DNA of 64,000 nt from Leucothrix pacifica (lineage in GTDB: Bacteria > Pseudomonadota > Gammaproteobacteria > Thiotrichales > Thiotrichaceae). The notes under the pieces were generated by a model. It ran no database searches, was not told where the DNA came from, and saw only the letters and a list, made by a program, of their open reading frames with translations. The position numbers and the translations under genes are program-made. The stretch spans positions 124,001 to 188,000 of the forward strand of contig NZ_QGKM01000013.1 of the NCBI RefSeq assembly GCF_003172875.1. The letters are read 5' to 3'. This document shows positions 1-64,000 of the stretch, one piece after another (the stretch's first letter is position 1; the number at the start of each line of letters is the position of its first letter).

Positions 1-983
<983 letters not shown>

Positions 984-1107
984 TTAACCCCATCTGCTAG
1001 TGATGAATGTTAGTTAATGTGGATATTTAGTGTTGTTTTTTGTTTTTTATCACCCACTTGCAGCCCTACATAAAGCCACTTTATCTGCTTATTGATCCTA
1101 CTTTTAT

Positions 1108-2079
1108 TTAAAGGTTTTCAATTACTTCGCGAGCTATCCGTTCGCTGTAGGCGTGTATCTTCCAGTGGCCCGGACTCCAGCCTTTTAAAAAGCGATAAAA
1201 ATCTGTCCAGGCGATTGGGTACATCGGTCTCCAGGCAACCTCAACATCCGATGGATTAATCTGCGGCTGATGAACGGCTAATGCAGTAGTCAATTCTGTA
1301 AAATAAATATTCAATAAATCAGTTTCGTAACGCTCGCAATCCGCTTCATTCAGGCAGCTACTGATAAAGTAGGCAACATCTTTCATGCCGCAACCACCAC
1401 CCACATACTGAAAGTCGACAGCAGCGACCTGCTTGCCATCCTCTGAAAAACAAAAGTTGGCCAATTTGGCATCACCGTGCACAAAGGTCTGGAATGGTGC
1501 TTCGTTTAATCGATCATCTAATACTGAAGCGGCTTGTTTCAGCGCCCCTTCTTCCATACCTGCAAGCTCATCAGGCCGTGTTGCCAAGTGCCAATAGGTA
1601 CCAACCGGCCACAGCTGCTCTGGCGTTTTCCCCAGAAACGTTGCATGAAAGTTGGCTAACCACTTCAGGCAAGCGGTTATGTGTTCCCAATTCGCATTAC
1701 AAACCAGTGACGGAAAACCATTACTGCTAAGGTCTTCCAATATCATGATAAAACTATTTTCTTGTTGCTCCAGACCAAGCGTTTTTGGAACGCGACAGTG
1801 CTCGTTACTATGGTCTGCCCAACGTTGGTACCATGCCGTTTCTATTTGGTAAGAACGCAGTTTGCGGTGATGTGAAAAATCCGTATTCCAGCCTCTGGGG
1901 TGCTGACTTAACTCTGGCAAGCGGACGTGTTTGACAATGACTGATGACCATTGAGAACCGGTTAATTCATACCGCTCCAAGCTGCCGTAACCGCTCCACA
2001 AGCTTTGTATCGTCGTGACAGACCGAATGTCGATGGCTTGGGTAGCATCCAAAATCATGTCTTTAAGTTGTGTCTTCAT
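1108..2079 (-). CDS. Aminoglycoside/choline-kinase-like phosphotransferase (substrate unknown)
   Basis: A 323-residue soluble protein with the protein-kinase-like fold of small-molecule phosphotransferases (APH/ecdysteroid-kinase-like group). The catalytic loop is seen as HGDAKLANF (His201, Asp203, Asn208) and the metal-binding aspartate as [10 protein letters not shown] (Asp222), followed by the family-typical [10 protein letters not shown] candidate ATP-binding lysine is K50 (SVIVKHV), and the hinge-like segment IMILEDLSS is at about 111-119. There is no signal peptide or membrane segment. By family it should move phosphate from ATP to a hydroxyl of a small molecule; nothing in the neighbourhood identifies that substrate. 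The gene lies upstream of leuS on the same strand and is divergent from the exported thioredoxin-fold gene at 2243. An antibiotic-resistance role is not supported. Confidence 0.8.
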
Positions 2080-2242
2080 AAAGTTTGTTATCTACTCAAA
2101 ATTCTGAGAACTAAGTGGATCAAGTTGCACCTATTGGCCATCAATGATCTTTTAAAAAATGACTGCTCCCCATTAGGGTCAATTTACAGATGGATTAGCT
2201 CTGTGCTAGAACTATTCACACGAGGAATCATGAATAGTCACA

Positions 2243-4075
2243 GTGAAATCAATTATTTCCAAGCTTGTACGATGTCTACTGCCAAGCCTTCTGCTGATTA
2301 GTTCAGTCCAGACTGCGATGGCTGCCTCCCCATTAGCTGAGCAAGCCTCCCCATACTTACGAGCACACGCTAAAGATGCCGTTCAATGGCGCCCTTTTGG
2401 CACAGCAGCCTTCGCTGAAGCAAAAGCTAAGGATAAAGCAATATTATTATCCAGTGGTTATTTATCTTGTTACTGGTGCCATCGCATGTCTGAAGATAGC
2501 TTCAGGAAAAACGCAGTTGGCCAACTGATTAATCAACAGTTTATCCCTATTTTACTGGACCGTGAACTAGAGCCGGAAGTGGATGATTATCTGCAAAAAT
2601 TCATGACTCAGCAACGCGGTTTCGGCGGCTGGCCACTGACCGTAATGCTCACTCCTGACGCAAAACCGATTGCCGGATTCAGTTATCAAGCGGCCGATGA
2701 ATTTATTAACACCATCAACAGCTTTTCAGAGAACTGGCAACGACAGCGTCAAAATATCGAAGCAAGTGCTGCGACCAAATCAAAACAACTAATATCGCCA
2801 TCAACGTCAAAAGCCAACGCTACGACGCTTGATAAACAGAGTTTATTAAATAACTTCTTGGAACAGAGCCAACGCATCGCTGACAATGACTATGGGGGTT
2901 TTGGACAAACTGAAAAATTTCCCTTTGCGCCACAATTGGCAACCTTACTTTATCTGGATCGGTTGAAACAAACCCCACAAGTCGAGCTTCGTAACTTTTT
3001 AATGATTACATTGCAAGCCATGATGGGCGGTGGTTTACGGGATCATGTGGGCGGTGGCTTCTTCAGATACTCGGATAATCGTCAATGGTCAGCGCCGCAC
3101 TTTGAACAAATGCTTTACACGCAGGCGCTAATGGCTCCTCTGCTTTTGCAAGCCGGTGAGCAGTGGAAAAACGGTGCTTTCACCGAAGCTGGCAGCGAGG
3201 TATTACTAGGTATGATTAATCACTTCCAGCGACCTGACGGCTTATTTCGTACAGCACTTTCTGCCGTCAGTGAAAAGGGGCAAGCAGGTGGATACTATCT
3301 ATGGACAGAATCTAATTTAAAAAAGCTGCTTGGTCGTGATTATTCCAATATCTATGCACTGGATACCGGCACGCCTAAGCAATATCTGCCACTGATTCAG
3401 GTAAGTGGCTTGCAGCGGATGAGTATTCGGCAACGCTTATTGAATGAGCGACAGAAGCGCCAGATGAAATACGACGATAAGGCGCTGCTGGGCTGGAATG
3501 GACTCGCGCTATCTGCACTGGCGAGAGGTAGCCAGTTGCATCCGTCTATTTATGATGCAGGGGCACGTTTATATCAGCAGCTTGAGCCACTGTTAGCAAT
3601 GAAGACATTACCTCGTCTGATTGATACCAAACAGGCAGGGCCGGCCCAATTCACGGATCAGGTTTATTTTGCTCACGGACTCTATCAATGGGGGGCGGCC
3701 AGCAAAAATCAATCACTCATCAGTCAATCCGGTCGTTTGCTTCTGACACTTTATGAGAATTATTACCAAAATGGCTACTGGCAAGCAGCAAGCGATAAAC
3801 CACTGATTGGGGAACAACTGAGTCGGGCGTTAGTTGACACCGAACTTCCCTCAGCCAGTGGGCTATGGCTCAAGACCTCCAGTCAATTACTGAACGACTC
3901 AGTTCATAACGATAGTAGTGAAAAACAAACGATAGCGCTTCAGCAAGCCTTAAAAACCATTAGCAAGCAACTCCCCGACACACTTGTTGATGATGCCTTT
4001 TTTCACGGCACCAGCCTCAGCGCCCTGCTTTATATCGCCACTCAGAACCATGCCGCAAAGGAGTCAGACCATTGA
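2243..4075 (+). CDS. Exported thioredoxin-fold (DUF255/YyaL-like) protein with six-hairpin domain
   Basis: The 610-residue product starts with a signal peptide (basic KSIISKLVR, hydrophobic LLPSLLLISSV, AMA cleavage near 27), so it should act in the periplasm. Residues about 30-150 match the DUF255 thioredoxin-like domain: SPYLRAHAKDAVQW, the redox-type CYWC (Cys76, Cys79) followed by His80, a LDREL turn and GGWPLTVMLTPD. The rest resembles the alpha/alpha six-hairpin part of YyaL-type proteins (KFPFAPQLATLLYL, GGGLRDHVGGGFFRYS, PHFEQMLYTQALM, DDKALLGWNGLALSALARG). YyaL relatives are usually near 680 residues and cytosolic, so the signal peptide and shorter length are notable. The start is a GTG; GAGGAA lies 15 bases upstream and would suit an out-of-frame ATG at 2230 better. 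The stop overlaps the TTG start of the next gene, so co-translation with the ExbB-like gene is likely. Redox activity is inferred; the sugar-epimerase label often used for this fold is unproven. Confidence 0.85.
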   Translation: MKSIISKLVRCLLPSLLLISSVQTAMAASPLAEQASPYLRAHAKDAVQWRPFGTAAFAEAKAKDKAILLSSGYLSCYWCHRMSEDSFRKNAVGQLINQQFIPILLDRELEPEVDDYLQKFMTQQRGFGGWPLTVMLTPDAKPIAGFSYQAADEFINTINSFSENWQRQRQNIEASAATKSKQLISPSTSKANATTLDKQSLLNNFLEQSQRIADNDYGGFGQTEKFPFAPQLATLLYLDRLKQTPQVELRNFLMITLQAMMGGGLRDHVGGGFFRYSDNRQWSAPHFEQMLYTQALMAPLLLQAGEQWKNGAFTEAGSEVLLGMINHFQRPDGLFRTALSAVSEKGQAGGYYLWTESNLKKLLGRDYSNIYALDTGTPKQYLPLIQVSGLQRMSIRQRLLNERQKRQMKYDDKALLGWNGLALSALARGSQLHPSIYDAGARLYQQLEPLLAMKTLPRLIDTKQAGPAQFTDQVYFAHGLYQWGAASKNQSLISQSGRLLLTLYENYYQNGYWQAASDKPLIGEQLSRALVDTELPSASGLWLKTSSQLLNDSVHNDSSEKQTIALQQALKTISKQLPDTLVDDAFFHGTSLSALLYIATQNHAAKESDH

Positions 4076-4848
4076 TTATCGCACCACATAACAAATGCGG
4101 AAGAATAGATAGTTACCGCCCCTTATATGGCTGGCTAGTGTTATTTGGTTTGATGCTATTCGGTGGCTTTTTGCTGTGGTGGCATGAGCTGTGGCAACCC
4201 GTATTAACGCAGGATAAAACTTATCTGTCCGGTGTCATTATCATATTATTCATACTCGTAACCCTGTACTTAGGACGCTGCACCTGGCAATTAACCCAGC
4301 AATCCTTACTGGCTGAAGACTTAATCAACGCACCGCACACTAACGAAAATACTCAACAACACAATAGTGGCACCAGCACGCAAAAAACGGAACATAGCTC
4401 TTTAAACACTCAAGGCTGGGCCTCGGAGTACCTTCACCTATTACAACAAAGTCAGCAGCAAACTGACAAAGGACAAAACCTTACTGAGTCTTTACAGGCC
4501 AGATTAGTGGAGCAAGTTTATGGCCCACATAGCTCAGGCTGGTTTCTGTCAGACCTATTACTACGTCTTGGATTGATGGGTACAGTGATTGGCTTTGTAC
4601 TAATGCTTGGCTCCGTGGTCAATCTGCAGGATGAAGGAATCAATGCCCTCAAACAGCTAATGACCAGTATGAGTAGCGGTATGCAAGTAGCGCTTCTCAC
4701 CACACTCACGGGACTCGGCTCTGCCATGCTGATTAGTCTGCAATGTCAATGGCTGGACCGCTGCGCCGATCAACTAGTCAGCCGGATTATTGAAATCAGT
4801 ACGTTCAATGTTTCATCAACCAATGGCCACCATACGGAGAGTCATTGA
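4072..4848 (+). CDS. MotA/TolQ/ExbB-like channel subunit
   Basis: A 258-residue inner-membrane protein with four predicted helices (about 20-38, 53-70, 161-184, 201-224). The last pair carries the MotA/TolQ/ExbB signature: LRLGLMGTVIGFVLMLGSV followed by GMQVALLTTLTGLGSAML. Residues 85-160 form a polar Gln/Thr/Ser-rich cytoplasmic stretch. Members of this family build five-subunit ion channels around a two-helix core of an ExbD/MotB partner and turn proton flow into mechanical work in the envelope. The partner here is almost certainly the next gene, which overlaps by one base. The TTG start at 4072 overlaps the previous stop and has AAAGGAG at 4057-4063. The specific process energised is unknown; it is not next to tonB, tolA or flagellar genes. 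Confidence 0.82.
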   Translation: MIIAPHNKCGRIDSYRPLYGWLVLFGLMLFGGFLLWWHELWQPVLTQDKTYLSGVIIILFILVTLYLGRCTWQLTQQSLLAEDLINAPHTNENTQQHNSGTSTQKTEHSSLNTQGWASEYLHLLQQSQQQTDKGQNLTESLQARLVEQVYGPHSSGWFLSDLLLRLGLMGTVIGFVLMLGSVVNLQDEGINALKQLMTSMSSGMQVALLTTLTGLGSAMLISLQCQWLDRCADQLVSRIIEISTFNVSSTNGHHTESH

Positions 4849-5513
4849 TGGCTGGCCTCTACCAACGCCAGCGCAACAACCAACGCACAGACCCGTTTAT
4901 TGATTTGTTATTCAACACCCTGCTCGGGTTTAGCTTTTTATTTCTGATCAGTCTGGTGTTTATCAACCCCGACGAGGATCAGGCCAAGGTGGACAAACAA
5001 GCCGAATACGTTATCACCATTAGCTGGGACAAAACACTGGCCGATGATATTGACCTGTGGGTGTATGCGCCAAGTGGTCATACCGTTTCCTATCTGCAAA
5101 AAGAAGCGGGTTGGCTGCATTTAGACCGAGATGACCGCGGTGAAGTGAATGATAAATTGCTGATTGACGGTCGTGAGGTAGTCCATGCAGTCAATGAGGA
5201 AGTAGTCACTATTCGTAACCGACTTGCCGGTGAGTACATTGTTAATGTGTACTTTTACGCAGCCGATAGCAAAAAGCGCCCACCCCGAAAAATACCAGTC
5301 AAATTGAAAATCGACCGCATAAACCCACGCTTTGAAACAGTGTACGTTGATCAGGTGGAGCTGACCGCGCAGGACCAGGAGCTAACCGCAGTGCGTTTTA
5401 CACTTGATGATGAGGGCAAAGCCGGTCAGTTCAATAAACTCCCCAAACAGCTCACACCCTATGGCTTGGACCACATGCCTGAACAGATACCGGATGACTT
5501 ATGGACCAAATAA
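4848..5513 (+). CDS. ExbD/MotB-like single-helix protein with beta-rich periplasmic domain
   Basis: A 221-residue protein with one N-terminal helix (about 19-39) opening with an acidic residue, DPFIDLLFNTLLGFSF. Asp15 or Asp19 sits where ExbD, TolR and MotB keep the aspartate that carries protons. After the helix comes a soluble domain with ISWDKTLADDIDLWVYAPSG (about 58-77) and later GEYIVNVYFYAA. It reads like the DUF2135/YfaP-type beta-sandwich, in which a W...DIDLWV..PSG motif is usual. No OmpA-like peptidoglycan-binding domain is present. ATG 4848 is preferred over the TTG at 4845 because CGGAGAG at 4835-4841 is well placed; it overlaps the upstream stop by one base. Pairing with the ExbB-like protein is inferred from order and topology. 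The domain match is by eye and moderately sure. Confidence 0.75.
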   Translation: MAGLYQRQRNNQRTDPFIDLLFNTLLGFSFLFLISLVFINPDEDQAKVDKQAEYVITISWDKTLADDIDLWVYAPSGHTVSYLQKEAGWLHLDRDDRGEVNDKLLIDGREVVHAVNEEVVTIRNRLAGEYIVNVYFYAADSKKRPPRKIPVKLKIDRINPRFETVYVDQVELTAQDQELTAVRFTLDDEGKAGQFNKLPKQLTPYGLDHMPEQIPDDLWTK

Positions 5514-5992
5514 ACGCCAGCCTGCCACTTGTGTTCGCCTACGTGTTACCGCTGTGTTTATTGGTCTGGCTATGGCTATCGGTAAACATTAAATCTCGTA
5601 CCAAACTGTTGTTAACGCTTTGCTTACCCGTGATCTATGCAGTACATTGGTATGGTTTACAGAGCTTACGCGGTTGGCCTGCCAATCAATCATTACCAAA
5701 TCAATTTGAATTGATTGCTGCCGATGTGGTCGAACCCGAAGCTAGTCAGAATCGCGATGGCAAAATCCACTTATGGATTCGACAAAAAAGCAATGGCGAG
5801 CCCCGTGTGTATGGTCTGCCCTACACTCGCCAATTACATAAAATACTATTTGAAACCAAGCAACGCATGGAAGCAGGCCAAACTCAAATGGGAAGACTCT
5901 ACGATGCCAGCAGTAATCGCGGCGCCGCAATTGGTAACAACCAAAAACTGGAATTCCAGAATGCGACACGCGCGATGCTGCCGCCTAAATAG
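5501..5992 (+). CDS. Small membrane protein of the ExbB/ExbD-like cluster, function unknown
   Basis: I do not recognise this 163-residue protein. It has two hydrophobic N-terminal segments (about 8-27 and 34-52, the second ending VIYAVHWYGLQSL), then a polar region with VDVVEP-like acidic and KIHLWIRQK strands and a basic C-terminus. The translation starts inside the last codons of the ExbD-like gene (13-bp overlap), so the two are very probably translated together. It may be a third component of the same membrane complex, with the C-terminal 110 residues on one side of the inner membrane. The 112 bp after its stop contain no clear terminator, so the ferritin-like gene at 6105 may belong to the same transcript. 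Confidence 0.7.
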   Translation: MDQINASLPLVFAYVLPLCLLVWLWLSVNIKSRTKLLLTLCLPVIYAVHWYGLQSLRGWPANQSLPNQFELIAADVVEPEASQNRDGKIHLWIRQKSNGEPRVYGLPYTRQLHKILFETKQRMEAGQTQMGRLYDASSNRGAAIGNNQKLEFQNATRAMLPPK

Positions 5993-6104
5993 AGACTTCA
6001 TTTATCCCCCTCATCAGATTGATCCAAAAAAATTAGGCATCCCCCCCACATTGATGACCTAAGCTTATACAACAATCACATCTGATTATTATTGGAGCGA
6101 AATT

Positions 6105-7220
6105 ATGAACCAACGTCAGTTTAAGCTAATTTTACGAAACGCCGTTCTCGCCGCAATCCCCCTATCCGCTCAAAGCGGCTGCATGACTGCTGCTGACTCC
6201 GTCAAAAAAGACGATGAGCCAATCAAAATAGACAATCCCTGCCGCACCGGTGAATCTACCCGCAAGTCCGCAACGGAGGCTTACAGCGCGCAAATTGACT
6301 TAGTCAAAGAGCCGATAAGTGCTCAGCAATGTATTGCATTGTGTCAGGAAGCGTTTCAAAAGAATCGAATTGGCGGGCAAACTGATTTTGCAAAGTTGGA
6401 AAAAATTCAGGCCAGTGACTGTTCAACCAAAACACAACCGTTTACCAGTCGCCCCTTCCGCGCTCCTCCACTTGCCGAACCATCAACATTGGTCTCTTGC
6501 CAGATCGAATACACCGCGATTCATTCGCCTTACACTTGCCCCAAAGTGGTTCCGGGAAGAATGCCAAATGGTATACAGATCAATGACCGCAACGATACAA
6601 CCCAAAGCAGTATCGCAAGCTATCTGGCGAATATGGCGGCGATGGAAACAGCCGCAATAACAGCCTTTGAATATTTGGTGCGTGAACTCACTGCTTACGG
6701 CGCGCCAGAAACGCTGATTGCTCAAGCTCAACAAGCTGTTGATGAAGAAAAGCGCCATGCTGAAATGGCAGGATTGCTGGCAGCAGCTCATGAAGCAACG
6801 GTGCCTGCGGTTCAGATCGATGACTTTATGTTGCGCTCCATGTATGAAATTGCACTGGAAAATGCGATCGAAGGCTGTGTGAATGAGACTTTCGCAGCGG
6901 CCTGTGGTATCTGGCAAAGTGAGTATGCGCAGATGCCTGTGTTTAAAAAGATCATCGGTTATATCACTGATGAGGAAATAAGCCATGCAGCATTATCATG
7001 GGAAATCCATCACTGGTTAATGCCTCAGTTAACACCCATGCAACAACAAGCTATTAGCAAAGCACAAATCAAGGCAGTAGATGAGTTGATGACGAGCTTC
7101 AGGCAAAAAGGTGATCCGGCACAGCAGTCTGCATTTGGCCTACCTGATGAGGCTAGTGCATCAGTGATTTTATCTCAGCTCCAGCAGAGCACCTGGCGAG
7201 ACATCCCGTCAGTTCATTAA
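6105..7220 (+). CDS. Exported ferritin-like diiron protein
   Basis: The 371-residue product has a basic, hydrophobic N-terminus (residues 1-25) ending in QSGC at Cys26. This looks like an export signal, although the residue at -3 is Gln, so it is not a standard lipobox. Residues about 30-150 form a Cys-containing region ending CPKVVPGRMPNG. Residues 165-310 form a four-helix ferritin-like bundle with two ExxH metal motifs: Glu181 or Glu189, Glu215/His218 (EKRH), Glu256 or Glu261, and Glu291/His294 (EISH). That ligand set fits a carboxylate-bridged diiron site. Similar secreted ferritin-like proteins with a GRxPxG segment exist, but their role is not established to my knowledge. The RBS is TTGGAGCG before ATG 6105. 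It may be co-transcribed with the ExbB/ExbD-like cluster; a terminator follows at 7249. Confidence 0.8.
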   Translation: MNQRQFKLILRNAVLAAIPLSAQSGCMTAADSVKKDDEPIKIDNPCRTGESTRKSATEAYSAQIDLVKEPISAQQCIALCQEAFQKNRIGGQTDFAKLEKIQASDCSTKTQPFTSRPFRAPPLAEPSTLVSCQIEYTAIHSPYTCPKVVPGRMPNGIQINDRNDTTQSSIASYLANMAAMETAAITAFEYLVRELTAYGAPETLIAQAQQAVDEEKRHAEMAGLLAAAHEATVPAVQIDDFMLRSMYEIALENAIEGCVNETFAAACGIWQSEYAQMPVFKKIIGYITDEEISHAALSWEIHHWLMPQLTPMQQQAISKAQIKAVDELMTSFRQKGDPAQQSAFGLPDEASASVILSQLQQSTWRDIPSVH

Positions 7221-7248
7221 TAATACGGGCTGAATATACCAAGCTGCA

Positions 7249-7292
7249 GATACCCCACAACTATGAACTAGTTTAGAATGGGGTATCTTTTT
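7249..7292 (+). terminator. Intrinsic terminator after the ferritin-like gene
   Basis: GATACCCC pairs with GGGGTATC and is followed directly by five T. Within the apparent long loop AACTA pairs with TAGTT, so the hairpin is two-tiered. It lies 28 bp after the stop of the ferritin-like gene and just before fbp, so it isolates fbp from the upstream cluster. Confidence 0.8.
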
Positions 7293-7309
7293 AAGTCACA
7301 GGATCATTC

Positions 7310-8323
7310 ATGGATACGCAGCTCACGACTCTTTCCAGCTTCATCATCGACGAACAACGCAGACTCGGAAAACAAGCCAGCGGTGAATTCACCGGCTTAC
7401 TAAACGATATCAGCATTGCCTGTAAGAGCATCGCCTCATTGGTCAATAAAGGTGCGTTAGCGGGGGTTTTGGGTGTAGCAGGCAGTGAAAATGCCATGGG
7501 TGATGCGCAGAAAAAGATGGATCTGATCGCGAATGATTTGTTTATCAACGCGCTGCAGCATAACGGTCACTGTGCCGGAATGGCTTCAGAGGAGCTGGAC
7601 GAGATATTAACGCTACCGGAAGGCAAAATTCGGGGGAGCTATCTGGTTACGTTTGACCCGTTGGATGGCTCATCCAATATGGATATCAATATCGACGTTG
7701 GCGCGATCTTCTCAATCCTGAAAGCACCGGCCAGTGGTGAAGATCCGACGGCAGAAGACTTTGCACGTCCTGGTGTTGAGCAAATCGCAGCAGGTTATTG
7801 CTTATACGGCCCTTCCAGCATGTTTGTACTCACCACAGGTAATGGTGTCAATGGTTTCACTTTAGATACCAGTATCGGTGAATTTATCCTGACCCACCCT
7901 GATATGAAAGTGCCAGAAACGACTAACGAGTTTGCCATCAATGCTTCCAACCAGCGTCACTGGGAACCGGCGGTCCAGCAATATATTGCGGACTGTCAGG
8001 CCGGGGAAACAGGCACATTGGGCAAAAATTATAATATGCGCTGGGTAGCAGCCATGGTCGGTGAGATTCACCGAATTTTATGCCGGGGCGGTGTATTTCT
8101 TTACCCAATTGATGAGCGCAATCGCGAAGCTGGCGGTAAGTTACGTTTATTGTATGAAGGAAACCCAATGGCGATGATTGTTGAGCAAGCAGGTGGTTTA
8201 GCCAGCACAGGTTATCAACGTATTATGGAAGTCATGCCCAATGGCGATCCCCATCAACGCGTTGCGGTCATCATGGGATCAAAGCAGGAAGTAGAAACAA
8301 TTCTGAAGTATCACGAAGCTTAA
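7310..8323 (+). CDS. fbp: Fructose-1,6-bisphosphatase class I
   Basis: Removes the 1-phosphate of fructose 1,6-bisphosphate in gluconeogenesis (and in the Calvin cycle where present). The 337-residue protein has the class I metal and substrate motifs: an early KMDLIANDLF, ASEELDE, VTFDPLDGSSNMDINIDVG with the metal-binding DPLDGSS, and the C-terminal GGKLRLLYEGNPMAMIVEQAGG. The length is normal for class I enzymes. ATG 7310 is preceded by AGGA. The gene is single, flanked by terminators on both sides, and no cbb genes are visible nearby, so a carbon-fixation role cannot be inferred from context. Confidence 0.97.
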   Translation: MDTQLTTLSSFIIDEQRRLGKQASGEFTGLLNDISIACKSIASLVNKGALAGVLGVAGSENAMGDAQKKMDLIANDLFINALQHNGHCAGMASEELDEILTLPEGKIRGSYLVTFDPLDGSSNMDINIDVGAIFSILKAPASGEDPTAEDFARPGVEQIAAGYCLYGPSSMFVLTTGNGVNGFTLDTSIGEFILTHPDMKVPETTNEFAINASNQRHWEPAVQQYIADCQAGETGTLGKNYNMRWVAAMVGEIHRILCRGGVFLYPIDERNREAGGKLRLLYEGNPMAMIVEQAGGLASTGYQRIMEVMPNGDPHQRVAVIMGSKQEVETILKYHEA

Positions 8324-8381
8324 ATTCTGGCTAACAAGTGACATGATGCCGGGCGATTCCCGGCTAAGACAATCAGCTCAT

Positions 8382-8420
8382 AAAAAACGGCGTTACCTGC
8401 ATTAGGTCAACGCCGTTTTT
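8382..8420. terminator. Bidirectional intrinsic terminator between fbp and pgsA
   Basis: A 12-bp stem, AAAAACGGCGTT paired with AACGCCGTTTTT around a 14-base loop, is flanked by A and T runs on both sides. It can end fbp transcripts rightward and pgsA transcripts leftward. A second GC-rich hairpin without a T tract (GCCGGG/CCCGGC, 8348-8364) lies just upstream of it. Confidence 0.88.
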
Positions 8421-8467
8421 ATTACCAACCGTATAAGACTGACTTGAGAATCCGATAGAGTAATGAC

Positions 8468-9016
8468 TTAGCTCGTGGGCTCGTTTCTGAATGCATCCGC
8501 CAGATACTGCATCATCGACCACACAGTCAGAATGGTGGCAATCGCTAACAACGCCAAACCAATTTCATGCAGCGGTATCCCCCAAAGCGGTTTGTCATAC
8601 AGCAAGAATGTAAGTGACATAATTTGTGCAGCAGTCTTCAGTTTTCCGGTAAACGCAACAGCTACTTTGCTACGTTGACCGACTTCAGCCATCCATTCAC
8701 GTAGCGCTGATATCAATAATTCTCTGCTGACTATAATTGCGGCGGCAATAGTCACCCAGGCATTCGCCTGACTTTCTACGATTAGAATTAAAGCGACAGC
8801 AACCATCAACTTATCAGCGACCGGATCAAGAAACGCCCCAAAGCGCGACTCTTGCCCCCATCGTCTTGCCAAATAACCGTCGGCCCAATCTGTAAAGCCA
8901 GCTAACGCAAAGACAATTGCAGTGGTCAGAGGGTAGTCTAAATAGAACAGCACGACCATTAGCGGAATTGCCAGGATTCTCAGGTACGTCAGCATTATCG
9001 GTATATTCAGTATCAT
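8468..9016 (-). CDS. pgsA: CDP-diacylglycerol--glycerol-3-phosphate 3-phosphatidyltransferase
   Basis: Makes phosphatidylglycerol phosphate from CDP-diacylglycerol and glycerol 3-phosphate at the inner membrane, the committed step to phosphatidylglycerol and cardiolipin. The 182-residue protein carries the CDP-alcohol phosphatidyltransferase motif in full: FTDWADGYLARRWGQESRFGAFLDPVADK, that is D-x2-D-G-x2-A-R-x8-G-x3-D-x3-D. Several hydrophobic helices and SRELLISALREWMAE follow. Size is typical. It lies 44 bp downstream of uvrC on the same strand, a common gammaproteobacterial pairing, and ends the leftward run that begins at yceD. Confidence 0.96.
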   Translation of the reverse strand: MILNIPIMLTYLRILAIPLMVVLFYLDYPLTTAIVFALAGFTDWADGYLARRWGQESRFGAFLDPVADKLMVAVALILIVESQANAWVTIAAAIIVSRELLISALREWMAEVGQRSKVAVAFTGKLKTAAQIMSLTFLLYDKPLWGIPLHEIGLALLAIATILTVWSMMQYLADAFRNEPTS

Positions 9017-9060
9017 GTTGTTACCATATCGGTTGTTTACGGTTTACAGACCTGTTTTGG

Positions 9061-10884
9061 TTATTCACCATTAAACCGATCATAGATTTTTCCAGCTAAA
9101 GCAACACTGATTCCGTTTACTTTTGCTAACTCTTCTACGCTTGCCCGAGTGATCGCTCGTAGCCCGCCAAATTGTTTTAACAACTCTTGCCGACGCTTCG
9201 GCCCTAATCCTTCTATACCTTCCAGTGGTGATGTGGTTCGTGCTTTTTGCCGCTTCTGTCGGTGACCTGTGATCGCAAAACGATGCGCTTCATCACGGAT
9301 CTGCTGAATCAAATGTAAAGCACTGGAGTGAGCCGGCAATTCAACACGCCGTTTACCAATTGTCAGCGTATCCAACTCAGCACGTCGCCCCTCTCCTTTG
9401 GTGACACCAACGATATCAACCCCTGAAATCTGTAATGACTCCAGTACTTTAATCGCTTCGTTAACCTGTCCTTTTCCACCATCAATAAACAAAATGTCCG
9501 GCAACTTGGCATCTGACTCTGTTACCTTGCCAAAACGTCTGCTTAGCGCCTGTGACATTGCGGCATAATCATCACCAGGCGTGATACCTGTAATATTGTA
9601 TCGACGATATTCACTCTTAACCGGCCCTTCTGCGCCAAACACAACTTGTGAGGCAACGGTCGCCTCACCTTGCATATGACTAATATCGTAACATTCCATT
9701 CGGGTCGGAATATAATCTAATGCCAATGCTTCCTGCAATGCATCCATGCGTTTTTCAATACTGTCTTTTGAAATCAGTTTATTCTGGAGGGCATGTAAAG
9801 CATTCTTCACCGCCATCGCGACCCAACGCGCACCATCGCCTCGTGGCTTCCAGGTGATACTGATTTTACGTTCAGCCTTTAGTGCCAGCATCTCTGTTAA
9901 CAGTTCAGCCTCTTCCGGCTCATGGCTTAACAGAATCTTGGCAGGAATGGTCCGGCTCAGATAGTACTGGCCGATAAAGTGAGCGAGAATTGCGCTCTCC
10001 TCCAATTCTACTGCTGGCAACTGAGGAAAATAATGACGACTACCCAAATTATTACCAGAGCGAATTGTCATGACTTGCACACAAGCCACTTCAGAGGCTA
10101 ACTGTAGTGCAATGACATCCACATCACCCTGTCCACCACTGATGTATTGCTGTTGCGACACCAGCCTTACTTTTTCAATCTGATCCCGATACTCCGCAGC
10201 CTGCTCAAAGCGCAATTGGGCCGAGGCTTTCTCCATTTGAGCCACTAGCGTTGCCGTTAGCGCTTCACTTTTTCCCTGCAAAAACTGCACCGTAAAGTTA
10301 ACACTTTCGCGATAATCACTGACACTGATTTCATTGGTACACGGTGCTGTGCAGCGTTTGATCTGGTATTGCAAACACGGGCGAGAACGATTTCGGAAAT
10401 AGCTATCCTCGCACTGACGCGCCTTAAATAGCTTTTGCAATTGCCCCAATGTTTCGCGAACAGCGCCAGCACTGGGATAAGGACCAAAAAACTGCCCTTT
10501 CTTTTTTCTGGAGCCGCGATGGAAGCTTACACGAGGGTATTTACCCTCAGAAATATAGATATAGGGATAGCTTTTATCGTCACGCAGTAACACGTTGTAG
10601 CGTGTCAGGTGTTTTTTGATGAGGTTGCTTTCGAGGAGTAATGCTTCTGCTTCGGTATCTGTAATGGTGATTTGTACATCACAGACCTGTTTTACCATTG
10701 ACCAGATTCGCGAATTAACTAAATTTCCTCTGAAATAACTGGACACACGGTTCTTAAGATCTTTCGCTTTGCCGACGTACAGCACTGTATTGTCGGCACT
10801 CATCATACAATACACGCCGGGCTTATGAGGAACCGTCTTTAAAAAAGCCTTACTATCGAATGATTCCGGTGTAGGTGCAGACAT
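9061..10884 (-). CDS. uvrC: Excinuclease ABC subunit C
   Basis: The nuclease of nucleotide excision repair, which makes both incisions around a UvrAB-marked lesion. The 607-residue protein has the N-terminal GIY-YIG nuclease domain (GVYCMMSADNTVLYVGKAKD), a cysteine cluster (CLQYQIKRCTAPC), a UVR-type helix rich in Gln/Glu around LRFEQAAEYRDQIEKV, the RNase H-like endonuclease domain (MECYDISHMQGE, RYNITGITPGDDYAAM, FIDGGKGQVNEA) and two C-terminal helix-hairpin-helix motifs (IEGLGPKRRQELLKQFGG, VNGISVALAGKIY). The length matches the family. It starts 15 bp after fabH ends; the ribosome-binding site is weak, so translation may be coupled to the upstream gene. Confidence 0.97.
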   Translation of the reverse strand: MSAPTPESFDSKAFLKTVPHKPGVYCMMSADNTVLYVGKAKDLKNRVSSYFRGNLVNSRIWSMVKQVCDVQITITDTEAEALLLESNLIKKHLTRYNVLLRDDKSYPYIYISEGKYPRVSFHRGSRKKKGQFFGPYPSAGAVRETLGQLQKLFKARQCEDSYFRNRSRPCLQYQIKRCTAPCTNEISVSDYRESVNFTVQFLQGKSEALTATLVAQMEKASAQLRFEQAAEYRDQIEKVRLVSQQQYISGGQGDVDVIALQLASEVACVQVMTIRSGNNLGSRHYFPQLPAVELEESAILAHFIGQYYLSRTIPAKILLSHEPEEAELLTEMLALKAERKISITWKPRGDGARWVAMAVKNALHALQNKLISKDSIEKRMDALQEALALDYIPTRMECYDISHMQGEATVASQVVFGAEGPVKSEYRRYNITGITPGDDYAAMSQALSRRFGKVTESDAKLPDILFIDGGKGQVNEAIKVLESLQISGVDIVGVTKGEGRRAELDTLTIGKRRVELPAHSSALHLIQQIRDEAHRFAITGHRQKRQKARTTSPLEGIEGLGPKRRQELLKQFGGLRAITRASVEELAKVNGISVALAGKIYDRFNGE

Positions 10885-10899
10885 GACAGGTGATCAAGG

Positions 10900-11865
10900 C
10901 TAATAGCGTATCAGCGCTGAGCCCCAGGTAAATCCACCACCGAAGCCTTCCAAGAGAATGATCTGGCCTCGTTGAATCCGGCCGTCTCTGACTGCCTCGT
11001 CAAGTGCCAAGGGAATGGATGCACTCGAGGTATTACCATGTTTATGTACCGTAACGACCACATGATCCATCGACATCTTTAGCTTTTTAGCGGTTGCCGA
11101 AATAATCCGGATATTCGCCTGATGTGGCACTAACCAGTCAATATCGGACTTTTGCATCTGATTCGCCTCAAGCGTTTCATCTACAATCCTTCCCAATGTT
11201 TTGACCGCAAAACGGAATACCTCATTGCCACGCATTTGCAGATACGCTTCGCCCTTTAGGTAATTTTCACGACCATCAGAAATACCACCACTCACATTTA
11301 ACAAATCTTGGTAACGACCGTCAGAATGCAGGTGTGTTGAGATAATTCCTGCTTCTTCATCGGCTTCCAGAACAACCGCACCGGCACCATCAGCAAATAA
11401 TATGCAGGTACCGCGATCATTCCAGTCAATAATGCGTGACATGGCTTCTGCACCAACGACCAGTGCACACTTGTGGGTACCACTTTTGATAAACTTATCA
11501 GCGACGCCTAGTGCATAAACGAAGCCAGTACAAACAGCCTGAACATCGAATGCTGTCGAGCCATTCGTGATGCCTAAGCGCTCCTGTAGAATCGAGGCCG
11601 TACTCGGAAAAACTAAATCAGCTGTTGTCGTTGCAAAGACGATCAGATCAACGTCATTAGCTTCTTTACCAGCCATTTCCAGCGCTAAACGTGCCGCATG
11701 CTCGCCAAGCTCGGATACGGTCTCATCTTTAACAATATGACGTTGATGAATACCCGTACGTTCTACGATCCACTCATGTGAGGTATCAACCATCTTTTCA
11801 AGATCATGATTTGTCATGATGGTGGGAGGTAAGTAACTCCCGGTACCGGTAATGCGTGAATACAT
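10900..11865 (-). CDS. fabH: Beta-ketoacyl-ACP synthase III
   Basis: Condenses acetyl-CoA with malonyl-ACP to start type II fatty acid synthesis. With the ATG at 11863-11865 the protein is 321 residues long, begins [14 protein letters not shown], and has the thiolase-fold catalytic triad Cys112 ([10 protein letters not shown]), His248 (PHQANIRI) and Asn278 ([10 protein letters not shown]). The reading frame is open for 48 more codons upstream, but that part lies inside plsX, has no counterpart in the family, and the chosen ATG has AAAGGTT a few bases upstream. The gap to plsX is 10 bp, in the standard plsX-fabH order of the fatty-acid and phospholipid cluster. Confidence 0.97.
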
Positions 11866-11875
11866 AGTTAAACCT

Positions 11876-12910
11876 TTATTGTGCTTGTTTCTGCCCTTCA
11901 TCAACCAATGCCTGAAGGCGATGGCGAATATGCTTAGGTACTTCTGCTTTGGCTTCTTTTCTGGCAATGCTGATGGCGTTAGCAAACGATAAACTGTCTG
12001 CACCACCATGGCTTTTTATCACAATCCCTTGCAATCCCAAGAAGCTGGCTCCGTTGTAGTTTCTGGGGTCAAACTGTGTTTTCAGCGCTTTGAGCACTGG
12101 CATTGCAACCAGCGCCATTAACTTTGTATACCACGTTCGCTTGAAATGAGCTTTGAGGTCATTTGAAAGCATTTTGGCCAGACCTTCAGTGGTTTTTAAT
12201 GCCACATTACCCACAAAGCCATCACATACAACCACATCAACCCGATCACTGAATATGTCATCACCCTCGACATAGCCAATATAATTCACAGGTGCTTCTT
12301 TAAGCAACCGATTCGCCGCTTTGACTTGCTCATTACCTTTGATATCTTCCTGACCGATATTCAGCAGACCAACCTTCGGTGAATCCACTTTATCAATCGC
12401 TCTGGCAAGCTCATCACCCATTATCGCAAACTGATACAGATGCTCAGCAGATGAGTCTATATTAGCCCCCAGATCAAGCATGTGGGTATGCCCGTCATGA
12501 GAGGGAATAGGACTACAAATTGCCGGGCGGTCAATTCCGGGAAGTGTTTTGAGCACAAAGCGTGCCGTCGCCATCAATGCGCCGGTATTACCAGCACTGA
12601 CAGCAGCATCCGCTTTGTCATCTTTAACAAGGTTGATTGCCACACGCATTGAAGAGTCTTTCTTACCACGTAAGGCAAGTGCGGGCGGCTCATCCATATC
12701 AACCGTTTGACTGGCATGATGAACCGTCAGACGAGAATCATCCTGAGCATTGAGTTCGCGCAGCTTTTCGTTAATCTGCGTTTCGTCGCCAACCAGTATC
12801 AGGGAGATATCACTATGCTGCTTGAGTGCTTCGATAGCCGCAGAAACAGTGACGGAGAGACCATGATCCCCACCCATGGCATCCAAGGATATACGGTAGT
12901 GCGAGTCCAT
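11876..12910 (-). CDS. plsX: Phosphate acyltransferase PlsX
   Basis: Makes acyl-phosphate from acyl-ACP, feeding PlsY for phosphatidic acid synthesis. The N-terminus [17 protein letters not shown] is the PlsX signature; [32 protein letters not shown] and [17 protein letters not shown] are also family-typical. ATG 12910 gives 344 residues. A TTG four codons upstream (12922) is possible but not needed, and no clear Shine-Dalgarno sequence decides between them. The gene lies between rpmF and fabH in the conserved yceD-rpmF-plsX-fabH order. The hairpin at 12945-12969 in the rpmF-plsX gap may lower plsX and fabH expression relative to rpmF. Confidence 0.96.
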
Positions 12911-12944
12911 GTTAATGTCCAATCATTCGTATATTTTAGTACGC

Positions 12945-12969
12945 AAAATCGCGGGACGTGCCCGCGATT
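12945..12969 (-). terminator. Hairpin in the rpmF-plsX gap, possible attenuating terminator
   Basis: A perfect 9-bp stem, AATCGCGGG with CCCGCGATT around a 5-base loop, is followed in the direction of transcription by only TTTTG if the stem bases are counted in. The GC-rich stem is strong and the T run short, so partial read-through from rpmF into plsX is the likely outcome. Confidence 0.55.
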
Positions 12970-13003
12970 CTGTGTATCTTGACGATGAAGAGAAGCGTAT
13001 TGC

Positions 13004-13210
13004 TTACTCGTCACCCTCTTCCAATTCTTCAACTTCAGCTTTAGGCGCAATCACCTGACGACCACGGTAGAAACCGTCTGGAGTCATGTGATGACGTAGA
13101 TGAGTTTCACCTGAAACAGGATCAGTTGATAATGTTGCTGCTTTCAACGAATCGTGTGAACGACGCATACCACGACGTGAACGAGTCACTTTACTTTTTT
13201 GTACTGCCAT
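13004..13210 (-). CDS. rpmF: 50S ribosomal protein L32
   Basis: Component of the large ribosomal subunit. The 68-residue basic protein begins [22 protein letters not shown], the universal L32 start, and continues [21 protein letters not shown]. No zinc-binding cysteines are present, as in the proteobacterial zinc-independent form. The acidic tail [10 protein letters not shown] makes it about ten residues longer than the E. coli protein. It is translated from ATG 13210 with a GGAGC-type site upstream, 38 bp after yceD, in the classic yceD-rpmF pair. Confidence 0.98.
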
Positions 13211-13248
13211 TGTTCTAGCTCCAAGTAGGCATACGATCTTAAATCAGA

Positions 13249-13776
13249 TCAACTGCCTGGGTTCTTAAGGTTCTGTAACACTGCAAAAGGGTTTTCACGC
13301 TCTTCTTGCACTGCTTTCGTTATCGCTTCTGGTGTTGCTTCGATTAACGGCTTATACGGCTCACATTGATCATGCATCACTAATTGAGGGATATTTAACA
13401 GTACTTCATCTTCAACAAAGTCCTGCAGAATAATCCGCCCATCTTCAACTAAGTAGGTCTCATAGCCACCTTGCAACGGCTCTGCCTGCTCATCACTCGA
13501 AACCATCACCAAATCTATCGGATTATCGATAGTAATGGATACCGGCTCAAGACAACGCTGGCAAATGAGACTAAGCTCACCAGTCACTCTTCCTTTTATA
13601 GAAGGCAGTCCAGACTTGTTCTTAAAAAAGGACAAATCAACAGAGAAAACGCCTGTCTTATCTGCGAGTAAATCTGAAATTCTTGAGAAGTTTGCAACCT
13701 CATACTCCCCTTCGAGCTCGCGTCGTTGCTCGATTAGGCGATACGGATTGACTTCTACTGGTAACCTAGTTGACAT
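13249..13776 (-). CDS. yceD: YceD family (DUF177) protein, 23S rRNA accumulation factor
   Basis: A 175-residue soluble protein of the YceD/DUF177 family, which in E. coli affects 23S rRNA accumulation. It shows the family CxxC within LSLICQRCLEPVSITI (about residues 91-102), the acidic LVMVSSDEQAEPL segment, VEDGRIILQDFVEDEVLLNIPQLVMHD and the C-terminal ENPFAVLQNLK. Gene order yceD-rpmF is one of the most conserved pairs in proteobacteria and supports the call. It is the first gene of the leftward run yceD-rpmF-plsX-fabH-uvrC-pgsA and is divergent from yceF, the two promoters sharing the 149-bp gap 13777-13925. Confidence 0.93.
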   Translation of the reverse strand: MSTRLPVEVNPYRLIEQRRELEGEYEVANFSRISDLLADKTGVFSVDLSFFKNKSGLPSIKGRVTGELSLICQRCLEPVSITIDNPIDLVMVSSDEQAEPLQGGYETYLVEDGRIILQDFVEDEVLLNIPQLVMHDQCEPYKPLIEATPEAITKAVQEERENPFAVLQNLKNPGS

Positions 13777-13925
13777 AAGCGCGGGATTATAGGAATTTCT
13801 GCCCCTGTCTGTAAAGCTTTATTATGCCCTTTTCTCAGCAATACGAACAACGGCACATAACTTTACAATTCGTTATTGTTTTGAAGCACTAGATTCACAG
13901 TCGTCCTAAACCGAGACATATTTAT

Positions 13926-14504
13926 ATGTATAAACTGGTACTCGCATCAAGCTCACCTTACCGCAAAACATTATTGGAAAGATTACAGCAGCCCTTTGTC
14001 TGCGACTCACCTGATATCGATGAAAGCCAACAACTCAATGAAACACCCAGAGATTATGTGGAACGTCTTTCAAAAGAGAAGGCAGAAGCAGTTGCGGCAA
14101 GACACCCCGACAGCCTGATCATCGCTTCGGATCAATGCAGCGTCATAGATAATGTAATTTGCGGTAAACCCGGACACCATTCTGCGGCCATACAACAGCT
14201 ACAACAAAGCTCTGGCAATCGAGTGAGTTTTTATACCGGACTATGCATTATGAATAGCAATAATCACGAGACACTATCGGCTGTCATACCGTTCCATGTT
14301 GACTTTCGTGACCTTACCCTTCAAGAAATTGAACGCTACCTCAACGCTGAGAAGCCCTATGATTGTGCGGGAAGTTTTAAAGCAGAAGGACTCGGCGTGA
14401 CACTATTTAAAAAAATGGAAGGCGATGATCCCAATGCCTTAATTGGCCTCCCTCTGATACGCCTATGCGAGATGCTACGCCAATTCGGACTTAATTTGCC
14501 ATAA
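13926..14504 (+). CDS. yceF: Maf-family nucleotide pyrophosphatase YceF
   Basis: Hydrolyses non-canonical nucleoside triphosphates; YceF-type enzymes prefer 7-methyl-GTP. The 192-residue protein opens MYKLVLASSSPYRKTLLERL, the Maf signature with the phosphate-binding SSSPYR, and has ESPRDYV-like ETPRDYVERLSKEKAEA, IIASDQCSVID with the catalytic Asp, and the C-terminal CAGSFKAEGLGVTLFKKMEGDDPNALIGLPL. The GxDPNxLxGLPL ending and position opposite yceD point to YceF rather than the dTTP/UTP-specific YhdE branch. Its promoter must lie in the divergent gap with yceD. Confidence 0.93.
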   Translation: MYKLVLASSSPYRKTLLERLQQPFVCDSPDIDESQQLNETPRDYVERLSKEKAEAVAARHPDSLIIASDQCSVIDNVICGKPGHHSAAIQQLQQSSGNRVSFYTGLCIMNSNNHETLSAVIPFHVDFRDLTLQEIERYLNAEKPYDCAGSFKAEGLGVTLFKKMEGDDPNALIGLPLIRLCEMLRQFGLNLP

Positions 14505-14639
14505 TCACCACTAAAACCCTGAAAGCAGTGAATTATTGTGTTTACGCCCCGAACAAGCATCAGTACAATAGCGCCCGAATTGCCCTATGGGCACTGAAGT
14601 ATTTGGATTTTAACATTTTATATTTATTTGGAGTCTCTC

Positions 14640-15071
14640 GTGGCTATCGAACGCACTATCTCAATCATCAAGCCTGACGCTGTTGCTAAAAACGTTATCG
14701 GTCAAATCTACGCTCGCTTTGAAGCAGCTGGCCTGACAATTCTTGGCGCTAAAATGAAGCAACTTACTAAAGCTGATGCTGAAGGTTTCTACGCAGTACA
14801 TAGCGAGCGTCCTTTCTTCAACGACTTAGTTTCTTTCATGACTTCAGGTCCTGTTATGATTCAGGTTCTGGAAGGTGAAGATGCAATCGCTAAGAACCGT
14901 GAGCTAATGGGTGCGACTAACCCTGCAGAAGCAGACGCTGGAACTATCCGTGCTGACTTCGCTCAAAGCATTGATGAAAATGCTGTTCATGGTTCAGACA
15001 GTGCAGAGAATGCTAAAATCGAGATCGACTTCTTCTTCGGTGAAGACGAAGTTTGCCCTCGTTTACGTTAA
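14640..15071 (+). CDS. ndk: Nucleoside-diphosphate kinase
   Basis: Exchanges the gamma-phosphate between nucleoside tri- and diphosphates through a phospho-histidine. The GTG at 14640 with TTTGGAGT just upstream gives 143 residues, the same length as the E. coli enzyme, beginning [14 protein letters not shown] after the initiator. An in-frame TTG at 14628 falls inside that ribosome-binding site and is rejected. The catalytic His lies in [13 protein letters not shown], and the C-terminal [11 protein letters not shown] is typical. It is first in the tight rightward run ndk-rlmN-pilF-rodZ-hisS-yfgM-bamB, with 12 bp to rlmN. Confidence 0.98.
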
Positions 15072-15083
15072 TAAGGTCAAACA

Positions 15084-16196
15084 ATGAGTCAAGCTGGCAC
15101 GGATAAAATTAATCTGCTCGATATGAGTAGTGACAAGATGAAAGAGTTCTTACTGCAACGCGGTGAGAAGCCTTTCCGTGCCACGCAATTGATCAAGTGG
15201 CTTCACCAATATCTGGTGGATGATCTGGATCAAATGACCAATATCAGTAAGGCGATGCGTGCGGACTTGGCAGAAATTGCAGAGATCCGCCTACCAGAAG
15301 TCGTACTAGACCAAGCCTCCGCTGACGGGACACACAAATGGGTGTTACGTCTGGCGGATGGCAATTGCATTGAAACAGTCTACATCCCGGAAAGTGAACG
15401 CGGCACACTATGTGTTTCGTCTCAAGTTGGATGCGCACTAGACTGCACTTTCTGCTCTACCGCAAGACAAGGCTTTAGCCGCAACCTAACCGTTGGCGAG
15501 ATTATCGGCCAACTGTGGATTGCCCGCAAAACCCTTCAACCTGACCCTAATGCTAATCGCGCAGTCACTAATGTAGTGATGATGGGCATGGGCGAACCAT
15601 TACTAAATTTCGAAAACGTTGTCGACGCCATGTCTCTAATGCTGGACGACAATGCTTATGGTTTGAGTAAACGTCGCGTTACTTTAAGCACCTCCGGAGT
15701 TATTCCTGCACTTGATCGCTTACGTGAACGCATCGATGTTTCACTGGCTGTATCACTACATGCACCCAACGACGAGTTGCGCGACAAGCTGGTGCCGGTT
15801 AATAAGAAATACCCTATCAAAGATTTAATTGCTGCTTGCCATCGTTTTCTGGATGGAAAAGCCGCTCGCGAACACATCACCATGGAATATGTGATGTTGG
15901 ATGGCGTGAATGATTCTGATGAACATGCACGCGAACTCATCCAAACCCTGAAAGGACTCTCAGTAAAAGTCAATCTCATCCCGTTTAATCCGTTCCCGGA
16001 TACGCGCTACAAGCGATCATCCAACAATAGGATTCATCGCTTTTATGAGATTTTAGCGAACGCCGGCATGGTCGTCATGACTCGTAAAACCAGAGGTGAT
16101 GATATTGATGCTGCCTGTGGGCAGTTGGCCGGAGAAGTTCAGGACCGAAGTCGCCGAAAAATCCATTTCGCCAGACTGGAAAAAGAGATCACCTAA
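15084..16196 (+). CDS. rlmN: 23S rRNA (A2503)/tRNA (A37) C2-methyltransferase RlmN
   Basis: A radical-SAM enzyme that methylates C2 of A2503 in 23S rRNA and A37 in some tRNAs. The 370-residue protein has the radical-SAM cluster CxxxCxxC at Cys117, Cys121 and Cys124 ([19 protein letters not shown]), [34 protein letters not shown], and the C-terminal [18 protein letters not shown] with the Cys that forms the methyl intermediate. The Gly-Glu-Pro motif and this Cys distinguish it from non-methylating radical-SAM proteins. The stop is 2 bp before pilF, as in the usual rlmN-pilF-rodZ arrangement. Confidence 0.97.
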
Positions 16197-16198
16197 AC

Positions 16199-16933
16199 AT
16201 GTACAACTCAATAATAATAATAAAAAAAATCATTCTCCTCGCACCACTACTGATCAGCCTCAGTGCTTGTAGTGGTAACCCAAGCAAAGCCTCACCTAAA
16301 GACACAAAAGCGGCAGACTACAATGCACGGCTTGGTGCGGAATACACCCGCAAAGGTAGACTTAATCTGGCGAATGAAAAGTTACAAAAAGCACTTGAAC
16401 AAAACCCTCGCTCAGCGGACGCCCATCATTATTACGCCTTGCTCCAGCAAAAGCTGGGAGAAACAAGCACTGCGGATACACACTTCAGAAAAGCCTTAAA
16501 ACTAGATCCAAAGAATCCTCAGTTACTCAATAATTATGGCTCGCATTTGTGCAAGAACGGTTACTACACTGAGGCCAGCAAACAATTTATGGCCGCACTG
16601 AATGATCCCCTTTATACTACACCGGAATTCGCTTACACTAACGCCGGTATCTGCATTAAGAAATCTGGCAACGTGGTACAGGCTGAAGAGTATTTCCGCA
16701 GAGCATTGGTGAGCAAGCCAGCATTCGGATCAGCACTGTACCAGATGTCTAAGATAAAGTACGAACAAGGTGACTATGCCAGAGCACAGGCATTCCTGCA
16801 GCGGTACCATGAAAAAAACAGGCAAGATACTGAAACAACCTCACTTTGTGTAAAAATTAATAATGGGCTCGGAGACACTAATGCCGCAGCACAATGCAGT
16901 AATAGATTAGCCGGCAGTTATTCCGGCACCTGA
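16199..16933 (+). CDS. pilF: Type IV pilus pilotin PilF (PilW), TPR lipoprotein
   Basis: Outer-membrane lipoprotein that, by family, helps the secretin PilQ reach and assemble in the outer membrane. The 244-residue protein has a lipoprotein signal: basic/hydrophobic start, then LISLSAC with the lipidated Cys at residue 25. About six tetratricopeptide-like helix pairs follow (AEYTRKGRLNLANEKLQKAL, DAHHYYALLQQKLG, LLNNYGSHLCKNG, AYTNAGICIKKSGN). Location between rlmN and rodZ is the standard place of pilF. It fits with the minor-pilin and pilY1 operon at 50.5-56.6 kb in this window, so the organism probably makes type IV pili. Confidence 0.9.
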   Translation: MYNSIIIIKKIILLAPLLISLSACSGNPSKASPKDTKAADYNARLGAEYTRKGRLNLANEKLQKALEQNPRSADAHHYYALLQQKLGETSTADTHFRKALKLDPKNPQLLNNYGSHLCKNGYYTEASKQFMAALNDPLYTTPEFAYTNAGICIKKSGNVVQAEEYFRRALVSKPAFGSALYQMSKIKYEQGDYARAQAFLQRYHEKNRQDTETTSLCVKINNGLGDTNAAAQCSNRLAGSYSGT

Positions 16934-17003
16934 TAATTTGCGGAATTTGGTAGCTGAGTCAGCTCAATAATCAGCCCCAAAAAATAAATGGAATTAGGCA
17001 TTC

Positions 17004-18029
17004 ATGGCAGTAGATCAAACTATAGAATCATCCGAAGTTACTGACGTTCTTCCGGGGGACTTAACCGCTATATTGAGGCATCACCGTGAAGAGCATGGCT
17101 TAAATGTCAATCAGGTTGCAGAGGCGCTGTGTTTATCTCCAAAAATCATCACCGCGCTTGAAGCTGAAAAGCTTGACGAACTGCCGGAGCCACCTTACGT
17201 AAGAGGTTACTTAAGAAGCTTCGCCAAGTTCACTGAAGTTGATCCCACTGAAATGATCAATGCCTACGAAAAGTTACGTGGTGCCAAGCCCAACGAGCTG
17301 GATTATCACTTTGCCAACTCACCTGCAACAAACCAGCGCAAGCGTGGTATTTCGTCGGGCATTCTAAAATTTGGATTACTCATTGTTTTACTTGGCCTAC
17401 TCGCCATCTTATCTATGATTCCGGGAGTACGTGACTGGGCCAGCACTACCTGGAGCAGCTTCTCACAGCAATCTGATCCCGGCTTTACCGCGACGAATCA
17501 AAACGACAATCCTTTACTCACTGGGAACATCCCTCCACCACTGCCGATTAATGAAGACGGTGCTACGGGCGACACGCCGGTTGAAGGCGAAGCAGCATCG
17601 ACTGACACTGTTAACACTGGCTTCCCAAGTGTTGCCGATGCTCCGGTTTCTGCCGATGCAACGACCAACACAGAAGCAAATGCAACAACTCCTGAGACAG
17701 AGGCAGCTACTGAAGAAACGGAAACAGCTGAAGGCAGCGAAAGTGCTGATGATACTGAAACTGACACCGCTTCAGTAGAGGTACCTGAAGGCAGCAGCGC
17801 ACTGAAGTTAGTATTTAATGACGAAGTCTGGATGCGAATCAGAGACAGTGAGAAAAAGAAACTATTTGAAGCGCTCTCGCAGAAAGGAGATACTAAGGAA
17901 TTGGTTCTGCCCAAGCCGATGGAAATTCGCGTGGGTAACGCACAAAGCCTGGAACTGACAGTCGATGGAAAACCGTTTGATCTCGCGCCTTTCACAAGAG
18001 GCAGTGTGGCTAACTTTACTATCGAATAA
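17004..18029 (+). CDS. rodZ: Cytoskeleton protein RodZ
   Basis: Membrane protein that couples MreB to the elongation machinery and helps set rod shape. The 341-residue protein has an N-terminal helix-turn-helix (about 15-95: LRHHREEHGLNVNQVAEALCLSPKIITALEAEKLDELPEPPYVRGYLRSFAKF, read in segments), a transmembrane helix (about 121-140), a long low-complexity Thr/Ala/Glu linker (about 180-265) and a C-terminal beta domain of the DUF4115 type (about 265-341, SALKLVFNDEVWMRI ... GSVANFTIE). This order and the pilF-rodZ-hisS context make the call firm. The acidic linker is longer than the rest of the periplasmic part and would be disordered. Confidence 0.92.
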   Translation: MAVDQTIESSEVTDVLPGDLTAILRHHREEHGLNVNQVAEALCLSPKIITALEAEKLDELPEPPYVRGYLRSFAKFTEVDPTEMINAYEKLRGAKPNELDYHFANSPATNQRKRGISSGILKFGLLIVLLGLLAILSMIPGVRDWASTTWSSFSQQSDPGFTATNQNDNPLLTGNIPPPLPINEDGATGDTPVEGEAASTDTVNTGFPSVADAPVSADATTNTEANATTPETEAATEETETAEGSESADDTETDTASVEVPEGSSALKLVFNDEVWMRIRDSEKKKLFEALSQKGDTKELVLPKPMEIRVGNAQSLELTVDGKPFDLAPFTRGSVANFTIE

Positions 18030-18068
18030 TACAGTACCGATCAATTTTCCAAGACCTTAGACAAAGAC

Positions 18069-19349
18069 ATGCCCAAAGTTATTCAATCGATCCGGGGAAT
18101 GCATGACATTCTTCCGGATCAATCCGCCGCTTGGCAACACCTCGAAGGCACCATCCGCACACTCTTCACTCAATATGGTTACAGAGAGCTTCGTACACCG
18201 GTACTAGAGCCTACAGAACTATTCTGTCGCTCGATTGGTGAAGTGACCGACATTGTTGAAAAAGAGATGTACACCTTTGACGACAGAAATGGTGACAGTC
18301 TGACACTCAGACCAGAGTGCACAGCTAGCTGCGTACGGGCGGGCATTCAGAATGGCCTACTTTACAACCAGCAACAACGCATTTGGTACATCGGCCCAAT
18401 GTTCCGGCACGAGCGCCCTCAAAAAGGACGTTATCGTCAGTTCTATCAGGCTGGTATAGAAACCTATGGCATTCCCGGGCCTGATATCGATGCTGAAGTC
18501 ATCGCTGTCTCTGCCAGACTCTGGCGAACCTTAGGCATCAAAAACGTCGAACTGCAACTCAACTCTCTGGGAAGCAACGAAGCACGCATGCAATATCGAG
18601 AAGTGCTGATTGAATACCTAAAGCAGCATGAAGATGTATTGGATGAAGACGCTAAACGACGCATGCTGACCAACCCATTGCGGGTATTGGACAGCAAGAA
18701 CCCCAAAATGGCGGATATTATTGCTGCGGCCCCTCAACTTCTGGATCACCTTGACGACGAATCAAAGGAACACTTCGATCGCCTCAAGATGTTATTGGAT
18801 GAGATGGGGATTGAGTATGTAATCAACCCTCGACTAGTACGTGGATTGGATTACTACTGCCGTACGGTTTTTGAGTGGGTAACAACCGAATTAGGCACAC
18901 AAGGTACAATCTGTGCAGGTGGCCGCTATGATGGCTTGGTTGAGCAATTAGGCGGCAAGCCTACCACCGGTCTTGGTTTCGCAATGGGCCTTGAGCGTAT
19001 ACTACTATTACTTGAAGAACAGAATATAGAGGTACCTGCACTAGCACCTCACATCTACATTGTCATGCAGGGCGAAGAGGCCGAAACAAGCGGACTAACG
19101 CTGAGCGAGACCTTACGCAACCAACTTCCACAACTACGCATTATGAGTAACTGTGCGAGCGGAAGCTTTAAAGCACAAATGAAGCGCGCTGATAAATCAG
19201 GCGCTGAGTACGCAATTATATTGGGCGACAATGAACTTTCCGAGGGGGTTGTCACAATTAAACCATTACGAAACCAAGGCGAGCAATGCCAGGTATCACG
19301 AAATGGTTTGGTTGAACAACTGACGAAAACAGCTTTTGATGGAGAATAA
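18069..19349 (+). CDS. hisS: Histidine--tRNA ligase
   Basis: Charges tRNA-His (class II synthetase). The 426-residue protein has motif 1 around [28 protein letters not shown], motif 2 in [13 protein letters not shown] ... [27 protein letters not shown], the HisRS-specific [15 protein letters not shown], and motif 3 in [15 protein letters not shown], followed by a C-terminal anticodon-binding domain ([11 protein letters not shown] ... [22 protein letters not shown]). Size is normal. It lies 39 bp after rodZ; ispG, which sits between these genes in E. coli and Pseudomonas, is not present here. The next gene starts 2 bp after the stop. Confidence 0.98.
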
Positions 19350-19351
19350 TA

Positions 19352-19963
19352 ATGGCTGAAGAATTAAAGAGTGATGAAGAACGCGCAGAAGAACTCAAAG
19401 CGTGGTGGCGAGAAAATGGTGTCTCTGTAGCTGCTGGCGTAGCAATCGCAGTTGCCGGTGTGGTTGGCTGGCAGCAATGGCAGCAATATCAAATTCGTCA
19501 GGCAGAAACAGCCTCTGCTCTGTTTCAGCAAGCACAAGCCACTGAAACTGATAAAGTTGCCGCACTACAGAAAGTTAGCGAAGAATATGATTCAACACCT
19601 TACGGTAGTTTAGCTGCATTATCAGCCGCCGCCGAGACCAGCCAAAGCAATCCAGCTCAGGCTATTGAGTCCCTGAAGAAAGCGCTAGATGGCAAAGATC
19701 CGAATCTGGCAACCATTGCTAAACTTCGCCTTGCGAGAGTTTACATTGCTGAAGGAAAATTGAACGATGCAGAAACTTTGCTGGATACGAATCTAGCAGT
19801 CGCTTACACTTCTCTGGTAGAAGAGCTTAAAGGCGATTTATACGTCGCTAAAAAGGATTTAGATAAAGCACGCGCAGCTTACGACAAAGCCATCCTCAGT
19901 GCAGGTAGTAATTCTGTTCAGTATTTGAAGATGAAGCGTGACAACCTTGGTAAAGGAGCGTAA
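19352..19963 (+). CDS. yfgM: YfgM family ancillary SecYEG translocon protein
   Basis: A 203-residue inner-membrane protein: cytoplasmic acidic N-terminus (MAEELKSDEERAEELKAWW), one helix (about 24-43, GVSVAAGVAIAVAGVVGW) and a periplasmic TPR-like helical domain (ATIAKLRLARVYIAEGKLNDAETLLD and repeats). In E. coli YfgM is found at the Sec translocon with PpiD. The position between hisS and bamB is diagnostic. The DxxGE-type motif EELKGDLYVAKKDLDKARAAYDKAI is typical of the C-terminus. It is separated from bamB by 4 bp and its 3' end carries the ribosome-binding site of bamB. Confidence 0.9.
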   Translation: MAEELKSDEERAEELKAWWRENGVSVAAGVAIAVAGVVGWQQWQQYQIRQAETASALFQQAQATETDKVAALQKVSEEYDSTPYGSLAALSAAAETSQSNPAQAIESLKKALDGKDPNLATIAKLRLARVYIAEGKLNDAETLLDTNLAVAYTSLVEELKGDLYVAKKDLDKARAAYDKAILSAGSNSVQYLKMKRDNLGKGA

Positions 19964-19967
19964 CCAC

Positions 19968-21164
19968 GTGATTAACAGACTACCCCCCCATGTCTCAATG
20001 TCGGCACTGACCCTGTCTGTAAGCCTTGTATTATCAGGCTGTAGTGGTCAGTCCTTTCCGGGTAGTCAACTTTTAGGTGGACAGCAAAATGCTTACGTAG
20101 CACCTACGCTTAAACCTCTGAAAACCATCGCAACTAACAACAACGCCCAAACCCTGTGGCAAGTTGACACGGGTGCTGCCAACAGCGGCGTTAAAGTTCA
20201 TCCTTTTACTAATGATTTTGCAGTTTTTTCAGCTGTTGGTGGCACTGTCGCAGCCTGGGATAAACAAACAGGCAAATCTCTCTGGAAGAAATCAGTTGGT
20301 GACACTGTTACTGGTGGCGTGAATGGCGGTAATGGCATGGTTTATGCTGGTACCCGCAGCGGAAACGCCATAGCGCTGGATGCCAAAAGTGGAGATATTC
20401 GTTGGATCGCACCGGTTGGCACTGAGGTACTAGCGATATCGGAGTCCAGTCAAGGTTTCGTTGTATTCAGAACCATTGACGGTAAATTACATGGTGTTAA
20501 AAGTAGTGACGGTGAAGTTGTATGGCAGCGCCAGCAACGCACGCCTCAACTTTCTGTTTACGGTGCAGGCACCCCAATTATTGTATCAAAAGGTGTCATT
20601 GCTGGTTTTGATAACGGCAAGGTAGCCGCTTACTATCTGGCGACAGGTAAGCCAATTTGGGAAATAACGCTTTCTACTCCCAAAAGCAACTCTGACAGTG
20701 ACAGCATTGTTGACGTCGATGGACGCTTAACACCACTCGGTAATGCCTTATTTGCGAGTAATGCTAATGGCCGTGTCATCGGTGCCAATATGACAACCGG
20801 TAAAGTTGGCTGGGCAAAAGCATTTGCCTCTTCGACAGGCACTGAGGCCAATGAGAAAGGCCTCTACAGTACCGATGAGCGAGGGCACATCTGGAAACTT
20901 GCTCCACTGAGCGGGGACAACATTTGGAGTCAGGACTCCTTAGAAAACCGCCAGCCTACAGCGCCTACATTAACCAGCAGCGGCAGTCATATTATAGTCG
21001 GTGACCGACAAGGCAACTTGCATTGGATTGATACCAATAATGGCCAAATCACCAGCCGAATTAAGGCAGACCCGGCGGGCTATGCGGTCGCACCAGTGGT
21101 TAATGGTGACATGATGTTCGCACTCGGTAGAAGCGGCATACTGACTGCTGTTCGCACTCGCTAA
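19968..21164 (+). CDS. bamB: Outer membrane protein assembly factor BamB
   Basis: Lipoprotein of the BAM complex, which folds beta-barrel proteins into the outer membrane. GTG 19968 with AAAGGAG at 19952-19958 gives 398 residues; an in-frame GTG ten codons upstream would cover the ribosome-binding site and lengthen the signal peptide without reason. The signal ends LVLSGC, a good lipobox. The rest is a beta-propeller with repeated Trp/Gly-Asp motifs (AWDKQTGKSLWKKSVGDTVTGG, ALDAKSGDIRWIAPVGTEV, HGVKSSDGEVVWQRQ, HWIDTNNGQI), the PQQ-like repeat pattern of BamB. It ends the ndk-bamB run; der, its usual downstream partner, is absent and recJ follows on the opposite strand. Confidence 0.96.
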   Translation: MINRLPPHVSMSALTLSVSLVLSGCSGQSFPGSQLLGGQQNAYVAPTLKPLKTIATNNNAQTLWQVDTGAANSGVKVHPFTNDFAVFSAVGGTVAAWDKQTGKSLWKKSVGDTVTGGVNGGNGMVYAGTRSGNAIALDAKSGDIRWIAPVGTEVLAISESSQGFVVFRTIDGKLHGVKSSDGEVVWQRQQRTPQLSVYGAGTPIIVSKGVIAGFDNGKVAAYYLATGKPIWEITLSTPKSNSDSDSIVDVDGRLTPLGNALFASNANGRVIGANMTTGKVGWAKAFASSTGTEANEKGLYSTDERGHIWKLAPLSGDNIWSQDSLENRQPTAPTLTSSGSHIIVGDRQGNLHWIDTNNGQITSRIKADPAGYAVAPVVNGDMMFALGRSGILTAVRTR

Positions 21165-21178
21165 AGAATTTTTTTAAA

Positions 21179-21202
21179 CATGAGCTACTTCGGTGGCTCA
21201 TG
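21179..21202. terminator. TTCG-loop hairpin between convergent bamB and recJ
   Basis: CATGAGCTAC and GTGGCTCATG pair (one T-G wobble) around a TTCG tetraloop, an unusually stable hairpin in the 47-bp gap between two convergent genes. Neither side has a proper T run after the stem, so it may act as a transcript-end stabiliser or a weak bidirectional terminator rather than a canonical one. Confidence 0.5.
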
Positions 21203-21211
21203 CTATCTACA

Positions 21212-22933
21212 CTACAGCTTTCGCTGAATCATAATTTGCAGTGACCGCTGCCCGTTAAACTCATTAACTGACAGTTGATACAGAAAGTGGGCCTTTTCAC
21301 CAATCTCTGGCCACTGCTCAACATCGATATTAAAGGCGATTGCCGATAACGCTCCACTCTGCCCTTCTTTTCTAAGCATGTACTTTAAGTGTGCACCTTT
21401 AAGCACACGACGCTCAACAACTTCAAATACATCATCAAATACTGGCGCGGGAAAAGCCTGCCCCCAAGGAATTCGTTGAGACAGCTCTTCAGCTACTGCC
21501 AAAGAAAATGACTCCGGCTCAAGCGCCCCATCACTTAATAACGCCTCATTAAATACCGAAGGGCTTACTTCAGACGACACCACCTTGGTAACTGCAGTTT
21601 CAAAGTCAGCAAAGTCCTCTGTTTTTAAGCTCAAACCGGCAGCCATCGCATGCCCACCAAACTTTTCAACCAGACCTGTGCTTGAGGTCGCAACCCGGTC
21701 AATGACATCGCGCATATGAATACCTGGAATAGAACGGCCTGAGCCTTTAATTTCTCCACCGGTTCCGGGAGCAAAGATAATACAGGGTCGAAAATAACGC
21801 TCACGAATCCGTGCAGCAATTATGCCGACAATACCCTGATGCCATTCTTCATGATAAAGACAGATAATCGGTGGCAATGCCTCCTGATTAAGCTCGATAG
21901 AATCAAGTAGCTTTAGTGCATCCTGTTTCATCCCTGACTCAAGTTCGCGACGAGTTCGATTCATCTCATCCAACTCTGCCGCTATATTCATCGCAACATC
22001 AGTCGAATCGGTTAGCAAACATTCAATACCTAATGACATATCATCAAGACGGCCCGCAGCGTTTAAACGTGGGCCACAGGCAAACCCTAAATCCTGACTA
22101 CAGGTTTGTTTATGATCTTTTTTTGCTACCCGCAAGAGTGCTGCTACTCCGGCAGTACATTGCCCAGCCCTTATTCGCCTCAATCCCTGCTCTACTAATA
22201 TCCGATTATTTGCATCTAAGGGAACAACATCAGCAACCGTGCCTAGTGCGACTAAATCTAGCCATCGCACAATATTTGGTGAGGGAAGTTGCCTTTTCTC
22301 AAAATAATTTTGTAGTGTGAGTGCCTGTTTCAGTGCCAGCATCAGGTAGAAAATAACCCCTACACCCGCCAGATTTTTAGACTCAAACTCATCACCTGGC
22401 TGATTTGGATTTACAATCGCTACCGCTTCAGGCAATTGACTTCCGGGCAAGTGGTGATCAGTAATAACAACATCAATACCTAACTGACTCGCGTAATCCA
22501 CACCCTCAATGCTTGATATCCCGTTATCGACAGTAATAATGAGCTCCGGACGAAACGGCGCTGCAACATCGATAATCTCAGGCGTTAAGCCGTAGCCATA
22601 CTCGAAACGGTTCGGAACGATATAATCCACAGACTGAAACCCAAAAGCAGACAAAGCCCGTTTGCATAGGGCAGTGGCTGTTGCACCATCAGCATCAAAA
22701 TCCCCGACAATTAATATTCTCTGCTGCTTCTCAAGTGCAAGACAAAGTCGTTGTGTCGCGACATCAACACCCTTCAGACTATGAATCGGCTGAAGGTGCC
22801 TTAGTTCGCTCGACAGTAAGCGCTCATCATCAACTCCCCTGCTCGCTACAATTCGGCTAAGTAGCGCCGAACAATTATGAAATACCGGGATTTCTGTCGG
22901 AACCGGACGACGAATAAGGGTTACAGATTGCAT
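21212..22933 (-). CDS. recJ: Single-stranded-DNA-specific exonuclease RecJ
   Basis: A 5'-3' exonuclease on single-stranded DNA used in RecFOR recombination, base excision and mismatch repair. The 573-residue protein shows the DHH phosphoesterase motifs: DFDADGAT (78-85), VDNG (135-138), TDHH (158-161), LGTVADVVPL, and CGPRLNAAGRLDD. The DHHA1 part carries EEWHQGIVGIIAARI and the GGHAMAAGL motif, and a C-terminal OB-fold region follows. The length is in the normal range. It is transcribed toward bamB and is divergent from the DUF1415 gene across a 189-bp gap. Confidence 0.97.
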   Translation of the reverse strand: MQSVTLIRRPVPTEIPVFHNCSALLSRIVASRGVDDERLLSSELRHLQPIHSLKGVDVATQRLCLALEKQQRILIVGDFDADGATATALCKRALSAFGFQSVDYIVPNRFEYGYGLTPEIIDVAAPFRPELIITVDNGISSIEGVDYASQLGIDVVITDHHLPGSQLPEAVAIVNPNQPGDEFESKNLAGVGVIFYLMLALKQALTLQNYFEKRQLPSPNIVRWLDLVALGTVADVVPLDANNRILVEQGLRRIRAGQCTAGVAALLRVAKKDHKQTCSQDLGFACGPRLNAAGRLDDMSLGIECLLTDSTDVAMNIAAELDEMNRTRRELESGMKQDALKLLDSIELNQEALPPIICLYHEEWHQGIVGIIAARIRERYFRPCIIFAPGTGGEIKGSGRSIPGIHMRDVIDRVATSSTGLVEKFGGHAMAAGLSLKTEDFADFETAVTKVVSSEVSPSVFNEALLSDGALEPESFSLAVAEELSQRIPWGQAFPAPVFDDVFEVVERRVLKGAHLKYMLRKEGQSGALSAIAFNIDVEQWPEIGEKAHFLYQLSVNEFNGQRSLQIMIQRKL

Positions 22934-23122
22934 ATTTAGATGTTTATTCCCTGAAGTTCTAACTAAGCGACCAATCCGCGCTTATTATCAAAGCAGTCAG
23001 CCCAAAAACCATCTGATCCATAGCTTTTTAATCACTATAGATGTGCACCTAATACACTTAATGTTTCATATTCATGTATTTAGAGCTACACTTCTGCGGA
23101 TCATAATCCAGCAGCATTCCCC

Positions 23123-23680
23123 ATGAATCATACCCCACCCGAGACACTCATCCAACACAGCCGTAATTGGCTGGAAAATGTCGTCATTGCTCACAACTTC
23201 TGTCCGTTCGCTAAACGCGAATTTATCAACAACACAATCCATTTCGACGTCATCCCTCACTCAGACACTGAGGCTTGTCTGGAGTCCCTAATTGTGGCGT
23301 GTGAGCAGCTTGATAATAATCAGAACATTGAAACCAGCTTGCTAATCCTACCGAATGGTTTTAATGATTTTGAGCAGTATCTGGATTTACTGGAGTATGC
23401 TGACAGACTGCTGGAAGCCCAGAATTATGAAGGGATCTATCAAGTTGCAAGCTTTCACCCCGATTACTGTTTTGATAATGCAACACCCGATGATCCCGCA
23501 AATTACACCAACCGCTCACCCTATCCTATGCTCCATTTGCTGAGGGAAGCTAGTATCGAGAGAGCTTTGGAACATATCTCTGACCCTGAAGCTATTCCTG
23601 AGACCAATATTAAAATAGCTGAGCAATTGGGAATTGAAACATTGAGACAACAATTTGAAAACTGTTTTAAGGACGACTAA
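23123..23680 (+). CDS. DUF1415 family protein, function unknown
   Basis: A 185-residue soluble protein matching the DUF1415 family by its start (WLENVVIAHNFCPFAKREF, with the conserved CPFA) and by YEGIYQVASFHPDYCFDNATPDDPANYTNRSPYPMLHLLREASIERAL, which is the strongest family stretch. Conserved Cys, His and Asp residues (NFCPFA, SFHPDY) suggest metal or redox chemistry, but no function is established to my knowledge. No signal peptide. It stands alone between recJ and the exopolysaccharide locus; the 221 bp after it hold no clear terminator, and the ribosome-binding site of the methyltransferase gene lies near 23889. Confidence 0.88.
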   Translation: MNHTPPETLIQHSRNWLENVVIAHNFCPFAKREFINNTIHFDVIPHSDTEACLESLIVACEQLDNNQNIETSLLILPNGFNDFEQYLDLLEYADRLLEAQNYEGIYQVASFHPDYCFDNATPDDPANYTNRSPYPMLHLLREASIERALEHISDPEAIPETNIKIAEQLGIETLRQQFENCFKDD

Positions 23681-23901
23681 ACCACTGAATAGCTTAAAAT
23701 AGCACCACTTTATCTGCCGAGTTAGAAACACAATGGATTTGCAGGTATGCTACACAAGCTGTCAAAACAAACAGAGATACGCTAGCTACCGTGTCATGCA
23801 GATATCTCACAAAATTGTGGTTTGATTGAACCATATTACAGCCATTTAACGACTAGCTACGCACCGAGCGAGTTAACAGAATATTTAGGAACAAAAACAC
23901 A

Positions 23902-24864
23902 ATGCAGTGTCGCATCTGTTCGAACCAGGAAAAAAACACCACCTACGAAGCCCGTGAGATGATGCTTGGCATCAGAGACATGCATACATACTTTAAGTGT
24001 GGTGAATGTGGCTGCCTACAAATTGCTAATGTGCCTGAAAATATACAGGAATATTATCCCGGTGATGATTACTATTCTTATGACCAAATAAAAACAGAAA
24101 CGGGTCTTAAGAAAATGCTGATTACGCTGCGAGATCGCTATGCAGCAACAGGCCAGGGATTCATTGGTAAGCTATTACAAATGAAAATGCCTCATGACAA
24201 ACTACCGAGGCTTCAACAAGCGGGTGTATCGGTTCAGTCTCGTATTCTGGATGTTGGTTGTGGTGCGGGTCATTTACTGCACTCGCTTAAAGAATGCGGC
24301 TTTGAAAACACACATGGTATTGACCCATTTAATGCTAAGAAAATTGAGTATGCCAATGGATTGACCATTGAGCAAAAATCAATTCATGAGGTCACCGAAG
24401 GTGGTTGGGATCTCATCATGATGAATCATTCCTTTGAACACGTACTTGATCAGCACGAGACACTGACACAAATTAAGAAATTACTAAGCCCCAACGGGGT
24501 ATGCATGATACGTATCCCAACCGTAAGCAGTTGGGCTTGGGATCACTATGGTGTTAACTGGGTTCAGCTGGACGCACCGAGACACTTGTTCCTTCACTCC
24601 CAAGAAAGCATGCAATATCTGGCTGACAAAGTTGGCTTCGAGCTTCGCGATACGATTTACGATTCATTTGCATTCCAGTATTGGGGCAGTGAACAATACC
24701 TCAAAGATATTCCATTAAACGATGAGCGTTCTTATGCGGTCAATCCTGACAAGTCTATTTTCAGTGACCACCAAATACAAAGCTATGCAATCCGAAGCAA
24801 AGCGTTGAATGCCGAGCAACAGGGTGATCAGGCGGCATTCTACTTACACAATAAATCGGCATAA
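23902..24864 (+). CDS. Class I SAM-dependent methyltransferase with N-terminal zinc-ribbon-like cysteines
   Basis: A 320-residue soluble methyltransferase, first gene of the exopolysaccharide locus. Two Cys pairs at the N-terminus (Cys3, Cys6; Cys33, Cys36, plus Cys38) form a probable zinc ribbon, as in sugar methyltransferases of the TylF/NovU-like and SAM-dependent C-methyltransferase groups. The SAM-binding motif I is ILDVGCGAGHLLHSL (115-129), then GIDPFNAKKIEYA, and the post-motif LIMMNHSFEHVLDQHETLTQIKKLLSPNG. The substrate may be a nucleotide sugar or a glycan residue of the polymer; this is inferred from context. It is followed by the PssD-like gene after 5 bp, so it belongs to the same transcript. 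Confidence 0.82.
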   Translation: MQCRICSNQEKNTTYEAREMMLGIRDMHTYFKCGECGCLQIANVPENIQEYYPGDDYYSYDQIKTETGLKKMLITLRDRYAATGQGFIGKLLQMKMPHDKLPRLQQAGVSVQSRILDVGCGAGHLLHSLKECGFENTHGIDPFNAKKIEYANGLTIEQKSIHEVTEGGWDLIMMNHSFEHVLDQHETLTQIKKLLSPNGVCMIRIPTVSSWAWDHYGVNWVQLDAPRHLFLHSQESMQYLADKVGFELRDTIYDSFAFQYWGSEQYLKDIPLNDERSYAVNPDKSIFSDHQIQSYAIRSKALNAEQQGDQAAFYLHNKSA

Positions 24865-24869
24865 GTTGA

Positions 24870-25328
24870 ATGACTAAGAAAAAGAAAATACTGGCTATCT
24901 CATCTCCGGGCGGTCATTGGATTCAGTTGAATAAAATCTGTAATGACATGGAACAGCGTTTCGACGTGGTCTATGCCACCGCGGGCACTCAGTATGGCTC
25001 ACAAAAGAGTCATCGGAAGATTCATAACATTATGGATGCCAGTGCTGATAGCAAACTCAAGCTGATTCCTCTCGCGGTTCAATTACTAATTATTATGGCT
25101 AAAGAACGCCCTACTGCGATCATCTCGACGGGTGCTGCGCCCGGTGCTATCGCTGTTTTAATTGCAAAATTCCTACCCATTAAAACTATTTGGGTAGACA
25201 GCATTGCCAATGTTGCAAAATTATCCCGCTCCGGAGATATGGTAAAAAACCACGCGAACCTTGTCATCACTCAGTGGGAGCCCTTGAGTGATGGTACAAA
25301 AATTCGTTACCAAGGTTCTGTCTTATGA
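24870..25328 (+). CDS. PssD/Alg14-like membrane-anchoring glycosyltransferase subunit
   Basis: A 152-residue protein resembling the Alg14/PssD/EpsE half of split family-28 glycosyltransferases. It has an N-terminal KKKILAISSPGGHWIQLNKI, the GGHxxQL motif of this group, a hydrophobic middle (LIPLAVQLLIIMAKERPTAIISTGAAPGAIAVLIAK, read in parts) and the ending VITQWEPLSDGTKIRYQGSVL. In the two-part enzymes this subunit contributes the acceptor side and membrane contact, and the partner PssE/Alg13 binds the nucleotide sugar. The ATGA overlap with the next gene supports a fixed 1:1 complex. A transfer of glucuronic acid is known for some PssDE pairs, but the sugar used here cannot be read from the sequence. 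Confidence 0.85.
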   Translation: MTKKKKILAISSPGGHWIQLNKICNDMEQRFDVVYATAGTQYGSQKSHRKIHNIMDASADSKLKLIPLAVQLLIIMAKERPTAIISTGAAPGAIAVLIAKFLPIKTIWVDSIANVAKLSRSGDMVKNHANLVITQWEPLSDGTKIRYQGSVL

Positions 25329-25807
25329 TTTTTGTAGCAGTAGGTACACAATTCTCGTTTGATCGCTTAATCCAGTACATGGACGAGTGGGCACGTGATA
25401 ATGAAGAAACTGTTGTTGCTCAGATAGGTGAAGGCAGCTATGAACCTAAACATATGCAATGGGAACGCTTTCTGAACGGTGATCAATATAATAAGAATAT
25501 AAAAGAGTCCAGTGTATTTGTCTCTCATGCAGGCATGGGAAATATTATTAGTGCTCGTGAAAACCAGACACCTATCATTGTAATCAATCGTCAATATGAA
25601 CTCGGTGAACACCGCAATAATCATCAGGCTGAAGGATTATTATGGATGGGAAAACTGCCGGGTGTTTACACTGCAGATACTCAGGAAACGCTTTACTCAC
25701 AGCTTGAGTCACGTGACGCAATGGAGTCTCCGGAAGAATCAGACAATCAGAACCGTCAAAAGCTGGTTAGCTTTTTAGGTGACTATATAGACGGCAGTAT
25801 CACCTGA
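25325..25807 (+). CDS. PssE/Alg13-like catalytic glycosyltransferase subunit
   Basis: A 160-residue soluble protein matching the C-terminal, nucleotide-sugar-binding half of family-28 transferases (Alg13/PssE). It begins MIFVAVGTQFSFDRLIQYMDEW, the usual VGTxxxFDRL start, and has VFVSHAGMGNIISARENQTPIIVINRQYELGEHRNNHQAEGL, with the SHAGxGxI and GEHxxxHQ motifs that contact the UDP-sugar. It overlaps the PssD-like gene by 4 bp and is followed after 3 bp by the flippase. The pair should add one sugar to the lipid-linked repeat unit at the cytoplasmic face of the inner membrane. Confidence 0.87.
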   Translation: MIFVAVGTQFSFDRLIQYMDEWARDNEETVVAQIGEGSYEPKHMQWERFLNGDQYNKNIKESSVFVSHAGMGNIISARENQTPIIVINRQYELGEHRNNHQAEGLLWMGKLPGVYTADTQETLYSQLESRDAMESPEESDNQNRQKLVSFLGDYIDGSIT

Positions 25808-25810
25808 CCC

Positions 25811-27124
25811 ATGCAGATTATTCAGAAACTCCTCCGTAATCCGCTCATTATTCAAAGCGCTTTGTCAATTATTGCGCGCTTTACCGGGGTTGCTTTAAAC
25901 TTTGCTGTGGCGATACTGGTGACACGCCAACTAAGCCTTGGTAATGCGGGCGTCGTTTTCTTATTAATGACTTTTGTTGCCGGTGTTGCGTTAATCAGTC
26001 GAGTCGGTCTGGATCAATTGATAGTAAAAGAAGTCGCGAGCGCTCATGCCGATCACATTGACTTTAAATCAGCTTATTTAAAACATACGCACCTGCTCGT
26101 TCTCTACATCTCACTTGGTTTTGTCGCAATCTGGTTATTATTAAGCCCAACGATGCGAGATGCTTTTTTTCACAATGAAATTGAGCTCAATCAGTTAATG
26201 TGGGCGTCTGTGTGCATCATATTTTTTAACTTCATGATCGTGAATAGCTTTTATTTGAAAGCCGTTCAACAGTCCTCTTTATCGGTATTAACACAAAATG
26301 CTTTACCGGCAGTTTGTTTTTTACTGTTTATTGGTTTGGGTTGGTCATACTTCGGCTCGGGGCAAGGCCACATAATTATTTATATCGCCTCGCTTGTTTT
26401 AGCAGGCGCTTGCTCATTTATTATTATAAAGCCCTATGCAATTCGACGATTTAAAGCGGACCACAATGCCCCTCCTTTAAGTCAACTGTTTGTTAAATCA
26501 CTACCACTGGCGCCCGTATCGCTGTTTTCATTTATGATGTTGTGGGCTGATACGGTCATGGTCGGTTATTTTCTCAACAATGAAATGGTCGCACTTTATA
26601 ACGTTGCTGCAAAAATATCCTATATCAGTCTGTTTTTCCTCGGCGCGCTGGATGCAACAATTTACCCTCGCTTGTTAGCGGTATACAATCACCAACCTGA
26701 AAGGCTTTGGAACTTCTTCTGGCAAGCCACTGCACTCGTCATCGTCGTATTGCTTGTGGTTACCGGAATTATGTATGGTTTATCCGATCTTTTATTGGTC
26801 GTATTTAAACCCGAATACCTTGCAGCCTCAGGGGTGTTAGCACTGCTACTACTTGCACAACTACTACGTGCAGCTAGTTTAACGTTCTCGTTTTTATTTA
26901 TTGCCAGAGAAAAAGTTCGTTTTTTAAACGTGTCACTGGCGATTGCAATGGTTGTTAATTTAATTGCAAATGTAGTACTCATTCCCAAGTACGGCATAGA
27001 AGGCGCGGCAATTGCGACGCTGATGGCTAATGCAGCCTTGGTTGCTTTAGTGATTATTTTGTTTTATCAGCAGAAATTGCTGACTCGTTCCCAAGTAAGT
27101 GAAGCCGCAACTTATGATTCTTAG
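25811..27124 (+). CDS. Polysaccharide flippase (Wzx-like, MOP superfamily)
   Basis: A 437-residue integral membrane protein with about 12 to 14 hydrophobic helices and the polysaccharide-synthase N-terminal pattern (SALSIIARFTGVALNFAVAILVTRQLSLGNAGVVFLL). A cytoplasmic loop with LPLAPVSLFSFMMLWADTVMVGYFLNN, typical of Wzx/RfbX, precedes the second half. By family it moves undecaprenyl-pyrophosphate-linked repeat units from the cytoplasmic to the periplasmic face of the inner membrane. Sequence alone does not identify the glycan. The 3' end overlaps the next gene's ATG, so flippase and polymerase are probably translated together. Confidence 0.85.
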   Translation: MQIIQKLLRNPLIIQSALSIIARFTGVALNFAVAILVTRQLSLGNAGVVFLLMTFVAGVALISRVGLDQLIVKEVASAHADHIDFKSAYLKHTHLLVLYISLGFVAIWLLLSPTMRDAFFHNEIELNQLMWASVCIIFFNFMIVNSFYLKAVQQSSLSVLTQNALPAVCFLLFIGLGWSYFGSGQGHIIIYIASLVLAGACSFIIIKPYAIRRFKADHNAPPLSQLFVKSLPLAPVSLFSFMMLWADTVMVGYFLNNEMVALYNVAAKISYISLFFLGALDATIYPRLLAVYNHQPERLWNFFWQATALVIVVLLVVTGIMYGLSDLLLVVFKPEYLAASGVLALLLLAQLLRAASLTFSFLFIAREKVRFLNVSLAIAMVVNLIANVVLIPKYGIEGAAIATLMANAALVALVIILFYQQKLLTRSQVSEAATYDS

Positions 27125-28400
27125 AATACTGGCAATCCTGTTTATTATTTCCATCTTTATTCCGGTGGAATTCCACTACTTGCTGGGAAGCCTTCGCATC
27201 GAGTCCTATCGTATTGTATTAGGACTAGCTCTGGTTGTTAGTATTATCAATATTAAGCAAGTATTAGACAGGGCCGATATTGTCGATGTATTACTGGGTA
27301 TATTCATTATCCTCGCCACCTTGAGCCTGATGTATAACCATGGTGTCCAGAAAGGCCTGGAGTCATCAGGGATTTTGGCGATAGAAGTGCTCGGTTCGTT
27401 CTATCTAGCCAGACTCTTTATCACCACTCCAAAACGCTATTACTCGGTGAACATGGCGTTTGTAACGATTCTGTCATTGGTATTAGTCTTTTCTCTGTAC
27501 GAAGCATTTGCTCAGCACCGTATTCTGCACGAATGGGCAACAAAAATAACCGGCAATAACTCGCTGGATTATCGCTTATATACACACTATTACATTCGTT
27601 TCGGAATTATGCGGACAACCAATTTGTTTGCGCATCCGATACTGTACGGCACAATCGGGGCGATTTTCTTCCCGTTTGCCATATTGCTAGTGATCAATAA
27701 ATTTAAGCTAGTGAATTTAGCAAAGGCGCTAGCATTACTGGTCGGCATGATAACCACGTTATCCTCAGCGCCACTTCTTTCAGTTGTTTTCCAAGGCGCA
27801 ACAGCGGCATTAGCACACAACTGGCATGGCGCAAGACGATTGTGGTCCTCATTAATATTCTTTGCCTTTGCAGGCTTTTTATTAATCAACGCTCTGTCGA
27901 ATCGTGGCTTCTTCGCAATCCTGATTTCTTACCTCACATTCAACCCAGTTACGGGTTACTACCGAATGTTGCAGTGGGAACATTCGATGGATGATATTGC
28001 TAATAACCCCGTAATGGGAATTGGCTTGCATGACTGGACACGCCCTGAGTGGATGAACTCCAGTATTGATAGCTTCTGGCTACTGGTGACTATGCAACAT
28101 GGTGTGTTTGCAGGCTTTATTCTACTGCTGTGTTGCTTTATCGCTGTGTTCAAGGTGCTCGGCACACTACACAAACATCACCCTGCTGTGAAATGGATGG
28201 TTAGTTCATGGATTATGGCTTCCATGGCACTGATCCTGATCGGCTTCACGGTTGATTATTTCGGTAAAATTCAACCGATGTTCTTTTTTGTATTGGGCTC
28301 AATCAGCTGGGCACAATACCATGAGCAGCTGTCTGATTCGGTGACTCGCTTAAGCAGAATCGCCCAGATTAAGGCCGCTTATAAACGAAAAATGAAATAA
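27114..28400 (+). CDS. O-antigen ligase/polymerase-like membrane protein (Wzy or WaaL type)
   Basis: A 428-residue integral membrane protein with about 10 to 12 helices and the Wzy/WaaL-family loop containing YYRMLQWEHSMDDIANNPVMGIGLHDWTRPEWMNSSIDSFWLL. The NPVMGIGL...SFWLL pattern marks this superfamily and includes the periplasmic loop thought to carry the active site. ATG 27114, inside the last codons of the flippase, is preferred over GTG 27099; AGTGAAG lies about ten bases before it. In the Wzx/Wzy route this protein joins repeat units in the periplasm. Whether it polymerises or ligates to another carrier cannot be told from the sequence; next to wzx and a WcaJ homologue, polymerase is more likely. 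Confidence 0.83.
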   Translation: MILRILAILFIISIFIPVEFHYLLGSLRIESYRIVLGLALVVSIINIKQVLDRADIVDVLLGIFIILATLSLMYNHGVQKGLESSGILAIEVLGSFYLARLFITTPKRYYSVNMAFVTILSLVLVFSLYEAFAQHRILHEWATKITGNNSLDYRLYTHYYIRFGIMRTTNLFAHPILYGTIGAIFFPFAILLVINKFKLVNLAKALALLVGMITTLSSAPLLSVVFQGATAALAHNWHGARRLWSSLIFFAFAGFLLINALSNRGFFAILISYLTFNPVTGYYRMLQWEHSMDDIANNPVMGIGLHDWTRPEWMNSSIDSFWLLVTMQHGVFAGFILLLCCFIAVFKVLGTLHKHHPAVKWMVSSWIMASMALILIGFTVDYFGKIQPMFFFVLGSISWAQYHEQLSDSVTRLSRIAQIKAAYKRKMK

Positions 28401-28412
28401 GGCACGCGCACT

Positions 28413-28862
28413 ATGAGAGCACGCTTCGTTAACCAACGTATGTTTATGGTACTGGTAAATATTCGTAATGGATTGTTGTATTTTAGAACGTGGTACTATC
28501 GCACGATCTATGGCATGAATATCGCCCCAGATGTACGGCTATCTTTTAAGGCACGCATCGACAAAACCAATCCCAAAGGCTTAACCATTGGTGAAAAAAC
28601 GATGGTGACTTTTGATGCCATTGTGCTTTCACACGACTACTCAACCCGAAAGCACAGTGCGCAGACCAAAATTGGCTCTCATTGCTTCATTGGTTGTGGC
28701 TCTATTGTGCTGCCCAATGTCACTATCGGTGACCATGTTATCGTCGCAGCAGGAAGTGTAGTAACGAAAGATGTACCGTCAAATAGCATTGTTGCCGGCA
28801 ACCCGGCTAAAGTCATTGCGAGCGACATCCAAACGATCGAGTATGGGATGCTAGCGGAATGA
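28413..28862 (+). CDS. Left-handed beta-helix acetyltransferase (hexapeptide repeat)
   Basis: A 149-residue protein of the hexapeptide acyltransferase family. The C-terminal half shows the repeats: KIGSHCFIGCGSIVLPNVTIGDHVIVAAGSVVTKDVPSNSIVAGNPAKVI (read in parts), with the GNPAKxI ending of WbbJ/maltose-acetyltransferase-type enzymes. The catalytic-type His may be that in LSHDYSTRKHS. By family it transfers an acetyl group from acetyl-CoA to a sugar hydroxyl, so it may decorate the repeat unit. The 4-bp overlap with the next glycosyltransferase (ATGA) indicates joint translation. Confidence 0.88.
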   Translation: MRARFVNQRMFMVLVNIRNGLLYFRTWYYRTIYGMNIAPDVRLSFKARIDKTNPKGLTIGEKTMVTFDAIVLSHDYSTRKHSAQTKIGSHCFIGCGSIVLPNVTIGDHVIVAAGSVVTKDVPSNSIVAGNPAKVIASDIQTIEYGMLAE

Positions 28863-29791
28863 GCAAGGTCGACATCATACTGGTATCCTATAACACTGCT
28901 GAATACACGGTTCGGGCTATTGAATCCGTTTTTGAACAGACAAAGCAAACTGACATCAATCTGATAGTCGTTGACAATGCATCCACTGATAACTCAGTAG
29001 AGCGCATCAAACAAACATTCCCGGATGTTAAGTTAATAGAAACAGGTGCTAACTTAGGTTTTGCTGGCGGTGTTAACGTTGGTGCCAAAGCGGGCGATGC
29101 AGAATATATATTACTACTAAACCCGGATACGGTCATTTTGGAAGGTGCTATTGATAAGTTGGTTTTATTCGCAGAGCAGCACCCACAATCAGGGGTTTGG
29201 GGTGGTGTTACACTGAACAATGACCTTAGCCTGAATCCAAACAATGCGCGAGCCAGAATCGACTTCCGAACGTTACTCTTTAGTGCATTAGGTTTAAGTA
29301 AGCTATTCAATAAGAGCTGCTTCTTTAATCATGACAACTATGGCTGCTGGGATCGCAAGTCTGAGCGAGACGTTGATGTAATCACCGGATGCTTCTTTCT
29401 GACTCCAAGAACGCTTTGGGAGTCCCTGAACGGCCTTGATGAAACCTTCTTCATGTATGCTGAAGAGGCGGATTACTGCATTCGAGCTATTGAAAAAGGC
29501 CATCAACCAAGAGTGACACCAACTGCCAGAATTATTCATCATGGCGGCGTGAGTGAAGTGGATCTATCCGGCAAGATGATCAAACTGCTAAAAGGCAAAT
29601 CACACTTTATAAAAAAACACGAGCCAAGCTGGAAGCAGCCCATTTTTAAAGGACTTCTCCTGCTGCACGTTTTTAACAAGTATATTTCAAGTTCACTAGT
29701 CGCTTTGATTGAGAAAGACAAGCAAGCACTTAGTAATGAGTGGCGCAAAATTTTCAAACAAAGACAGAGTTGGCTGGCGGGGTACCAATAA
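28859..29791 (+). CDS. Family 2 glycosyltransferase (rhamnosyltransferase-like)
   Basis: A 310-residue GT-A protein. It opens VDIILVSYNTAEYTVRAIESV, then VVDNASTDNSVERIKQTFP, NLGFAGGVNVGAK and LLLNPDTVIL (the DxD-type metal site is read as NPDT in this branch). VITGCFFLTPRTLWESLNGLDETFFMYAEEADYCIRA follows, with EEADYC as the catalytic-base segment. This pattern is that of WbbL-type rhamnosyltransferases, but the donor sugar cannot be fixed by reading. The C-terminal 70 residues are basic and amphipathic, which may attach it to the membrane. The next gene starts immediately after its stop. Confidence 0.88.
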   Translation: MSKVDIILVSYNTAEYTVRAIESVFEQTKQTDINLIVVDNASTDNSVERIKQTFPDVKLIETGANLGFAGGVNVGAKAGDAEYILLLNPDTVILEGAIDKLVLFAEQHPQSGVWGGVTLNNDLSLNPNNARARIDFRTLLFSALGLSKLFNKSCFFNHDNYGCWDRKSERDVDVITGCFFLTPRTLWESLNGLDETFFMYAEEADYCIRAIEKGHQPRVTPTARIIHHGGVSEVDLSGKMIKLLKGKSHFIKKHEPSWKQPIFKGLLLLHVFNKYISSSLVALIEKDKQALSNEWRKIFKQRQSWLAGYQ

Positions 29792-30634
29792 ATGGCGACA
29801 GTAATTGTTCCTGCACATAACGAATCAAGCGTGATTGAAGCATGTCTTGACAGCATCATCAATCAACAAGAAATTGATCATGTGATTGTTGCTTGTAATG
29901 GCTGCACTGACGATACAGCTGACATTGTTAGAAAAAAATATCCTGACGTGCATTGTCTGGATATTAAAAAACCATCAAAGGTAAATGCACTCAACGAGGC
30001 CGAAAACTACGCTCGTGAACTTGGCTGGAGTTTCCCTGTCTACTACATTGATGCTGACACCAGAATCAGTGCTGATTGTATTCCAACAATCAACCGATAC
30101 CTTGAGTCTGAAGAAATTTTATTAGCTGCCCCCACGCCAATAATTGATACTTCACAGTCATCGTGGTTAGTCAGAACTTATTACAAAGTCTGGACCAATT
30201 TACCCTATATAAAAGAAGGTGTGATTGCTACCTGTAGCTATATCATCACAGAAAAAGGAAGAGAGCGATTCGAGACGTTTCCCGATGTCATCAATGATGA
30301 TGGATTCATCCGCTGTAATTTCTGGAACCGTGAAATAAGTAACGTTCCGGGTGCTGAGATTTATATCAATGCCCCACGAGACATTTACTCTCTCATAAAA
30401 ATTAAAACACGTGCACGATTAGGCAATATGCAATTACTTGCCGCTGATTTATGCAAAGTAAAAGAGAACAAAAAATACGGAAGTGTCATGCGCTCTAAAC
30501 TGCTAAGTAAAGAGTGGTTCCCGACGATGATTTATATCGGGATCGCTACTATCATTAGGTTTCGGTCAAAAATGCAGTTTAACCAGTTAAAGGACTACCG
30601 TTGGGAAAAAGACATGTCCTCTCGCAATGCATGA
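29792..30634 (+). CDS. Family 2 glycosyltransferase
   Basis: A 280-residue GT-A protein beginning MATVIVPAHNESSVIEACLDSI, with ACNGCTDDTADIVRK and the DxD metal site in VYYIDADTRISADC. INDDGFIRCNF, near the middle, probably holds the catalytic acidic residue. It is shorter than most family 2 enzymes and lacks the usual C-terminal helices, though the last 60 residues are basic and may touch the membrane. It starts directly after the stop of the preceding glycosyltransferase. The 130-bp gap after it separates it from wcaJ and contains no clear terminator. Confidence 0.85.
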   Translation: MATVIVPAHNESSVIEACLDSIINQQEIDHVIVACNGCTDDTADIVRKKYPDVHCLDIKKPSKVNALNEAENYARELGWSFPVYYIDADTRISADCIPTINRYLESEEILLAAPTPIIDTSQSSWLVRTYYKVWTNLPYIKEGVIATCSYIITEKGRERFETFPDVINDDGFIRCNFWNREISNVPGAEIYINAPRDIYSLIKIKTRARLGNMQLLAADLCKVKENKKYGSVMRSKLLSKEWFPTMIYIGIATIIRFRSKMQFNQLKDYRWEKDMSSRNA

Positions 30635-30764
30635 TTAGTATACAATGCACAGAAATAATAACGAATACATTCTTATTGAATGTGATTAAAAAAATTGAAC
30701 CAATACTGTGTCTGGTAACCCCCACTAATAGACAGTATAAAACCCGAAAAGAAAGAGGATGACC

Positions 30765-32147
30765 GTGGACGATAAAAGAATAAGCTCGGAGCTAATATAT
30801 CGCTTAGTAGACATCTCGGTAATACTGTTACCTTTAATGGTCGGTGCGTTTTACACTCATTTTTATAATGTGCAAGGCTACTTAGTTGCAGGACTATCAG
30901 CTGTTGTACTATTCGGCCTGTATGGACGATTCACCGAAATATACACCTCATGGGGCGGAAGACCGATTCGTGATGAGGCTGCAAGAATTGTGGTTGCTTG
31001 GCTACTAACGTTCCTATCGATGGTGTTTATTGCTTTTATATCTAAAACGAGTGAACACTTTTCTCGTGTAGTCTTGCTTGCATGGCTACTTATTACACCA
31101 GTATTACTTATCACTGCCAGACTCATGCTTCGTCAGCTATTTTCACACCTGAAGCGCTTGGGTATGAACAATCGCTCTGTCGCAATCGTCGGTATGACTG
31201 AAAACGGCTTAAGATTTGCCAGAGACCTCGAAAACAACCCTGATTTTGGTTACAGAATTGCGGGGTTCTATGATGAGCGTCAGAGTGAAACCCCAAACAA
31301 TTTTGGCGGCTACGCAAACCTCGGTAATTACCAAGACATGATCAGTTCCGCACGCCAGGGCGAGTGGGATCAAATTTACTTTGCGCTACCTGTTGAAGCC
31401 AAGCAGCGCATGCATGCTTTGTTGGACGATCTGTCAGACAGTGCGACCCCTATCCGCTTACTACCTGATTACTTCACAACCAACCTGCTTCACAGCAAGT
31501 TTATTGAGATTGCGGATACTCCGGTACTTTGTATCTACGATTCGCCGTTTTCATCAGATCATGCCCTTATCAAACGATTGGAAGATATTTTCTTTGGTAG
31601 CGTGATACTGACACTGATCTCGCCAGTACTACTCGGTATTGGACTGGCTGTTAAACTGACTTCCAAAGGCCCGATCCTGTTTAAGCAGACCCGATATGGC
31701 TTAAAAGGTGAGAAGATTCTGGTTTGGAAATTCCGGACTATGACGGTCTGCGAAGATGGTGACAACGTACGTCAGGCACAACGTGATGACGACCGCTTTA
31801 CGCCTATTGGTCGCTTCCTGCGTCGTACCTCACTGGACGAATTACCTCAGTTTATTAATGTCCTTCAAGGCAGAATGTCTATCGTAGGCCCACGGCCTCA
31901 CGCTGTTGCACATAATGAACAGTATCGTTCACTGATCCCTGGCTACATGCTCCGCCATATGATTAAACCTGGCATAACTGGCTGGGCACAAATTAACGGC
32001 TGGAGAGGTGAGACTAATACGGTTTATAAAATGAAGAAGCGCGTCGAGTTTGACTTGGAATATATGCGCGAATGGAGCTTATTGTTGGACCTGAAGATCA
32101 TCTTCTTAACAGTGACTCGTTCTTTTATCGATAAAAACGCTTACTAA
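30765..32147 (+). CDS. wcaJ: Undecaprenyl-phosphate glycosyl-1-phosphate transferase (WcaJ-like)
   Basis: Starts the lipid-linked repeat unit by moving a sugar-1-phosphate, usually glucose-1-P or galactose-1-P, to undecaprenyl phosphate. The N-terminal half has four or five helices and a CoA-binding-like domain (SVAIVGMTENGLRFARDLENNPDFGYRIAGFYDE, read in parts). The C-terminal half is the bacterial sugar-transferase domain: KRLEDIFFGSVILTLISPVLL, KQTRYGLKGEKILVWKFRTM, RRTSLDELPQFINVLQGRMSIVGPRPHA, PGITGWAQINGWRGET. GTG 30765 (460 residues) is preferred over ATG 30759 because GAGG at 30755-30758 touches the ATG but is six bases from the GTG. It is separated from the preceding genes by 130 bp and may have its own promoter. 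Confidence 0.93.
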   Translation: MDDKRISSELIYRLVDISVILLPLMVGAFYTHFYNVQGYLVAGLSAVVLFGLYGRFTEIYTSWGGRPIRDEAARIVVAWLLTFLSMVFIAFISKTSEHFSRVVLLAWLLITPVLLITARLMLRQLFSHLKRLGMNNRSVAIVGMTENGLRFARDLENNPDFGYRIAGFYDERQSETPNNFGGYANLGNYQDMISSARQGEWDQIYFALPVEAKQRMHALLDDLSDSATPIRLLPDYFTTNLLHSKFIEIADTPVLCIYDSPFSSDHALIKRLEDIFFGSVILTLISPVLLGIGLAVKLTSKGPILFKQTRYGLKGEKILVWKFRTMTVCEDGDNVRQAQRDDDRFTPIGRFLRRTSLDELPQFINVLQGRMSIVGPRPHAVAHNEQYRSLIPGYMLRHMIKPGITGWAQINGWRGETNTVYKMKKRVEFDLEYMREWSLLLDLKIIFLTVTRSFIDKNAY

Positions 32148-32172
32148 CAACAGATTTCCCAGAGTTGCTGCT

Positions 32173-33252
32173 TTGCAAATTAATCAAATTACATTTACGC
32201 GGTTCATAGCCGCGTTAACCGTTGTATTCTTCCATTACGGTACTCATGCATTTCCAGCAACCTTTAGCTGGTTAAGCGAAAGCGTTACAGCAGGTCCCAT
32301 TGCGGTAAACTACTTTTACGTACTTTCTGGCTTTATTATGGCAATTGCCTATTATCAGCCGCACAACCCAGCACCGCTGAGTAAACGTAAGTATTGGATC
32401 GCCCGCTTTGCACGAATCTACCCTGTCTACTTAGTTGCACTGTTGTTAATGGCAGTTGCGAGTTCCAGTGAAGTTGTCAACAACCCACTAGCTTTACCGC
32501 TGCATGTGACTATGTTACAAGCGTGGGTTCCTGGGTATCCGATGACACTTAACAACCCTGGCTGGTCATTGTCTGTAGAAGCTTTTTTCTATCTTTGCTT
32601 CCCATTTTTGCTAGCGTTGATTTATCGAACCGGACTCAAGTACCTGACAATAGTCTGCTTCGTACTTTGGCTTATCACTCAGTTTATCCTGTTAACAGGA
32701 ATCAATAGCCCTGAGTATACTGGTAAAAGCTTGCTACATGATTTTGTGTATTACCACCCATTGATGCACATCAACGCGTTTATTGCTGGATTACTTTGCG
32801 GAGTACTTTACAAAAGCAAGGCTGATTCTCTCAAATCTCCGAACCCGGTTTTGCTCTTAGGATCACTTTTATTGATCGTGATGCTTCTTGAATTTAGACC
32901 ATTTTTCGAGAACATAGTGGGCTATAAACTTGCATATACTAATGGATTGATCGCACCAGTATTTTTATTATTTATTTGGTTACTCGCATCAACCAAAGGA
33001 CGCATTCAAACACTGCTGAGTCACCCTACCCTAATCTTGTTAGGCGAGGCGAGCTTTTCTCTGTATATACTGCAAAAGCCAGTCTATGGGCTCTACAACA
33101 GAATACTCGAACCTCGGCTGGGGCTAGGCGAGGTAGCGGATTTTTATGTGGCACTTATTTTGTTAATTATTCTCTCGATTGCTTCTTATAAGTTGTTTGA
33201 AACACCTGCCAGAACCTATATAAACAAGGCATTGGCAGCTAAGCCAACATAG
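32173..33252 (+). CDS. Acyltransferase family 3 membrane protein (OafA/YrhL-like)
   Basis: A 359-residue integral membrane protein of the acyltransferase-3 family: N-terminal ITFTRFIAALTVVFFHYGTHAF with the conserved R and the catalytic His in FFHYG, then GPIAVNYFYVLSGFIMAIAY, RKYWIARFARIYPVY with the R-x10-R pattern, NNPGWSLSVEAFFYL, and later ILLGEASFSLYILQKPVY. About ten helices. Members attach acetyl or other acyl groups to surface glycans, so this is a likely decorator of the polymer made here. The start is TTG at 32173 with only a weak upstream site; the N-terminal match begins right after it, so it is accepted. Confidence 0.88.
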   Translation: MQINQITFTRFIAALTVVFFHYGTHAFPATFSWLSESVTAGPIAVNYFYVLSGFIMAIAYYQPHNPAPLSKRKYWIARFARIYPVYLVALLLMAVASSSEVVNNPLALPLHVTMLQAWVPGYPMTLNNPGWSLSVEAFFYLCFPFLLALIYRTGLKYLTIVCFVLWLITQFILLTGINSPEYTGKSLLHDFVYYHPLMHINAFIAGLLCGVLYKSKADSLKSPNPVLLLGSLLLIVMLLEFRPFFENIVGYKLAYTNGLIAPVFLLFIWLLASTKGRIQTLLSHPTLILLGEASFSLYILQKPVYGLYNRILEPRLGLGEVADFYVALILLIILSIASYKLFETPARTYINKALAAKPT

Positions 33253-33566
33253 CTGAATAATTAATCTTTTAATATCAAAGAGATAAGATAACTAAGCATG
33301 ATTGTGCTTGAGCGGTGTAGTTGCTATTATGAGCCGATATTTAATAAGCCACTTGTTCCCGTTAATATGCCGTAAATACCTCTCGCAGCATGATTGCGAA
33401 CCGATAAAACAGGCTTATCTACTTTAAAGGCTTGTTTATCTACATGCGTTTGAATTACGCATGTAAACCACTAACAATGGTCGGAAAATAAGAGCTAGAG
33501 AAAATCAGGAACGACTATCTAGCTAAACCAGAATAACCCTATTATCAAACTAGATGACAGAATTTT
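33253..33566 (+). promoter_or_regulatory. Non-coding region before wzc with inverted and direct repeats
   Basis: No gene is seen in these 314 bp. They hold the promoter region of the Wzc-like gene. Visible structure: a 9-bp inverted repeat at 33441-33465; a smaller one, TCGCA-N7-TGCGA, at 33383-33399; near-identical AGGCTTATCTAC (33411-33422) and AGGCTT-GTTT-ATCTAC (33428-33443); and AGCATGATTG repeated at 33295-33304 and 33387-33396. A clear -35/-10 pair could not be assigned. The repeats suggest a regulator-binding site or structured leader. Confidence 0.55.
33441..33465. repeat. Perfect 9-bp inverted repeat with 7-bp spacer
   Basis: TACATGCGT, spacer TTGAATT, ACGCATGTA. It lies 102 bp upstream of the wzc start, in the longest gene-free stretch of the exopolysaccharide locus. 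As DNA it resembles a dimer-binding operator; as RNA it would form a hairpin. No T run follows, so it is not a terminator. Confidence 0.75.
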
Positions 33567-35780
33567 ATGAGTGTTGACAATAACCAGAGACTCCCCTCCC
33601 GAGTCACGAATAACCAAGCGGCGAGCGGTCAAGTTGTTCCCCATCCGAGCACTATATACCCTGAGGAGCTACTCGAGCCATCAAACGGTCTTAACCTAAA
33701 AGACTTCATTGTCATCATTACCCGTCGTAAGTGGTTAGTTACTACAATTGCACTCCTTACTCTACTTGCTGTTATCCTTATCACTCTGATGATAAAGCCG
33801 GTTTACCGTGCCACATCGACCATTCAGATTGAACGTAACGCTAAACAAATTGTTAGTGGAAACACTTTCGATGCAATTGAGTCCCGAAGCGATAAAGACT
33901 TTCACGAAACGCAAAGACAACTTATTCAAAGTAAAGCATTAGCTGGCCGGGTTATCAACCAACTGGGGCTTGACACAAAAGATACTTCTTCTGGCTTAGT
34001 TAGTAGCATAAAGAAGGCTCTGGGTATGTCTTCGGCTGACCAAAGCAATGCAGAAAGAACCGAAGCATTATTCCTAGACAACCTAACGGTCCAGCCAGTC
34101 AGCAACTCTCAGCTGGTTAGTATTAACTACGACTCTACTGACCCTAAACTAGCTGCTGACATCTCAAACGCCATTTCTAGAACATTCGTTAGAATGAATC
34201 TCGAAAAGCGATTTGACACAGCATCTTATTCTAAGGATTTTCTGAGTGAAAACATTCAGAGAGTTCGTCAGACACTAGAGAAGTCGGAGCAAGCCCTCAA
34301 CGACTATGCCAAACAATACGGCATTGTTCAGGATATTGACGGCGAAAGCACGGACACTCACTCATTAAAGAAACTGAGTGAAGAGCTTGTTAAAGTTGAA
34401 CGCGAGCGTATCGAAGCCGAAGCACTCTATAATCAGGCCAAAAATGCTGACACTGACAACCCGACCATTATCGCTGTTCTGTCAAAAGACCCAACACTGC
34501 AGGAAAAGGGTAATGAATTAGCGCTGATGATCGCTGACCGAAATGCACGAATCCAACGTTCCAGTTCAGGTACGAGTCGTACCATTCGTAACCTAACGGC
34601 TAAAATCGAAAGACTGCGCGCAGAGATCAACGCACAATCAAGCACGGTTCTTTCTTCACTGAAGTCTGAAGCTGATACTGCTAAAAACCGTCAAGAGCTA
34701 ATCAGAGAACAACTCGCTGAACTCAAGAATAATGCTATCGCGACTCAAGGCGACAGTATTAAGTACAACACCCTGAAAAGAGAAGTTGAATCAAACCAGG
34801 CGCTATATACCGACTTACTACAGCAGCTCAAGACTGTAAATGTTGCTAGTACGGTTGGTACCAACAATATTAGCATCATCGACAAGGCCGGTGTTCCTTA
34901 CGAGAAGCACAAACCAAAGCTACGTAACAATGTCGCTTTTGGTCTGCTACTTGGCCTCATGCTTGGAATGGGCGCAGCGTTCTTGCGTGAGTTCATGGAT
35001 GATACTTTAAAAGGGTCAGATGAGCTTGAAAGAACAACAGGACTTCCGGTACTAGGTCTACTACCAAATATCAAAAACCAGCCTGACGAGCACACTGCAC
35101 TTCTGGCACACATGGAACCGAGGTCTCCTCTGGCAGAAGCTATCCGTTCATTACGCACTAGCCTAAAGTTCTCTACTCAGTACGGTGCACCACGTACAAC
35201 CTTTATTACCAGCTCTAATCCGGCTGAGGGTAAAAGTAGCATTGCGCTAAACTTAGCAACTGCATATGCGCAAGTTGGCAGTAGAGTATTACTAATTGAT
35301 GCAGATTTGCGTAATCCAAGCATTCACCATCTGCTAAAGTTAGATAATCTGGAAGGTCTAACCAATTATCTTGCAGGTGCAGGAGAAGCGAGTGCCATCA
35401 GCCGACCTTGTCTGATTAAACAGCTGCGAGTAATTACTTCAGGTCCAATTCCACCTGATCCGGTTGAGCTGTTATCAGGTAATCGTATGACCGAGCTGCT
35501 CGATCTGGCCAAGAATGAATTTGATTACATTATTATTGATGGACCTCCAGTCATTGGTCTGGCAGATGCATTAGTACTGTCTAACTTGTCCGATGCAACC
35601 ATTCTGACAGTACAAGCTGGCATAACCAGAAAAGCCTCTCTGATGGCTGCCCTGAAGCGATTAGAGCGCAGTAGTGGTAATATCATTGGGACGTTGTTGT
35701 CACGGGTAGATCGAGCTAGTAACCCTGAATATAACGAGGACAGTTACTATACATATACAAGTCCAAATCGTAATGTGTAG
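33567..35780 (+). CDS. wzc: Wzc-like chain-length regulator and BY-type tyrosine autokinase
   Basis: Controls polymer length and export with a cytoplasmic kinase. The 737-residue protein has a Wzz domain with TM1 (about 57-76) and TM2 (about 455-472), and a long periplasmic coiled-coil region (about 225-420). The C-terminal bacterial tyrosine kinase carries Walker A in SNPAEGKSS (550-558), Walker A' in LLIDADLRNPS (575-585), Walker B in IIIDGPP (655-661) and the tyrosine cluster (Tyr722, 727, 728, 730). A fused Wzz-kinase form like this is the usual gammaproteobacterial one. Polymer export also needs a Wza-type outer-membrane channel and often a Wzb phosphatase; neither is in this window. Confidence 0.93.
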   Translation: MSVDNNQRLPSRVTNNQAASGQVVPHPSTIYPEELLEPSNGLNLKDFIVIITRRKWLVTTIALLTLLAVILITLMIKPVYRATSTIQIERNAKQIVSGNTFDAIESRSDKDFHETQRQLIQSKALAGRVINQLGLDTKDTSSGLVSSIKKALGMSSADQSNAERTEALFLDNLTVQPVSNSQLVSINYDSTDPKLAADISNAISRTFVRMNLEKRFDTASYSKDFLSENIQRVRQTLEKSEQALNDYAKQYGIVQDIDGESTDTHSLKKLSEELVKVERERIEAEALYNQAKNADTDNPTIIAVLSKDPTLQEKGNELALMIADRNARIQRSSSGTSRTIRNLTAKIERLRAEINAQSSTVLSSLKSEADTAKNRQELIREQLAELKNNAIATQGDSIKYNTLKREVESNQALYTDLLQQLKTVNVASTVGTNNISIIDKAGVPYEKHKPKLRNNVAFGLLLGLMLGMGAAFLREFMDDTLKGSDELERTTGLPVLGLLPNIKNQPDEHTALLAHMEPRSPLAEAIRSLRTSLKFSTQYGAPRTTFITSSNPAEGKSSIALNLATAYAQVGSRVLLIDADLRNPSIHHLLKLDNLEGLTNYLAGAGEASAISRPCLIKQLRVITSGPIPPDPVELLSGNRMTELLDLAKNEFDYIIIDGPPVIGLADALVLSNLSDATILTVQAGITRKASLMAALKRLERSSGNIIGTLLSRVDRASNPEYNEDSYYTYTSPNRNV

Positions 35781-35812
35781 ACATGGCTGAATAATAAACT
35801 TTAGTGAATCCT

Positions 35813-36922
35813 ATGAATAAATCAGCGATCCAGTTTGCTTTATATTTACACGAGTACCCTGAAGCAGGCTTGCAGCAGTGGCATCTAATGCGGACATTAC
35901 CTCACGGTATGACTGAGATGCTACAAACTGCCGCCTCGGCTCAAAAGCGGACTGAGGTCGCTCATTCATTAGGCGTTGACGAGAACAACTTTCAACAAGC
36001 ACTCGTTAAGTTTTTACAACTAGTCATCTCTGACAGCCAAAAAAGCCCCTATCGTGGCTTAGCAACCAGAGATCAAACTAGCTTGGATGTTTGTAAGAAG
36101 CACAAAAAATTACTGCAAAATATATTTCATCCAGACAAGTTCCATCATGAAAAGTCACATCAACTGATTCAGCAAATTCAACAATCCTATGATGAAGTGA
36201 TCGCCTTGAACTCTAAAACAGACATGACAACAGATACACCCCAGTTTACTTCTGATACAGGCTTTTATAACTCAGAACACAACGACTCTGTGATGGAGTT
36301 TCAGGTTAACCATGCACCACGTCCAAGCAGTGCATACAGAAGGCACGAATCAAAGAAGCAAACGAACTACTTATTGGTTGCAGGAATAGCCGGACTAGCA
36401 CTTGCCAGCTTACTGGTAGTCATTATAGTTCCGTCTAATCCTCAGGAAATGGTTCGCCAAGCAGTTATCACTGACACAACCATCCCTTCTACACCTGAAA
36501 AGAAGATTATTCTGGCTGGCTCAACCAGCACCACTAACACTAGTTCTCGCTCTTTAGGTAGCCAATACCAGAGCGCTAACAGTAATGATAGTTCTCGCAT
36601 ACAAGTGCTTCTAAATGAGTTTGAAAGAGGTCTTGAAGGTGACTTGATTAACGAGCTGCTCCGCACAAAAAACCCGTCACAATCCTCTAAGCAAATTATG
36701 AATTTATTTGCATCTGCTGATCAGAAAAAAGTACTGCTTCATAACTTCTCCTGGAGCCTGACAGAACAAGGATTCTATGGCGAAGGTGAGTTCTTGGTTC
36801 GCTTCCAGTTTAGTGAACAGAACCAGTGGGTGACTCGCAAAGGTAAGAGTTCAATAGTACTGTCTGACAATGACTCTAAATTATTAATCGAACAGTTCCA
36901 CTTCGAAGACAATCTACACTAA
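35813..36922 (+). CDS. Membrane protein with J-domain-like segment, function unknown
   Basis: A 369-residue protein with three parts. Residues about 94-132 carry HPDK (HPD at 106-108) between two helices, in KKHKKLLQNIFHPDKFHHEK and LIQQIQQSYDEVIA, which reads as helices II and III of a J domain; a convincing helix I is less clear. Residues about 186-206 form one membrane helix. Residues about 260-369 form a C-terminal region with alternating strands (LLHNFSWSLTEQGFYGEGEFLVRF). The HPD loop would stimulate a DnaK-type ATPase if the domain is genuine. ATG 35813 is chosen over GTG 35804; neither has a strong site. It sits 32 bp after wzc and 6 bp before the HExxH gene, so all three are probably one transcript. 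Confidence 0.7.
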   Translation: MNKSAIQFALYLHEYPEAGLQQWHLMRTLPHGMTEMLQTAASAQKRTEVAHSLGVDENNFQQALVKFLQLVISDSQKSPYRGLATRDQTSLDVCKKHKKLLQNIFHPDKFHHEKSHQLIQQIQQSYDEVIALNSKTDMTTDTPQFTSDTGFYNSEHNDSVMEFQVNHAPRPSSAYRRHESKKQTNYLLVAGIAGLALASLLVVIIVPSNPQEMVRQAVITDTTIPSTPEKKIILAGSTSTTNTSSRSLGSQYQSANSNDSSRIQVLLNEFERGLEGDLINELLRTKNPSQSSKQIMNLFASADQKKVLLHNFSWSLTEQGFYGEGEFLVRFQFSEQNQWVTRKGKSSIVLSDNDSKLLIEQFHFEDNLH

Positions 36923-36928
36923 TAAAAA

Positions 36929-37450
36929 ATGTCATCAGATGTTTCGAGTATACCTGCTCATCAAGATGTGATCAGACTCAGGGATGCTGACTTTAATGAA
37001 GTCGCAAAACTGCTAAGCCAGTATGGCTTAACACTCAACCTCACACATGACAACACAGACATACCCGGCAGTTTCTGGGGTGATGACGAGGCAGGGCTTA
37101 TCGCAGATCAAGTCTATGCCCGCACTGACACTCCCCTACACTCAATCCTGCATGAAAGCTGCCATTACATTTGTATGGATCAGAGTCGTCGTCGTGAACT
37201 CCACACCAATGCCGGAGGCACTGCTGATGAGGAAAACGCTGTATGTTATTTACAGATCATCCTATCCAATGAGTTAACGTGTATGGGCGCTAAAATGATG
37301 ATGAAAGACATGGATAGTTGGGGATATAGTTTCCGCCTTGGATCTTGCGCAGCATGGTATCAAGACGATACTGTCGATGAAGTTGAATGGTTGTTAAGCC
37401 ACGGCATTATTACTGAAAGCAACAAACCGACTTTTTTACTACGCCAATAA
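36929..37450 (+). CDS. Soluble HExxH-motif protein, putative metallopeptidase, function unknown
   Basis: I do not recognise this 173-residue protein as a named family. It has no signal peptide or membrane helix. The striking feature is LHESCHYI, an HExxH zinc motif (75-79) on a segment that would be helical. It is followed after about 22 residues by a second acidic helix, TADEENAVCYLQIILSNELT, offering Glu101 or Glu102 as a third ligand in a gluzincin-like way. Conserved-looking Cys and Trp residues occur near 139-152 (GSCAAWYQDD). It starts 6 bp after the J-domain-like gene without a clear ribosome-binding site, indicating coupled translation, and ends the exopolysaccharide-locus transcript. 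Confidence 0.72.
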   Translation: MSSDVSSIPAHQDVIRLRDADFNEVAKLLSQYGLTLNLTHDNTDIPGSFWGDDEAGLIADQVYARTDTPLHSILHESCHYICMDQSRRRELHTNAGGTADEENAVCYLQIILSNELTCMGAKMMMKDMDSWGYSFRLGSCAAWYQDDTVDEVEWLLSHGIITESNKPTFLLRQ

Positions 37451-37478
37451 AAAAGCCAGACAAATTAACTCGTCTGGC
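37449..37478 (-). terminator. Intrinsic terminator of the ilvI-ilvN operon
   Basis: GCCAGAC (37455-37461) pairs with GTCTGGC (37472-37478) around a 10-base loop. Reading leftward the stem is followed by a run of six T. It overlaps the 3' end of the HExxH gene. For rightward transcription only a short CTTAT follows, so it is mainly a leftward terminator. Confidence 0.8.
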
Positions 37479-37510
37479 CTTATGAAGTATATAAAGTCTA
37501 GACTACTTAC

Positions 37511-38005
37511 TTATATTTTAAGCGAGTTACTACCTCGAGCTATACCAATACATCCAGAGCGGACAACCTCGATTATTATCTGATCCTGCATCGCTTCAAG
37601 AAAGGCATCGAGCTTCTCGCCTTGACCTGACACTTCAATAGTAAACGTTTTATTGCTTAGATCAATAATTTTACCTCTGAATATATCGGCTACTTGTTTG
37701 ATCGATGTAATCGCATCAGTATGTTTTGCCTCAACTTTCAATAACATCATCTCACGTTCAATATATTTGAAGTCCGACAAATCTGAAACCTTAACGATCT
37801 CAATAAGCTTGTTCAGTTGCTTGATAATTTGCTCAATGATCTGCTCACTACCACTGGTTACCAGAGTTAGGCGAGATAGACTATCATCGTCCGTCGGTGC
37901 CACAGACAGTGACTCGATATTGTAACCACGTGCTGAAAACAAGCCGACTACACGAGACAACGCACCTGATTCATTTTCCATTAAAATTGAAATTACATGT
38001 CGCAT
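37511..38005 (-). CDS. ilvN: Acetolactate synthase small (regulatory) subunit
   Basis: Regulatory partner of acetolactate synthase, which gives valine feedback inhibition and raises the activity of the large subunit. The 164-residue protein opens MRHVISILMENESGALSRVVGLFSARGYNIESLSVAPTDD, the ACT-domain start with the NESGALSR loop where valine binds, and has the second half FRGKIIDLSNKTFTIEVSGQGEKLDAFLEAM. The gene follows ilvI by 4 bp. By length and sequence it resembles the IlvH branch of E. coli (163 residues); ilvH would be an equally valid name. Confidence 0.95.
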   Translation of the reverse strand: MRHVISILMENESGALSRVVGLFSARGYNIESLSVAPTDDDSLSRLTLVTSGSEQIIEQIIKQLNKLIEIVKVSDLSDFKYIEREMMLLKVEAKHTDAITSIKQVADIFRGKIIDLSNKTFTIEVSGQGEKLDAFLEAMQDQIIIEVVRSGCIGIARGSNSLKI

Positions 38006-38009
38006 AGGG

Positions 38010-39713
38010 CTATACCAAAATCATTTCATTCTGCCCTGCGCCTGCAGGAATCATCGGATAAACATTCTCTTCAGGATTCGTAATGAAGTCCAGAAAGTAC
38101 AAACGTTGCTTGTTGTCAATCGCTTCTTTTAAAGCACCCTCTACATCAGCCGGATTCTTAATTTGTAAGCCTACATGGCCATAAGCCTCAGCTAACTTGA
38201 CAAAATCCGGTAACGAATCCATGTATGACATGGCGTAGCGTTTTTGATAGAAAAACTCTTGCCACTGACGAACCATACCAAGATATCCATTATTCAAAGA
38301 AATAATATTCAGAGGTAATTGATACTGCAGGCAGGTTGCCAGCTCCTGAATACACATCTGGATACTGCCATCACCCGTAATACAAGCAACTGTTTCATCC
38401 GGATGTGCCAACTGAACACCCATGGCTGATGGTAAGCCGAATCCCATTGTCCCTAAACCGCCAGAATTGATCCAACGGTTCGGCTTATCAAAGCGATAAT
38501 ACTGTGCCGCCCACATCTGGTGTTGTCCGACATCTGAACAAACAAAGGCATCGCCATGGGTCAGTTGCCACAGCTTATCAATGACATACTGCGCTGTAAT
38601 GAGTTCTTCGCCTTGGTCATAACGCAGACAGTCTGTCTTACGCCACTCGTTGATAGTATTCCACCACTCAGTATTTGCCTCTTTATCCGGTTTTTCGTTG
38701 CGCTTCTTAAGCTCATCGATTAAATCAGCCAACACCTGCTTCACATCACCCACGATAGGGATATCAACCATGACATTTTTTGAAATAGAAGCCGGATCAA
38801 TATCTACATGGATGATTTTTGCATTCGGGCAAAACTTTTCAATATTCCCGGTTACGCGGTCATCGAAGCGAGATCCGATCGCAACCACCAAATCAGACTT
38901 ATGCATTGCCATATTAGCTTCATACGTCCCATGCATACCAAGCATCCCAACGAACTGCGGATCGCTGGCAGGAAACGCGCCCAAGCCCATTAACGTGTTG
39001 GTAACAGGATAGTTAAGCATTCTAGCGAGCTCTGTCAGCTCACTTGAGGCTCCGGATAGGATAACGCCGCCACCGGTATACAAAATCGGTGTTTTAGCTT
39101 CTAACAAAGCGTCAGCAGCCAGACGAATTTGTCTCGGATTGCCTTTGTTATTAGGATTATAAGAGCGAATGTTGACCTCTTCAGGGTACTCAAATTCACA
39201 CTTTTCCTTGCCGTCAGTAATATCCTTGGGGATATCAATCAACACAGGCCCTGGACGACCGGTACTGGCTATGTAAAAAGCTTTTTTGATAGTCGGCGCT
39301 AAATCTTCAAGCGACTTCACCAAAAAGTTATGCTTAACACAAGGACGTGTAATGCCGATGATATCAACTTCCTGAAACGCATCGTTTCCAATCAAAGCAC
39401 GGGGTACCTGACCTGTAAACACAACCAATGGAACAGAGTCCAAATGCGCATCTGCTATACCAGTCACTGCGTTGGTAGCACCTGGTCCGGAGGTAACGAT
39501 TGCAACACCCACCTTATTGGTAGATTTTGCGTAGCCTTCCGCGGCATGAATTGCTGCTTGTTCGTGACGGACTAGGATATGGTCAATGTCAGCAGCCGCT
39601 TTATCTAGCTCATCATACAAAAACAGTACTGCGCCACCAGGATATCCAAAAATAGTATCCACGCCCTCTGCCTTCAGACTCTCAACGAAAATCTTGGCTC
39701 CGGATAATTCCAC
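38010..39713 (-). CDS. ilvI: Acetolactate synthase large (catalytic) subunit
   Basis: Condenses two pyruvates, or pyruvate with 2-oxobutyrate, to start branched-chain amino acid synthesis. The 567-residue thiamine-pyrophosphate enzyme has the N-terminal FGYPGGAVLFLYDEL, the catalytic Glu in RHEQAAIHAAEGYAK, VTSGPGATNAVTGIADAH, PGPVLIDIPKDI, and the diphosphate-binding GDGSIQMCIQELATCLQYQLPLNIISLNNGYLG (read in parts) with the GDG-x-NN pattern. The start is GTG at 39711-39713 with AGGAGA eight bases upstream. It is first gene of the ilvI-ilvN pair. No branched-chain-codon leader peptide was recognised upstream. Confidence 0.97.
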   Translation of the reverse strand: MELSGAKIFVESLKAEGVDTIFGYPGGAVLFLYDELDKAAADIDHILVRHEQAAIHAAEGYAKSTNKVGVAIVTSGPGATNAVTGIADAHLDSVPLVVFTGQVPRALIGNDAFQEVDIIGITRPCVKHNFLVKSLEDLAPTIKKAFYIASTGRPGPVLIDIPKDITDGKEKCEFEYPEEVNIRSYNPNNKGNPRQIRLAADALLEAKTPILYTGGGVILSGASSELTELARMLNYPVTNTLMGLGAFPASDPQFVGMLGMHGTYEANMAMHKSDLVVAIGSRFDDRVTGNIEKFCPNAKIIHVDIDPASISKNVMVDIPIVGDVKQVLADLIDELKKRNEKPDKEANTEWWNTINEWRKTDCLRYDQGEELITAQYVIDKLWQLTHGDAFVCSDVGQHQMWAAQYYRFDKPNRWINSGGLGTMGFGLPSAMGVQLAHPDETVACITGDGSIQMCIQELATCLQYQLPLNIISLNNGYLGMVRQWQEFFYQKRYAMSYMDSLPDFVKLAEAYGHVGLQIKNPADVEGALKEAIDNKQRLYFLDFITNPEENVYPMIPAGAGQNEMILV

Positions 39714-40082
39714 TAGCTTTCTCCTGATATAAATGCAAAGTCACGCGGAGCGAAAGCCCTTTCGAGCTAAGTATTGCGCCGCAAAAGTACGTCATAATAA
39801 TATGCTTTTACGTTTAAATCATCCCCAGAATTTGTATTGCTGAACATATTGATAAAGAAGATACCAATCTGAATGTAATTAGCTCTAGATTCAAGCCGTT
39901 AGGCTCTAACATAGTCCTTAATAATTCATGACCGTCGATATGCTATCTAAGTATCGTTCTTAAAGCCAATGCACACCAATTGAATAATATTAACACTACT
40001 AAAAGGTACTGATATCTATGGTACTAACACCGCTATGGATAAGGGGTAATGGATTCTATGTGAGTGGCTTTTTTACAGGCAC
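39714..40082 (-). promoter_or_regulatory. Non-coding region upstream of ilvI
   Basis: About 370 bp without a credible gene. It must contain the ilvI promoter on the reverse strand. The part nearest ilvI holds AGGAGA and a small hairpin-forming stretch (CGAAAG...CTTTCG, 39751-39764). The rest is AT-rich, with no clear -35/-10 pair that I would commit to. Attenuation by a leader peptide is not evident. Confidence 0.5.
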
Positions 40083-40110
40083 AAAAAAACCCGGAAAACC
40101 GGGTATTTTT
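40083..40110. terminator. Bidirectional intrinsic terminator, ends the tRNA-Met transcript
   Basis: ACCCGG (40089-40094) pairs with CCGGGT (40099-40104) around AAAA. An A run lies to the left (40083-40089) and ATTTTT to the right (40105-40110). Reading leftward from the tRNA gene the stem is followed by seven T, a good terminator 32 bp after the tRNA. Confidence 0.85.
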
Positions 40111-40141
40111 GGCGTTTCTTAATTATTAAGAAACTGTGTAA

Positions 40142-40218
40142 TGGTGGCTACACCGGGATTCGAACCTGGGACCCCATCATTATGAGTGATGTGCTCTAAC
40201 CAGCTGAGCTATGTAGCC
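40142..40218 (-). tRNA. tRNA-Met (CAT), elongator
   Basis: 77 nt including an encoded CCA. The strand reads GGCTACATAGCTCAG at the 5' end. The acceptor stem GGCTACA pairs with TGTAGCC. The anticodon arm CATCA-CTCATAA-TGATG carries CAT, and the T arm has GGTTCGAATCC. The first acceptor pair is G-C, unlike initiator tRNA, and the body closely resembles the E. coli elongator tRNA-Met. Confidence 0.97.
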
Positions 40219-40275
40219 AATCAATTCGTCGAGGGTGCGAAATATAGCGATATCCCCGACGGCTGTCAACCGTGT

Positions 40276-41370
40276 TTATACATTAAATCTAAAATGAACC
40301 ACATCGCCTTCCTGCATGATGTAATCCTTACCTTCCAGACGCCACTTTCCGGCATCTTTTGCGCCCGCTTCACCATTACACTCAATGTAATCATCGTAGC
40401 CAACTACCTCTGCGCGAATAAAGCCTCGCTCAAAGTCAGTATGTATACGTCCGGCACCATTAGGGGCAGTAGCACCGACTGCAACGGTCCATGCGCGTAC
40501 TTCTTTCTCACCTGCAGTAAAGAAGGTCTGAAGATTCAACATGCTATATCCTGCACGAATAACCCGATTTAAGCCCGGCTCTTCTAAGCCGAGATCAGCC
40601 AAAAACTCCTGCTGATCCTCATCATCCAATTGGGACAACTCTTCTTCTAGTGAAGCACAGACAACGACCAATTCAGCCCCCTCTGTTTCAGCTTGTTTTC
40701 TCACCGAATCCAGCAACGGGTTATTCTCAAAACCATCATCATTAACATTAGCAATAAATAATAGCGGTTTAATTGTAATCAGCGTTAACTCACGAACCAA
40801 TAGTCGCTCATCATCTGTAAAATCGAACGAACGTGCTGGTTTAGCTTCACCTAAATGTTCATACAAACGCTCATAGAGCTCTTTTTGGGCGAGGGCGTCT
40901 TTGTTACCAGAGCGTGTGTTTTTCGTTACACGTGTAATTGCGCGCTCAACAGAGTCAAGGTCAGCCAGTGCCAGCTCAGTATTGATTGTTTCGATATCTG
41001 CCAGCGGATCAACTTTTCCATTCACGTGAATGATGTCATCATTCTCAAAGCAACGAACGACCTGAGCAATCGCATCTGTCTCACGAATATGGGACAAAAA
41101 CTTGTTCCCTAAGCCTTCACCTTTTGATGCTCCTTCGACCAAGCCTGCGATATCCACAAACTCCATTGTTGTTGGAATAATCCGCTCTTTAGGCTTCACA
41201 ATATCAGCCAGCGCCTGCAAACGTAGGTCAGGTACAGGCACAATACCGACGTTGGGCTCAATTGTACAAAACGGATAGTTTTCAGCCTGAATTCCAGCTT
41301 TAGTCAAAGCATTGAATAGAGTCGATTTGCCCACATTTGGCAAACCAACGATTCCACATTTAAAACCCAT
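40276..41370 (-). CDS. ychF: Redox-regulated ATPase/GTPase YchF (Obg family)
   Basis: A ribosome-associated, ATP-preferring P-loop protein involved in stress response and translation. The 364-residue protein starts [26 protein letters not shown] with the Walker [10 protein letters not shown], then [39 protein letters not shown] with the G3 DIAGLVEGA, and the NxxE form of G4 that explains ATP preference ([10 protein letters not shown]). The C-terminal TGS domain contains [10 protein letters not shown] and [21 protein letters not shown]. It is third in rplY-pth-ychF, the standard order, 14 bp after pth. Confidence 0.97.
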
Positions 41371-41384
41371 GATCGTTACCTTAA

Positions 41385-41963
41385 CTATTTTGTGTGCAGA
41401 GTGTTCATAACCTTCTGCATATCACCAATAACAATTCTTTCAATCTCATCAGCCGCATCATCGATCGTCCGACGAATCTCTATTTCATCAGAGGCAGATG
41501 GACGCGACAACACATAATCAGCGACTTTCTTTGCATCACCGGGATGTCCGATACCCAGACGTAAGCGCCAATAATCTTTGCCTATCTGAGCATGTAAATC
41601 GCGAAGGCCATTATGCCCGCCGTGACCACCGCCATTTTTCAGACGCACTGTACCGGGAAGAATATCTAACTCATCGTGAGCGATTAGAATTTCATTGGGA
41701 GAAATTTTGAAAAATGACGACAGTTGTTTAACCGATAAACCACTGCGATTCATAAAGGTTGATGGCTTAAGAAGCCAGACAGTTGAGCCCGCAATGTCAA
41801 TCTTGCAGCACTCGCCAGAGAAGCGGCTCTCAACCTTAAATATACCATTGTATCGACGAGCAAGCTCATCAACAAACCAAAACCCGGCATTGTGCCGGGT
41901 TCCGTCATACTTAGTACCAGGATTACCAAGACCCGCGATCAGTTTTATCGCTGAACCAGCCAC
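41385..41963 (-). CDS. pth: Peptidyl-tRNA hydrolase
   Basis: Cleaves peptidyl-tRNA released by stalled ribosomes. The 192-residue protein starts [31 protein letters not shown], with the catalytic His of RHNAGF and the conserved Asn of GLGNPG. The middle has [60 protein letters not shown], all family hallmarks. The start is GTG at 41963 with AGGAGTC eight to ten bases upstream. It lies 23 bp after rplY. Confidence 0.97.
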
Positions 41964-41986
41964 GTATTGGGACTCCTGTTTGTTAC

Positions 41987-42562
41987 TTACTTGGTGACAG
42001 TCGCAATTGACAAGTCATGATCTTCACCATGAGCCAACTGAACAGATTCAACACCTTCCGGAAGCTTCAGATCAGAAATATGAATAGACTCACCCACTTT
42101 CAGATCAATCACATCAACTTCAACAAACTCAGGAATATCTTTAGGTAAGCAATATACTTCAAGATCCATCATGGCTTTACTGATTTTACCACCATCAGTC
42201 TTAACACCAGCACACGCATCTTCGTTAACGAAGTGTAACTGTACAACAACCTTGATCTTCTCGTTAGAGCTTACACGCTGTAAATCAGCATGCAAAACAA
42301 CTGGACGTGCAGGATGACGTTGCAAGTCACGTAGCAATACTTTCTCAGCGCTACCGTCAATGTTCAGGTTGATGATTGAAGAATAGAATTGCTCTTCCTG
42401 TAAGTGACGAACCAGCTGGTTCTCAGCAAGGCTGATAGAAACAGCTTCGCCTTCACCACCGTAAACGATAGCAGGAACTTTACCAGTGCGACGCAGGCGG
42501 CGGCTCGCACCTTTGCCTGAGTCTGTACGCAATACTGCGTCTAGAGTGTATGAATTAGCCAT
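41987..42562 (-). CDS. rplY: 50S ribosomal protein L25, long form (Ctc)
   Basis: Binds 5S rRNA. The 191-residue protein is the long Ctc-type form: an L25 N-terminal domain (LDAVLRTDSGKGASRRLRRTGKVPAIVYGGEGEAVSISL, then LRDLQRHPARPVVLHADLQRV) and a C-terminal TL5-like domain (LHFVNEDACAGVKTDGGKISKAMMDLEVYCLPKDIPEFVEVDVIDLKVGESIHISDLKLPEGV, read in parts). The E. coli protein has only the first domain. It lies between prs and pth, the Pseudomonas arrangement, with an RBS GGAGATC at the start. Confidence 0.96.
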   Translation of the reverse strand: MANSYTLDAVLRTDSGKGASRRLRRTGKVPAIVYGGEGEAVSISLAENQLVRHLQEEQFYSSIINLNIDGSAEKVLLRDLQRHPARPVVLHADLQRVSSNEKIKVVVQLHFVNEDACAGVKTDGGKISKAMMDLEVYCLPKDIPEFVEVDVIDLKVGESIHISDLKLPEGVESVQLAHGEDHDLSIATVTK

Positions 42563-42650
42563 GGGATCTCCAGATAACTAAAAATGTCCGTTAGGACTTT
42601 AATAAAACGACCGATGCATTCGCGACCAAATTGCACCAACCGACAAAAAA

Positions 42651-43610
42651 TTATACTTCCCCGAACAAGTCACTAACCGACTGATCAAGGTTAATATGCT
42701 GCATCGTATCTGCAAGCACCTGCGCAACCGTCAGCTGACGGATCTTCTCACACTGCTGCGCTTGTACAGACAGCGGTATGGAATTACTAACCACAACTTC
42801 GTCGAGCTGTGAGCCACTGATATTGTCAACTGCAGGACCGGAGAATACTGCGTGCGTCGCATACGCGACCACTTTCTTAGCACCCTTCTCTTTCAACGCT
42901 TCAGCCGCATGGCACAAAGTACCTGCTGTATCCACCAAGTCATCGATTAATACACAGGTCTTTCCATTGACATCACCAATGATGTTCATAACCGCAGAGA
43001 CATTCGGCTCCGGGCGACGCTTATCAATGATCGCTAGATCGACGTCACCTAATGTTTTTGACAATGCACGTGCACGAACAACACCACCAACGTCTGGTGA
43101 TACAACCATTAGGTCATCATAATTCTTACTAAGAATATCCTGACGCATCACACCTGAGGCGTAGATATTGTCTACGGGTAAGTCAAAGAAACCTTGAATC
43201 TGATCAGAATGCAGATCAATAGTCAGTACACGGTCTACATGACTGGTAGACAGCATATCAGCAACGAGCTTGGCGGAAATAGGAACGCGACGAGAGCGAA
43301 CTCTTCGGTCTTGGCGCGCGTAACCGTAGTAAGGGATAACCGCTGTGATCCTTCCTGCTGACGCTCTGTATAGTGCATCAACCAAAATAAGAAGCTCCAT
43401 GAGATTATCATTCGTTGGTGCACACGTTGGCTGTACAACAAAGACATCCTGGCCACGAACATTTTCAAGGACTTCGGCATGCACTTCGCCATCACTGAAA
43501 CGGCTTAGCTGCAATCTGCCAAGAGGGACACCAACACAGTCTGCAACTTCTTGTGCTAGCATTGGATTCGCATTACCTGCGAAAATCATCATCCTGCTTA
43601 TCTCGGACAT
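42651..43610 (-). CDS. prs: Ribose-phosphate pyrophosphokinase
   Basis: Makes PRPP from ribose 5-phosphate and ATP, the start of nucleotide, histidine and tryptophan synthesis. The 319-residue protein has the Class I Prs features: [77 protein letters not shown], the metal-binding [18 protein letters not shown] and the PRPP loop [20 protein letters not shown] 43610 with AGGAAGAG upstream. A terminator separates it from tRNA-Gln, so it probably has its own promoter in the 43611-43668 gap. Confidence 0.98.
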
Positions 43611-43630
43611 GATTAGTCTCTTCCTAAATG

Positions 43631-43657
43631 AAAAAAGTCTGCTTAGAGCAGACTTTT
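43631..43657 (-). terminator. Intrinsic terminator after tRNA-Gln, before prs
   Basis: AAAAGTCTGC (43633-43642) pairs with GCAGACTTTT (43648-43657) around TTAGA. Reading leftward the stem runs into TTTTTT. It lies 12 bp after the tRNA and 21 bp before the prs start, so it would end the ispE-tRNA-Gln transcript or limit read-through into prs. Confidence 0.88.
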
Positions 43658-43668
43658 ATCGGAAATAA

Positions 43669-43743
43669 TGGCTGGGTCGGTAGGGTTCGAACCTACGAAT
43701 GCCGAGATCAAAACCCGGTGCCTTACCACTTGGCGACGACCCA
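43669..43743 (-). tRNA. tRNA-Gln (TTG)
   Basis: 75 nt including encoded CCA. The 5' end TGGGTCG pairs with CGACCCA. The D arm has GCCAAGTGGTAAGGC. The anticodon arm is CCGGG-TTTTGAT-CTCGG with TTG, and the T arm is GTAGG-TTCGAAC-CCTAC. The U1-A72 pair and the body are typical of bacterial tRNA-Gln. It lies 10 bp after ispE, between ispE and prs as in Pseudomonas. Confidence 0.97.
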
Positions 43744-43753
43744 TCAAATGAAA

Positions 43754-44623
43754 CTATTTTTTATCTGCGTATAGCTTCAGTGCTTTGAGTAACGGTGACG
43801 TGTTAACTGCTTTTGCTATAAAAGCACTCCACTCATCCGGAACCTTCTCTAACACAACTTCGGCTTCCTGAAGTGACTCGAAGGATGCAAACAAACAACT
43901 GCCTGTTCCCGTCATTTTCGCTGTTGAATACTTACTCAACCAATTAAGCGATTTATCGACTTCAGAATACGTTTTCCTGACCACTGACTCGAAGACGTTC
44001 TCGCTGTCTGCATCAGGAAAGTCGCGTATTCTAAGGATGGGTTTATCCCTTGTCAACACCTCTGATGAAAAAAGTTTCGCTGTTGAAATAAATACCCCCG
44101 GATGTATCACTAGGAACCATACCTCCGGCAAATCCAACGCTGTTAAATCCTCACCAATACCCTCTGCCCAAGCACTATACCCATTCACGAATACCGGAAC
44201 ATCTGCACCCAATGTTGCTGCAATTGACATCAGCTCTGAATGACTGAGGTTACATTGCCACATCGCATTGAGCCCCAGTAAGGTTGTGGCAGCGTCTGAG
44301 CTACCACCACCAATACCACCACCCACCGGCAATAACTTCTCCACTCCCACATTCGCACCGTAACCGGTGCCTGTGTAATCTTTTAATGCCTGAGCAGCAC
44401 GGACAATTAGATCATCCTTTGGTGCGACATCAGACAAACCATTGGTCCGCGATATCACACCATCATCTCGCAATGACAAACTTACCTGATCAGAGTAATC
44501 CAACAACTGGAACACTGTCTGTAGATTATGATAACCATCTTCCCGCCTACCAGTAATATGCAGGAAGAGGTTTAGTTTCGCAGGTGCGGGTAAACGCCAG
44601 ACTGGGTTTATCGGGTTTTCCAT
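43754..44623 (-). CDS. ispE: 4-(cytidine 5'-diphospho)-2-C-methyl-D-erythritol kinase
   Basis: Fourth step of the MEP isoprenoid pathway. The 289-residue GHMP kinase starts with RLPAPAKLNLFLHITGRREDGYHNLQTVFQLLD, where PAKLNLFL and DGYH are the substrate side, and has the ATP-binding VEKLLPVGGGIGGGSSDAATTL (PxGGGxGGGSSDAA) and the late MTGTGSCLFASF. Size is normal. Its start overlaps the end of lolB by 16 bp, so the two are co-translated. tRNA-Gln follows 10 bp after the stop. Confidence 0.96.
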   Translation of the reverse strand: MENPINPVWRLPAPAKLNLFLHITGRREDGYHNLQTVFQLLDYSDQVSLSLRDDGVISRTNGLSDVAPKDDLIVRAAQALKDYTGTGYGANVGVEKLLPVGGGIGGGSSDAATTLLGLNAMWQCNLSHSELMSIAATLGADVPVFVNGYSAWAEGIGEDLTALDLPEVWFLVIHPGVFISTAKLFSSEVLTRDKPILRIRDFPDADSENVFESVVRKTYSEVDKSLNWLSKYSTAKMTGTGSCLFASFESLQEAEVVLEKVPDEWSAFIAKAVNTSPLLKALKLYADKK

Positions 44624-45252
44624 TGCTTAGCCAATACCCTTACATTCACTTTATCCTGTGCTCGGGAAATATTAATCTTGCCTGGCAATGCTGCGTAGCT
44701 GTTTCCTTGGTATGAAGAATAATCTATGACCCAACCTGACTGAATAATCTGTGTTGGACGACCTTGTCCGTCAAGCTTAACTTGTCCAACCGGGTATTGA
44801 GGAGCCATAACGCCTCTTACCCAATACGGCATACCATTAACTGGCATTTTTACGCGCATTTGCTGCTCAAGAAGACGTTCAGCATCTGTTCCTGTATGAA
44901 CTTTACCTTGCGATCTCAGGACTGCTTTGCCCGGACTCTGGTCAAGGACAGCAACAAGTGTTCCGGTGATGGGGTTTTTAATCTGCAATGTATATTGTTG
45001 TTTATTTTTCTGGAGCCAATTCAGGCCAAACGTCCAAGCATCACCCTGAAAGCGCAGTGCGGCTCTTCCACTCATATCCCAAGACTGCATATTATTCATC
45101 GCAATCTGACGCTGCTGCCAGGGGTTCGCAACAGCGACCGGCTTAGGTTTGGTAACGGTAGCAGCCGGAGCGGTATTGACGGTCTGTACTGAACAGCCAG
45201 CCAGAGACGTACCAATAGCAGTAAGTGCTGCTAACGACTTCAGTTTATTCAT
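44608..45252 (-). CDS. lolB: Outer-membrane lipoprotein LolB
   Basis: Receives lipoproteins from LolA and inserts them into the outer membrane. The 214-residue protein has a lipoprotein signal ending TSLAGC (Cys20) and a conserved WDMSGRAALRFQGDAWTFGLNW stretch. Later come LQIKNPITGTLVAVLDQSPGKAVLRSQGKVHTG and PYWVRGVMAP, the latter matching the LolB-type loop. It lies between the TPR lipoprotein gene and ispE, the gammaproteobacterial standard. RBS AAAGGAAAA sits just before ATG 45252. Confidence 0.92.
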   Translation of the reverse strand: MNKLKSLAALTAIGTSLAGCSVQTVNTAPAATVTKPKPVAVANPWQQRQIAMNNMQSWDMSGRAALRFQGDAWTFGLNWLQKNKQQYTLQIKNPITGTLVAVLDQSPGKAVLRSQGKVHTGTDAERLLEQQMRVKMPVNGMPYWVRGVMAPQYPVGQVKLDGQGRPTQIIQSGWVIDYSSYQGNSYAALPGKINISRAQDKVNVRVLAKQWKTR

Positions 45253-45302
45253 TGGATTTTCCTTCCATGGTTATTGTTTACTATTAAACTGTGCGGAACC
45301 CA

Positions 45303-47057
45303 TTATATATCGAATATTTTTTTCTGCATGGACTTCAGGCGCTCATCATCAGGGTACTGCTGAATCATACGCACTAGTAGGGCTTTAGCTTCCTGCTGTT
45401 GCCCTTGCATAATCATTACCTGGATCAAATGACTTGCTATTTCCGGATCTTCAGATTGCTCATAGGCGCTCATCAACAAAGACATCGCTCCTTTTAAATC
45501 ACCCTGCTTATACTTCAGCCAGCCCAGGCTATCAATTATAGCCACATCTTCGGGACGCAACTCATGTGCTTTTGATATGTAGGCAGCTGCATCTTCAAGA
45601 CGATCTGTCTTCTCGAGTAGCATAAACCCTAATGCATTTAATGCATCAGCATTAGCAGGTTCCCGCACGATAATCTCTGCCAACAAATCCTCTGCACGCT
45701 CTATTTGACCAATACTTTGAGCAATGATAGCGAACTGATAATTCATATTACTGTTATTGGGGTCTATCTGGTAAGCCTTCTCAAAAGCACCAACAGCGCC
45801 TTGGGCATCACCGTATTTAACCAATAACTCCGCTTCCAGACGCCAATAAAGTAGCTTCTGATCGGGAGACACTGCTGATTCACGCTGACCCTGTAGCCAT
45901 TCCTCAGCAATATCTAAACTATATTGTTCGACCAGTAGCTCAGAAATTCGTCTTTGTGCACTACTGAAATATTGCCCTTCACCAACATCACGATACTCTC
46001 TCAAAGCAGCATCCATCTCATTCCGGCTTTCATGTATTTCTGCTAAAAAGTGATGCGCCAGATTTTCGTATACAACGTTTTCTGCCAGTATGCGGGCATT
46101 TTTCTCAGCCTGAACGTACTGCCCTTGAGCAATGTGCAGTGCAACCAAAGATTTTAGTACCTCCAGATTACCCGGCGAGTTTTGATAGATAATACTTAAT
46201 TGATCAATTGCGCCCTGCTGATCATCATTGAGCATTAACAGTCTGGCATATTCAAGACGGCTAACATCATCAACATCAGGAGATGTGACTAAGTTACTCA
46301 TGACATCCAGTGATTCTTCTTCACGGCCCTGCTTATAAAGTGCTTTACTTCTCAGAACATTAGCTTCTGCATTCTCTTCAGGTGTTAGGCCACCTTTCAA
46401 TGCATCGACGCGGGATATCACCTCACTGTAGCTGCGCTGATCTAAGGCAACACTCGCTAACTTCAACTGAGCCAGAGGCGTATCATTGTATGACTTAACG
46501 TAAGTTTCAAAGGCTTTGAAAGCTTGTTTCTGGTGAGATTCCAGTGAGATTAATGAGGCCAGGAAGGACAACCCATCGTGATCACCCTCTGAAATAAGCT
46601 GGTAGATATGATTGAGCTGTTTAGCAGATGCGTCGAACTGGTTATCTCTCAGCAGTAATAATGCCAAATACTGACGTGACTCCACTAAATCCCCACCGAG
46701 AGCAACCCACTGTTTCGCACTGGCGATAGCTTTATCCAAGTATTCCGTTTGGGCGGCAGTTTCAGTCGCTACGCGCGCCAGCTCCGGATCGGTATTTCCC
46801 GGGAGAGCTCTCTCATAATGCAGTGTTGCATTTGCATCATCACCCTGCAACCGATACATTTCTGCAGCCATCACGTGATACATTTTTTGCCCATCAGAGA
46901 TAGACGGGGACCTCACGACATCATCGGCGACGGCCAACGATGCTGCGTTTGTCTCACTCACCATAGGAAGCTCTGCGTCCGCGCAGCCACTCACTAAAGA
47001 AGACACACTGATTACTGTGAGAATAATAAAATTACGCACATCCAATTGTTTTCGCAT
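45303..47057 (-). CDS. TPR-repeat lipoprotein upstream of lolB (PA4667-like)
   Basis: A 584-residue protein made almost wholly of tetratricopeptide repeats (examples: QKMYHVMAAEMYRLQGDDANATLHYERAL, AQGAVGAFEKAYQIDPNNSNMNYQFAII, NADALNALGFMLLEKTDRLEDAAAYISKA). The ATG at 47055-47057 gives a lipoprotein signal, MRKQLDVRNFIIL ... SLVSGC. The frame is open for 14 more codons upstream, but that would bury the signal. The corresponding gene in Pseudomonas sits upstream of lolB-ispE-prs in the same order; the precise function is not fixed there either, to my knowledge. A scaffold at the outer membrane is the general expectation. Confidence 0.87.
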   Translation of the reverse strand: MRKQLDVRNFIILTVISVSSLVSGCADAELPMVSETNAASLAVADDVVRSPSISDGQKMYHVMAAEMYRLQGDDANATLHYERALPGNTDPELARVATETAAQTEYLDKAIASAKQWVALGGDLVESRQYLALLLLRDNQFDASAKQLNHIYQLISEGDHDGLSFLASLISLESHQKQAFKAFETYVKSYNDTPLAQLKLASVALDQRSYSEVISRVDALKGGLTPEENAEANVLRSKALYKQGREEESLDVMSNLVTSPDVDDVSRLEYARLLMLNDDQQGAIDQLSIIYQNSPGNLEVLKSLVALHIAQGQYVQAEKNARILAENVVYENLAHHFLAEIHESRNEMDAALREYRDVGEGQYFSSAQRRISELLVEQYSLDIAEEWLQGQRESAVSPDQKLLYWRLEAELLVKYGDAQGAVGAFEKAYQIDPNNSNMNYQFAIIAQSIGQIERAEDLLAEIIVREPANADALNALGFMLLEKTDRLEDAAAYISKAHELRPEDVAIIDSLGWLKYKQGDLKGAMSLLMSAYEQSEDPEIASHLIQVMIMQGQQQEAKALLVRMIQQYPDDERLKSMQKKIFDI

Positions 47058-47329
47058 TAACGTCACTCTAACATCCGGGGCTTGTTGTAGAATAACCACT
47101 ACTTCTACCGCAAACTTTTAAATAAGACCAGCGAGATTGCATGAAGTGCTCGAAAAAGCTGCCAACTGGATCTACATTTTTCACAAAAAATCATGGGTAA
47201 AACTTTGTTTATACCCGAATAACCTCTTTTTTATACTCCTAAACGCGCATTATTGAAAGTCTACTTGTATTCCTCAGGTAGCTGACAGAGAATCTAGCCT
47301 CCTGAAAATTCGTATAAAATGCTTACTGT

Positions 47330-48610
47330 ATGTCGATCGTTGTTATTGGAATCAACCATAAAACTGCTCCCGTCTCTATCAGAGAGAAAGTCGCATTCAC
47401 TGAGCAACGACTTGAGAAAACACTACAGGAAGAGCTACCACTCTTTGATGAAAAGCTCATCCTTTCGACCTGTAACAGAACTGAAGTTTATGCAAGCGTC
47501 AGTGATGACACACCGGTTGATACCCTCAAGGAATGGTATACCCAGCAACATCAGTTAGAAAACGAGAACCTGAAACCATACGTCTACCAACTTTCTGATG
47601 CTGAGGCAATCCAGCATACCTTTAGAGTGGCCAGCGGTCTGGACTCAATGGTACTTGGCGAGCCTCAGATTCTCGGGCAACTAAAAACGGCTTTAAAAAC
47701 GGCGACCGATCATAAAGCGACCGGCAGTAAACTCAATCGCCTCATGCAACATGCGTTCTCTACTGCCAAGAAAGTGCGCACAGAAACAGAGATCGGATCG
47801 AATCCGGTTTCAGTGGCTTATACCGCTGTCAATTTGGCCAAACAGATTTTTGGAGATTTAGGGCGCCACACAGCCCTACTCATCGGTGCTGGTGAAACGA
47901 TCGAACTGGTTGGCAGACATCTGCATAGTGCTGGTATAAAACAAATCATTATCGCCAACCGCAGCCTTGAGAACGCACAAATATTAGGCGAACAGTTCAA
48001 TGCACGAATCATAGGGCTAACTGATATTGCTGCAAATTTAGAGTTTGCGGATATTGTCATTTCCTCAACTGCCTCCCCCATTCCGGTCATAGGTAAAGGT
48101 AGTGTTGAGAAAGCGCTAAAGAAAAGAAAGCATAATCCTATTTTTATGGTTGATATCGCTGTACCAAGAGATATTGAACCAGAGGTAGGCGAGTTAAACG
48201 ATATCTATCTCTATACCGTGGATGATCTGCAGTCAGTCGTGGATCAAAACATAGATACCAGAAAACGAGCTGCCGACATGGCAGAAAATATGATTAGCCA
48301 TGAAACACAGGTGTTTATGTCATGGTTAAACGCGCAAGAACAATTACAGCATGTGAAGTCCTATCGCTCACAGCTTGAAACAGTCAAACAAGAAGTACTA
48401 AACAAGGCACTACAACAGCTCCGCAATGGCAAATCGCCGGAGGACGCGTTACAATTTCTGGCCCATACGTTGACTAACAAAATTGGTCATATGCCAACCC
48501 AGACAATGAATCACGCAGCACATGCCGGTGATTTAGACACATTACAAGCAGCCGTAAAACTGCTTGGGTTGGAAGATAACACTCAAAATCACAAAGAAGA
48601 CACTCAGTGA
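47330..48610 (+). CDS. hemA: Glutamyl-tRNA reductase
   Basis: Reduces glutamyl-tRNA to glutamate-1-semialdehyde, the first committed step of C5-pathway heme synthesis. The 426-residue protein has [18 protein letters not shown], the catalytic Cys48 in [43 protein letters not shown], the NADPH site [16 protein letters not shown] and a C-terminal dimerisation helix. ATG 47330 has no clear ribosome-binding site; TATAAAAT is at 47313-47320, so a very short or leaderless transcript is possible. It overlaps prfA by 4 bp (GTGA). Confidence 0.97.
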
Positions 48611-49683
48611 AACCATCCATTCTGCTCAAACTTGAAAATCTTAGCGAACGTCATGCTGAAATCGCCATATTGCTCTCAGAGAATGAGGTGATTGCTGATC
48701 AAAATCGTTTTCGCAAGTTATCCATGGAATACAGCCAATTAGAGCCTGTTGTCAGAGAGCATCAACGCTATCTTCAGGCAACTGAAAACAAAGAAACAGC
48801 GCTGGAGATGCTTGATGATCCTGAGATGAAAGAATTAGCTCAGGAAGAATTAAAAGAAGCGGATAAACAAATCGAAGAGCTTGAATCAACACTTCAGATA
48901 CTACTGCTTCCTAAAGACCCGCATGATGATAGTAATATCTTCCTCGAAGTACGCGCAGGTACGGGTGGCGATGAGGCAGCCATTTTTGCTGGTGACCTCT
49001 TCCGCATGTACTCACGTTACGCAGAAACAAGAGGCTGGCAAGTTGAAGTGATCAGCCAAAATGTCGGTGAGCATGGTGGCTATAAAGAGGCAGTGTTGAG
49101 AATTATCGGTAATGGTGCTTATTCCCGCCTGAAATTTGAGTCCGGTGCGCACCGAGTTCAGCGTGTACCGGAGACAGAATCACAAGGCCGGGTACATACC
49201 TCTGCCGCAACAGTTGCAATCATGCCTGAGATTGATGATGTGGAAGCTCAGGAAATTAAAAGTTCAGACATTCGTGTGGATACTTTCAGGGCATCAGGCG
49301 CTGGCGGACAACACGTAAATAAAACTGACTCCGCTATTCGTATCACTCACTTACCGACCGGTACAGTTGTTGAATGTCAGGATGAACGCTCCCAACACAA
49401 AAACCGCGCACGTGCGATGTCTTTACTGCAATCGCGCATTTTAGAAGCGGAGCGTCAGGCTCAACACAATGAACAAGCTGAAGCACGCCGTAGCTTGGTC
49501 GGCAGTGGTGATCGTTCGGAGCGCATCCGTACTTATAACTTCCCACAAAGCCGCGTTACAGATCACCGTATTAATCTAACGCTGTATAAATTAGACGAAA
49601 TAATTGCCGGCGCATTAGATTCAATTATTGACCCGTTAATCAGTGAACATCAGGCAGACCAGCTTGCCGCTATGGCTGAATAA
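48607..49683 (+). CDS. prfA: Peptide chain release factor 1
   Basis: Recognises UAA and UAG and triggers peptide release. The 358-residue protein has the catalytic GGQ (233-235) in [14 protein letters not shown], the anticodon-like PxT as PET (188-190) in [15 protein letters not shown], and the long N-terminal coiled coil. RF1 is separated from RF2 by this PxT motif. The start is GTG at 48607 overlapping the hemA stop. GGQ glutamine is the usual target of PrmC, the next gene. The order hemA-prfA-prmC is the classic one. Confidence 0.98.
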
Positions 49684-49688
49684 TTATC

Positions 49689-50528
49689 ATGAGAGTCGAT
49701 GTCGCACTCCGACATGGTACAGAAATACTCGTCAAACACAGTGACACTGCACGTTTGGATGCAGAAATTCTGCTGAGTCACTATTTAGGCAAGCCACGCA
49801 GTTACCTGTATGCCTGGCCAGAAGTCGAAGTCAGTGAATCGATACTCAACCAGTTTAATGATGCCTTATCACAAAGAAAAACAGACTACCCGGTAGCCTA
49901 CATCATTGGTTATCAGGAGTTTTGGTCACTACCTATACAGGTATCACCAGACGTTCTTATCCCTAGAGCAGACACCGAGTTATTGGTAGAACTAGCGCTT
50001 AGCAAACTAGAAAATATTAAATCACCTAAAATTCTGGAGTTAGGAACAGGCTCTGGCGCTATTTCGATAGCCATCGCAAGCGAGAGGCCAGATTGTGCAA
50101 TTATCGCAACTGATTATTCTCGCGAAGCGCTTTATATCGCGCAAGAAAACCAAAAAAAGTTAGATCTGTCAAACATCACCTTCGTTAAATCAGATTGGTA
50201 TCAGTCCATTTCTGAGGATGACTTTGATCTGATTCTCAGCAACCCACCCTATATCGATCCAGATGACCCATACATGACCACAGGCATTCGCCATGAACCA
50301 CTACAGGCTTTGTGTTCCGATGAAATGGGTATGGCTGATCTAAAAGAAATTATTGATAAGGGAAAGCATCATCTTAAGCAATCCGGATGGATACTGTTAG
50401 AGCATGGCTACAACCAAAGAAAACCCGTCACTGAACGACTGGCTCAGGCAGGCTTTTCAATGGTTGATTGTATAAAGGACTTAGCGGGAAATGACCGGGT
50501 GAGTCTTGGCCAACTACCCAACCATTAA
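49689..50528 (+). CDS. prmC: Release factor glutamine methyltransferase PrmC
   Basis: Methylates the glutamine of the GGQ motif in RF1 and RF2. The 279-residue protein has an N-terminal helical domain (DAEILLSHYLGKPRSYLYAWPE), the RAD/DTE segment VSPDVLIPRADTELLVELAL, SAM-binding ILELGTGSGAISIAIASE and the substrate motif NPPY in LILSNPPYIDPDDPYM, the hallmark of glutamine-N5 methylation. It follows prfA by 5 bp and ends in a 13-bp convergent gap with pilE. Confidence 0.96.
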   Translation: MRVDVALRHGTEILVKHSDTARLDAEILLSHYLGKPRSYLYAWPEVEVSESILNQFNDALSQRKTDYPVAYIIGYQEFWSLPIQVSPDVLIPRADTELLVELALSKLENIKSPKILELGTGSGAISIAIASERPDCAIIATDYSREALYIAQENQKKLDLSNITFVKSDWYQSISEDDFDLILSNPPYIDPDDPYMTTGIRHEPLQALCSDEMGMADLKEIIDKGKHHLKQSGWILLEHGYNQRKPVTERLAQAGFSMVDCIKDLAGNDRVSLGQLPNH

Positions 50529-50541
50529 GTCACTGGAGTAA

Positions 50542-51048
50542 CTAGTTCCAGCACTCTTCTATCGTGGTTGCATTGTTCCAGTTATTATCAGTACTACTTT
50601 TAGCCTGCTTCAAGCCAGTATTCCACAATCTGAAGCCTTTTGCACAAGCATCATCAGAGTCCTGACCTGCTCCGGACACTGGCAATGCCTGAATTCTGTA
50701 GCCTACACAGGGGTTAGTATTATCACCACTACAAGTATTTGCTTTATTTGCGCTATCTAAGCCCCACGTCTGAATACTGTAAAGTCCTGACTCGGTCTTT
50801 ATTTTTCTGGCACCAAAACCCAGTCCACCGTTGCCATTTAAGAACTTTGCATAACTGAGGTTTTGAACATAATAACTTTCCTGTAGCTGAGCAATTTTCA
50901 GCAACTCGGTTTTGGCTTCCGTTCGCTTTGATTCACGCACATACTTCATATATGAAGGTACTGCCACAGATGTGAGAATCCCCAATATAGCAACGGTGAT
51001 CATTAATTCAATCAGGGTAAAACCCTGCTTTTTATTCTTATTTAACAC
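50542..51048 (-). CDS. pilE: Type IV pilin-like minor pilin PilE
   Basis: A 168-residue prepilin. The leader MLNKNKKQG is cut before FTLIELMITVAILGILTSVAVPSYMKYV, the N-methylated hydrophobic helix with Glu5; the C-terminal Cys residues (CSGDNTNPC and DACAKG ... EECW) may form disulfide loops. Last gene of the leftward pilV-pilW-pilX-pilY1-pilE run, 19 bp after pilY1, which matches the Pseudomonas minor-pilin locus. Minor pilins prime pilus assembly and present PilY1. The position next to pilY1 separates it from the major pilin gene pilA, which is not in this window. Confidence 0.92.
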   Translation of the reverse strand: MLNKNKKQGFTLIELMITVAILGILTSVAVPSYMKYVRESKRTEAKTELLKIAQLQESYYVQNLSYAKFLNGNGGLGFGARKIKTESGLYSIQTWGLDSANKANTCSGDNTNPCVGYRIQALPVSGAGQDSDDACAKGFRLWNTGLKQAKSSTDNNWNNATTIEECWN

Positions 51049-51067
51049 GCTTATATACCTTTATTTA

Positions 51068-54000
51068 CTAATCATTTAGCCAATAGACTTTTGGTAAGAA
51101 ATCACCTAGATCTACGTTTCCGTTGACGGTATCTTTGTCAATGATAGGAACCAGTCGCTTCCCTACACGTATATCAACATGTTGGTTACAACCTTCACTC
51201 GTACAATTACTTGGAGCGTTGAACACTAACTGCGGTGTATCCAGAATATCACCGTGAGAGATATTAATAGATTCGTCTTTGGTAGAAACAACACCGTCAC
51301 CATCTAAATCAACCGTCGCAGCGGCTGTCATTAAATCCAGCACATAGGTTCTGGTTTGGTTAGAAGCAAAAGCAGAACAACTATCCTCGTCTCCGGTCGA
51401 TACTGCAGCATCTGTGGTGGCGAAAGTTGTAAACATCACTTTATTCAAGAAAATGATTGGTGATGCTAATACCTTCTCACCATTCCCCGTTACCAACGGT
51501 TTATACCAACCTTTGAAACTTGGCAGGAAACTCCCACCCATAAGTGCAGAGCTTGCAGCCAAGTCGGCTTCGGTTAAAGGTGCTGGTGCTGTTTCAGGAA
51601 TATTCAGCACGTTCTCGTCATAAAGCACATAAAAACGATCTTCGATATTGGTACCTAATGGTAATGAACGATGACCACTACCAATTGAAACCAAGATAAC
51701 GTACTTACCTGCACTTCTGAAGAAGGAGACATCAGGCTCATAGAAGAACTTACGATAATCGCTTCCAGAACCACCTAAGCTCGCAAACAAACGGACTTTG
51801 GCATCATTCTTAACATCAAACAAGCTCGCATCATCATCAACATCGTCAGCATTTAAGTCAACACGCCAGATGTTCCCACCGGTGTCACCGAAATAAAGTC
51901 TGTCGATTGACCCATTGCGATCAAGGTCTAGCACACGAATATTACCTGGCACACTATGCTGCAGATTTAAGCCTTCATATGACCAAATCAACGCCTTAGT
52001 TTTTGCGTTTACAATATAGATCGCGTTACCTTTTGTATCACTAAGACTTGTACGCGCAGCCCGGTCTGGCTCATCTAAACGGTTATCATAACCACCGCCG
52101 AAGATAAGCACATCATCAGTCACAGCTGCCGCCGTACTACTTGGCTTATAACGTAACTTAGCTACCACTGGCTTGGACCACGTCTCACCTAACTTTGAAA
52201 AGCCGGTATCTGTGTTTGATATTTTCCACAGCAGTGATGGCGCATCCGGGTTGGTAACGTCCAGAGCATACATATGGCTGCCACCTCGACGAAGACCGAA
52301 GTATAGATATGCTGTATCACCATCAGCTGGATCTACTTTACCATTCTTGTTTTTATCATTGATCCAAACCGTCATTGAACCATCTACACCATAAATCCTC
52401 TGCAGATCACCAGTTAACTCAGTATTGCTTACTTGGCCTTCGATATTTTTAAGCAAGGCGCTCGGCATAAAGGCAAACTTTTCTTTACCGCCTCCTGTAC
52501 TCGTAGCATCAGCTGCATCAATCGCATGTAGATAACCTTCGTTAGTACCAAAAAATACAACCTGCTGTGAACTATAACTCACAACAGTAGGCTTACTGTG
52601 GAGGATATCACCAAGGTGTTTACGAGGTGTCGTGCCGTCAGATTCATAGCCTTTAATGAACTGAATCAATTCATTCTGATAAGCGTCTGACATGCTGGCG
52701 TCACCTAATAATGACTTGGTTGCCGTTGTCGTGCTTAATGCTACCAGCGCTGAACCGCCGTCATCTGTCAATACCTTACGGGTAGACGGGTCAAGCTGGC
52801 TTGCAGCACCGCCTGATGTAATTGGATTAGAGTCAGCTGCTACAGTGCCTGAGGTGTCAGCCCAAAAATCAATAGCAGAAGCTTTCAGTGCTCCTTTTTC
52901 ATCAACAGCTTCAACACCGTTCTTATCGACGATCTGTCCACTGTCATTCAATTTAAATTTCTTTAAATTACCCGACCATCTTGGGAGCGCACTATTCTCA
53001 AACAGTGGTAAGTAAATATCTTTGCTATGTGATAACAATGAAGCCGGATCCACGGTATAGACTGGTGCTGCATAACTGCGTGCGCTTGAGTCGATATCCT
53101 TAATGATTCCCTGAAATGCTGCAACTAGTGCAGAAGAATCTGTGGCTGAGTAGTATTTTCCACCGCCATTGGTCGCAAGGGAACGAAGATAATTTTCAGC
53201 ACCTGCGTTATCAGAGACCCCAAAACCGACCGTGTACGTTTTAACAGTATTGACACCATCAATATCAGCATTCTGATCTTCATTAGCCAAATAACTTGTC
53301 AATTCAATACCACAACGACCATCAGACAAAGTGTTTCCGGGTACATTAGGAATCACTTGCCCCGCGACATCACTACAATCGGCAGTGCGTCCAATTAGTG
53401 TTTTGAGATTATCGCGGGCTCCACTTAAGACTGACTGATTACTATTCAACGGCTGACCATCAGAGAGTAAGATAATTGCGTTACTCTGACATTCATCGGT
53501 GATGGGTGAAATGTATTTAGCATCTGTTACCGTAGTGACTGTTTCTTTGATCCTTTCACAGCGATATTTACTGTGGTCACAGGTGGTTATATCGGTAGGT
53601 ATTTTACAATTGTAATAACTTTTCGCAGTGCAACTTGAGGTTGTTTCACCCAAACAAGCGCCTGTTTCATAGTCTTTTTCGCCTGTGCATGTTGAGCTAC
53701 AGTCATCATAGCTGATTAGCTCACAACTACTGTAATCAGGGTTATCGGCTAAACAAGCCGCTTCAGATGATAAGTTACAAGTGTACGACCAATCTTGTGA
53801 AACCGTCGAACAGTTAGTTCCCAGTCCACAGCTAGTCACGCCAGCAGCACAATTACTTTGAACTGTTGTCAGTGCACAATTTTGTCCGCAATCAGGTGTA
53901 TCACAGGTGTTATAGCTGCCGTCAGGCCCTTCTGTCACAACTGCGTGAATTGATCCGGAATAAGTCGACGGGTGCGCACTATGATTTTCATGAGGTGGCG

Positions 54001-54637
54001 CGTTACCAAACGATGGCTCCTCCCCTCTGAAATAAAGTGCTGCCTCATAAAGTGACTCCAACATTGGTGTCTCACCGCTCACATTCCAGGACGAGAGAAC
54101 ATCTGGCAAGTACTCACGCACAGTCTGGCCATCGACAGGATTGACTAGACTATCATTATCAATCGAAAAGTAACCAATGGTATTACCATCATTCATGGCT
54201 GCAGGTAATAAGTTAGACAACATTATTGGAGTAGCTGCAGCATCAATAGGTGACACCGGAAAAGCGACACCGTGCGGGTATGGCCATGCACTTGCAGCAA
54301 CATAACGATACACACCTGCACTAGCAGGCCAGTCAGATTCATTAACTCTGGGGAAATTAGACGAGTAACTGAATCCCATCAATCCAATATTCAGATCCTT
54401 CAAATCAGTATTGGACAATACCTGATTGAAAGCTGTCTGGAGCGAGCTAGCACGTGTCTCACCAGAGGTTCCGATTGGTGTAGCCATACTTCCGGACTGA
54501 TCCAGAACAAACAGAATGTTAGGTTCACTCGGTGCTTTTTCATTAGCAAAAATCTCTATATCTTCAGCAAATGAAGAGGAGACTAAGCATAAGCTAAAAG
54601 CCAATGTGATTGATTTGATAGTATGACAAAAACTCAT
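51068..54637 (-). CDS. pilY1: PilY1-like pilus tip adhesin and assembly factor
   Basis: A 1189-residue exported protein: signal peptide (1-24, cleavage near SSFA-ED) and a von Willebrand A domain with the MIDAS motif DQSGS (46-50) and a second TP site, GETPMLESL (188-196). The VWA domain is split by a Cys-rich stretch (16 Cys between 245 and 360) before it resumes with AIILLSDGQPL. From about 520 on comes the PilY1 C-terminal beta-propeller, with calcium-type loops (NDKNKNGKVDPADGD; DLDRNGSID; DLDGDGVVS) and YFGLRRGGSHMYALDVTNPDAPSLLWK. Relatives act at the pilus tip in adhesion, mechanosensing and control of retraction. Position between pilX and pilE is as expected. Confidence 0.92.
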   Translation of the reverse strand: MSFCHTIKSITLAFSLCLVSSSFAEDIEIFANEKAPSEPNILFVLDQSGSMATPIGTSGETRASSLQTAFNQVLSNTDLKDLNIGLMGFSYSSNFPRVNESDWPASAGVYRYVAASAWPYPHGVAFPVSPIDAAATPIMLSNLLPAAMNDGNTIGYFSIDNDSLVNPVDGQTVREYLPDVLSSWNVSGETPMLESLYEAALYFRGEEPSFGNAPPHENHSAHPSTYSGSIHAVVTEGPDGSYNTCDTPDCGQNCALTTVQSNCAAGVTSCGLGTNCSTVSQDWSYTCNLSSEAACLADNPDYSSCELISYDDCSSTCTGEKDYETGACLGETTSSCTAKSYYNCKIPTDITTCDHSKYRCERIKETVTTVTDAKYISPITDECQSNAIILLSDGQPLNSNQSVLSGARDNLKTLIGRTADCSDVAGQVIPNVPGNTLSDGRCGIELTSYLANEDQNADIDGVNTVKTYTVGFGVSDNAGAENYLRSLATNGGGKYYSATDSSALVAAFQGIIKDIDSSARSYAAPVYTVDPASLLSHSKDIYLPLFENSALPRWSGNLKKFKLNDSGQIVDKNGVEAVDEKGALKASAIDFWADTSGTVAADSNPITSGGAASQLDPSTRKVLTDDGGSALVALSTTTATKSLLGDASMSDAYQNELIQFIKGYESDGTTPRKHLGDILHSKPTVVSYSSQQVVFFGTNEGYLHAIDAADATSTGGGKEKFAFMPSALLKNIEGQVSNTELTGDLQRIYGVDGSMTVWINDKNKNGKVDPADGDTAYLYFGLRRGGSHMYALDVTNPDAPSLLWKISNTDTGFSKLGETWSKPVVAKLRYKPSSTAAAVTDDVLIFGGGYDNRLDEPDRAARTSLSDTKGNAIYIVNAKTKALIWSYEGLNLQHSVPGNIRVLDLDRNGSIDRLYFGDTGGNIWRVDLNADDVDDDASLFDVKNDAKVRLFASLGGSGSDYRKFFYEPDVSFFRSAGKYVILVSIGSGHRSLPLGTNIEDRFYVLYDENVLNIPETAPAPLTEADLAASSALMGGSFLPSFKGWYKPLVTGNGEKVLASPIIFLNKVMFTTFATTDAAVSTGDEDSCSAFASNQTRTYVLDLMTAAATVDLDGDGVVSTKDESINISHGDILDTPQLVFNAPSNCTSEGCNQHVDIRVGKRLVPIIDKDTVNGNVDLGDFLPKVYWLND

Positions 54638-54684
54638 TGTCGTTTTCCTATTATTTTTATTTTGTCTAACAATGTAAATTGCGA

Positions 54685-55194
54685 TTAGTTACTCAAAGTC
54701 GCATTGGTAGGAGGTACTATTTTTGCAATTCCAAGCAAATGCTTAGCTTTTGCACCGGTACCACTTAATCGTGATTCAGCATCAACCTGATAAATCTGAC
54801 AAGTCACACCACCCGCACTGGGAGATGCGTTGGTTGACATCGCAATGCCATTCACCGCCGGGCAAGGCGCATAGCCAACATAAGCCACACTTGCACTAGA
54901 CGTGAGGCTCCCACCACTAACCGCTTCACTCGGTAAGTCTGTGCTGGGTACTGCTTTGTTACGCCCCGGTGTATTGATCGCTGCCTGATGAATATAGTTT
55001 GTGTTAGCAGTCTTAGTCAGTGTGGATTCAACACCCTGAAACACCATCATTGAAGCCATACTGTTACCTGCAATTCGCGTATTTACATTGGATACTTTGA
55101 CTGAACTGATACTCAACATGGTGAGTACCAACAGTATGGCAAGTGCCCAAAGCAGAACGGCACCTTGTTGTTTTTTGTATAATTTATGTTTCAT
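54685..55194 (-). CDS. pilX: Minor pilin assembly protein PilX
   Basis: A 169-residue pilin-like protein beginning MKHKLYKKQQG-AVLLWALAILLVLTMLSISSVKVSNVNTRIAGNSM (read in parts), the PilX_N pattern. The mature N-terminus lacks the Glu5 found in pilins such as PilE, as is usual for PilX/GspK-like tip components. The C-terminal 100 residues contain one CPAV and one CQIY Cys that could form a disulfide. It lies between pilW (9 bp) and pilY1 (47 bp) on the same strand. PilX is expected near the pilus tip with PilY1. Confidence 0.88.
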   Translation of the reverse strand: MKHKLYKKQQGAVLLWALAILLVLTMLSISSVKVSNVNTRIAGNSMASMMVFQGVESTLTKTANTNYIHQAAINTPGRNKAVPSTDLPSEAVSGGSLTSSASVAYVGYAPCPAVNGIAMSTNASPSAGGVTCQIYQVDAESRLSGTGAKAKHLLGIAKIVPPTNATLSN

Positions 55195-55203
55195 CAGATA
55201 CTC

Positions 55204-56025
55204 CTATAAAACATTACGCAAACGAACAGTGGATGTAAAAACTGCTCTCAGGTATTTATCGTTTGATGTCACGATAGTATCTTCAGATAACTGATACGAC
55301 CTTGAACTATTTGCAACAGCGACAGGAGCCAATGAACGGACTAATACTGCGATATTCACACTCACCACACTACTCCAGTTACTCACACCATCCGAATTGA
55401 CATAGCGATCTGCAATGCCATCACTATCCACATCCTCACCATAGGTAAACTGAATATTTTCAACACCTTCAGCAATCTCTTGAACAGTAGACGTTCTAGA
55501 GCCTGCACACATCAGTACGGGGACACCATTGGCATTTTGCTGTACTGAGAAGTAATTATAGATTCGCGAAGCTGTCGTCGCGGCAGTGCCACCGTACTGG
55601 CATGTCACCGGCAGCACATTAGACGCACAATCCGTATTTAACTTATCGTCTCCCATGTACATCACACCGATCGTATCACCGAAAGCAGTATTATTCGCCA
55701 GAGGCGAAAACAATGCTGAGTTGCTAACACTATCGCTACCGTCGCTACACATAGAGGTCGGCACAGCCCCGCGGATAAACATATCGTTAACAGGTGCTGC
55801 TGAAGTTGATGTGTAGGCAGTGTGTTGAATGACATCCGTTAATAGTTGCAATACGGCTCTTCCGTTATCCTGAAGTTGTGATAACTCACTACTCGTCATA
55901 TTAGAGCGTTTATTTCCGACATAGACGGAAGAAATTCCTATAGTAATAAACAGCCCTATGATCATCGTGACCAATAGCTCGATCAGAGATAGACCTGTCT
56001 GTTTGCGTGGACTGATGAGGTTCAT
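55204..56025 (-). CDS. pilW: Minor pilin PilW
   Basis: A 273-residue prepilin: leader MNLISPRKQTG, then LSLIELLVTMIIGLFITIGISSVYVG with Glu5. The C-terminal part contains LSQLQDNGRAVLQLLTDVIQHTAYT, the PilW-type region, and GVENIQFTYGEDVDSDGIADRYVNSD, which matches the usual PilW stretch with an acidic calcium-like loop. Its first codons overlap the end of pilV by 4 bp (ATGA). Forms part of the initiating minor-pilin complex with PilV, PilX and PilE. Confidence 0.92.
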   Translation of the reverse strand: MNLISPRKQTGLSLIELLVTMIIGLFITIGISSVYVGNKRSNMTSSELSQLQDNGRAVLQLLTDVIQHTAYTSTSAAPVNDMFIRGAVPTSMCSDGSDSVSNSALFSPLANNTAFGDTIGVMYMGDDKLNTDCASNVLPVTCQYGGTAATTASRIYNYFSVQQNANGVPVLMCAGSRTSTVQEIAEGVENIQFTYGEDVDSDGIADRYVNSDGVSNWSSVVSVNIAVLVRSLAPVAVANSSRSYQLSEDTIVTSNDKYLRAVFTSTVRLRNVL

Positions 56026-56555
56026 TCGCCTATCACCGTATTGATTGTTAACTCTCGTGAAATCGTCTTATCGCCACTTTTCTTACCTTCATTGCCCAGT
56101 AATTGTTCATCCCAGCCCAGCATCAAAGCGACTCCCGTTTCACAGTCGACCGGACATGAAATGTTAAGTGTCGCATTACTTAAATCACCTTTGATTCCGC
56201 CAACAGTCCCACCTTTGCGACCACAATAAGCGCGAAATAAGTCGTAACTGGCTATTTGTGCTGGTGTACAGGTTGCGGACGCCAGACCGCAATTTTCCGC
56301 AGGCTCAACAGCACAGTTGTATGTAGTGCTATCAAATAAATAACTATCTGAAATGACAGCGGCAGGATTGCCCCGCATTCGCTCTAGTATTGCTTGTGCG
56401 TGATGAGCCGCTTGGTTTTTTGAGAACGATTGCTGGTTACCTTTTAAACCAACTAATTGCATTCCCGCAACACCTAGCAGGCCAATGGCGATTACCAAAA
56501 CGGCAACCAATACCTCGATTAGACTGAAGCCATGCTGTAGGGAAATTCTGGGCAT
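56022..56555 (-). CDS. pilV: Minor pilin PilV
   Basis: A 177-residue prepilin: short leader MPRISLQHG followed by FSLIEVLVAVLVIAIGLLGVAGMQLVGLKGNQQSF, the PilV signature with Glu5. Cys residues in the C-terminal domain (YNCAVEPAENCG and SCPVDCETG) suggest disulfides. It is the first gene of the pil run; the 207-bp gap upstream of it (56556-56762) should contain its promoter. A fimU/fimT-type gene, which precedes pilV in Pseudomonas, is not present here. Confidence 0.9.
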   Translation of the reverse strand: MPRISLQHGFSLIEVLVAVLVIAIGLLGVAGMQLVGLKGNQQSFSKNQAAHHAQAILERMRGNPAAVISDSYLFDSTTYNCAVEPAENCGLASATCTPAQIASYDLFRAYCGRKGGTVGGIKGDLSNATLNISCPVDCETGVALMLGWDEQLLGNEGKKSGDKTISRELTINTVIGE

Positions 56556-56762
56556 TGTTAAGATTTGCCTGTATTGTTTTTATTATTTAACGATCTGATC
56601 TCTGCTCAATTTTAGAAGCAGAAATTAATTTATATTTTGTTCAATTGTACCTAGCGCAGGTATTATATGGGAAGTACCATCGGTCAGAGTTACGCTCGGA
56701 ACAAAACTTTTAAGCGATAACACTTAAAAACATACTACTTTATATTTATTATTATCAATAAC

Positions 56763-58112
56763 TTATAATTCAATAGTGCGATCAAACTCAATAAACTGAC
56801 CGGCATTAGACGTTTCGACTAAAGCCCCGTTAGACCAGACGACTTGTCCATTAACCACAGTGGTCTGAACCGATGAGCGGAATTCGTTCCCATTAAAAAT
56901 AGTCCAGGCAGCCCGGGACAGAACATCTTCATCACGCGCAATAAAAGATCTATCAATATCGACTAATATTAAATCAGCCCAGTAACCTTCACGAATATAG
57001 CCACGCTCTTTTATATCAAAGCGTTCAGCGACAGAGTGGCTGGTTTTCTCAACAATGCATTCGAGACTAAGTATCTGATCCTGGAAATGCTCTAAAATCG
57101 ATGGCATTGCAAATTGGGACTGTGGCAAACCGGGTGGCACCTCAAGGTAATCTTTTTCTTTATCACCTAGAGAAACCGGGATGTGGCCGCTGCAGATGTT
57201 ATCGATATTATTATCAAGTAAGCCTTGCATCAACGCTGCACGGTCAATATCCGTTTTGATAGCAGGGTTATATTTGAGTAACGCACCGCGCTTATTGCAG
57301 TCGATGTCCGAGAAAGTCAGAAAATGAGAACACACATCAGCGCTGATATGTTTGTTGCTTTTTCGGTATTTTTCCAACAACTCAACTTCAACTTCGCTGG
57401 ACACGTGTAAAAGATGTATGCGGTTCTTAGCTGGATCTGCAACCGTTAGTAACTGCTCAGCAGCCGATACACAGGCCTGTTCACTTCGAATGGAACTGTG
57501 AAAATTTGGCGGAATATCGTCACCATAAATCTGACGATAACTCTCTTCACTTTCGAGAATAAGGGGTGCGTTCTCAGCATGAGCGGCTATCAGAATAGGA
57601 GCTCGCTCAAGAAAAGTCTCAAGCGTATCCGGATCATCAAAACGATACTCATCATTTTCACTACACATACTGAGATAGAGGCCACAGCAATGCTGATAAT
57701 CACCAGATTGAATGCTCTCCAGCTCTGTGATTTTAACCGCTTGATAGTAACTAAAATTATTAACTAAACGAGTTCTCAGAGAATCGATAACTTCAGCAGC
57801 CGGTGCCAGTTCACTCTCCTCAGTTGTGGCAATATCAGGCAACAACATGATACTAGTGATACCTCCGGCAATAGCCGCCTGACATTCCTGCTCCAGATTA
57901 CCCTTCACAAGAACGTCGCTGGCTACACTAAACTGCGTATCTATCATTCCGGGTAACAGATGCAAACCTTTTGCATCGATGAACTTATCTGAAGGAAGGT
58001 GACTCAAGTCAGGGGCAATTTGCGCGATGCGTCCGTCACGAATGAATACATCAGCCTTCTCAATACTACCTTCATTGACTAGCTGTGCATTACAGATCAA
58101 GAGTGTGGTCAT
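56763..58112 (-). CDS. Dihydroorotase homologue without metal ligands (probably non-catalytic)
   Basis: A 449-residue amidohydrolase-fold protein whose closest recognisable relatives are class I dihydroorotases (LLPGMIDTQF, IAAHAENA, IHLLHVSS, ERFDIKERGYIREGYWADLILVD, VWSNGAL). The zinc-binding DxHxH of active enzymes reads D58-T-Q60-F-S62, so both histidines are lost. The late Asp in the TDH motif is Gly309 (SGHIPV), while His178 and His236 remain. Loss of three ligands argues against dihydroorotase activity. Pseudomonas-type ATCase uses a similar inactive dihydroorotase (PyrC'/PyrX) as a structural partner of PyrB, which is one possible role, but no pyrB is visible here. It follows folA by 21 bp on the same strand. 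Confidence 0.75.
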   Translation of the reverse strand: MTTLLICNAQLVNEGSIEKADVFIRDGRIAQIAPDLSHLPSDKFIDAKGLHLLPGMIDTQFSVASDVLVKGNLEQECQAAIAGGITSIMLLPDIATTEESELAPAAEVIDSLRTRLVNNFSYYQAVKITELESIQSGDYQHCCGLYLSMCSENDEYRFDDPDTLETFLERAPILIAAHAENAPLILESEESYRQIYGDDIPPNFHSSIRSEQACVSAAEQLLTVADPAKNRIHLLHVSSEVEVELLEKYRKSNKHISADVCSHFLTFSDIDCNKRGALLKYNPAIKTDIDRAALMQGLLDNNIDNICSGHIPVSLGDKEKDYLEVPPGLPQSQFAMPSILEHFQDQILSLECIVEKTSHSVAERFDIKERGYIREGYWADLILVDIDRSFIARDEDVLSRAAWTIFNGNEFRSSVQTTVVNGQVVWSNGALVETSNAGQFIEFDRTIEL

Positions 58113-58133
58113 AGGCTAGCACCTATATTCTGG

Positions 58134-58628
58134 TTAATCTGGCAGCCTTTCCAATATCTCGAATGAGTATGGCCACTGATTTTTAGCGTCAGCTTGATGG
58201 CTGGAAGAACTTACTTGCTTCCAATTATAGATCGTATAATCAGGAAAACGAGTATCGCCTTCAACACTTAATGATATATGAGTTAAATAAAGACGATCTG
58301 CTATCACCAGAGCCTGCTCGTACAACTGCTGACCACCAATAATAAATATTTCATTGACCGAGGCATCAATAGACTGCAGAGCGTCATCCAAACTCTGAAA
58401 GACGTCTGCACCTTCAATCCGAAGCGATGCATCGCGACTTAATACAATGTTACTGCGCCCAGGTAACAGGCGCCCTATCGAGTCGTAAGTACGACGACCC
58501 ATGATAACAGGACATCCCAACGTGCTGCGTTTGAAGTGCGCTAAGTCAGCCGGCAAGTGCCAAGGCATCGCACCATCAAGACCAATCACCCGGTCTTCAG
58601 CCATGGCAGCAATCATTGAGATAATCAT
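58134..58628 (-). CDS. folA: Dihydrofolate reductase
   Basis: Reduces dihydrofolate to tetrahydrofolate with NADPH. The 164-residue protein opens MIISMIAAMAEDRVIGLDGAMPWHLPADLAHFKRST, the DHFR start with the WHLPxD active-site segment, then GCPVIMGRRTYDSIGRLLPGRSNIVLSRD and the late FIIGGQQLYEQALVIADRLYLTHI. The first codon overlaps the stop of sspB by 4 bp (ATGA), so it is translated together with the sspA-sspB pair. Usually folA stands alone in related genomes, so this fusion of transcription units is a local feature. Confidence 0.96.
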   Translation of the reverse strand: MIISMIAAMAEDRVIGLDGAMPWHLPADLAHFKRSTLGCPVIMGRRTYDSIGRLLPGRSNIVLSRDASLRIEGADVFQSLDDALQSIDASVNEIFIIGGQQLYEQALVIADRLYLTHISLSVEGDTRFPDYTIYNWKQVSSSSHQADAKNQWPYSFEILERLPD

Positions 58629-59029
58629 TTTACGACGCGAAGTGCCGGACGTTTACCCTGTGGTGGAGGCTCCGGTGGATCCGGCTCAGGATCACCCTCT
58701 TCTGGCACATTAGCTTGCGGCAGTGCTTCAAACATCATTCCTTCACTATTTTCGGCAGCATAGATTGCTCTGATAGCATCTATTGGTGCATAAATACTCG
58801 AAGGTCTGCCGCCGAATCTGGCATTAAACGCCAGGCAGTTATCATCAATCGCAAACTGCTGAACCGCACTAGGGGATATATTTAAGATGATTCGACCGTC
58901 CTCAACATAATGTTGAGGGACATCAACATCCTGCATAGTCGCATCAATCAAAACGTGCGGCGTCATATCATTATCAAGAATCCATTCATAAATGGCTCTC
59001 ATCAAATAAGGGCGGTTCGAAGTCATCAT
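58625..59029 (-). CDS. sspB: ClpXP protease specificity-enhancing factor SspB
   Basis: Adaptor that delivers ssrA-tagged proteins to ClpXP. The 134-residue protein begins TSNRPYLMRAIYEWILDNDMTPHVLIDA, has the peptide-binding groove segment GRIILNISPSAVQQFAIDDNCLAFNARFGG, an acidic Pro-rich linker and the C-terminal ClpX-binding tail KRPALRVVK. It overlaps sspA by 4 bp at its start and folA by 4 bp at its end. Confidence 0.96.
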   Translation of the reverse strand: MMTSNRPYLMRAIYEWILDNDMTPHVLIDATMQDVDVPQHYVEDGRIILNISPSAVQQFAIDDNCLAFNARFGGRPSSIYAPIDAIRAIYAAENSEGMMFEALPQANVPEEGDPEPDPPEPPPQGKRPALRVVK

Positions 59030-59655
59030 GGACGAATAGCTTTCTCGGCTTCAGTCAGTGAGAATTGGAACATTTCACGTGAAAACACACGATCCATATA
59101 TCGCATTAGCGGCTTTACATCTGTTGCAGGCAGGTCAATACCATACTTAGGCAGACGCCATAATACGGGTGCAATGGTGCAATCTACTAAGGAGAATTCG
59201 CTGCTTAAGAAGTAAGGCTTGATCGAGAAAACATCAACTGCCGATAGTACGCCTGAACGTAAAATACGACGAGCTTCATCTGCCTTGGCCTGATCATCAC
59301 TATCCATATCGCGTAGCAAGCTGTACCAATCTTTTTCGATTCTGTACAAAGCAAGGCGAGAATGAGCACGGGTTACCGGGTCAACAGGCATTAGAGGCGG
59401 ATGAGGAAAACGCTCATCCAGATATTCCATAATTACACGAGCATCATATAGCACTAAATCACGATCAATCAGCGTAGGTGCTGTGTTGTATGGATTCAGT
59501 TCCGCAAGATCTTCAGGCTTGTTGTCCGGATCAATCTCAATAATATCTACTGTGATGTCTTTCTCTGCCAACACAATTCTTACGCGGTGACAATCTGCGC
59601 AATCCGGTAGTGTAAATAATGTCATTACCGAACGTCGATTGGAAACTGAACTCAT
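59026..59655 (-). CDS. sspA: Stringent starvation protein A
   Basis: RNA-polymerase-associated protein of the glutathione-transferase fold, involved in stationary-phase and acid response. The 209-residue protein starts SNRRSVMTLFTLPDCADCHRVRIVLAEKDITVDIIEID, then LAELNPYNTAPTLIDRDLVLYDARVIMEYLDERFPHPPLMP, typical SspA thioredoxin-like part, and a helical C-terminal domain. The sspA-sspB order next to petABC is the same as in Pseudomonas and many others. GGGAGAAT lies just before ATG 59655. Confidence 0.95.
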   Translation of the reverse strand: MSSVSNRRSVMTLFTLPDCADCHRVRIVLAEKDITVDIIEIDPDNKPEDLAELNPYNTAPTLIDRDLVLYDARVIMEYLDERFPHPPLMPVDPVTRAHSRLALYRIEKDWYSLLRDMDSDDQAKADEARRILRSGVLSAVDVFSIKPYFLSSEFSLVDCTIAPVLWRLPKYGIDLPATDVKPLMRYMDRVFSREMFQFSLTEAEKAIRP

Positions 59656-59679
59656 TCAAATTCTCCCAAATCCAAATAC

Positions 59680-59709
59680 AAAAAGGCCACCTCACTAAAT
59701 GAGGCAGCC
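59680..59709 (-). terminator. Intrinsic terminator of the petABC operon
   Basis: Reading leftward: GGCTGCCTCA, TTTAG loop, TGAGGTGGCC, then TTTTTG. The 10-bp stem contains two wobble pairs. It lies 24 bp after petC and upstream of sspA, so it separates the cytochrome bc1 genes from sspA-sspB. Confidence 0.85.
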
Positions 59710-59733
59710 TCGGAATACTACAGCAAAATGCGT

Positions 59734-60492
59734 TTAATGAATATCCTTCCAGAACTCTTTCTTCAGCAAATAGCTAAATATAAAGAGAACAAACAAGAAT
59801 AACAGCGTGAGTACACCATAAAAAGTACGGTGTAATTGCGCTGGCTCAGCAACATAAACGAGGAAGTTGGTTAAATCACGAGCAACTTGATCGTACTCAG
59901 CAACCGACATTTTACCTGGCTCAACTAGCTTAAGCGTCTTTGTAACGTGGCCTTTACCATCGTCATGCACTTCCAATTCCTGCATACCCTGCAGTTCAAG
60001 TAAGACATGCGGCATACCCACATTCTCAAATACTGTATTGTTTACACCGAATGGGCGAGAGTCGTCTCTATAGAAACTTTTCATGTAACTATAAATCCAA
60101 TCACCGCCACCACGTGAACGTGCAATCAATGACAGATCCGGTGGAGCCGTACCAAACCAACGAGCAGCATCTTTAGTTGGAATAGTATTTTCCATCAATG
60201 CGCCAGTCTTGTTGATCTCATTATCTTCATTACGCGTGAAGATAATTGACTTAATATCTTCTTCTTCCAGACCGATATCAGCGGCAACTCGGTTGTAACG
60301 GCTAAACTTCAGCGAGTGACAACCCATACAGTAGTTAGCATAGAACTTAGCACCACGCGCCAGACTCAGTTTGTTGTCCAGATTTACCTGAGCATCCTGT
60401 AGTGGCACGCTACTACCCGCACTAAAGGCAGGTGCAGTACTAAAACTTAAAACAGCCGCAGCGAGTATTAATTTAAGTGATTTCAGTTTCAT
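59734..60492 (-). CDS. petC: Cytochrome c1 of the bc1 complex
   Basis: Heme-c subunit of ubiquinol:cytochrome c reductase. The 252-residue protein has a signal peptide (AAVLSFSTAPAFSAG), the CMGCH heme-binding motif within FYANYCMGCHSLKFSRYNRV, the distal methionine region NVGMPHVLLELQG and a C-terminal anchoring helix (about 226-245). Last gene of petA-petB-petC; its start overlaps petB by 4 bp. The acidic insertion between residues 80 and 110 is common in beta/gamma types. Confidence 0.95.
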   Translation of the reverse strand: MKLKSLKLILAAAVLSFSTAPAFSAGSSVPLQDAQVNLDNKLSLARGAKFYANYCMGCHSLKFSRYNRVAADIGLEEEDIKSIIFTRNEDNEINKTGALMENTIPTKDAARWFGTAPPDLSLIARSRGGGDWIYSYMKSFYRDDSRPFGVNNTVFENVGMPHVLLELQGMQELEVHDDGKGHVTKTLKLVEPGKMSVAEYDQVARDLTNFLVYVAEPAQLHRTFYGVLTLLFLFVLFIFSYLLKKEFWKDIH

Positions 60493-61880
60493 CCTGTGAC
60501 CCTCGTTGGTACTTCTTTCTCTTTGTTAGTCGCAGATATGAAGTGCGGTAGCAATAAAGTCGTTGCAAGGTAAGCAACAGGTATCAACATCATCTGCCAG
60601 AACAAACCACGCTGGATATCAGTGAAGCTTGGATCTAAGCGCATGAAGTCCCAAAGCAATACAGGAGCCAGCAGTATCGCGAACCACATTAGGTAGTTGG
60701 CTTGCTGAGGACGACTGTGCACATAAGTAACAGCGAAAAACAGGAAGTAAATCTGAGTACCACGCGTACCAAGCTCACGATAAACGTCTGTAACCGCAAG
60801 TACACCTAAAATACCCAAAACAATGAACGTTACAGTGAACCAAGCAAGGTTGATTAAGTGTGCACGGTTACGGTAGCGGACAGATTTAATAGGGTTTCTG
60901 TCGATCCACGGCAGTACAAACAATACTGCAATCGCTGCGAACATGGCTAACGTTCCATACCATGGATCAGGAACAGCACGAAGTACTGTATAGAACGGCG
61001 TGAAGTACCATACTGGGGCAATATGCTCAGGTGTCTTCAGCGGATTAGCCGGTTCAAAGTTCGCATGCTCAAGGAAGTAACCACCACCTTCAGGCATGAA
61101 GAATACAATCGCAAAGAATACTGCCAGGAATACCACTACACCCACAATATCTTTTACTGTGTAGTAAGGATGGAAGGGAATACCGTCTAACGGAATACCA
61201 TTTTCATCTTTCAGCTTCTTGATCTCAACACCGTCCGGGTTATTTGAACCCACTGCGTGAAGTGCAACGATATGTACAAATACCAAACCAACCAAAATCA
61301 GAGGCACCGCGATAACGTGGAACGCGAAGAAACGGTTGAGGGTTGGATCAGAGATTACAAAGTCACCACGAATTGTTGTAGACACGACATCACCAATGAA
61401 CGGGATGGTGTTAAACAAGTTGATGATTACCTGAGCACCCCAGAATGACATCTGACCCCAAGGTAGCAAGTATCCCATGAACGCTTCAGCCATCAGAGCT
61501 AAATAAATTAGCATACCGATCAACCAAACTAATTCACGAGGCCCCTTGAACGAGCCGTAAATCAATCCACGGAACATGTGGAGGTAGATAACTACGAAGA
61601 ACATTGATGCGCCCGTAGAGTGCATATAGCGGATAAACCACCCACCTGGCACGTCACGCATAATATGTTCAACAGACGTAAAAGCCATCGCTGCGTCAGG
61701 CTTATAGTGCATTGTCAGAAATACACCCGTTACAATTTGTAGCACCAGCACCAGCATTGCCAGTGAACCAAAGAAATAGAAGAAATTGAAATTCTTCGGT
61801 GCGTAGTATTCTGCGATGTGCTTGTTCCACGTATCTGTCAGTGGAAACCGGGCATCAATCCAGTTTAGTAAACCATTCAT
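60489..61880 (-). CDS. petB: Cytochrome b of the bc1 complex
   Basis: Di-heme membrane subunit, carries the quinol oxidation and reduction sites. The 463-residue protein has eight helices and heme-ligand pairs His87/His101 (HSTGASMFFVVIYLH) and His188/His203 (HVIAVPLILVGLVFVH, 15 apart). In the Qo site the usual PEWY reads PVWY (289-292, TPEHIAPVWYF). A C-terminal extension makes it longer than mitochondrial types (about 380 residues), as in other gammaproteobacteria. The gene overlaps petA at its start by one base and petC at its end by four. Confidence 0.96.
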   Translation of the reverse strand: MNGLLNWIDARFPLTDTWNKHIAEYYAPKNFNFFYFFGSLAMLVLVLQIVTGVFLTMHYKPDAAMAFTSVEHIMRDVPGGWFIRYMHSTGASMFFVVIYLHMFRGLIYGSFKGPRELVWLIGMLIYLALMAEAFMGYLLPWGQMSFWGAQVIINLFNTIPFIGDVVSTTIRGDFVISDPTLNRFFAFHVIAVPLILVGLVFVHIVALHAVGSNNPDGVEIKKLKDENGIPLDGIPFHPYYTVKDIVGVVVFLAVFFAIVFFMPEGGGYFLEHANFEPANPLKTPEHIAPVWYFTPFYTVLRAVPDPWYGTLAMFAAIAVLFVLPWIDRNPIKSVRYRNRAHLINLAWFTVTFIVLGILGVLAVTDVYRELGTRGTQIYFLFFAVTYVHSRPQQANYLMWFAILLAPVLLWDFMRLDPSFTDIQRGLFWQMMLIPVAYLATTLLLPHFISATNKEKEVPTRVTG

Positions 61881-62476
61881 TAAGCAACTCCCCCGTCTTC
61901 ACCTACTAGTACCAAAGAATCTGTCTTGTAGTAGTAAGGTGGAACAACCATGTTCGTCCCTGCAGGCGAGCCTTTATAAACACGACCAGCAAGATCGAAT
62001 CGCGAACCGTGACAAGGACAGTAGAAACCACCCTTCCAGTCAGCGCCTAAGTCAGCAGGTGCAACCTCAGGGCGATACGTCGGTGAACAACCCAAATGAG
62101 TACAAATTCCAACCATTACCAAGTACTTGTCCTGACGTGCTCTCGACTCATTCTTTGCATAGTCAGGCTGTTGAGCTTCTACCGCTGAATCAGGATCTTT
62201 AAGCTTATCATTCAGGCTTGGTAATCCTTCAATCATTTCATCTGTACGATGGACTACCCAAACAGGTTTTCCTCGCCAAATCACACGAACCAAAGCACCT
62301 GCTTCGATTTTCGAAATATCCACTTCTACAGGAGCACCAGCTGCGAGTGCGCGAGCACTAGGAGTTAGGGAACCAATGAAGGGAATTGCGATTGCACCGA
62401 CGCCAACTGCGCCGACTGCTGAGGTAGCACCGATAAGAAAACGCCTGCGTTTCTTATCCACTTCAGTATCTGCCAT
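61880..62476 (-). CDS. petA: Rieske iron-sulfur subunit of the bc1 complex
   Basis: Membrane-anchored [2Fe-2S] protein that takes electrons from quinol to cytochrome c1. The 198-residue protein has a Tat-type N-terminus with KKRRRFLIG followed by a hydrophobic helix, and the cluster ligands in CTHLGC (Cys and His) and CPCHGS. The GSRFDLAGRVYKGSPAGTNMVVPPYYY ending is family-typical. First gene of the pet operon; the 169-bp gap before it (62477-62645) has hairpins (see findings) and a possible promoter. Confidence 0.96.
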   Translation of the reverse strand: MADTEVDKKRRRFLIGATSAVGAVGVGAIAIPFIGSLTPSARALAAGAPVEVDISKIEAGALVRVIWRGKPVWVVHRTDEMIEGLPSLNDKLKDPDSAVEAQQPDYAKNESRARQDKYLVMVGICTHLGCSPTYRPEVAPADLGADWKGGFYCPCHGSRFDLAGRVYKGSPAGTNMVVPPYYYKTDSLVLVGEDGGVA

Positions 62477-62837
62477 TATAATCTACTCCCAGATCTTAGA
62501 AACTGTGCCGCTAAGCCGAAGCGGCGGGGCTACGTGGTAGACACGAAAACCCAAGTCAGGACAGGCCAAAAGGCCGCCATCAGCCCTAACTATAAATCGG
62601 GGTATAGTCGCGCAACTTACTAATAAGGTCAAGTCAAAATGGCTCATGCCACCTCAATCAAACATTTTCAATACTAACTATCTGCCGAGCAAAATAGCGC
62701 GGGGCAATAAAATCGAAGTTGTTTCTCGCTATGCGACATATAATCTGCCTATTTTAGGTATTTTTTACACTTTGTTATCTCACCAAAGCGATACCTTTCT
62801 GATATGCTCTAAAGCGATACTATTTATCGGAGGAAGT

Positions 62838-63656
62838 ATGACAACAGTAGAACAAGCAGGATACACCAGCCCATCAGACGTGAAGGTCTACCGCGCGGAT
62901 AATGAAGCACCAATGAGGTGGCTGGAGAAAGGTTTTATCGACTTTAAAAATAATTTTAAACTCAGCATCCTCTATGGAATCTTTATTGCTGCTATTGGCA
63001 TTATTCTGATATCGACCATGCAGTTTTCTGCCAGCTTTGTGATTGGCGCGATTACTGGTTTCGTGATTGTTGGACCTTTTGTAGCGATTGGCCTTTACGA
63101 TATGAGCCGGGAGATGGAATTTGGACGAACACCAAAACTCTATCACGCGATTTCTGCTCTCAAAAAGAACACAGGAACATTACTGGCATTTGCGGTAGCA
63201 CTTGGCTTCCTACACACCGTCTGGACACGCCTGACAGGTATTTTGATTGCGATCTTTTTTAGTGACCTGAATACATCCGGTAAAAATATGTTTGAAATCC
63301 TTAGCGATCCTCAAACTGTGATTTTTCTGGCTATCTTCTTGGTATTAGGTGCGATTATCGTTGGTTTTGCTTTCTCGGTGAGTGTCATCTCAATTCCGAT
63401 GATTATGCACCGTAATGTAGATATCGTAACGGCAGCCATGACCAGTATCCGCGTTGTTAGGAAGAACCCTCGTAAGATGTTCACATGGGCTGTGATGATC
63501 TCAGTCATTATGTTTTTGGGCATGGCAACCGCCTTTATCGGCTTAATATTTGCCTTCCCAATCGTCGGACATGCTAGCTGGCATGCTTACCGTGAACTCG
63601 TAGAACGTCCTGACCACCGGATTGCTGAAAACGGACCTCTGAAAAGCGACAACTAA
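62838..63656 (+). CDS. DUF2189-type membrane protein, function unknown
   Basis: A 272-residue integral membrane protein with about six helices (KLSILYGIFIAAIGIILIST, SFVIGAITGFVIVGPFVAIGLYDMSREMEFGRTPK, and later pairs). The start used is ATG 62838 with GGAGGA at 62829-62834, which gives the family-typical MTTVEQAGYTSPSDVKVYR start; an open extension to 62646 is not supported by the ribosome-binding site or by the usual family length. WLEKGFIDFKNNFKLSILYG and the C-terminal MAWWA-like HASWHAYRELV are typical. No function is known to me. It is divergent from petA and ends at a strong terminator. Confidence 0.82.
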   Translation: MTTVEQAGYTSPSDVKVYRADNEAPMRWLEKGFIDFKNNFKLSILYGIFIAAIGIILISTMQFSASFVIGAITGFVIVGPFVAIGLYDMSREMEFGRTPKLYHAISALKKNTGTLLAFAVALGFLHTVWTRLTGILIAIFFSDLNTSGKNMFEILSDPQTVIFLAIFLVLGAIIVGFAFSVSVISIPMIMHRNVDIVTAAMTSIRVVRKNPRKMFTWAVMISVIMFLGMATAFIGLIFAFPIVGHASWHAYRELVERPDHRIAENGPLKSDN

Positions 63657-63682
63657 ATTCGATAAGAGTTAGTTCATGACAT

Positions 63683-63713
63683 AAAAAAGGCCTCCATTAC
63701 GGAGGCCTTTTTG
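63683..63713. terminator. Bidirectional intrinsic terminator
   Basis: AAAAGGCCTCC pairs with GGAGGCCTTTT around ATTAC, with A and T runs on both sides. It separates the DUF2189 gene from the cytochrome c5-like gene and works in both directions. Confidence 0.92.
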
Positions 63714-63797
63714 TTGGTCTGCTATCTGCCGCCCTGAATGTAATCACTGAATATCACGAATCAACCATTACAGGGCAAGCTCTCGTGCTAACAGAAA

Positions 63798-64000
63798 TTA
63801 ACGACTCTGCGACACCATGTGATCTACTGCAGCCTTAACCGCTTCATCACTGAGACTTGGGTTACCACCCTTAGCTGGCATTGTTGGCTTAGCTGGGTCA
63901 CCATTCACAGCAGTATTATAAAGTGAAGTCATACCAAGCTCTAAGCGAGGCGCCCAGGCAACTTTGTCACCAATGATAGGTGAATTAGCTACACCGGTGT
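63798..64000 (-). CDS. Cytochrome c5-like protein, C-terminal part (runs off right edge)
   Basis: The reverse-strand translation ending at 63798 shows GVANSPIIGDKVAWAPRLELGMTSLYNTAVNG, MPAKGGNPSLSDEAVKAAVDHMVSQ and a stop. This is the C-terminal half of a class I cytochrome c of the c5 type: the MPAKGG motif provides the axial methionine and the ending matches this family well. The N-terminal half with signal peptide and CxxCH lies beyond the right edge. Small soluble or membrane-tethered c5 proteins often carry electrons from the bc1 complex to oxidases, which fits petABC nearby, but no direct operon link is visible. Confidence 0.85.
   Translation of the reverse strand, partial: TGVANSPIIGDKVAWAPRLELGMTSLYNTAVNGDPAKPTMPAKGGNPSLSDEAVKAAVDHMVSQSR

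Follow-up and report, generated by a model that had tools for sequence, protein, structure and literature searches.

Ion-driven engines of the ExbBD/MotAB kind drive nutrient uptake, division, swimming, gliding and phage defence. In the window analysed here (the whole 64,000-nucleotide stretch of Leucothrix pacifica DNA), a gene pair resembling such an engine is flanked by genes for a thioredoxin-fold protein and a two-helix membrane protein. Which of these genes form a unit, and what could such a motor drive? Four successive ORFs on the + strand, overlapping by 4, 4 and 13 bases, are involved:

2243..4075, + strand: DUF255/DsbH-like thioredoxin-fold protein, putatively secreted; 610 aa, GTG start, CxxC motif CYWC (PF03190, E 1e-44)
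4072..4848, + strand: A subunit, ExbB/MotA-like; 258 aa, TTG start within the TTGA overlap (PF01618, E 3e-8)
4845..5513, + strand: B subunit, ExbD-like; 222 aa, one transmembrane (TM) helix with a DPFID motif and a predicted DUF2135-like beta domain (AlphaFold2 model, TM alignment)
5501..5992, + strand: third subunit with two predicted TM helices; 163 aa, beta domain, C-terminal LPxK tail, no known family (AlphaFold2 model)

The ORF calls agree with the coordinates and overlaps given in an earlier sequence-only reading, and its single transcription unit is supported. The B subunit could start at TTG 4845 or ATG 4848; GGAGAG precedes the latter, which is the likelier start. By inspection, the N-terminus of the DUF255 protein resembles a signal peptide. 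Neither the B subunit nor the two-helix protein has a significant match in Pfam or NCBIfam.

Gene neighbourhoods identify the conserved unit as genes two to four (A, B and two-helix; hereafter the trio), the DUF255 gene being lineage-specific. The trio occurs in order at 70 of the 76 proteobacterial loci sampled and the complete four-gene order at nine, the final counts taking in all ORFs with profile hits. Exceptions to the trio order include L030, which stops at a contig edge, and L130, which holds a DUF2135 protein only. The 76 loci are related by descent and the 70 are not independent events; since they span many families, a chance origin of the trio is excluded. The earlier view that all four genes are one functional unit holds within one clade only: elsewhere the DUF255 gene is exchangeable, and the co-occurrence of all four in order, proposed as a check, is a minority arrangement. 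The fourth gene encodes a constant third subunit rather than an accessory.

B-subunit relatives were recovered by protein search in 15 of 57 close relatives and 40 of 369 Gammaproteobacteria, and by profile search in 14 of 299 genomes across the phylum, some of them outside Gammaproteobacteria; within the order they are present in 22 of 63 genomes. The trio is found in about one in ten of the Gammaproteobacteria genomes sampled and in some Alphaproteobacteria. Relatives that are 82% identical come from two uncultured Leucothrix MAGs. L. pacifica itself carries a second copy (L040, 45% identical, contig C133, about 12.9-15.0 kb), which belongs to a gene cluster for PQQ-dependent alcohol dehydrogenase; an SsuABC-like transporter precedes it and a DUF3108-like lipoprotein follows. 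Two more trios lie on replicon NZ_CP012915.1 (plasmid ABSP7_p1) of Azospirillum brasilense Sp7 (L214:6055-7995 and L215:5183-7024); the plasmid record annotates no genes at these two sites.

Between the window trio and the next conserved gene lies a ferritin-like protein (6105-7220), with weak matches to the RNR small chain and to encapsulin-ferritin. It was considered as a fifth member and rejected: the nearest relatives, L031 and L032, skip from the two-helix gene to a 336-337 aa gene, which matches the window's next gene (7310-8323) by size and place.

The A subunit matches MotA_ExbB (PF01618) with 33.8 bits against a cut-off of 22.9. Its four hydrophobic segments are predicted to form four TM helices in the manner of MotA, with GLxGTVxG in the third and GMxxALxTTLxG in the fourth. 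Residues G167, G170, G174, T210 and T211 are invariant in all 42 relatives and T171 is kept in 41; by motif position, T171 and T211 presumably correspond to ExbB T148 and T181. In a profile search of the PDB the closest solved chain was MotA (8gqy, E 0.013). In a quick tree, some branches of which are long, trio A subunits and 29 canonical ExbB/TolQ proteins formed separate groups (SH-aLRT 88 and 90). Three canonical ExbB/ExbD pairs sit on other contigs of the 146-contig L. pacifica assembly that was searched, and the locus is, as had been stated, separate from the canonical Ton/Tol genes. Given the tree and these pairs, an ordinary ExbB/TolQ paralogue with a partner outside the cluster, which the sequence-only reading had named as fatal to its proposal, is rejected.

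In the AlphaFold2 model of the B subunit (pLDDT 84.6) a TM helix (residues 17-40) is followed by an all-beta domain. When the B subunit is aligned with ExbD/TolR, its motif DPF[IT]DLLFN falls in register with PLID (hhalign E 0.003, a single-pair comparison), so D20 is the likely ion-binding aspartate; this residue of the PF[IT]D motif is likely to be equivalent to ExbD Asp25, and is kept as aspartate in 43 of 47 relatives. Taken with the PF01618 match of its neighbour, the alignment upholds the earlier recognition of an ExbB/ExbD-class pair, and on sequence grounds the membership of A and B in the ExbBD/MotAB superfamily, with ion-path residues kept, is well supported.

The head of the B subunit is another matter. 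Neither the window protein nor the families reported for the 47 relatives include PF02472 (ExbD), and the PF02472 genes of this genome are located elsewhere; no OmpA-like domain was matched in the window protein or the 47 relatives, and neither the B subunit nor the two-helix protein showed a peptidoglycan-binding domain. When B subunits were compared with PF09906 (DUF2135), the window protein gave no match and seven of 47 relatives matched weakly, with E values down to 8.6e-4. Run on whole genomes, the B-family profile picked out one TPR-DUF2135 and one VIT-DUF2135 protein (E 1.5e-4 and 4e-9), both confirmed as PF09906. These proteins share a DIDLWVxxP...GxYxVxxxYY beta domain with the B head, although there the domain ends a long protein and has no ExbD-type TM anchor. 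The predicted periplasmic head of B is a DUF2135-like beta domain, which would replace the usual ExbD/TolR or OmpA-like head. Foldseek searches of the PDB with the B-subunit and two-helix models returned no significant match for either.

One subclade (L094, L096, L100, L101 and L102) has alanine in place of D20, with B motifs such as DPITAVLFK. The trio is kept in these genomes, as are the A-subunit threonines in the members aligned, and two tandem two-helix genes are present at all five loci. Either D16 substitutes for D20 in these motors or conduction has been lost.

The AlphaFold2 model of the two-helix protein (pLDDT 88.7) has a beta domain besides its two TM helices. Among 45 family members, hydropathy detected both helices in 32; in these the loop joining the helices is basic, unlike the N-terminus (mean K+R 1.8 against 0.03), a charge pattern that suggests a periplasmic beta domain. 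Of the 45 proteins, 39 have a short C-terminal P-x-K tail, which is commonly LPEK or LPPK. No relative in the PDB was found by sequence, and searches of Pfam and NCBIfam together with the model revealed no TonB domain, no periplasm-spanning linker and no known domain.

How does the trio compare with motors already described? It resembles ExbBD/TolQR in having an A subunit of PF01618, two helices of which carry GLxGTVxG and ALxTTLxG, a single-TM B subunit with a PFID aspartate, and overlapping A and B genes, but differs in the extra N-terminal helix of the A subunit, which brings the TM count to four, and in a B head that is apparently DUF2135-like rather than of the ExbD/TolR fold. The four-helix A subunit is shared with MotAB/PomAB, as the closeness to MotA 8gqy by sequence also indicates; in contrast to those stators, the trio is much smaller, has no OmpA-like peptidoglycan-binding domain in B and has no flagellar neighbours. 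AglRQS and GldLM offer precedents for ion-driven A/B motors refitted by an altered B head, their own B subunits and partners being unrelated to those of the trio as far as is known from the single source compared (PMC9389320). As the trio lacks the features that define TonB/Tol, MotAB and Zorya systems, it is taken to be a new variant within the motor superfamily.

Among MotAB homologues, the accessible text of a survey from 2025 recognises a "generic ion transporter" group, which it calls plastic, and lists DUF3450 and DUF2341 as A-subunit additions; that text makes no mention of a DUF2135-like B head or of a constant third subunit (PMC12505986). No paper pairing DUF2135 with ExbD was found in a search to which subscription journals were mostly closed, and this counts as weak evidence. 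DUF255 and ExbB came together in one E. coli CpxR-regulon paper, whose available text holds each term once. The arrangement, called unfamiliar in the sequence-only reading, was not found in the literature searched, nor does that literature assign the trio a function.

If the trio is a motor, its partners may indicate its work. A quick B-subunit tree sorts gene contexts by clade far better than shuffled labels do. In the window clade the gene directly upstream encodes a DUF255 protein (nine loci) or a secreted rhodanese (five loci). Clade II, the largest context class, has a YkuD L,D-transpeptidase and a DUF302 protein upstream and a VWA-FHA protein downstream; the genes beside these trios we take, from their sequences, to be TilS-AccA. 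Trios of a third clade lie in gene clusters for PQQ-dependent alcohol dehydrogenase and are followed by a DUF3108-like lipoprotein; upstream are PQQ_CXXCW rhodanese, SoxH-like, SoxYZ-like and MoxJ-like genes (L042 and L043) or an SsuABC-like transporter (L040, L041, L092 and L140). At many trio loci no partner is recognisable. Two-cysteine motifs occur in three of the upstream partners: CYWC in DUF255, CNGMWC in the rhodanese and CVADCW in the PQQ_CXXCW rhodanese. For the SoxYZ-like, SoxH-like and rhodanese proteins of PQQ clusters, a review has proposed, as a hypothesis, disulfide maturation or redox control of the dehydrogenases, or PQQ protection (PMC12997753).

The DUF255 proteins near trios form a specialised set. 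In a tree of 34 sequences, eight of the nine linked proteins form a clade (SH-aLRT 100) that includes none of the 25 unlinked ones. Members of this clade carry CYWC[HY] followed by R or K (motif covered in seven of the eight) in place of the usual C[HY]WCHVM, and this altered motif together with the separate clade marks them as specialised partners. The window protein, which has PF03190 (Thioredox_DsbH) and the CYWC active-site motif, scores well below the cut-off of the equivalog for the disulfide reductase DsbH (NF043050, 26.3 bits against 190). The ninth linked protein (L078) is of the ordinary type and appears to have joined a trio independently. No trio lies within the 1.5 kb flanks of any of the 25 unlinked genes. 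One plain DUF255 gene (L155/L206) is divergent beside a different, A-B-B motor set (L206:5590-7876), which is taken as chance. A similar set occurs in the window genome (L211:4273-8043, contig C141), where an A subunit of 347 aa and two different single-helix B-like proteins follow a D-Ala-D-Ala carboxypeptidase (S13).

The explanation we favour, at about even chances of being right, is that the trio is a new family of ion-driven envelope motors of the ExbBD/MotAB kind that has a DUF255 partner in this Leucothrix genome and there works on thiol or sulfur-carrier proteins. Members of the superfamily are built as a pentamer around a dimer and are driven by H+ or Na+ (PMC9389320). By analogy, five A subunits would surround a B dimer in a 5:2 assembly. 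D20 of B would relay H+ or Na+ past the conserved A-subunit threonines while the B dimer turns, as a rotary motor would, or switches. The motion would pass to the DUF2135-like periplasmic head rather than to a TonB/TolR or peptidoglycan-binding head, where the periplasmic domain and LPxK tail of the two-helix protein could meet it. The head may then act on the two-helix protein and a clade-specific partner, or by way of them, with the core as a power unit to which various periplasmic partners are attached. In this genome the partner would be the secreted DUF255 protein, presumably in physical contact, and the work would most likely be done on periplasmic thiol/disulfide or sulfur-carrier proteins. 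That the trio may serve periplasmic thiol chemistry here is suggested by the three partner types with two-cysteine motifs together with the SoxYZ-like, SoxH-like and rhodanese genes of the PQQ clusters. Several observations count against this explanation: the largest partner class (L,D-transpeptidase, DUF302 and VWA-FHA) is not obviously concerned with thiol redox, many loci show no recognisable partner, one subclade has lost D20 yet retains the trio, and the Foldseek searches gave no significant PDB match for either of the new subunits.

The poor fit of the L,D-transpeptidase context to thiol chemistry makes a role in the cell wall a serious rival. The trio would then be an ion motor for the cell wall or outer envelope, as Tol-Pal is, with DUF255 and the rhodaneses as one lineage's accessory quality control, a possibility that we regard as real if doubtful. 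It would account for the transpeptidase upstream and the VWA-FHA protein downstream in the largest context class, and for the presence of the core in most genomes without a DUF255 neighbour; it sits less easily with a B subunit and a two-helix protein in which no peptidoglycan-binding domain was detected, and with two other clades whose partners are thiol or sulfur-transfer proteins. A more specific form of the thiol reading is rather unlikely as it stands: in it, thioredoxin-like, rhodanese and SoxYZ-like carriers would be gated or recycled mechanically by an H+- or Na+-driven 5:2 motor, which would thereby power periplasmic thiol/disulfide or sulfur-relay reactions.

Could the trio instead be an extra TonB-type energiser of transport across the outer membrane, in which the two-helix protein stands in for TonB? 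The homology of A and B to ExbB and ExbD and a third subunit that probably extends into the periplasm would agree with this. The third gene, however, encodes a two-TM protein without the linker or domain of TonB, no TonB or TolA partner gene was found, the loci examined showed no recognisable receptor gene and canonical ExbBD pairs are present elsewhere in the genome, all of which makes such a role improbable. We give equally little credence to a regulated ion channel or envelope-stress sensor that produces no force. A sensor would suit the many clade II loci that have genes for a histidine kinase and a response regulator nearby, and the D20-less subclade suggests that ion flow is dispensable; against this, nearly all relatives retain D20 and the two threonines, and the kinase genes are on the opposite strand and absent at the window locus.

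A Zorya-like antiphage system, to which the trio is linked by distant A-subunit similarity (PADLOC best match ZorA1, 35 bits), is already largely refuted and barely credible, as the trio lacks the long tail of ZorA, the OmpA domain of ZorB, any nuclease partner and ZorC/D/E, and its partners are periplasmic metabolic proteins. The positive control for this rejection was a true Zorya II elsewhere in the genome, a complete-looking system (L212:5782-8776, contig C2) made up of ZorA2, at 519 bits, with ZorB2 and ZorE2 adjoining; a further A/B motor pair of the genome, with a B-like protein of 436 aa, is weakly similar to ZorA/ZorB (L213:5606-7899, contig C67).

The trio is apparently an undescribed, widely conserved relative of the MotAB/ExbBD motors. 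It is a conserved version of the motor in which the periplasmic head differs and a third subunit is constant, and its changing partners offer a natural experiment in adapting a single motor to different tasks. The two copies in A. brasilense Sp7, a soil bacterium grown in the laboratory, make the trio tractable. Its link with PQQ-dehydrogenase clusters and with proteins of thiol chemistry and sulfur transfer provides a specific, testable hypothesis; if true, a motor that powers thiol chemistry would put the ExbBD/MotAB engine to a use that the literature searched does not describe.
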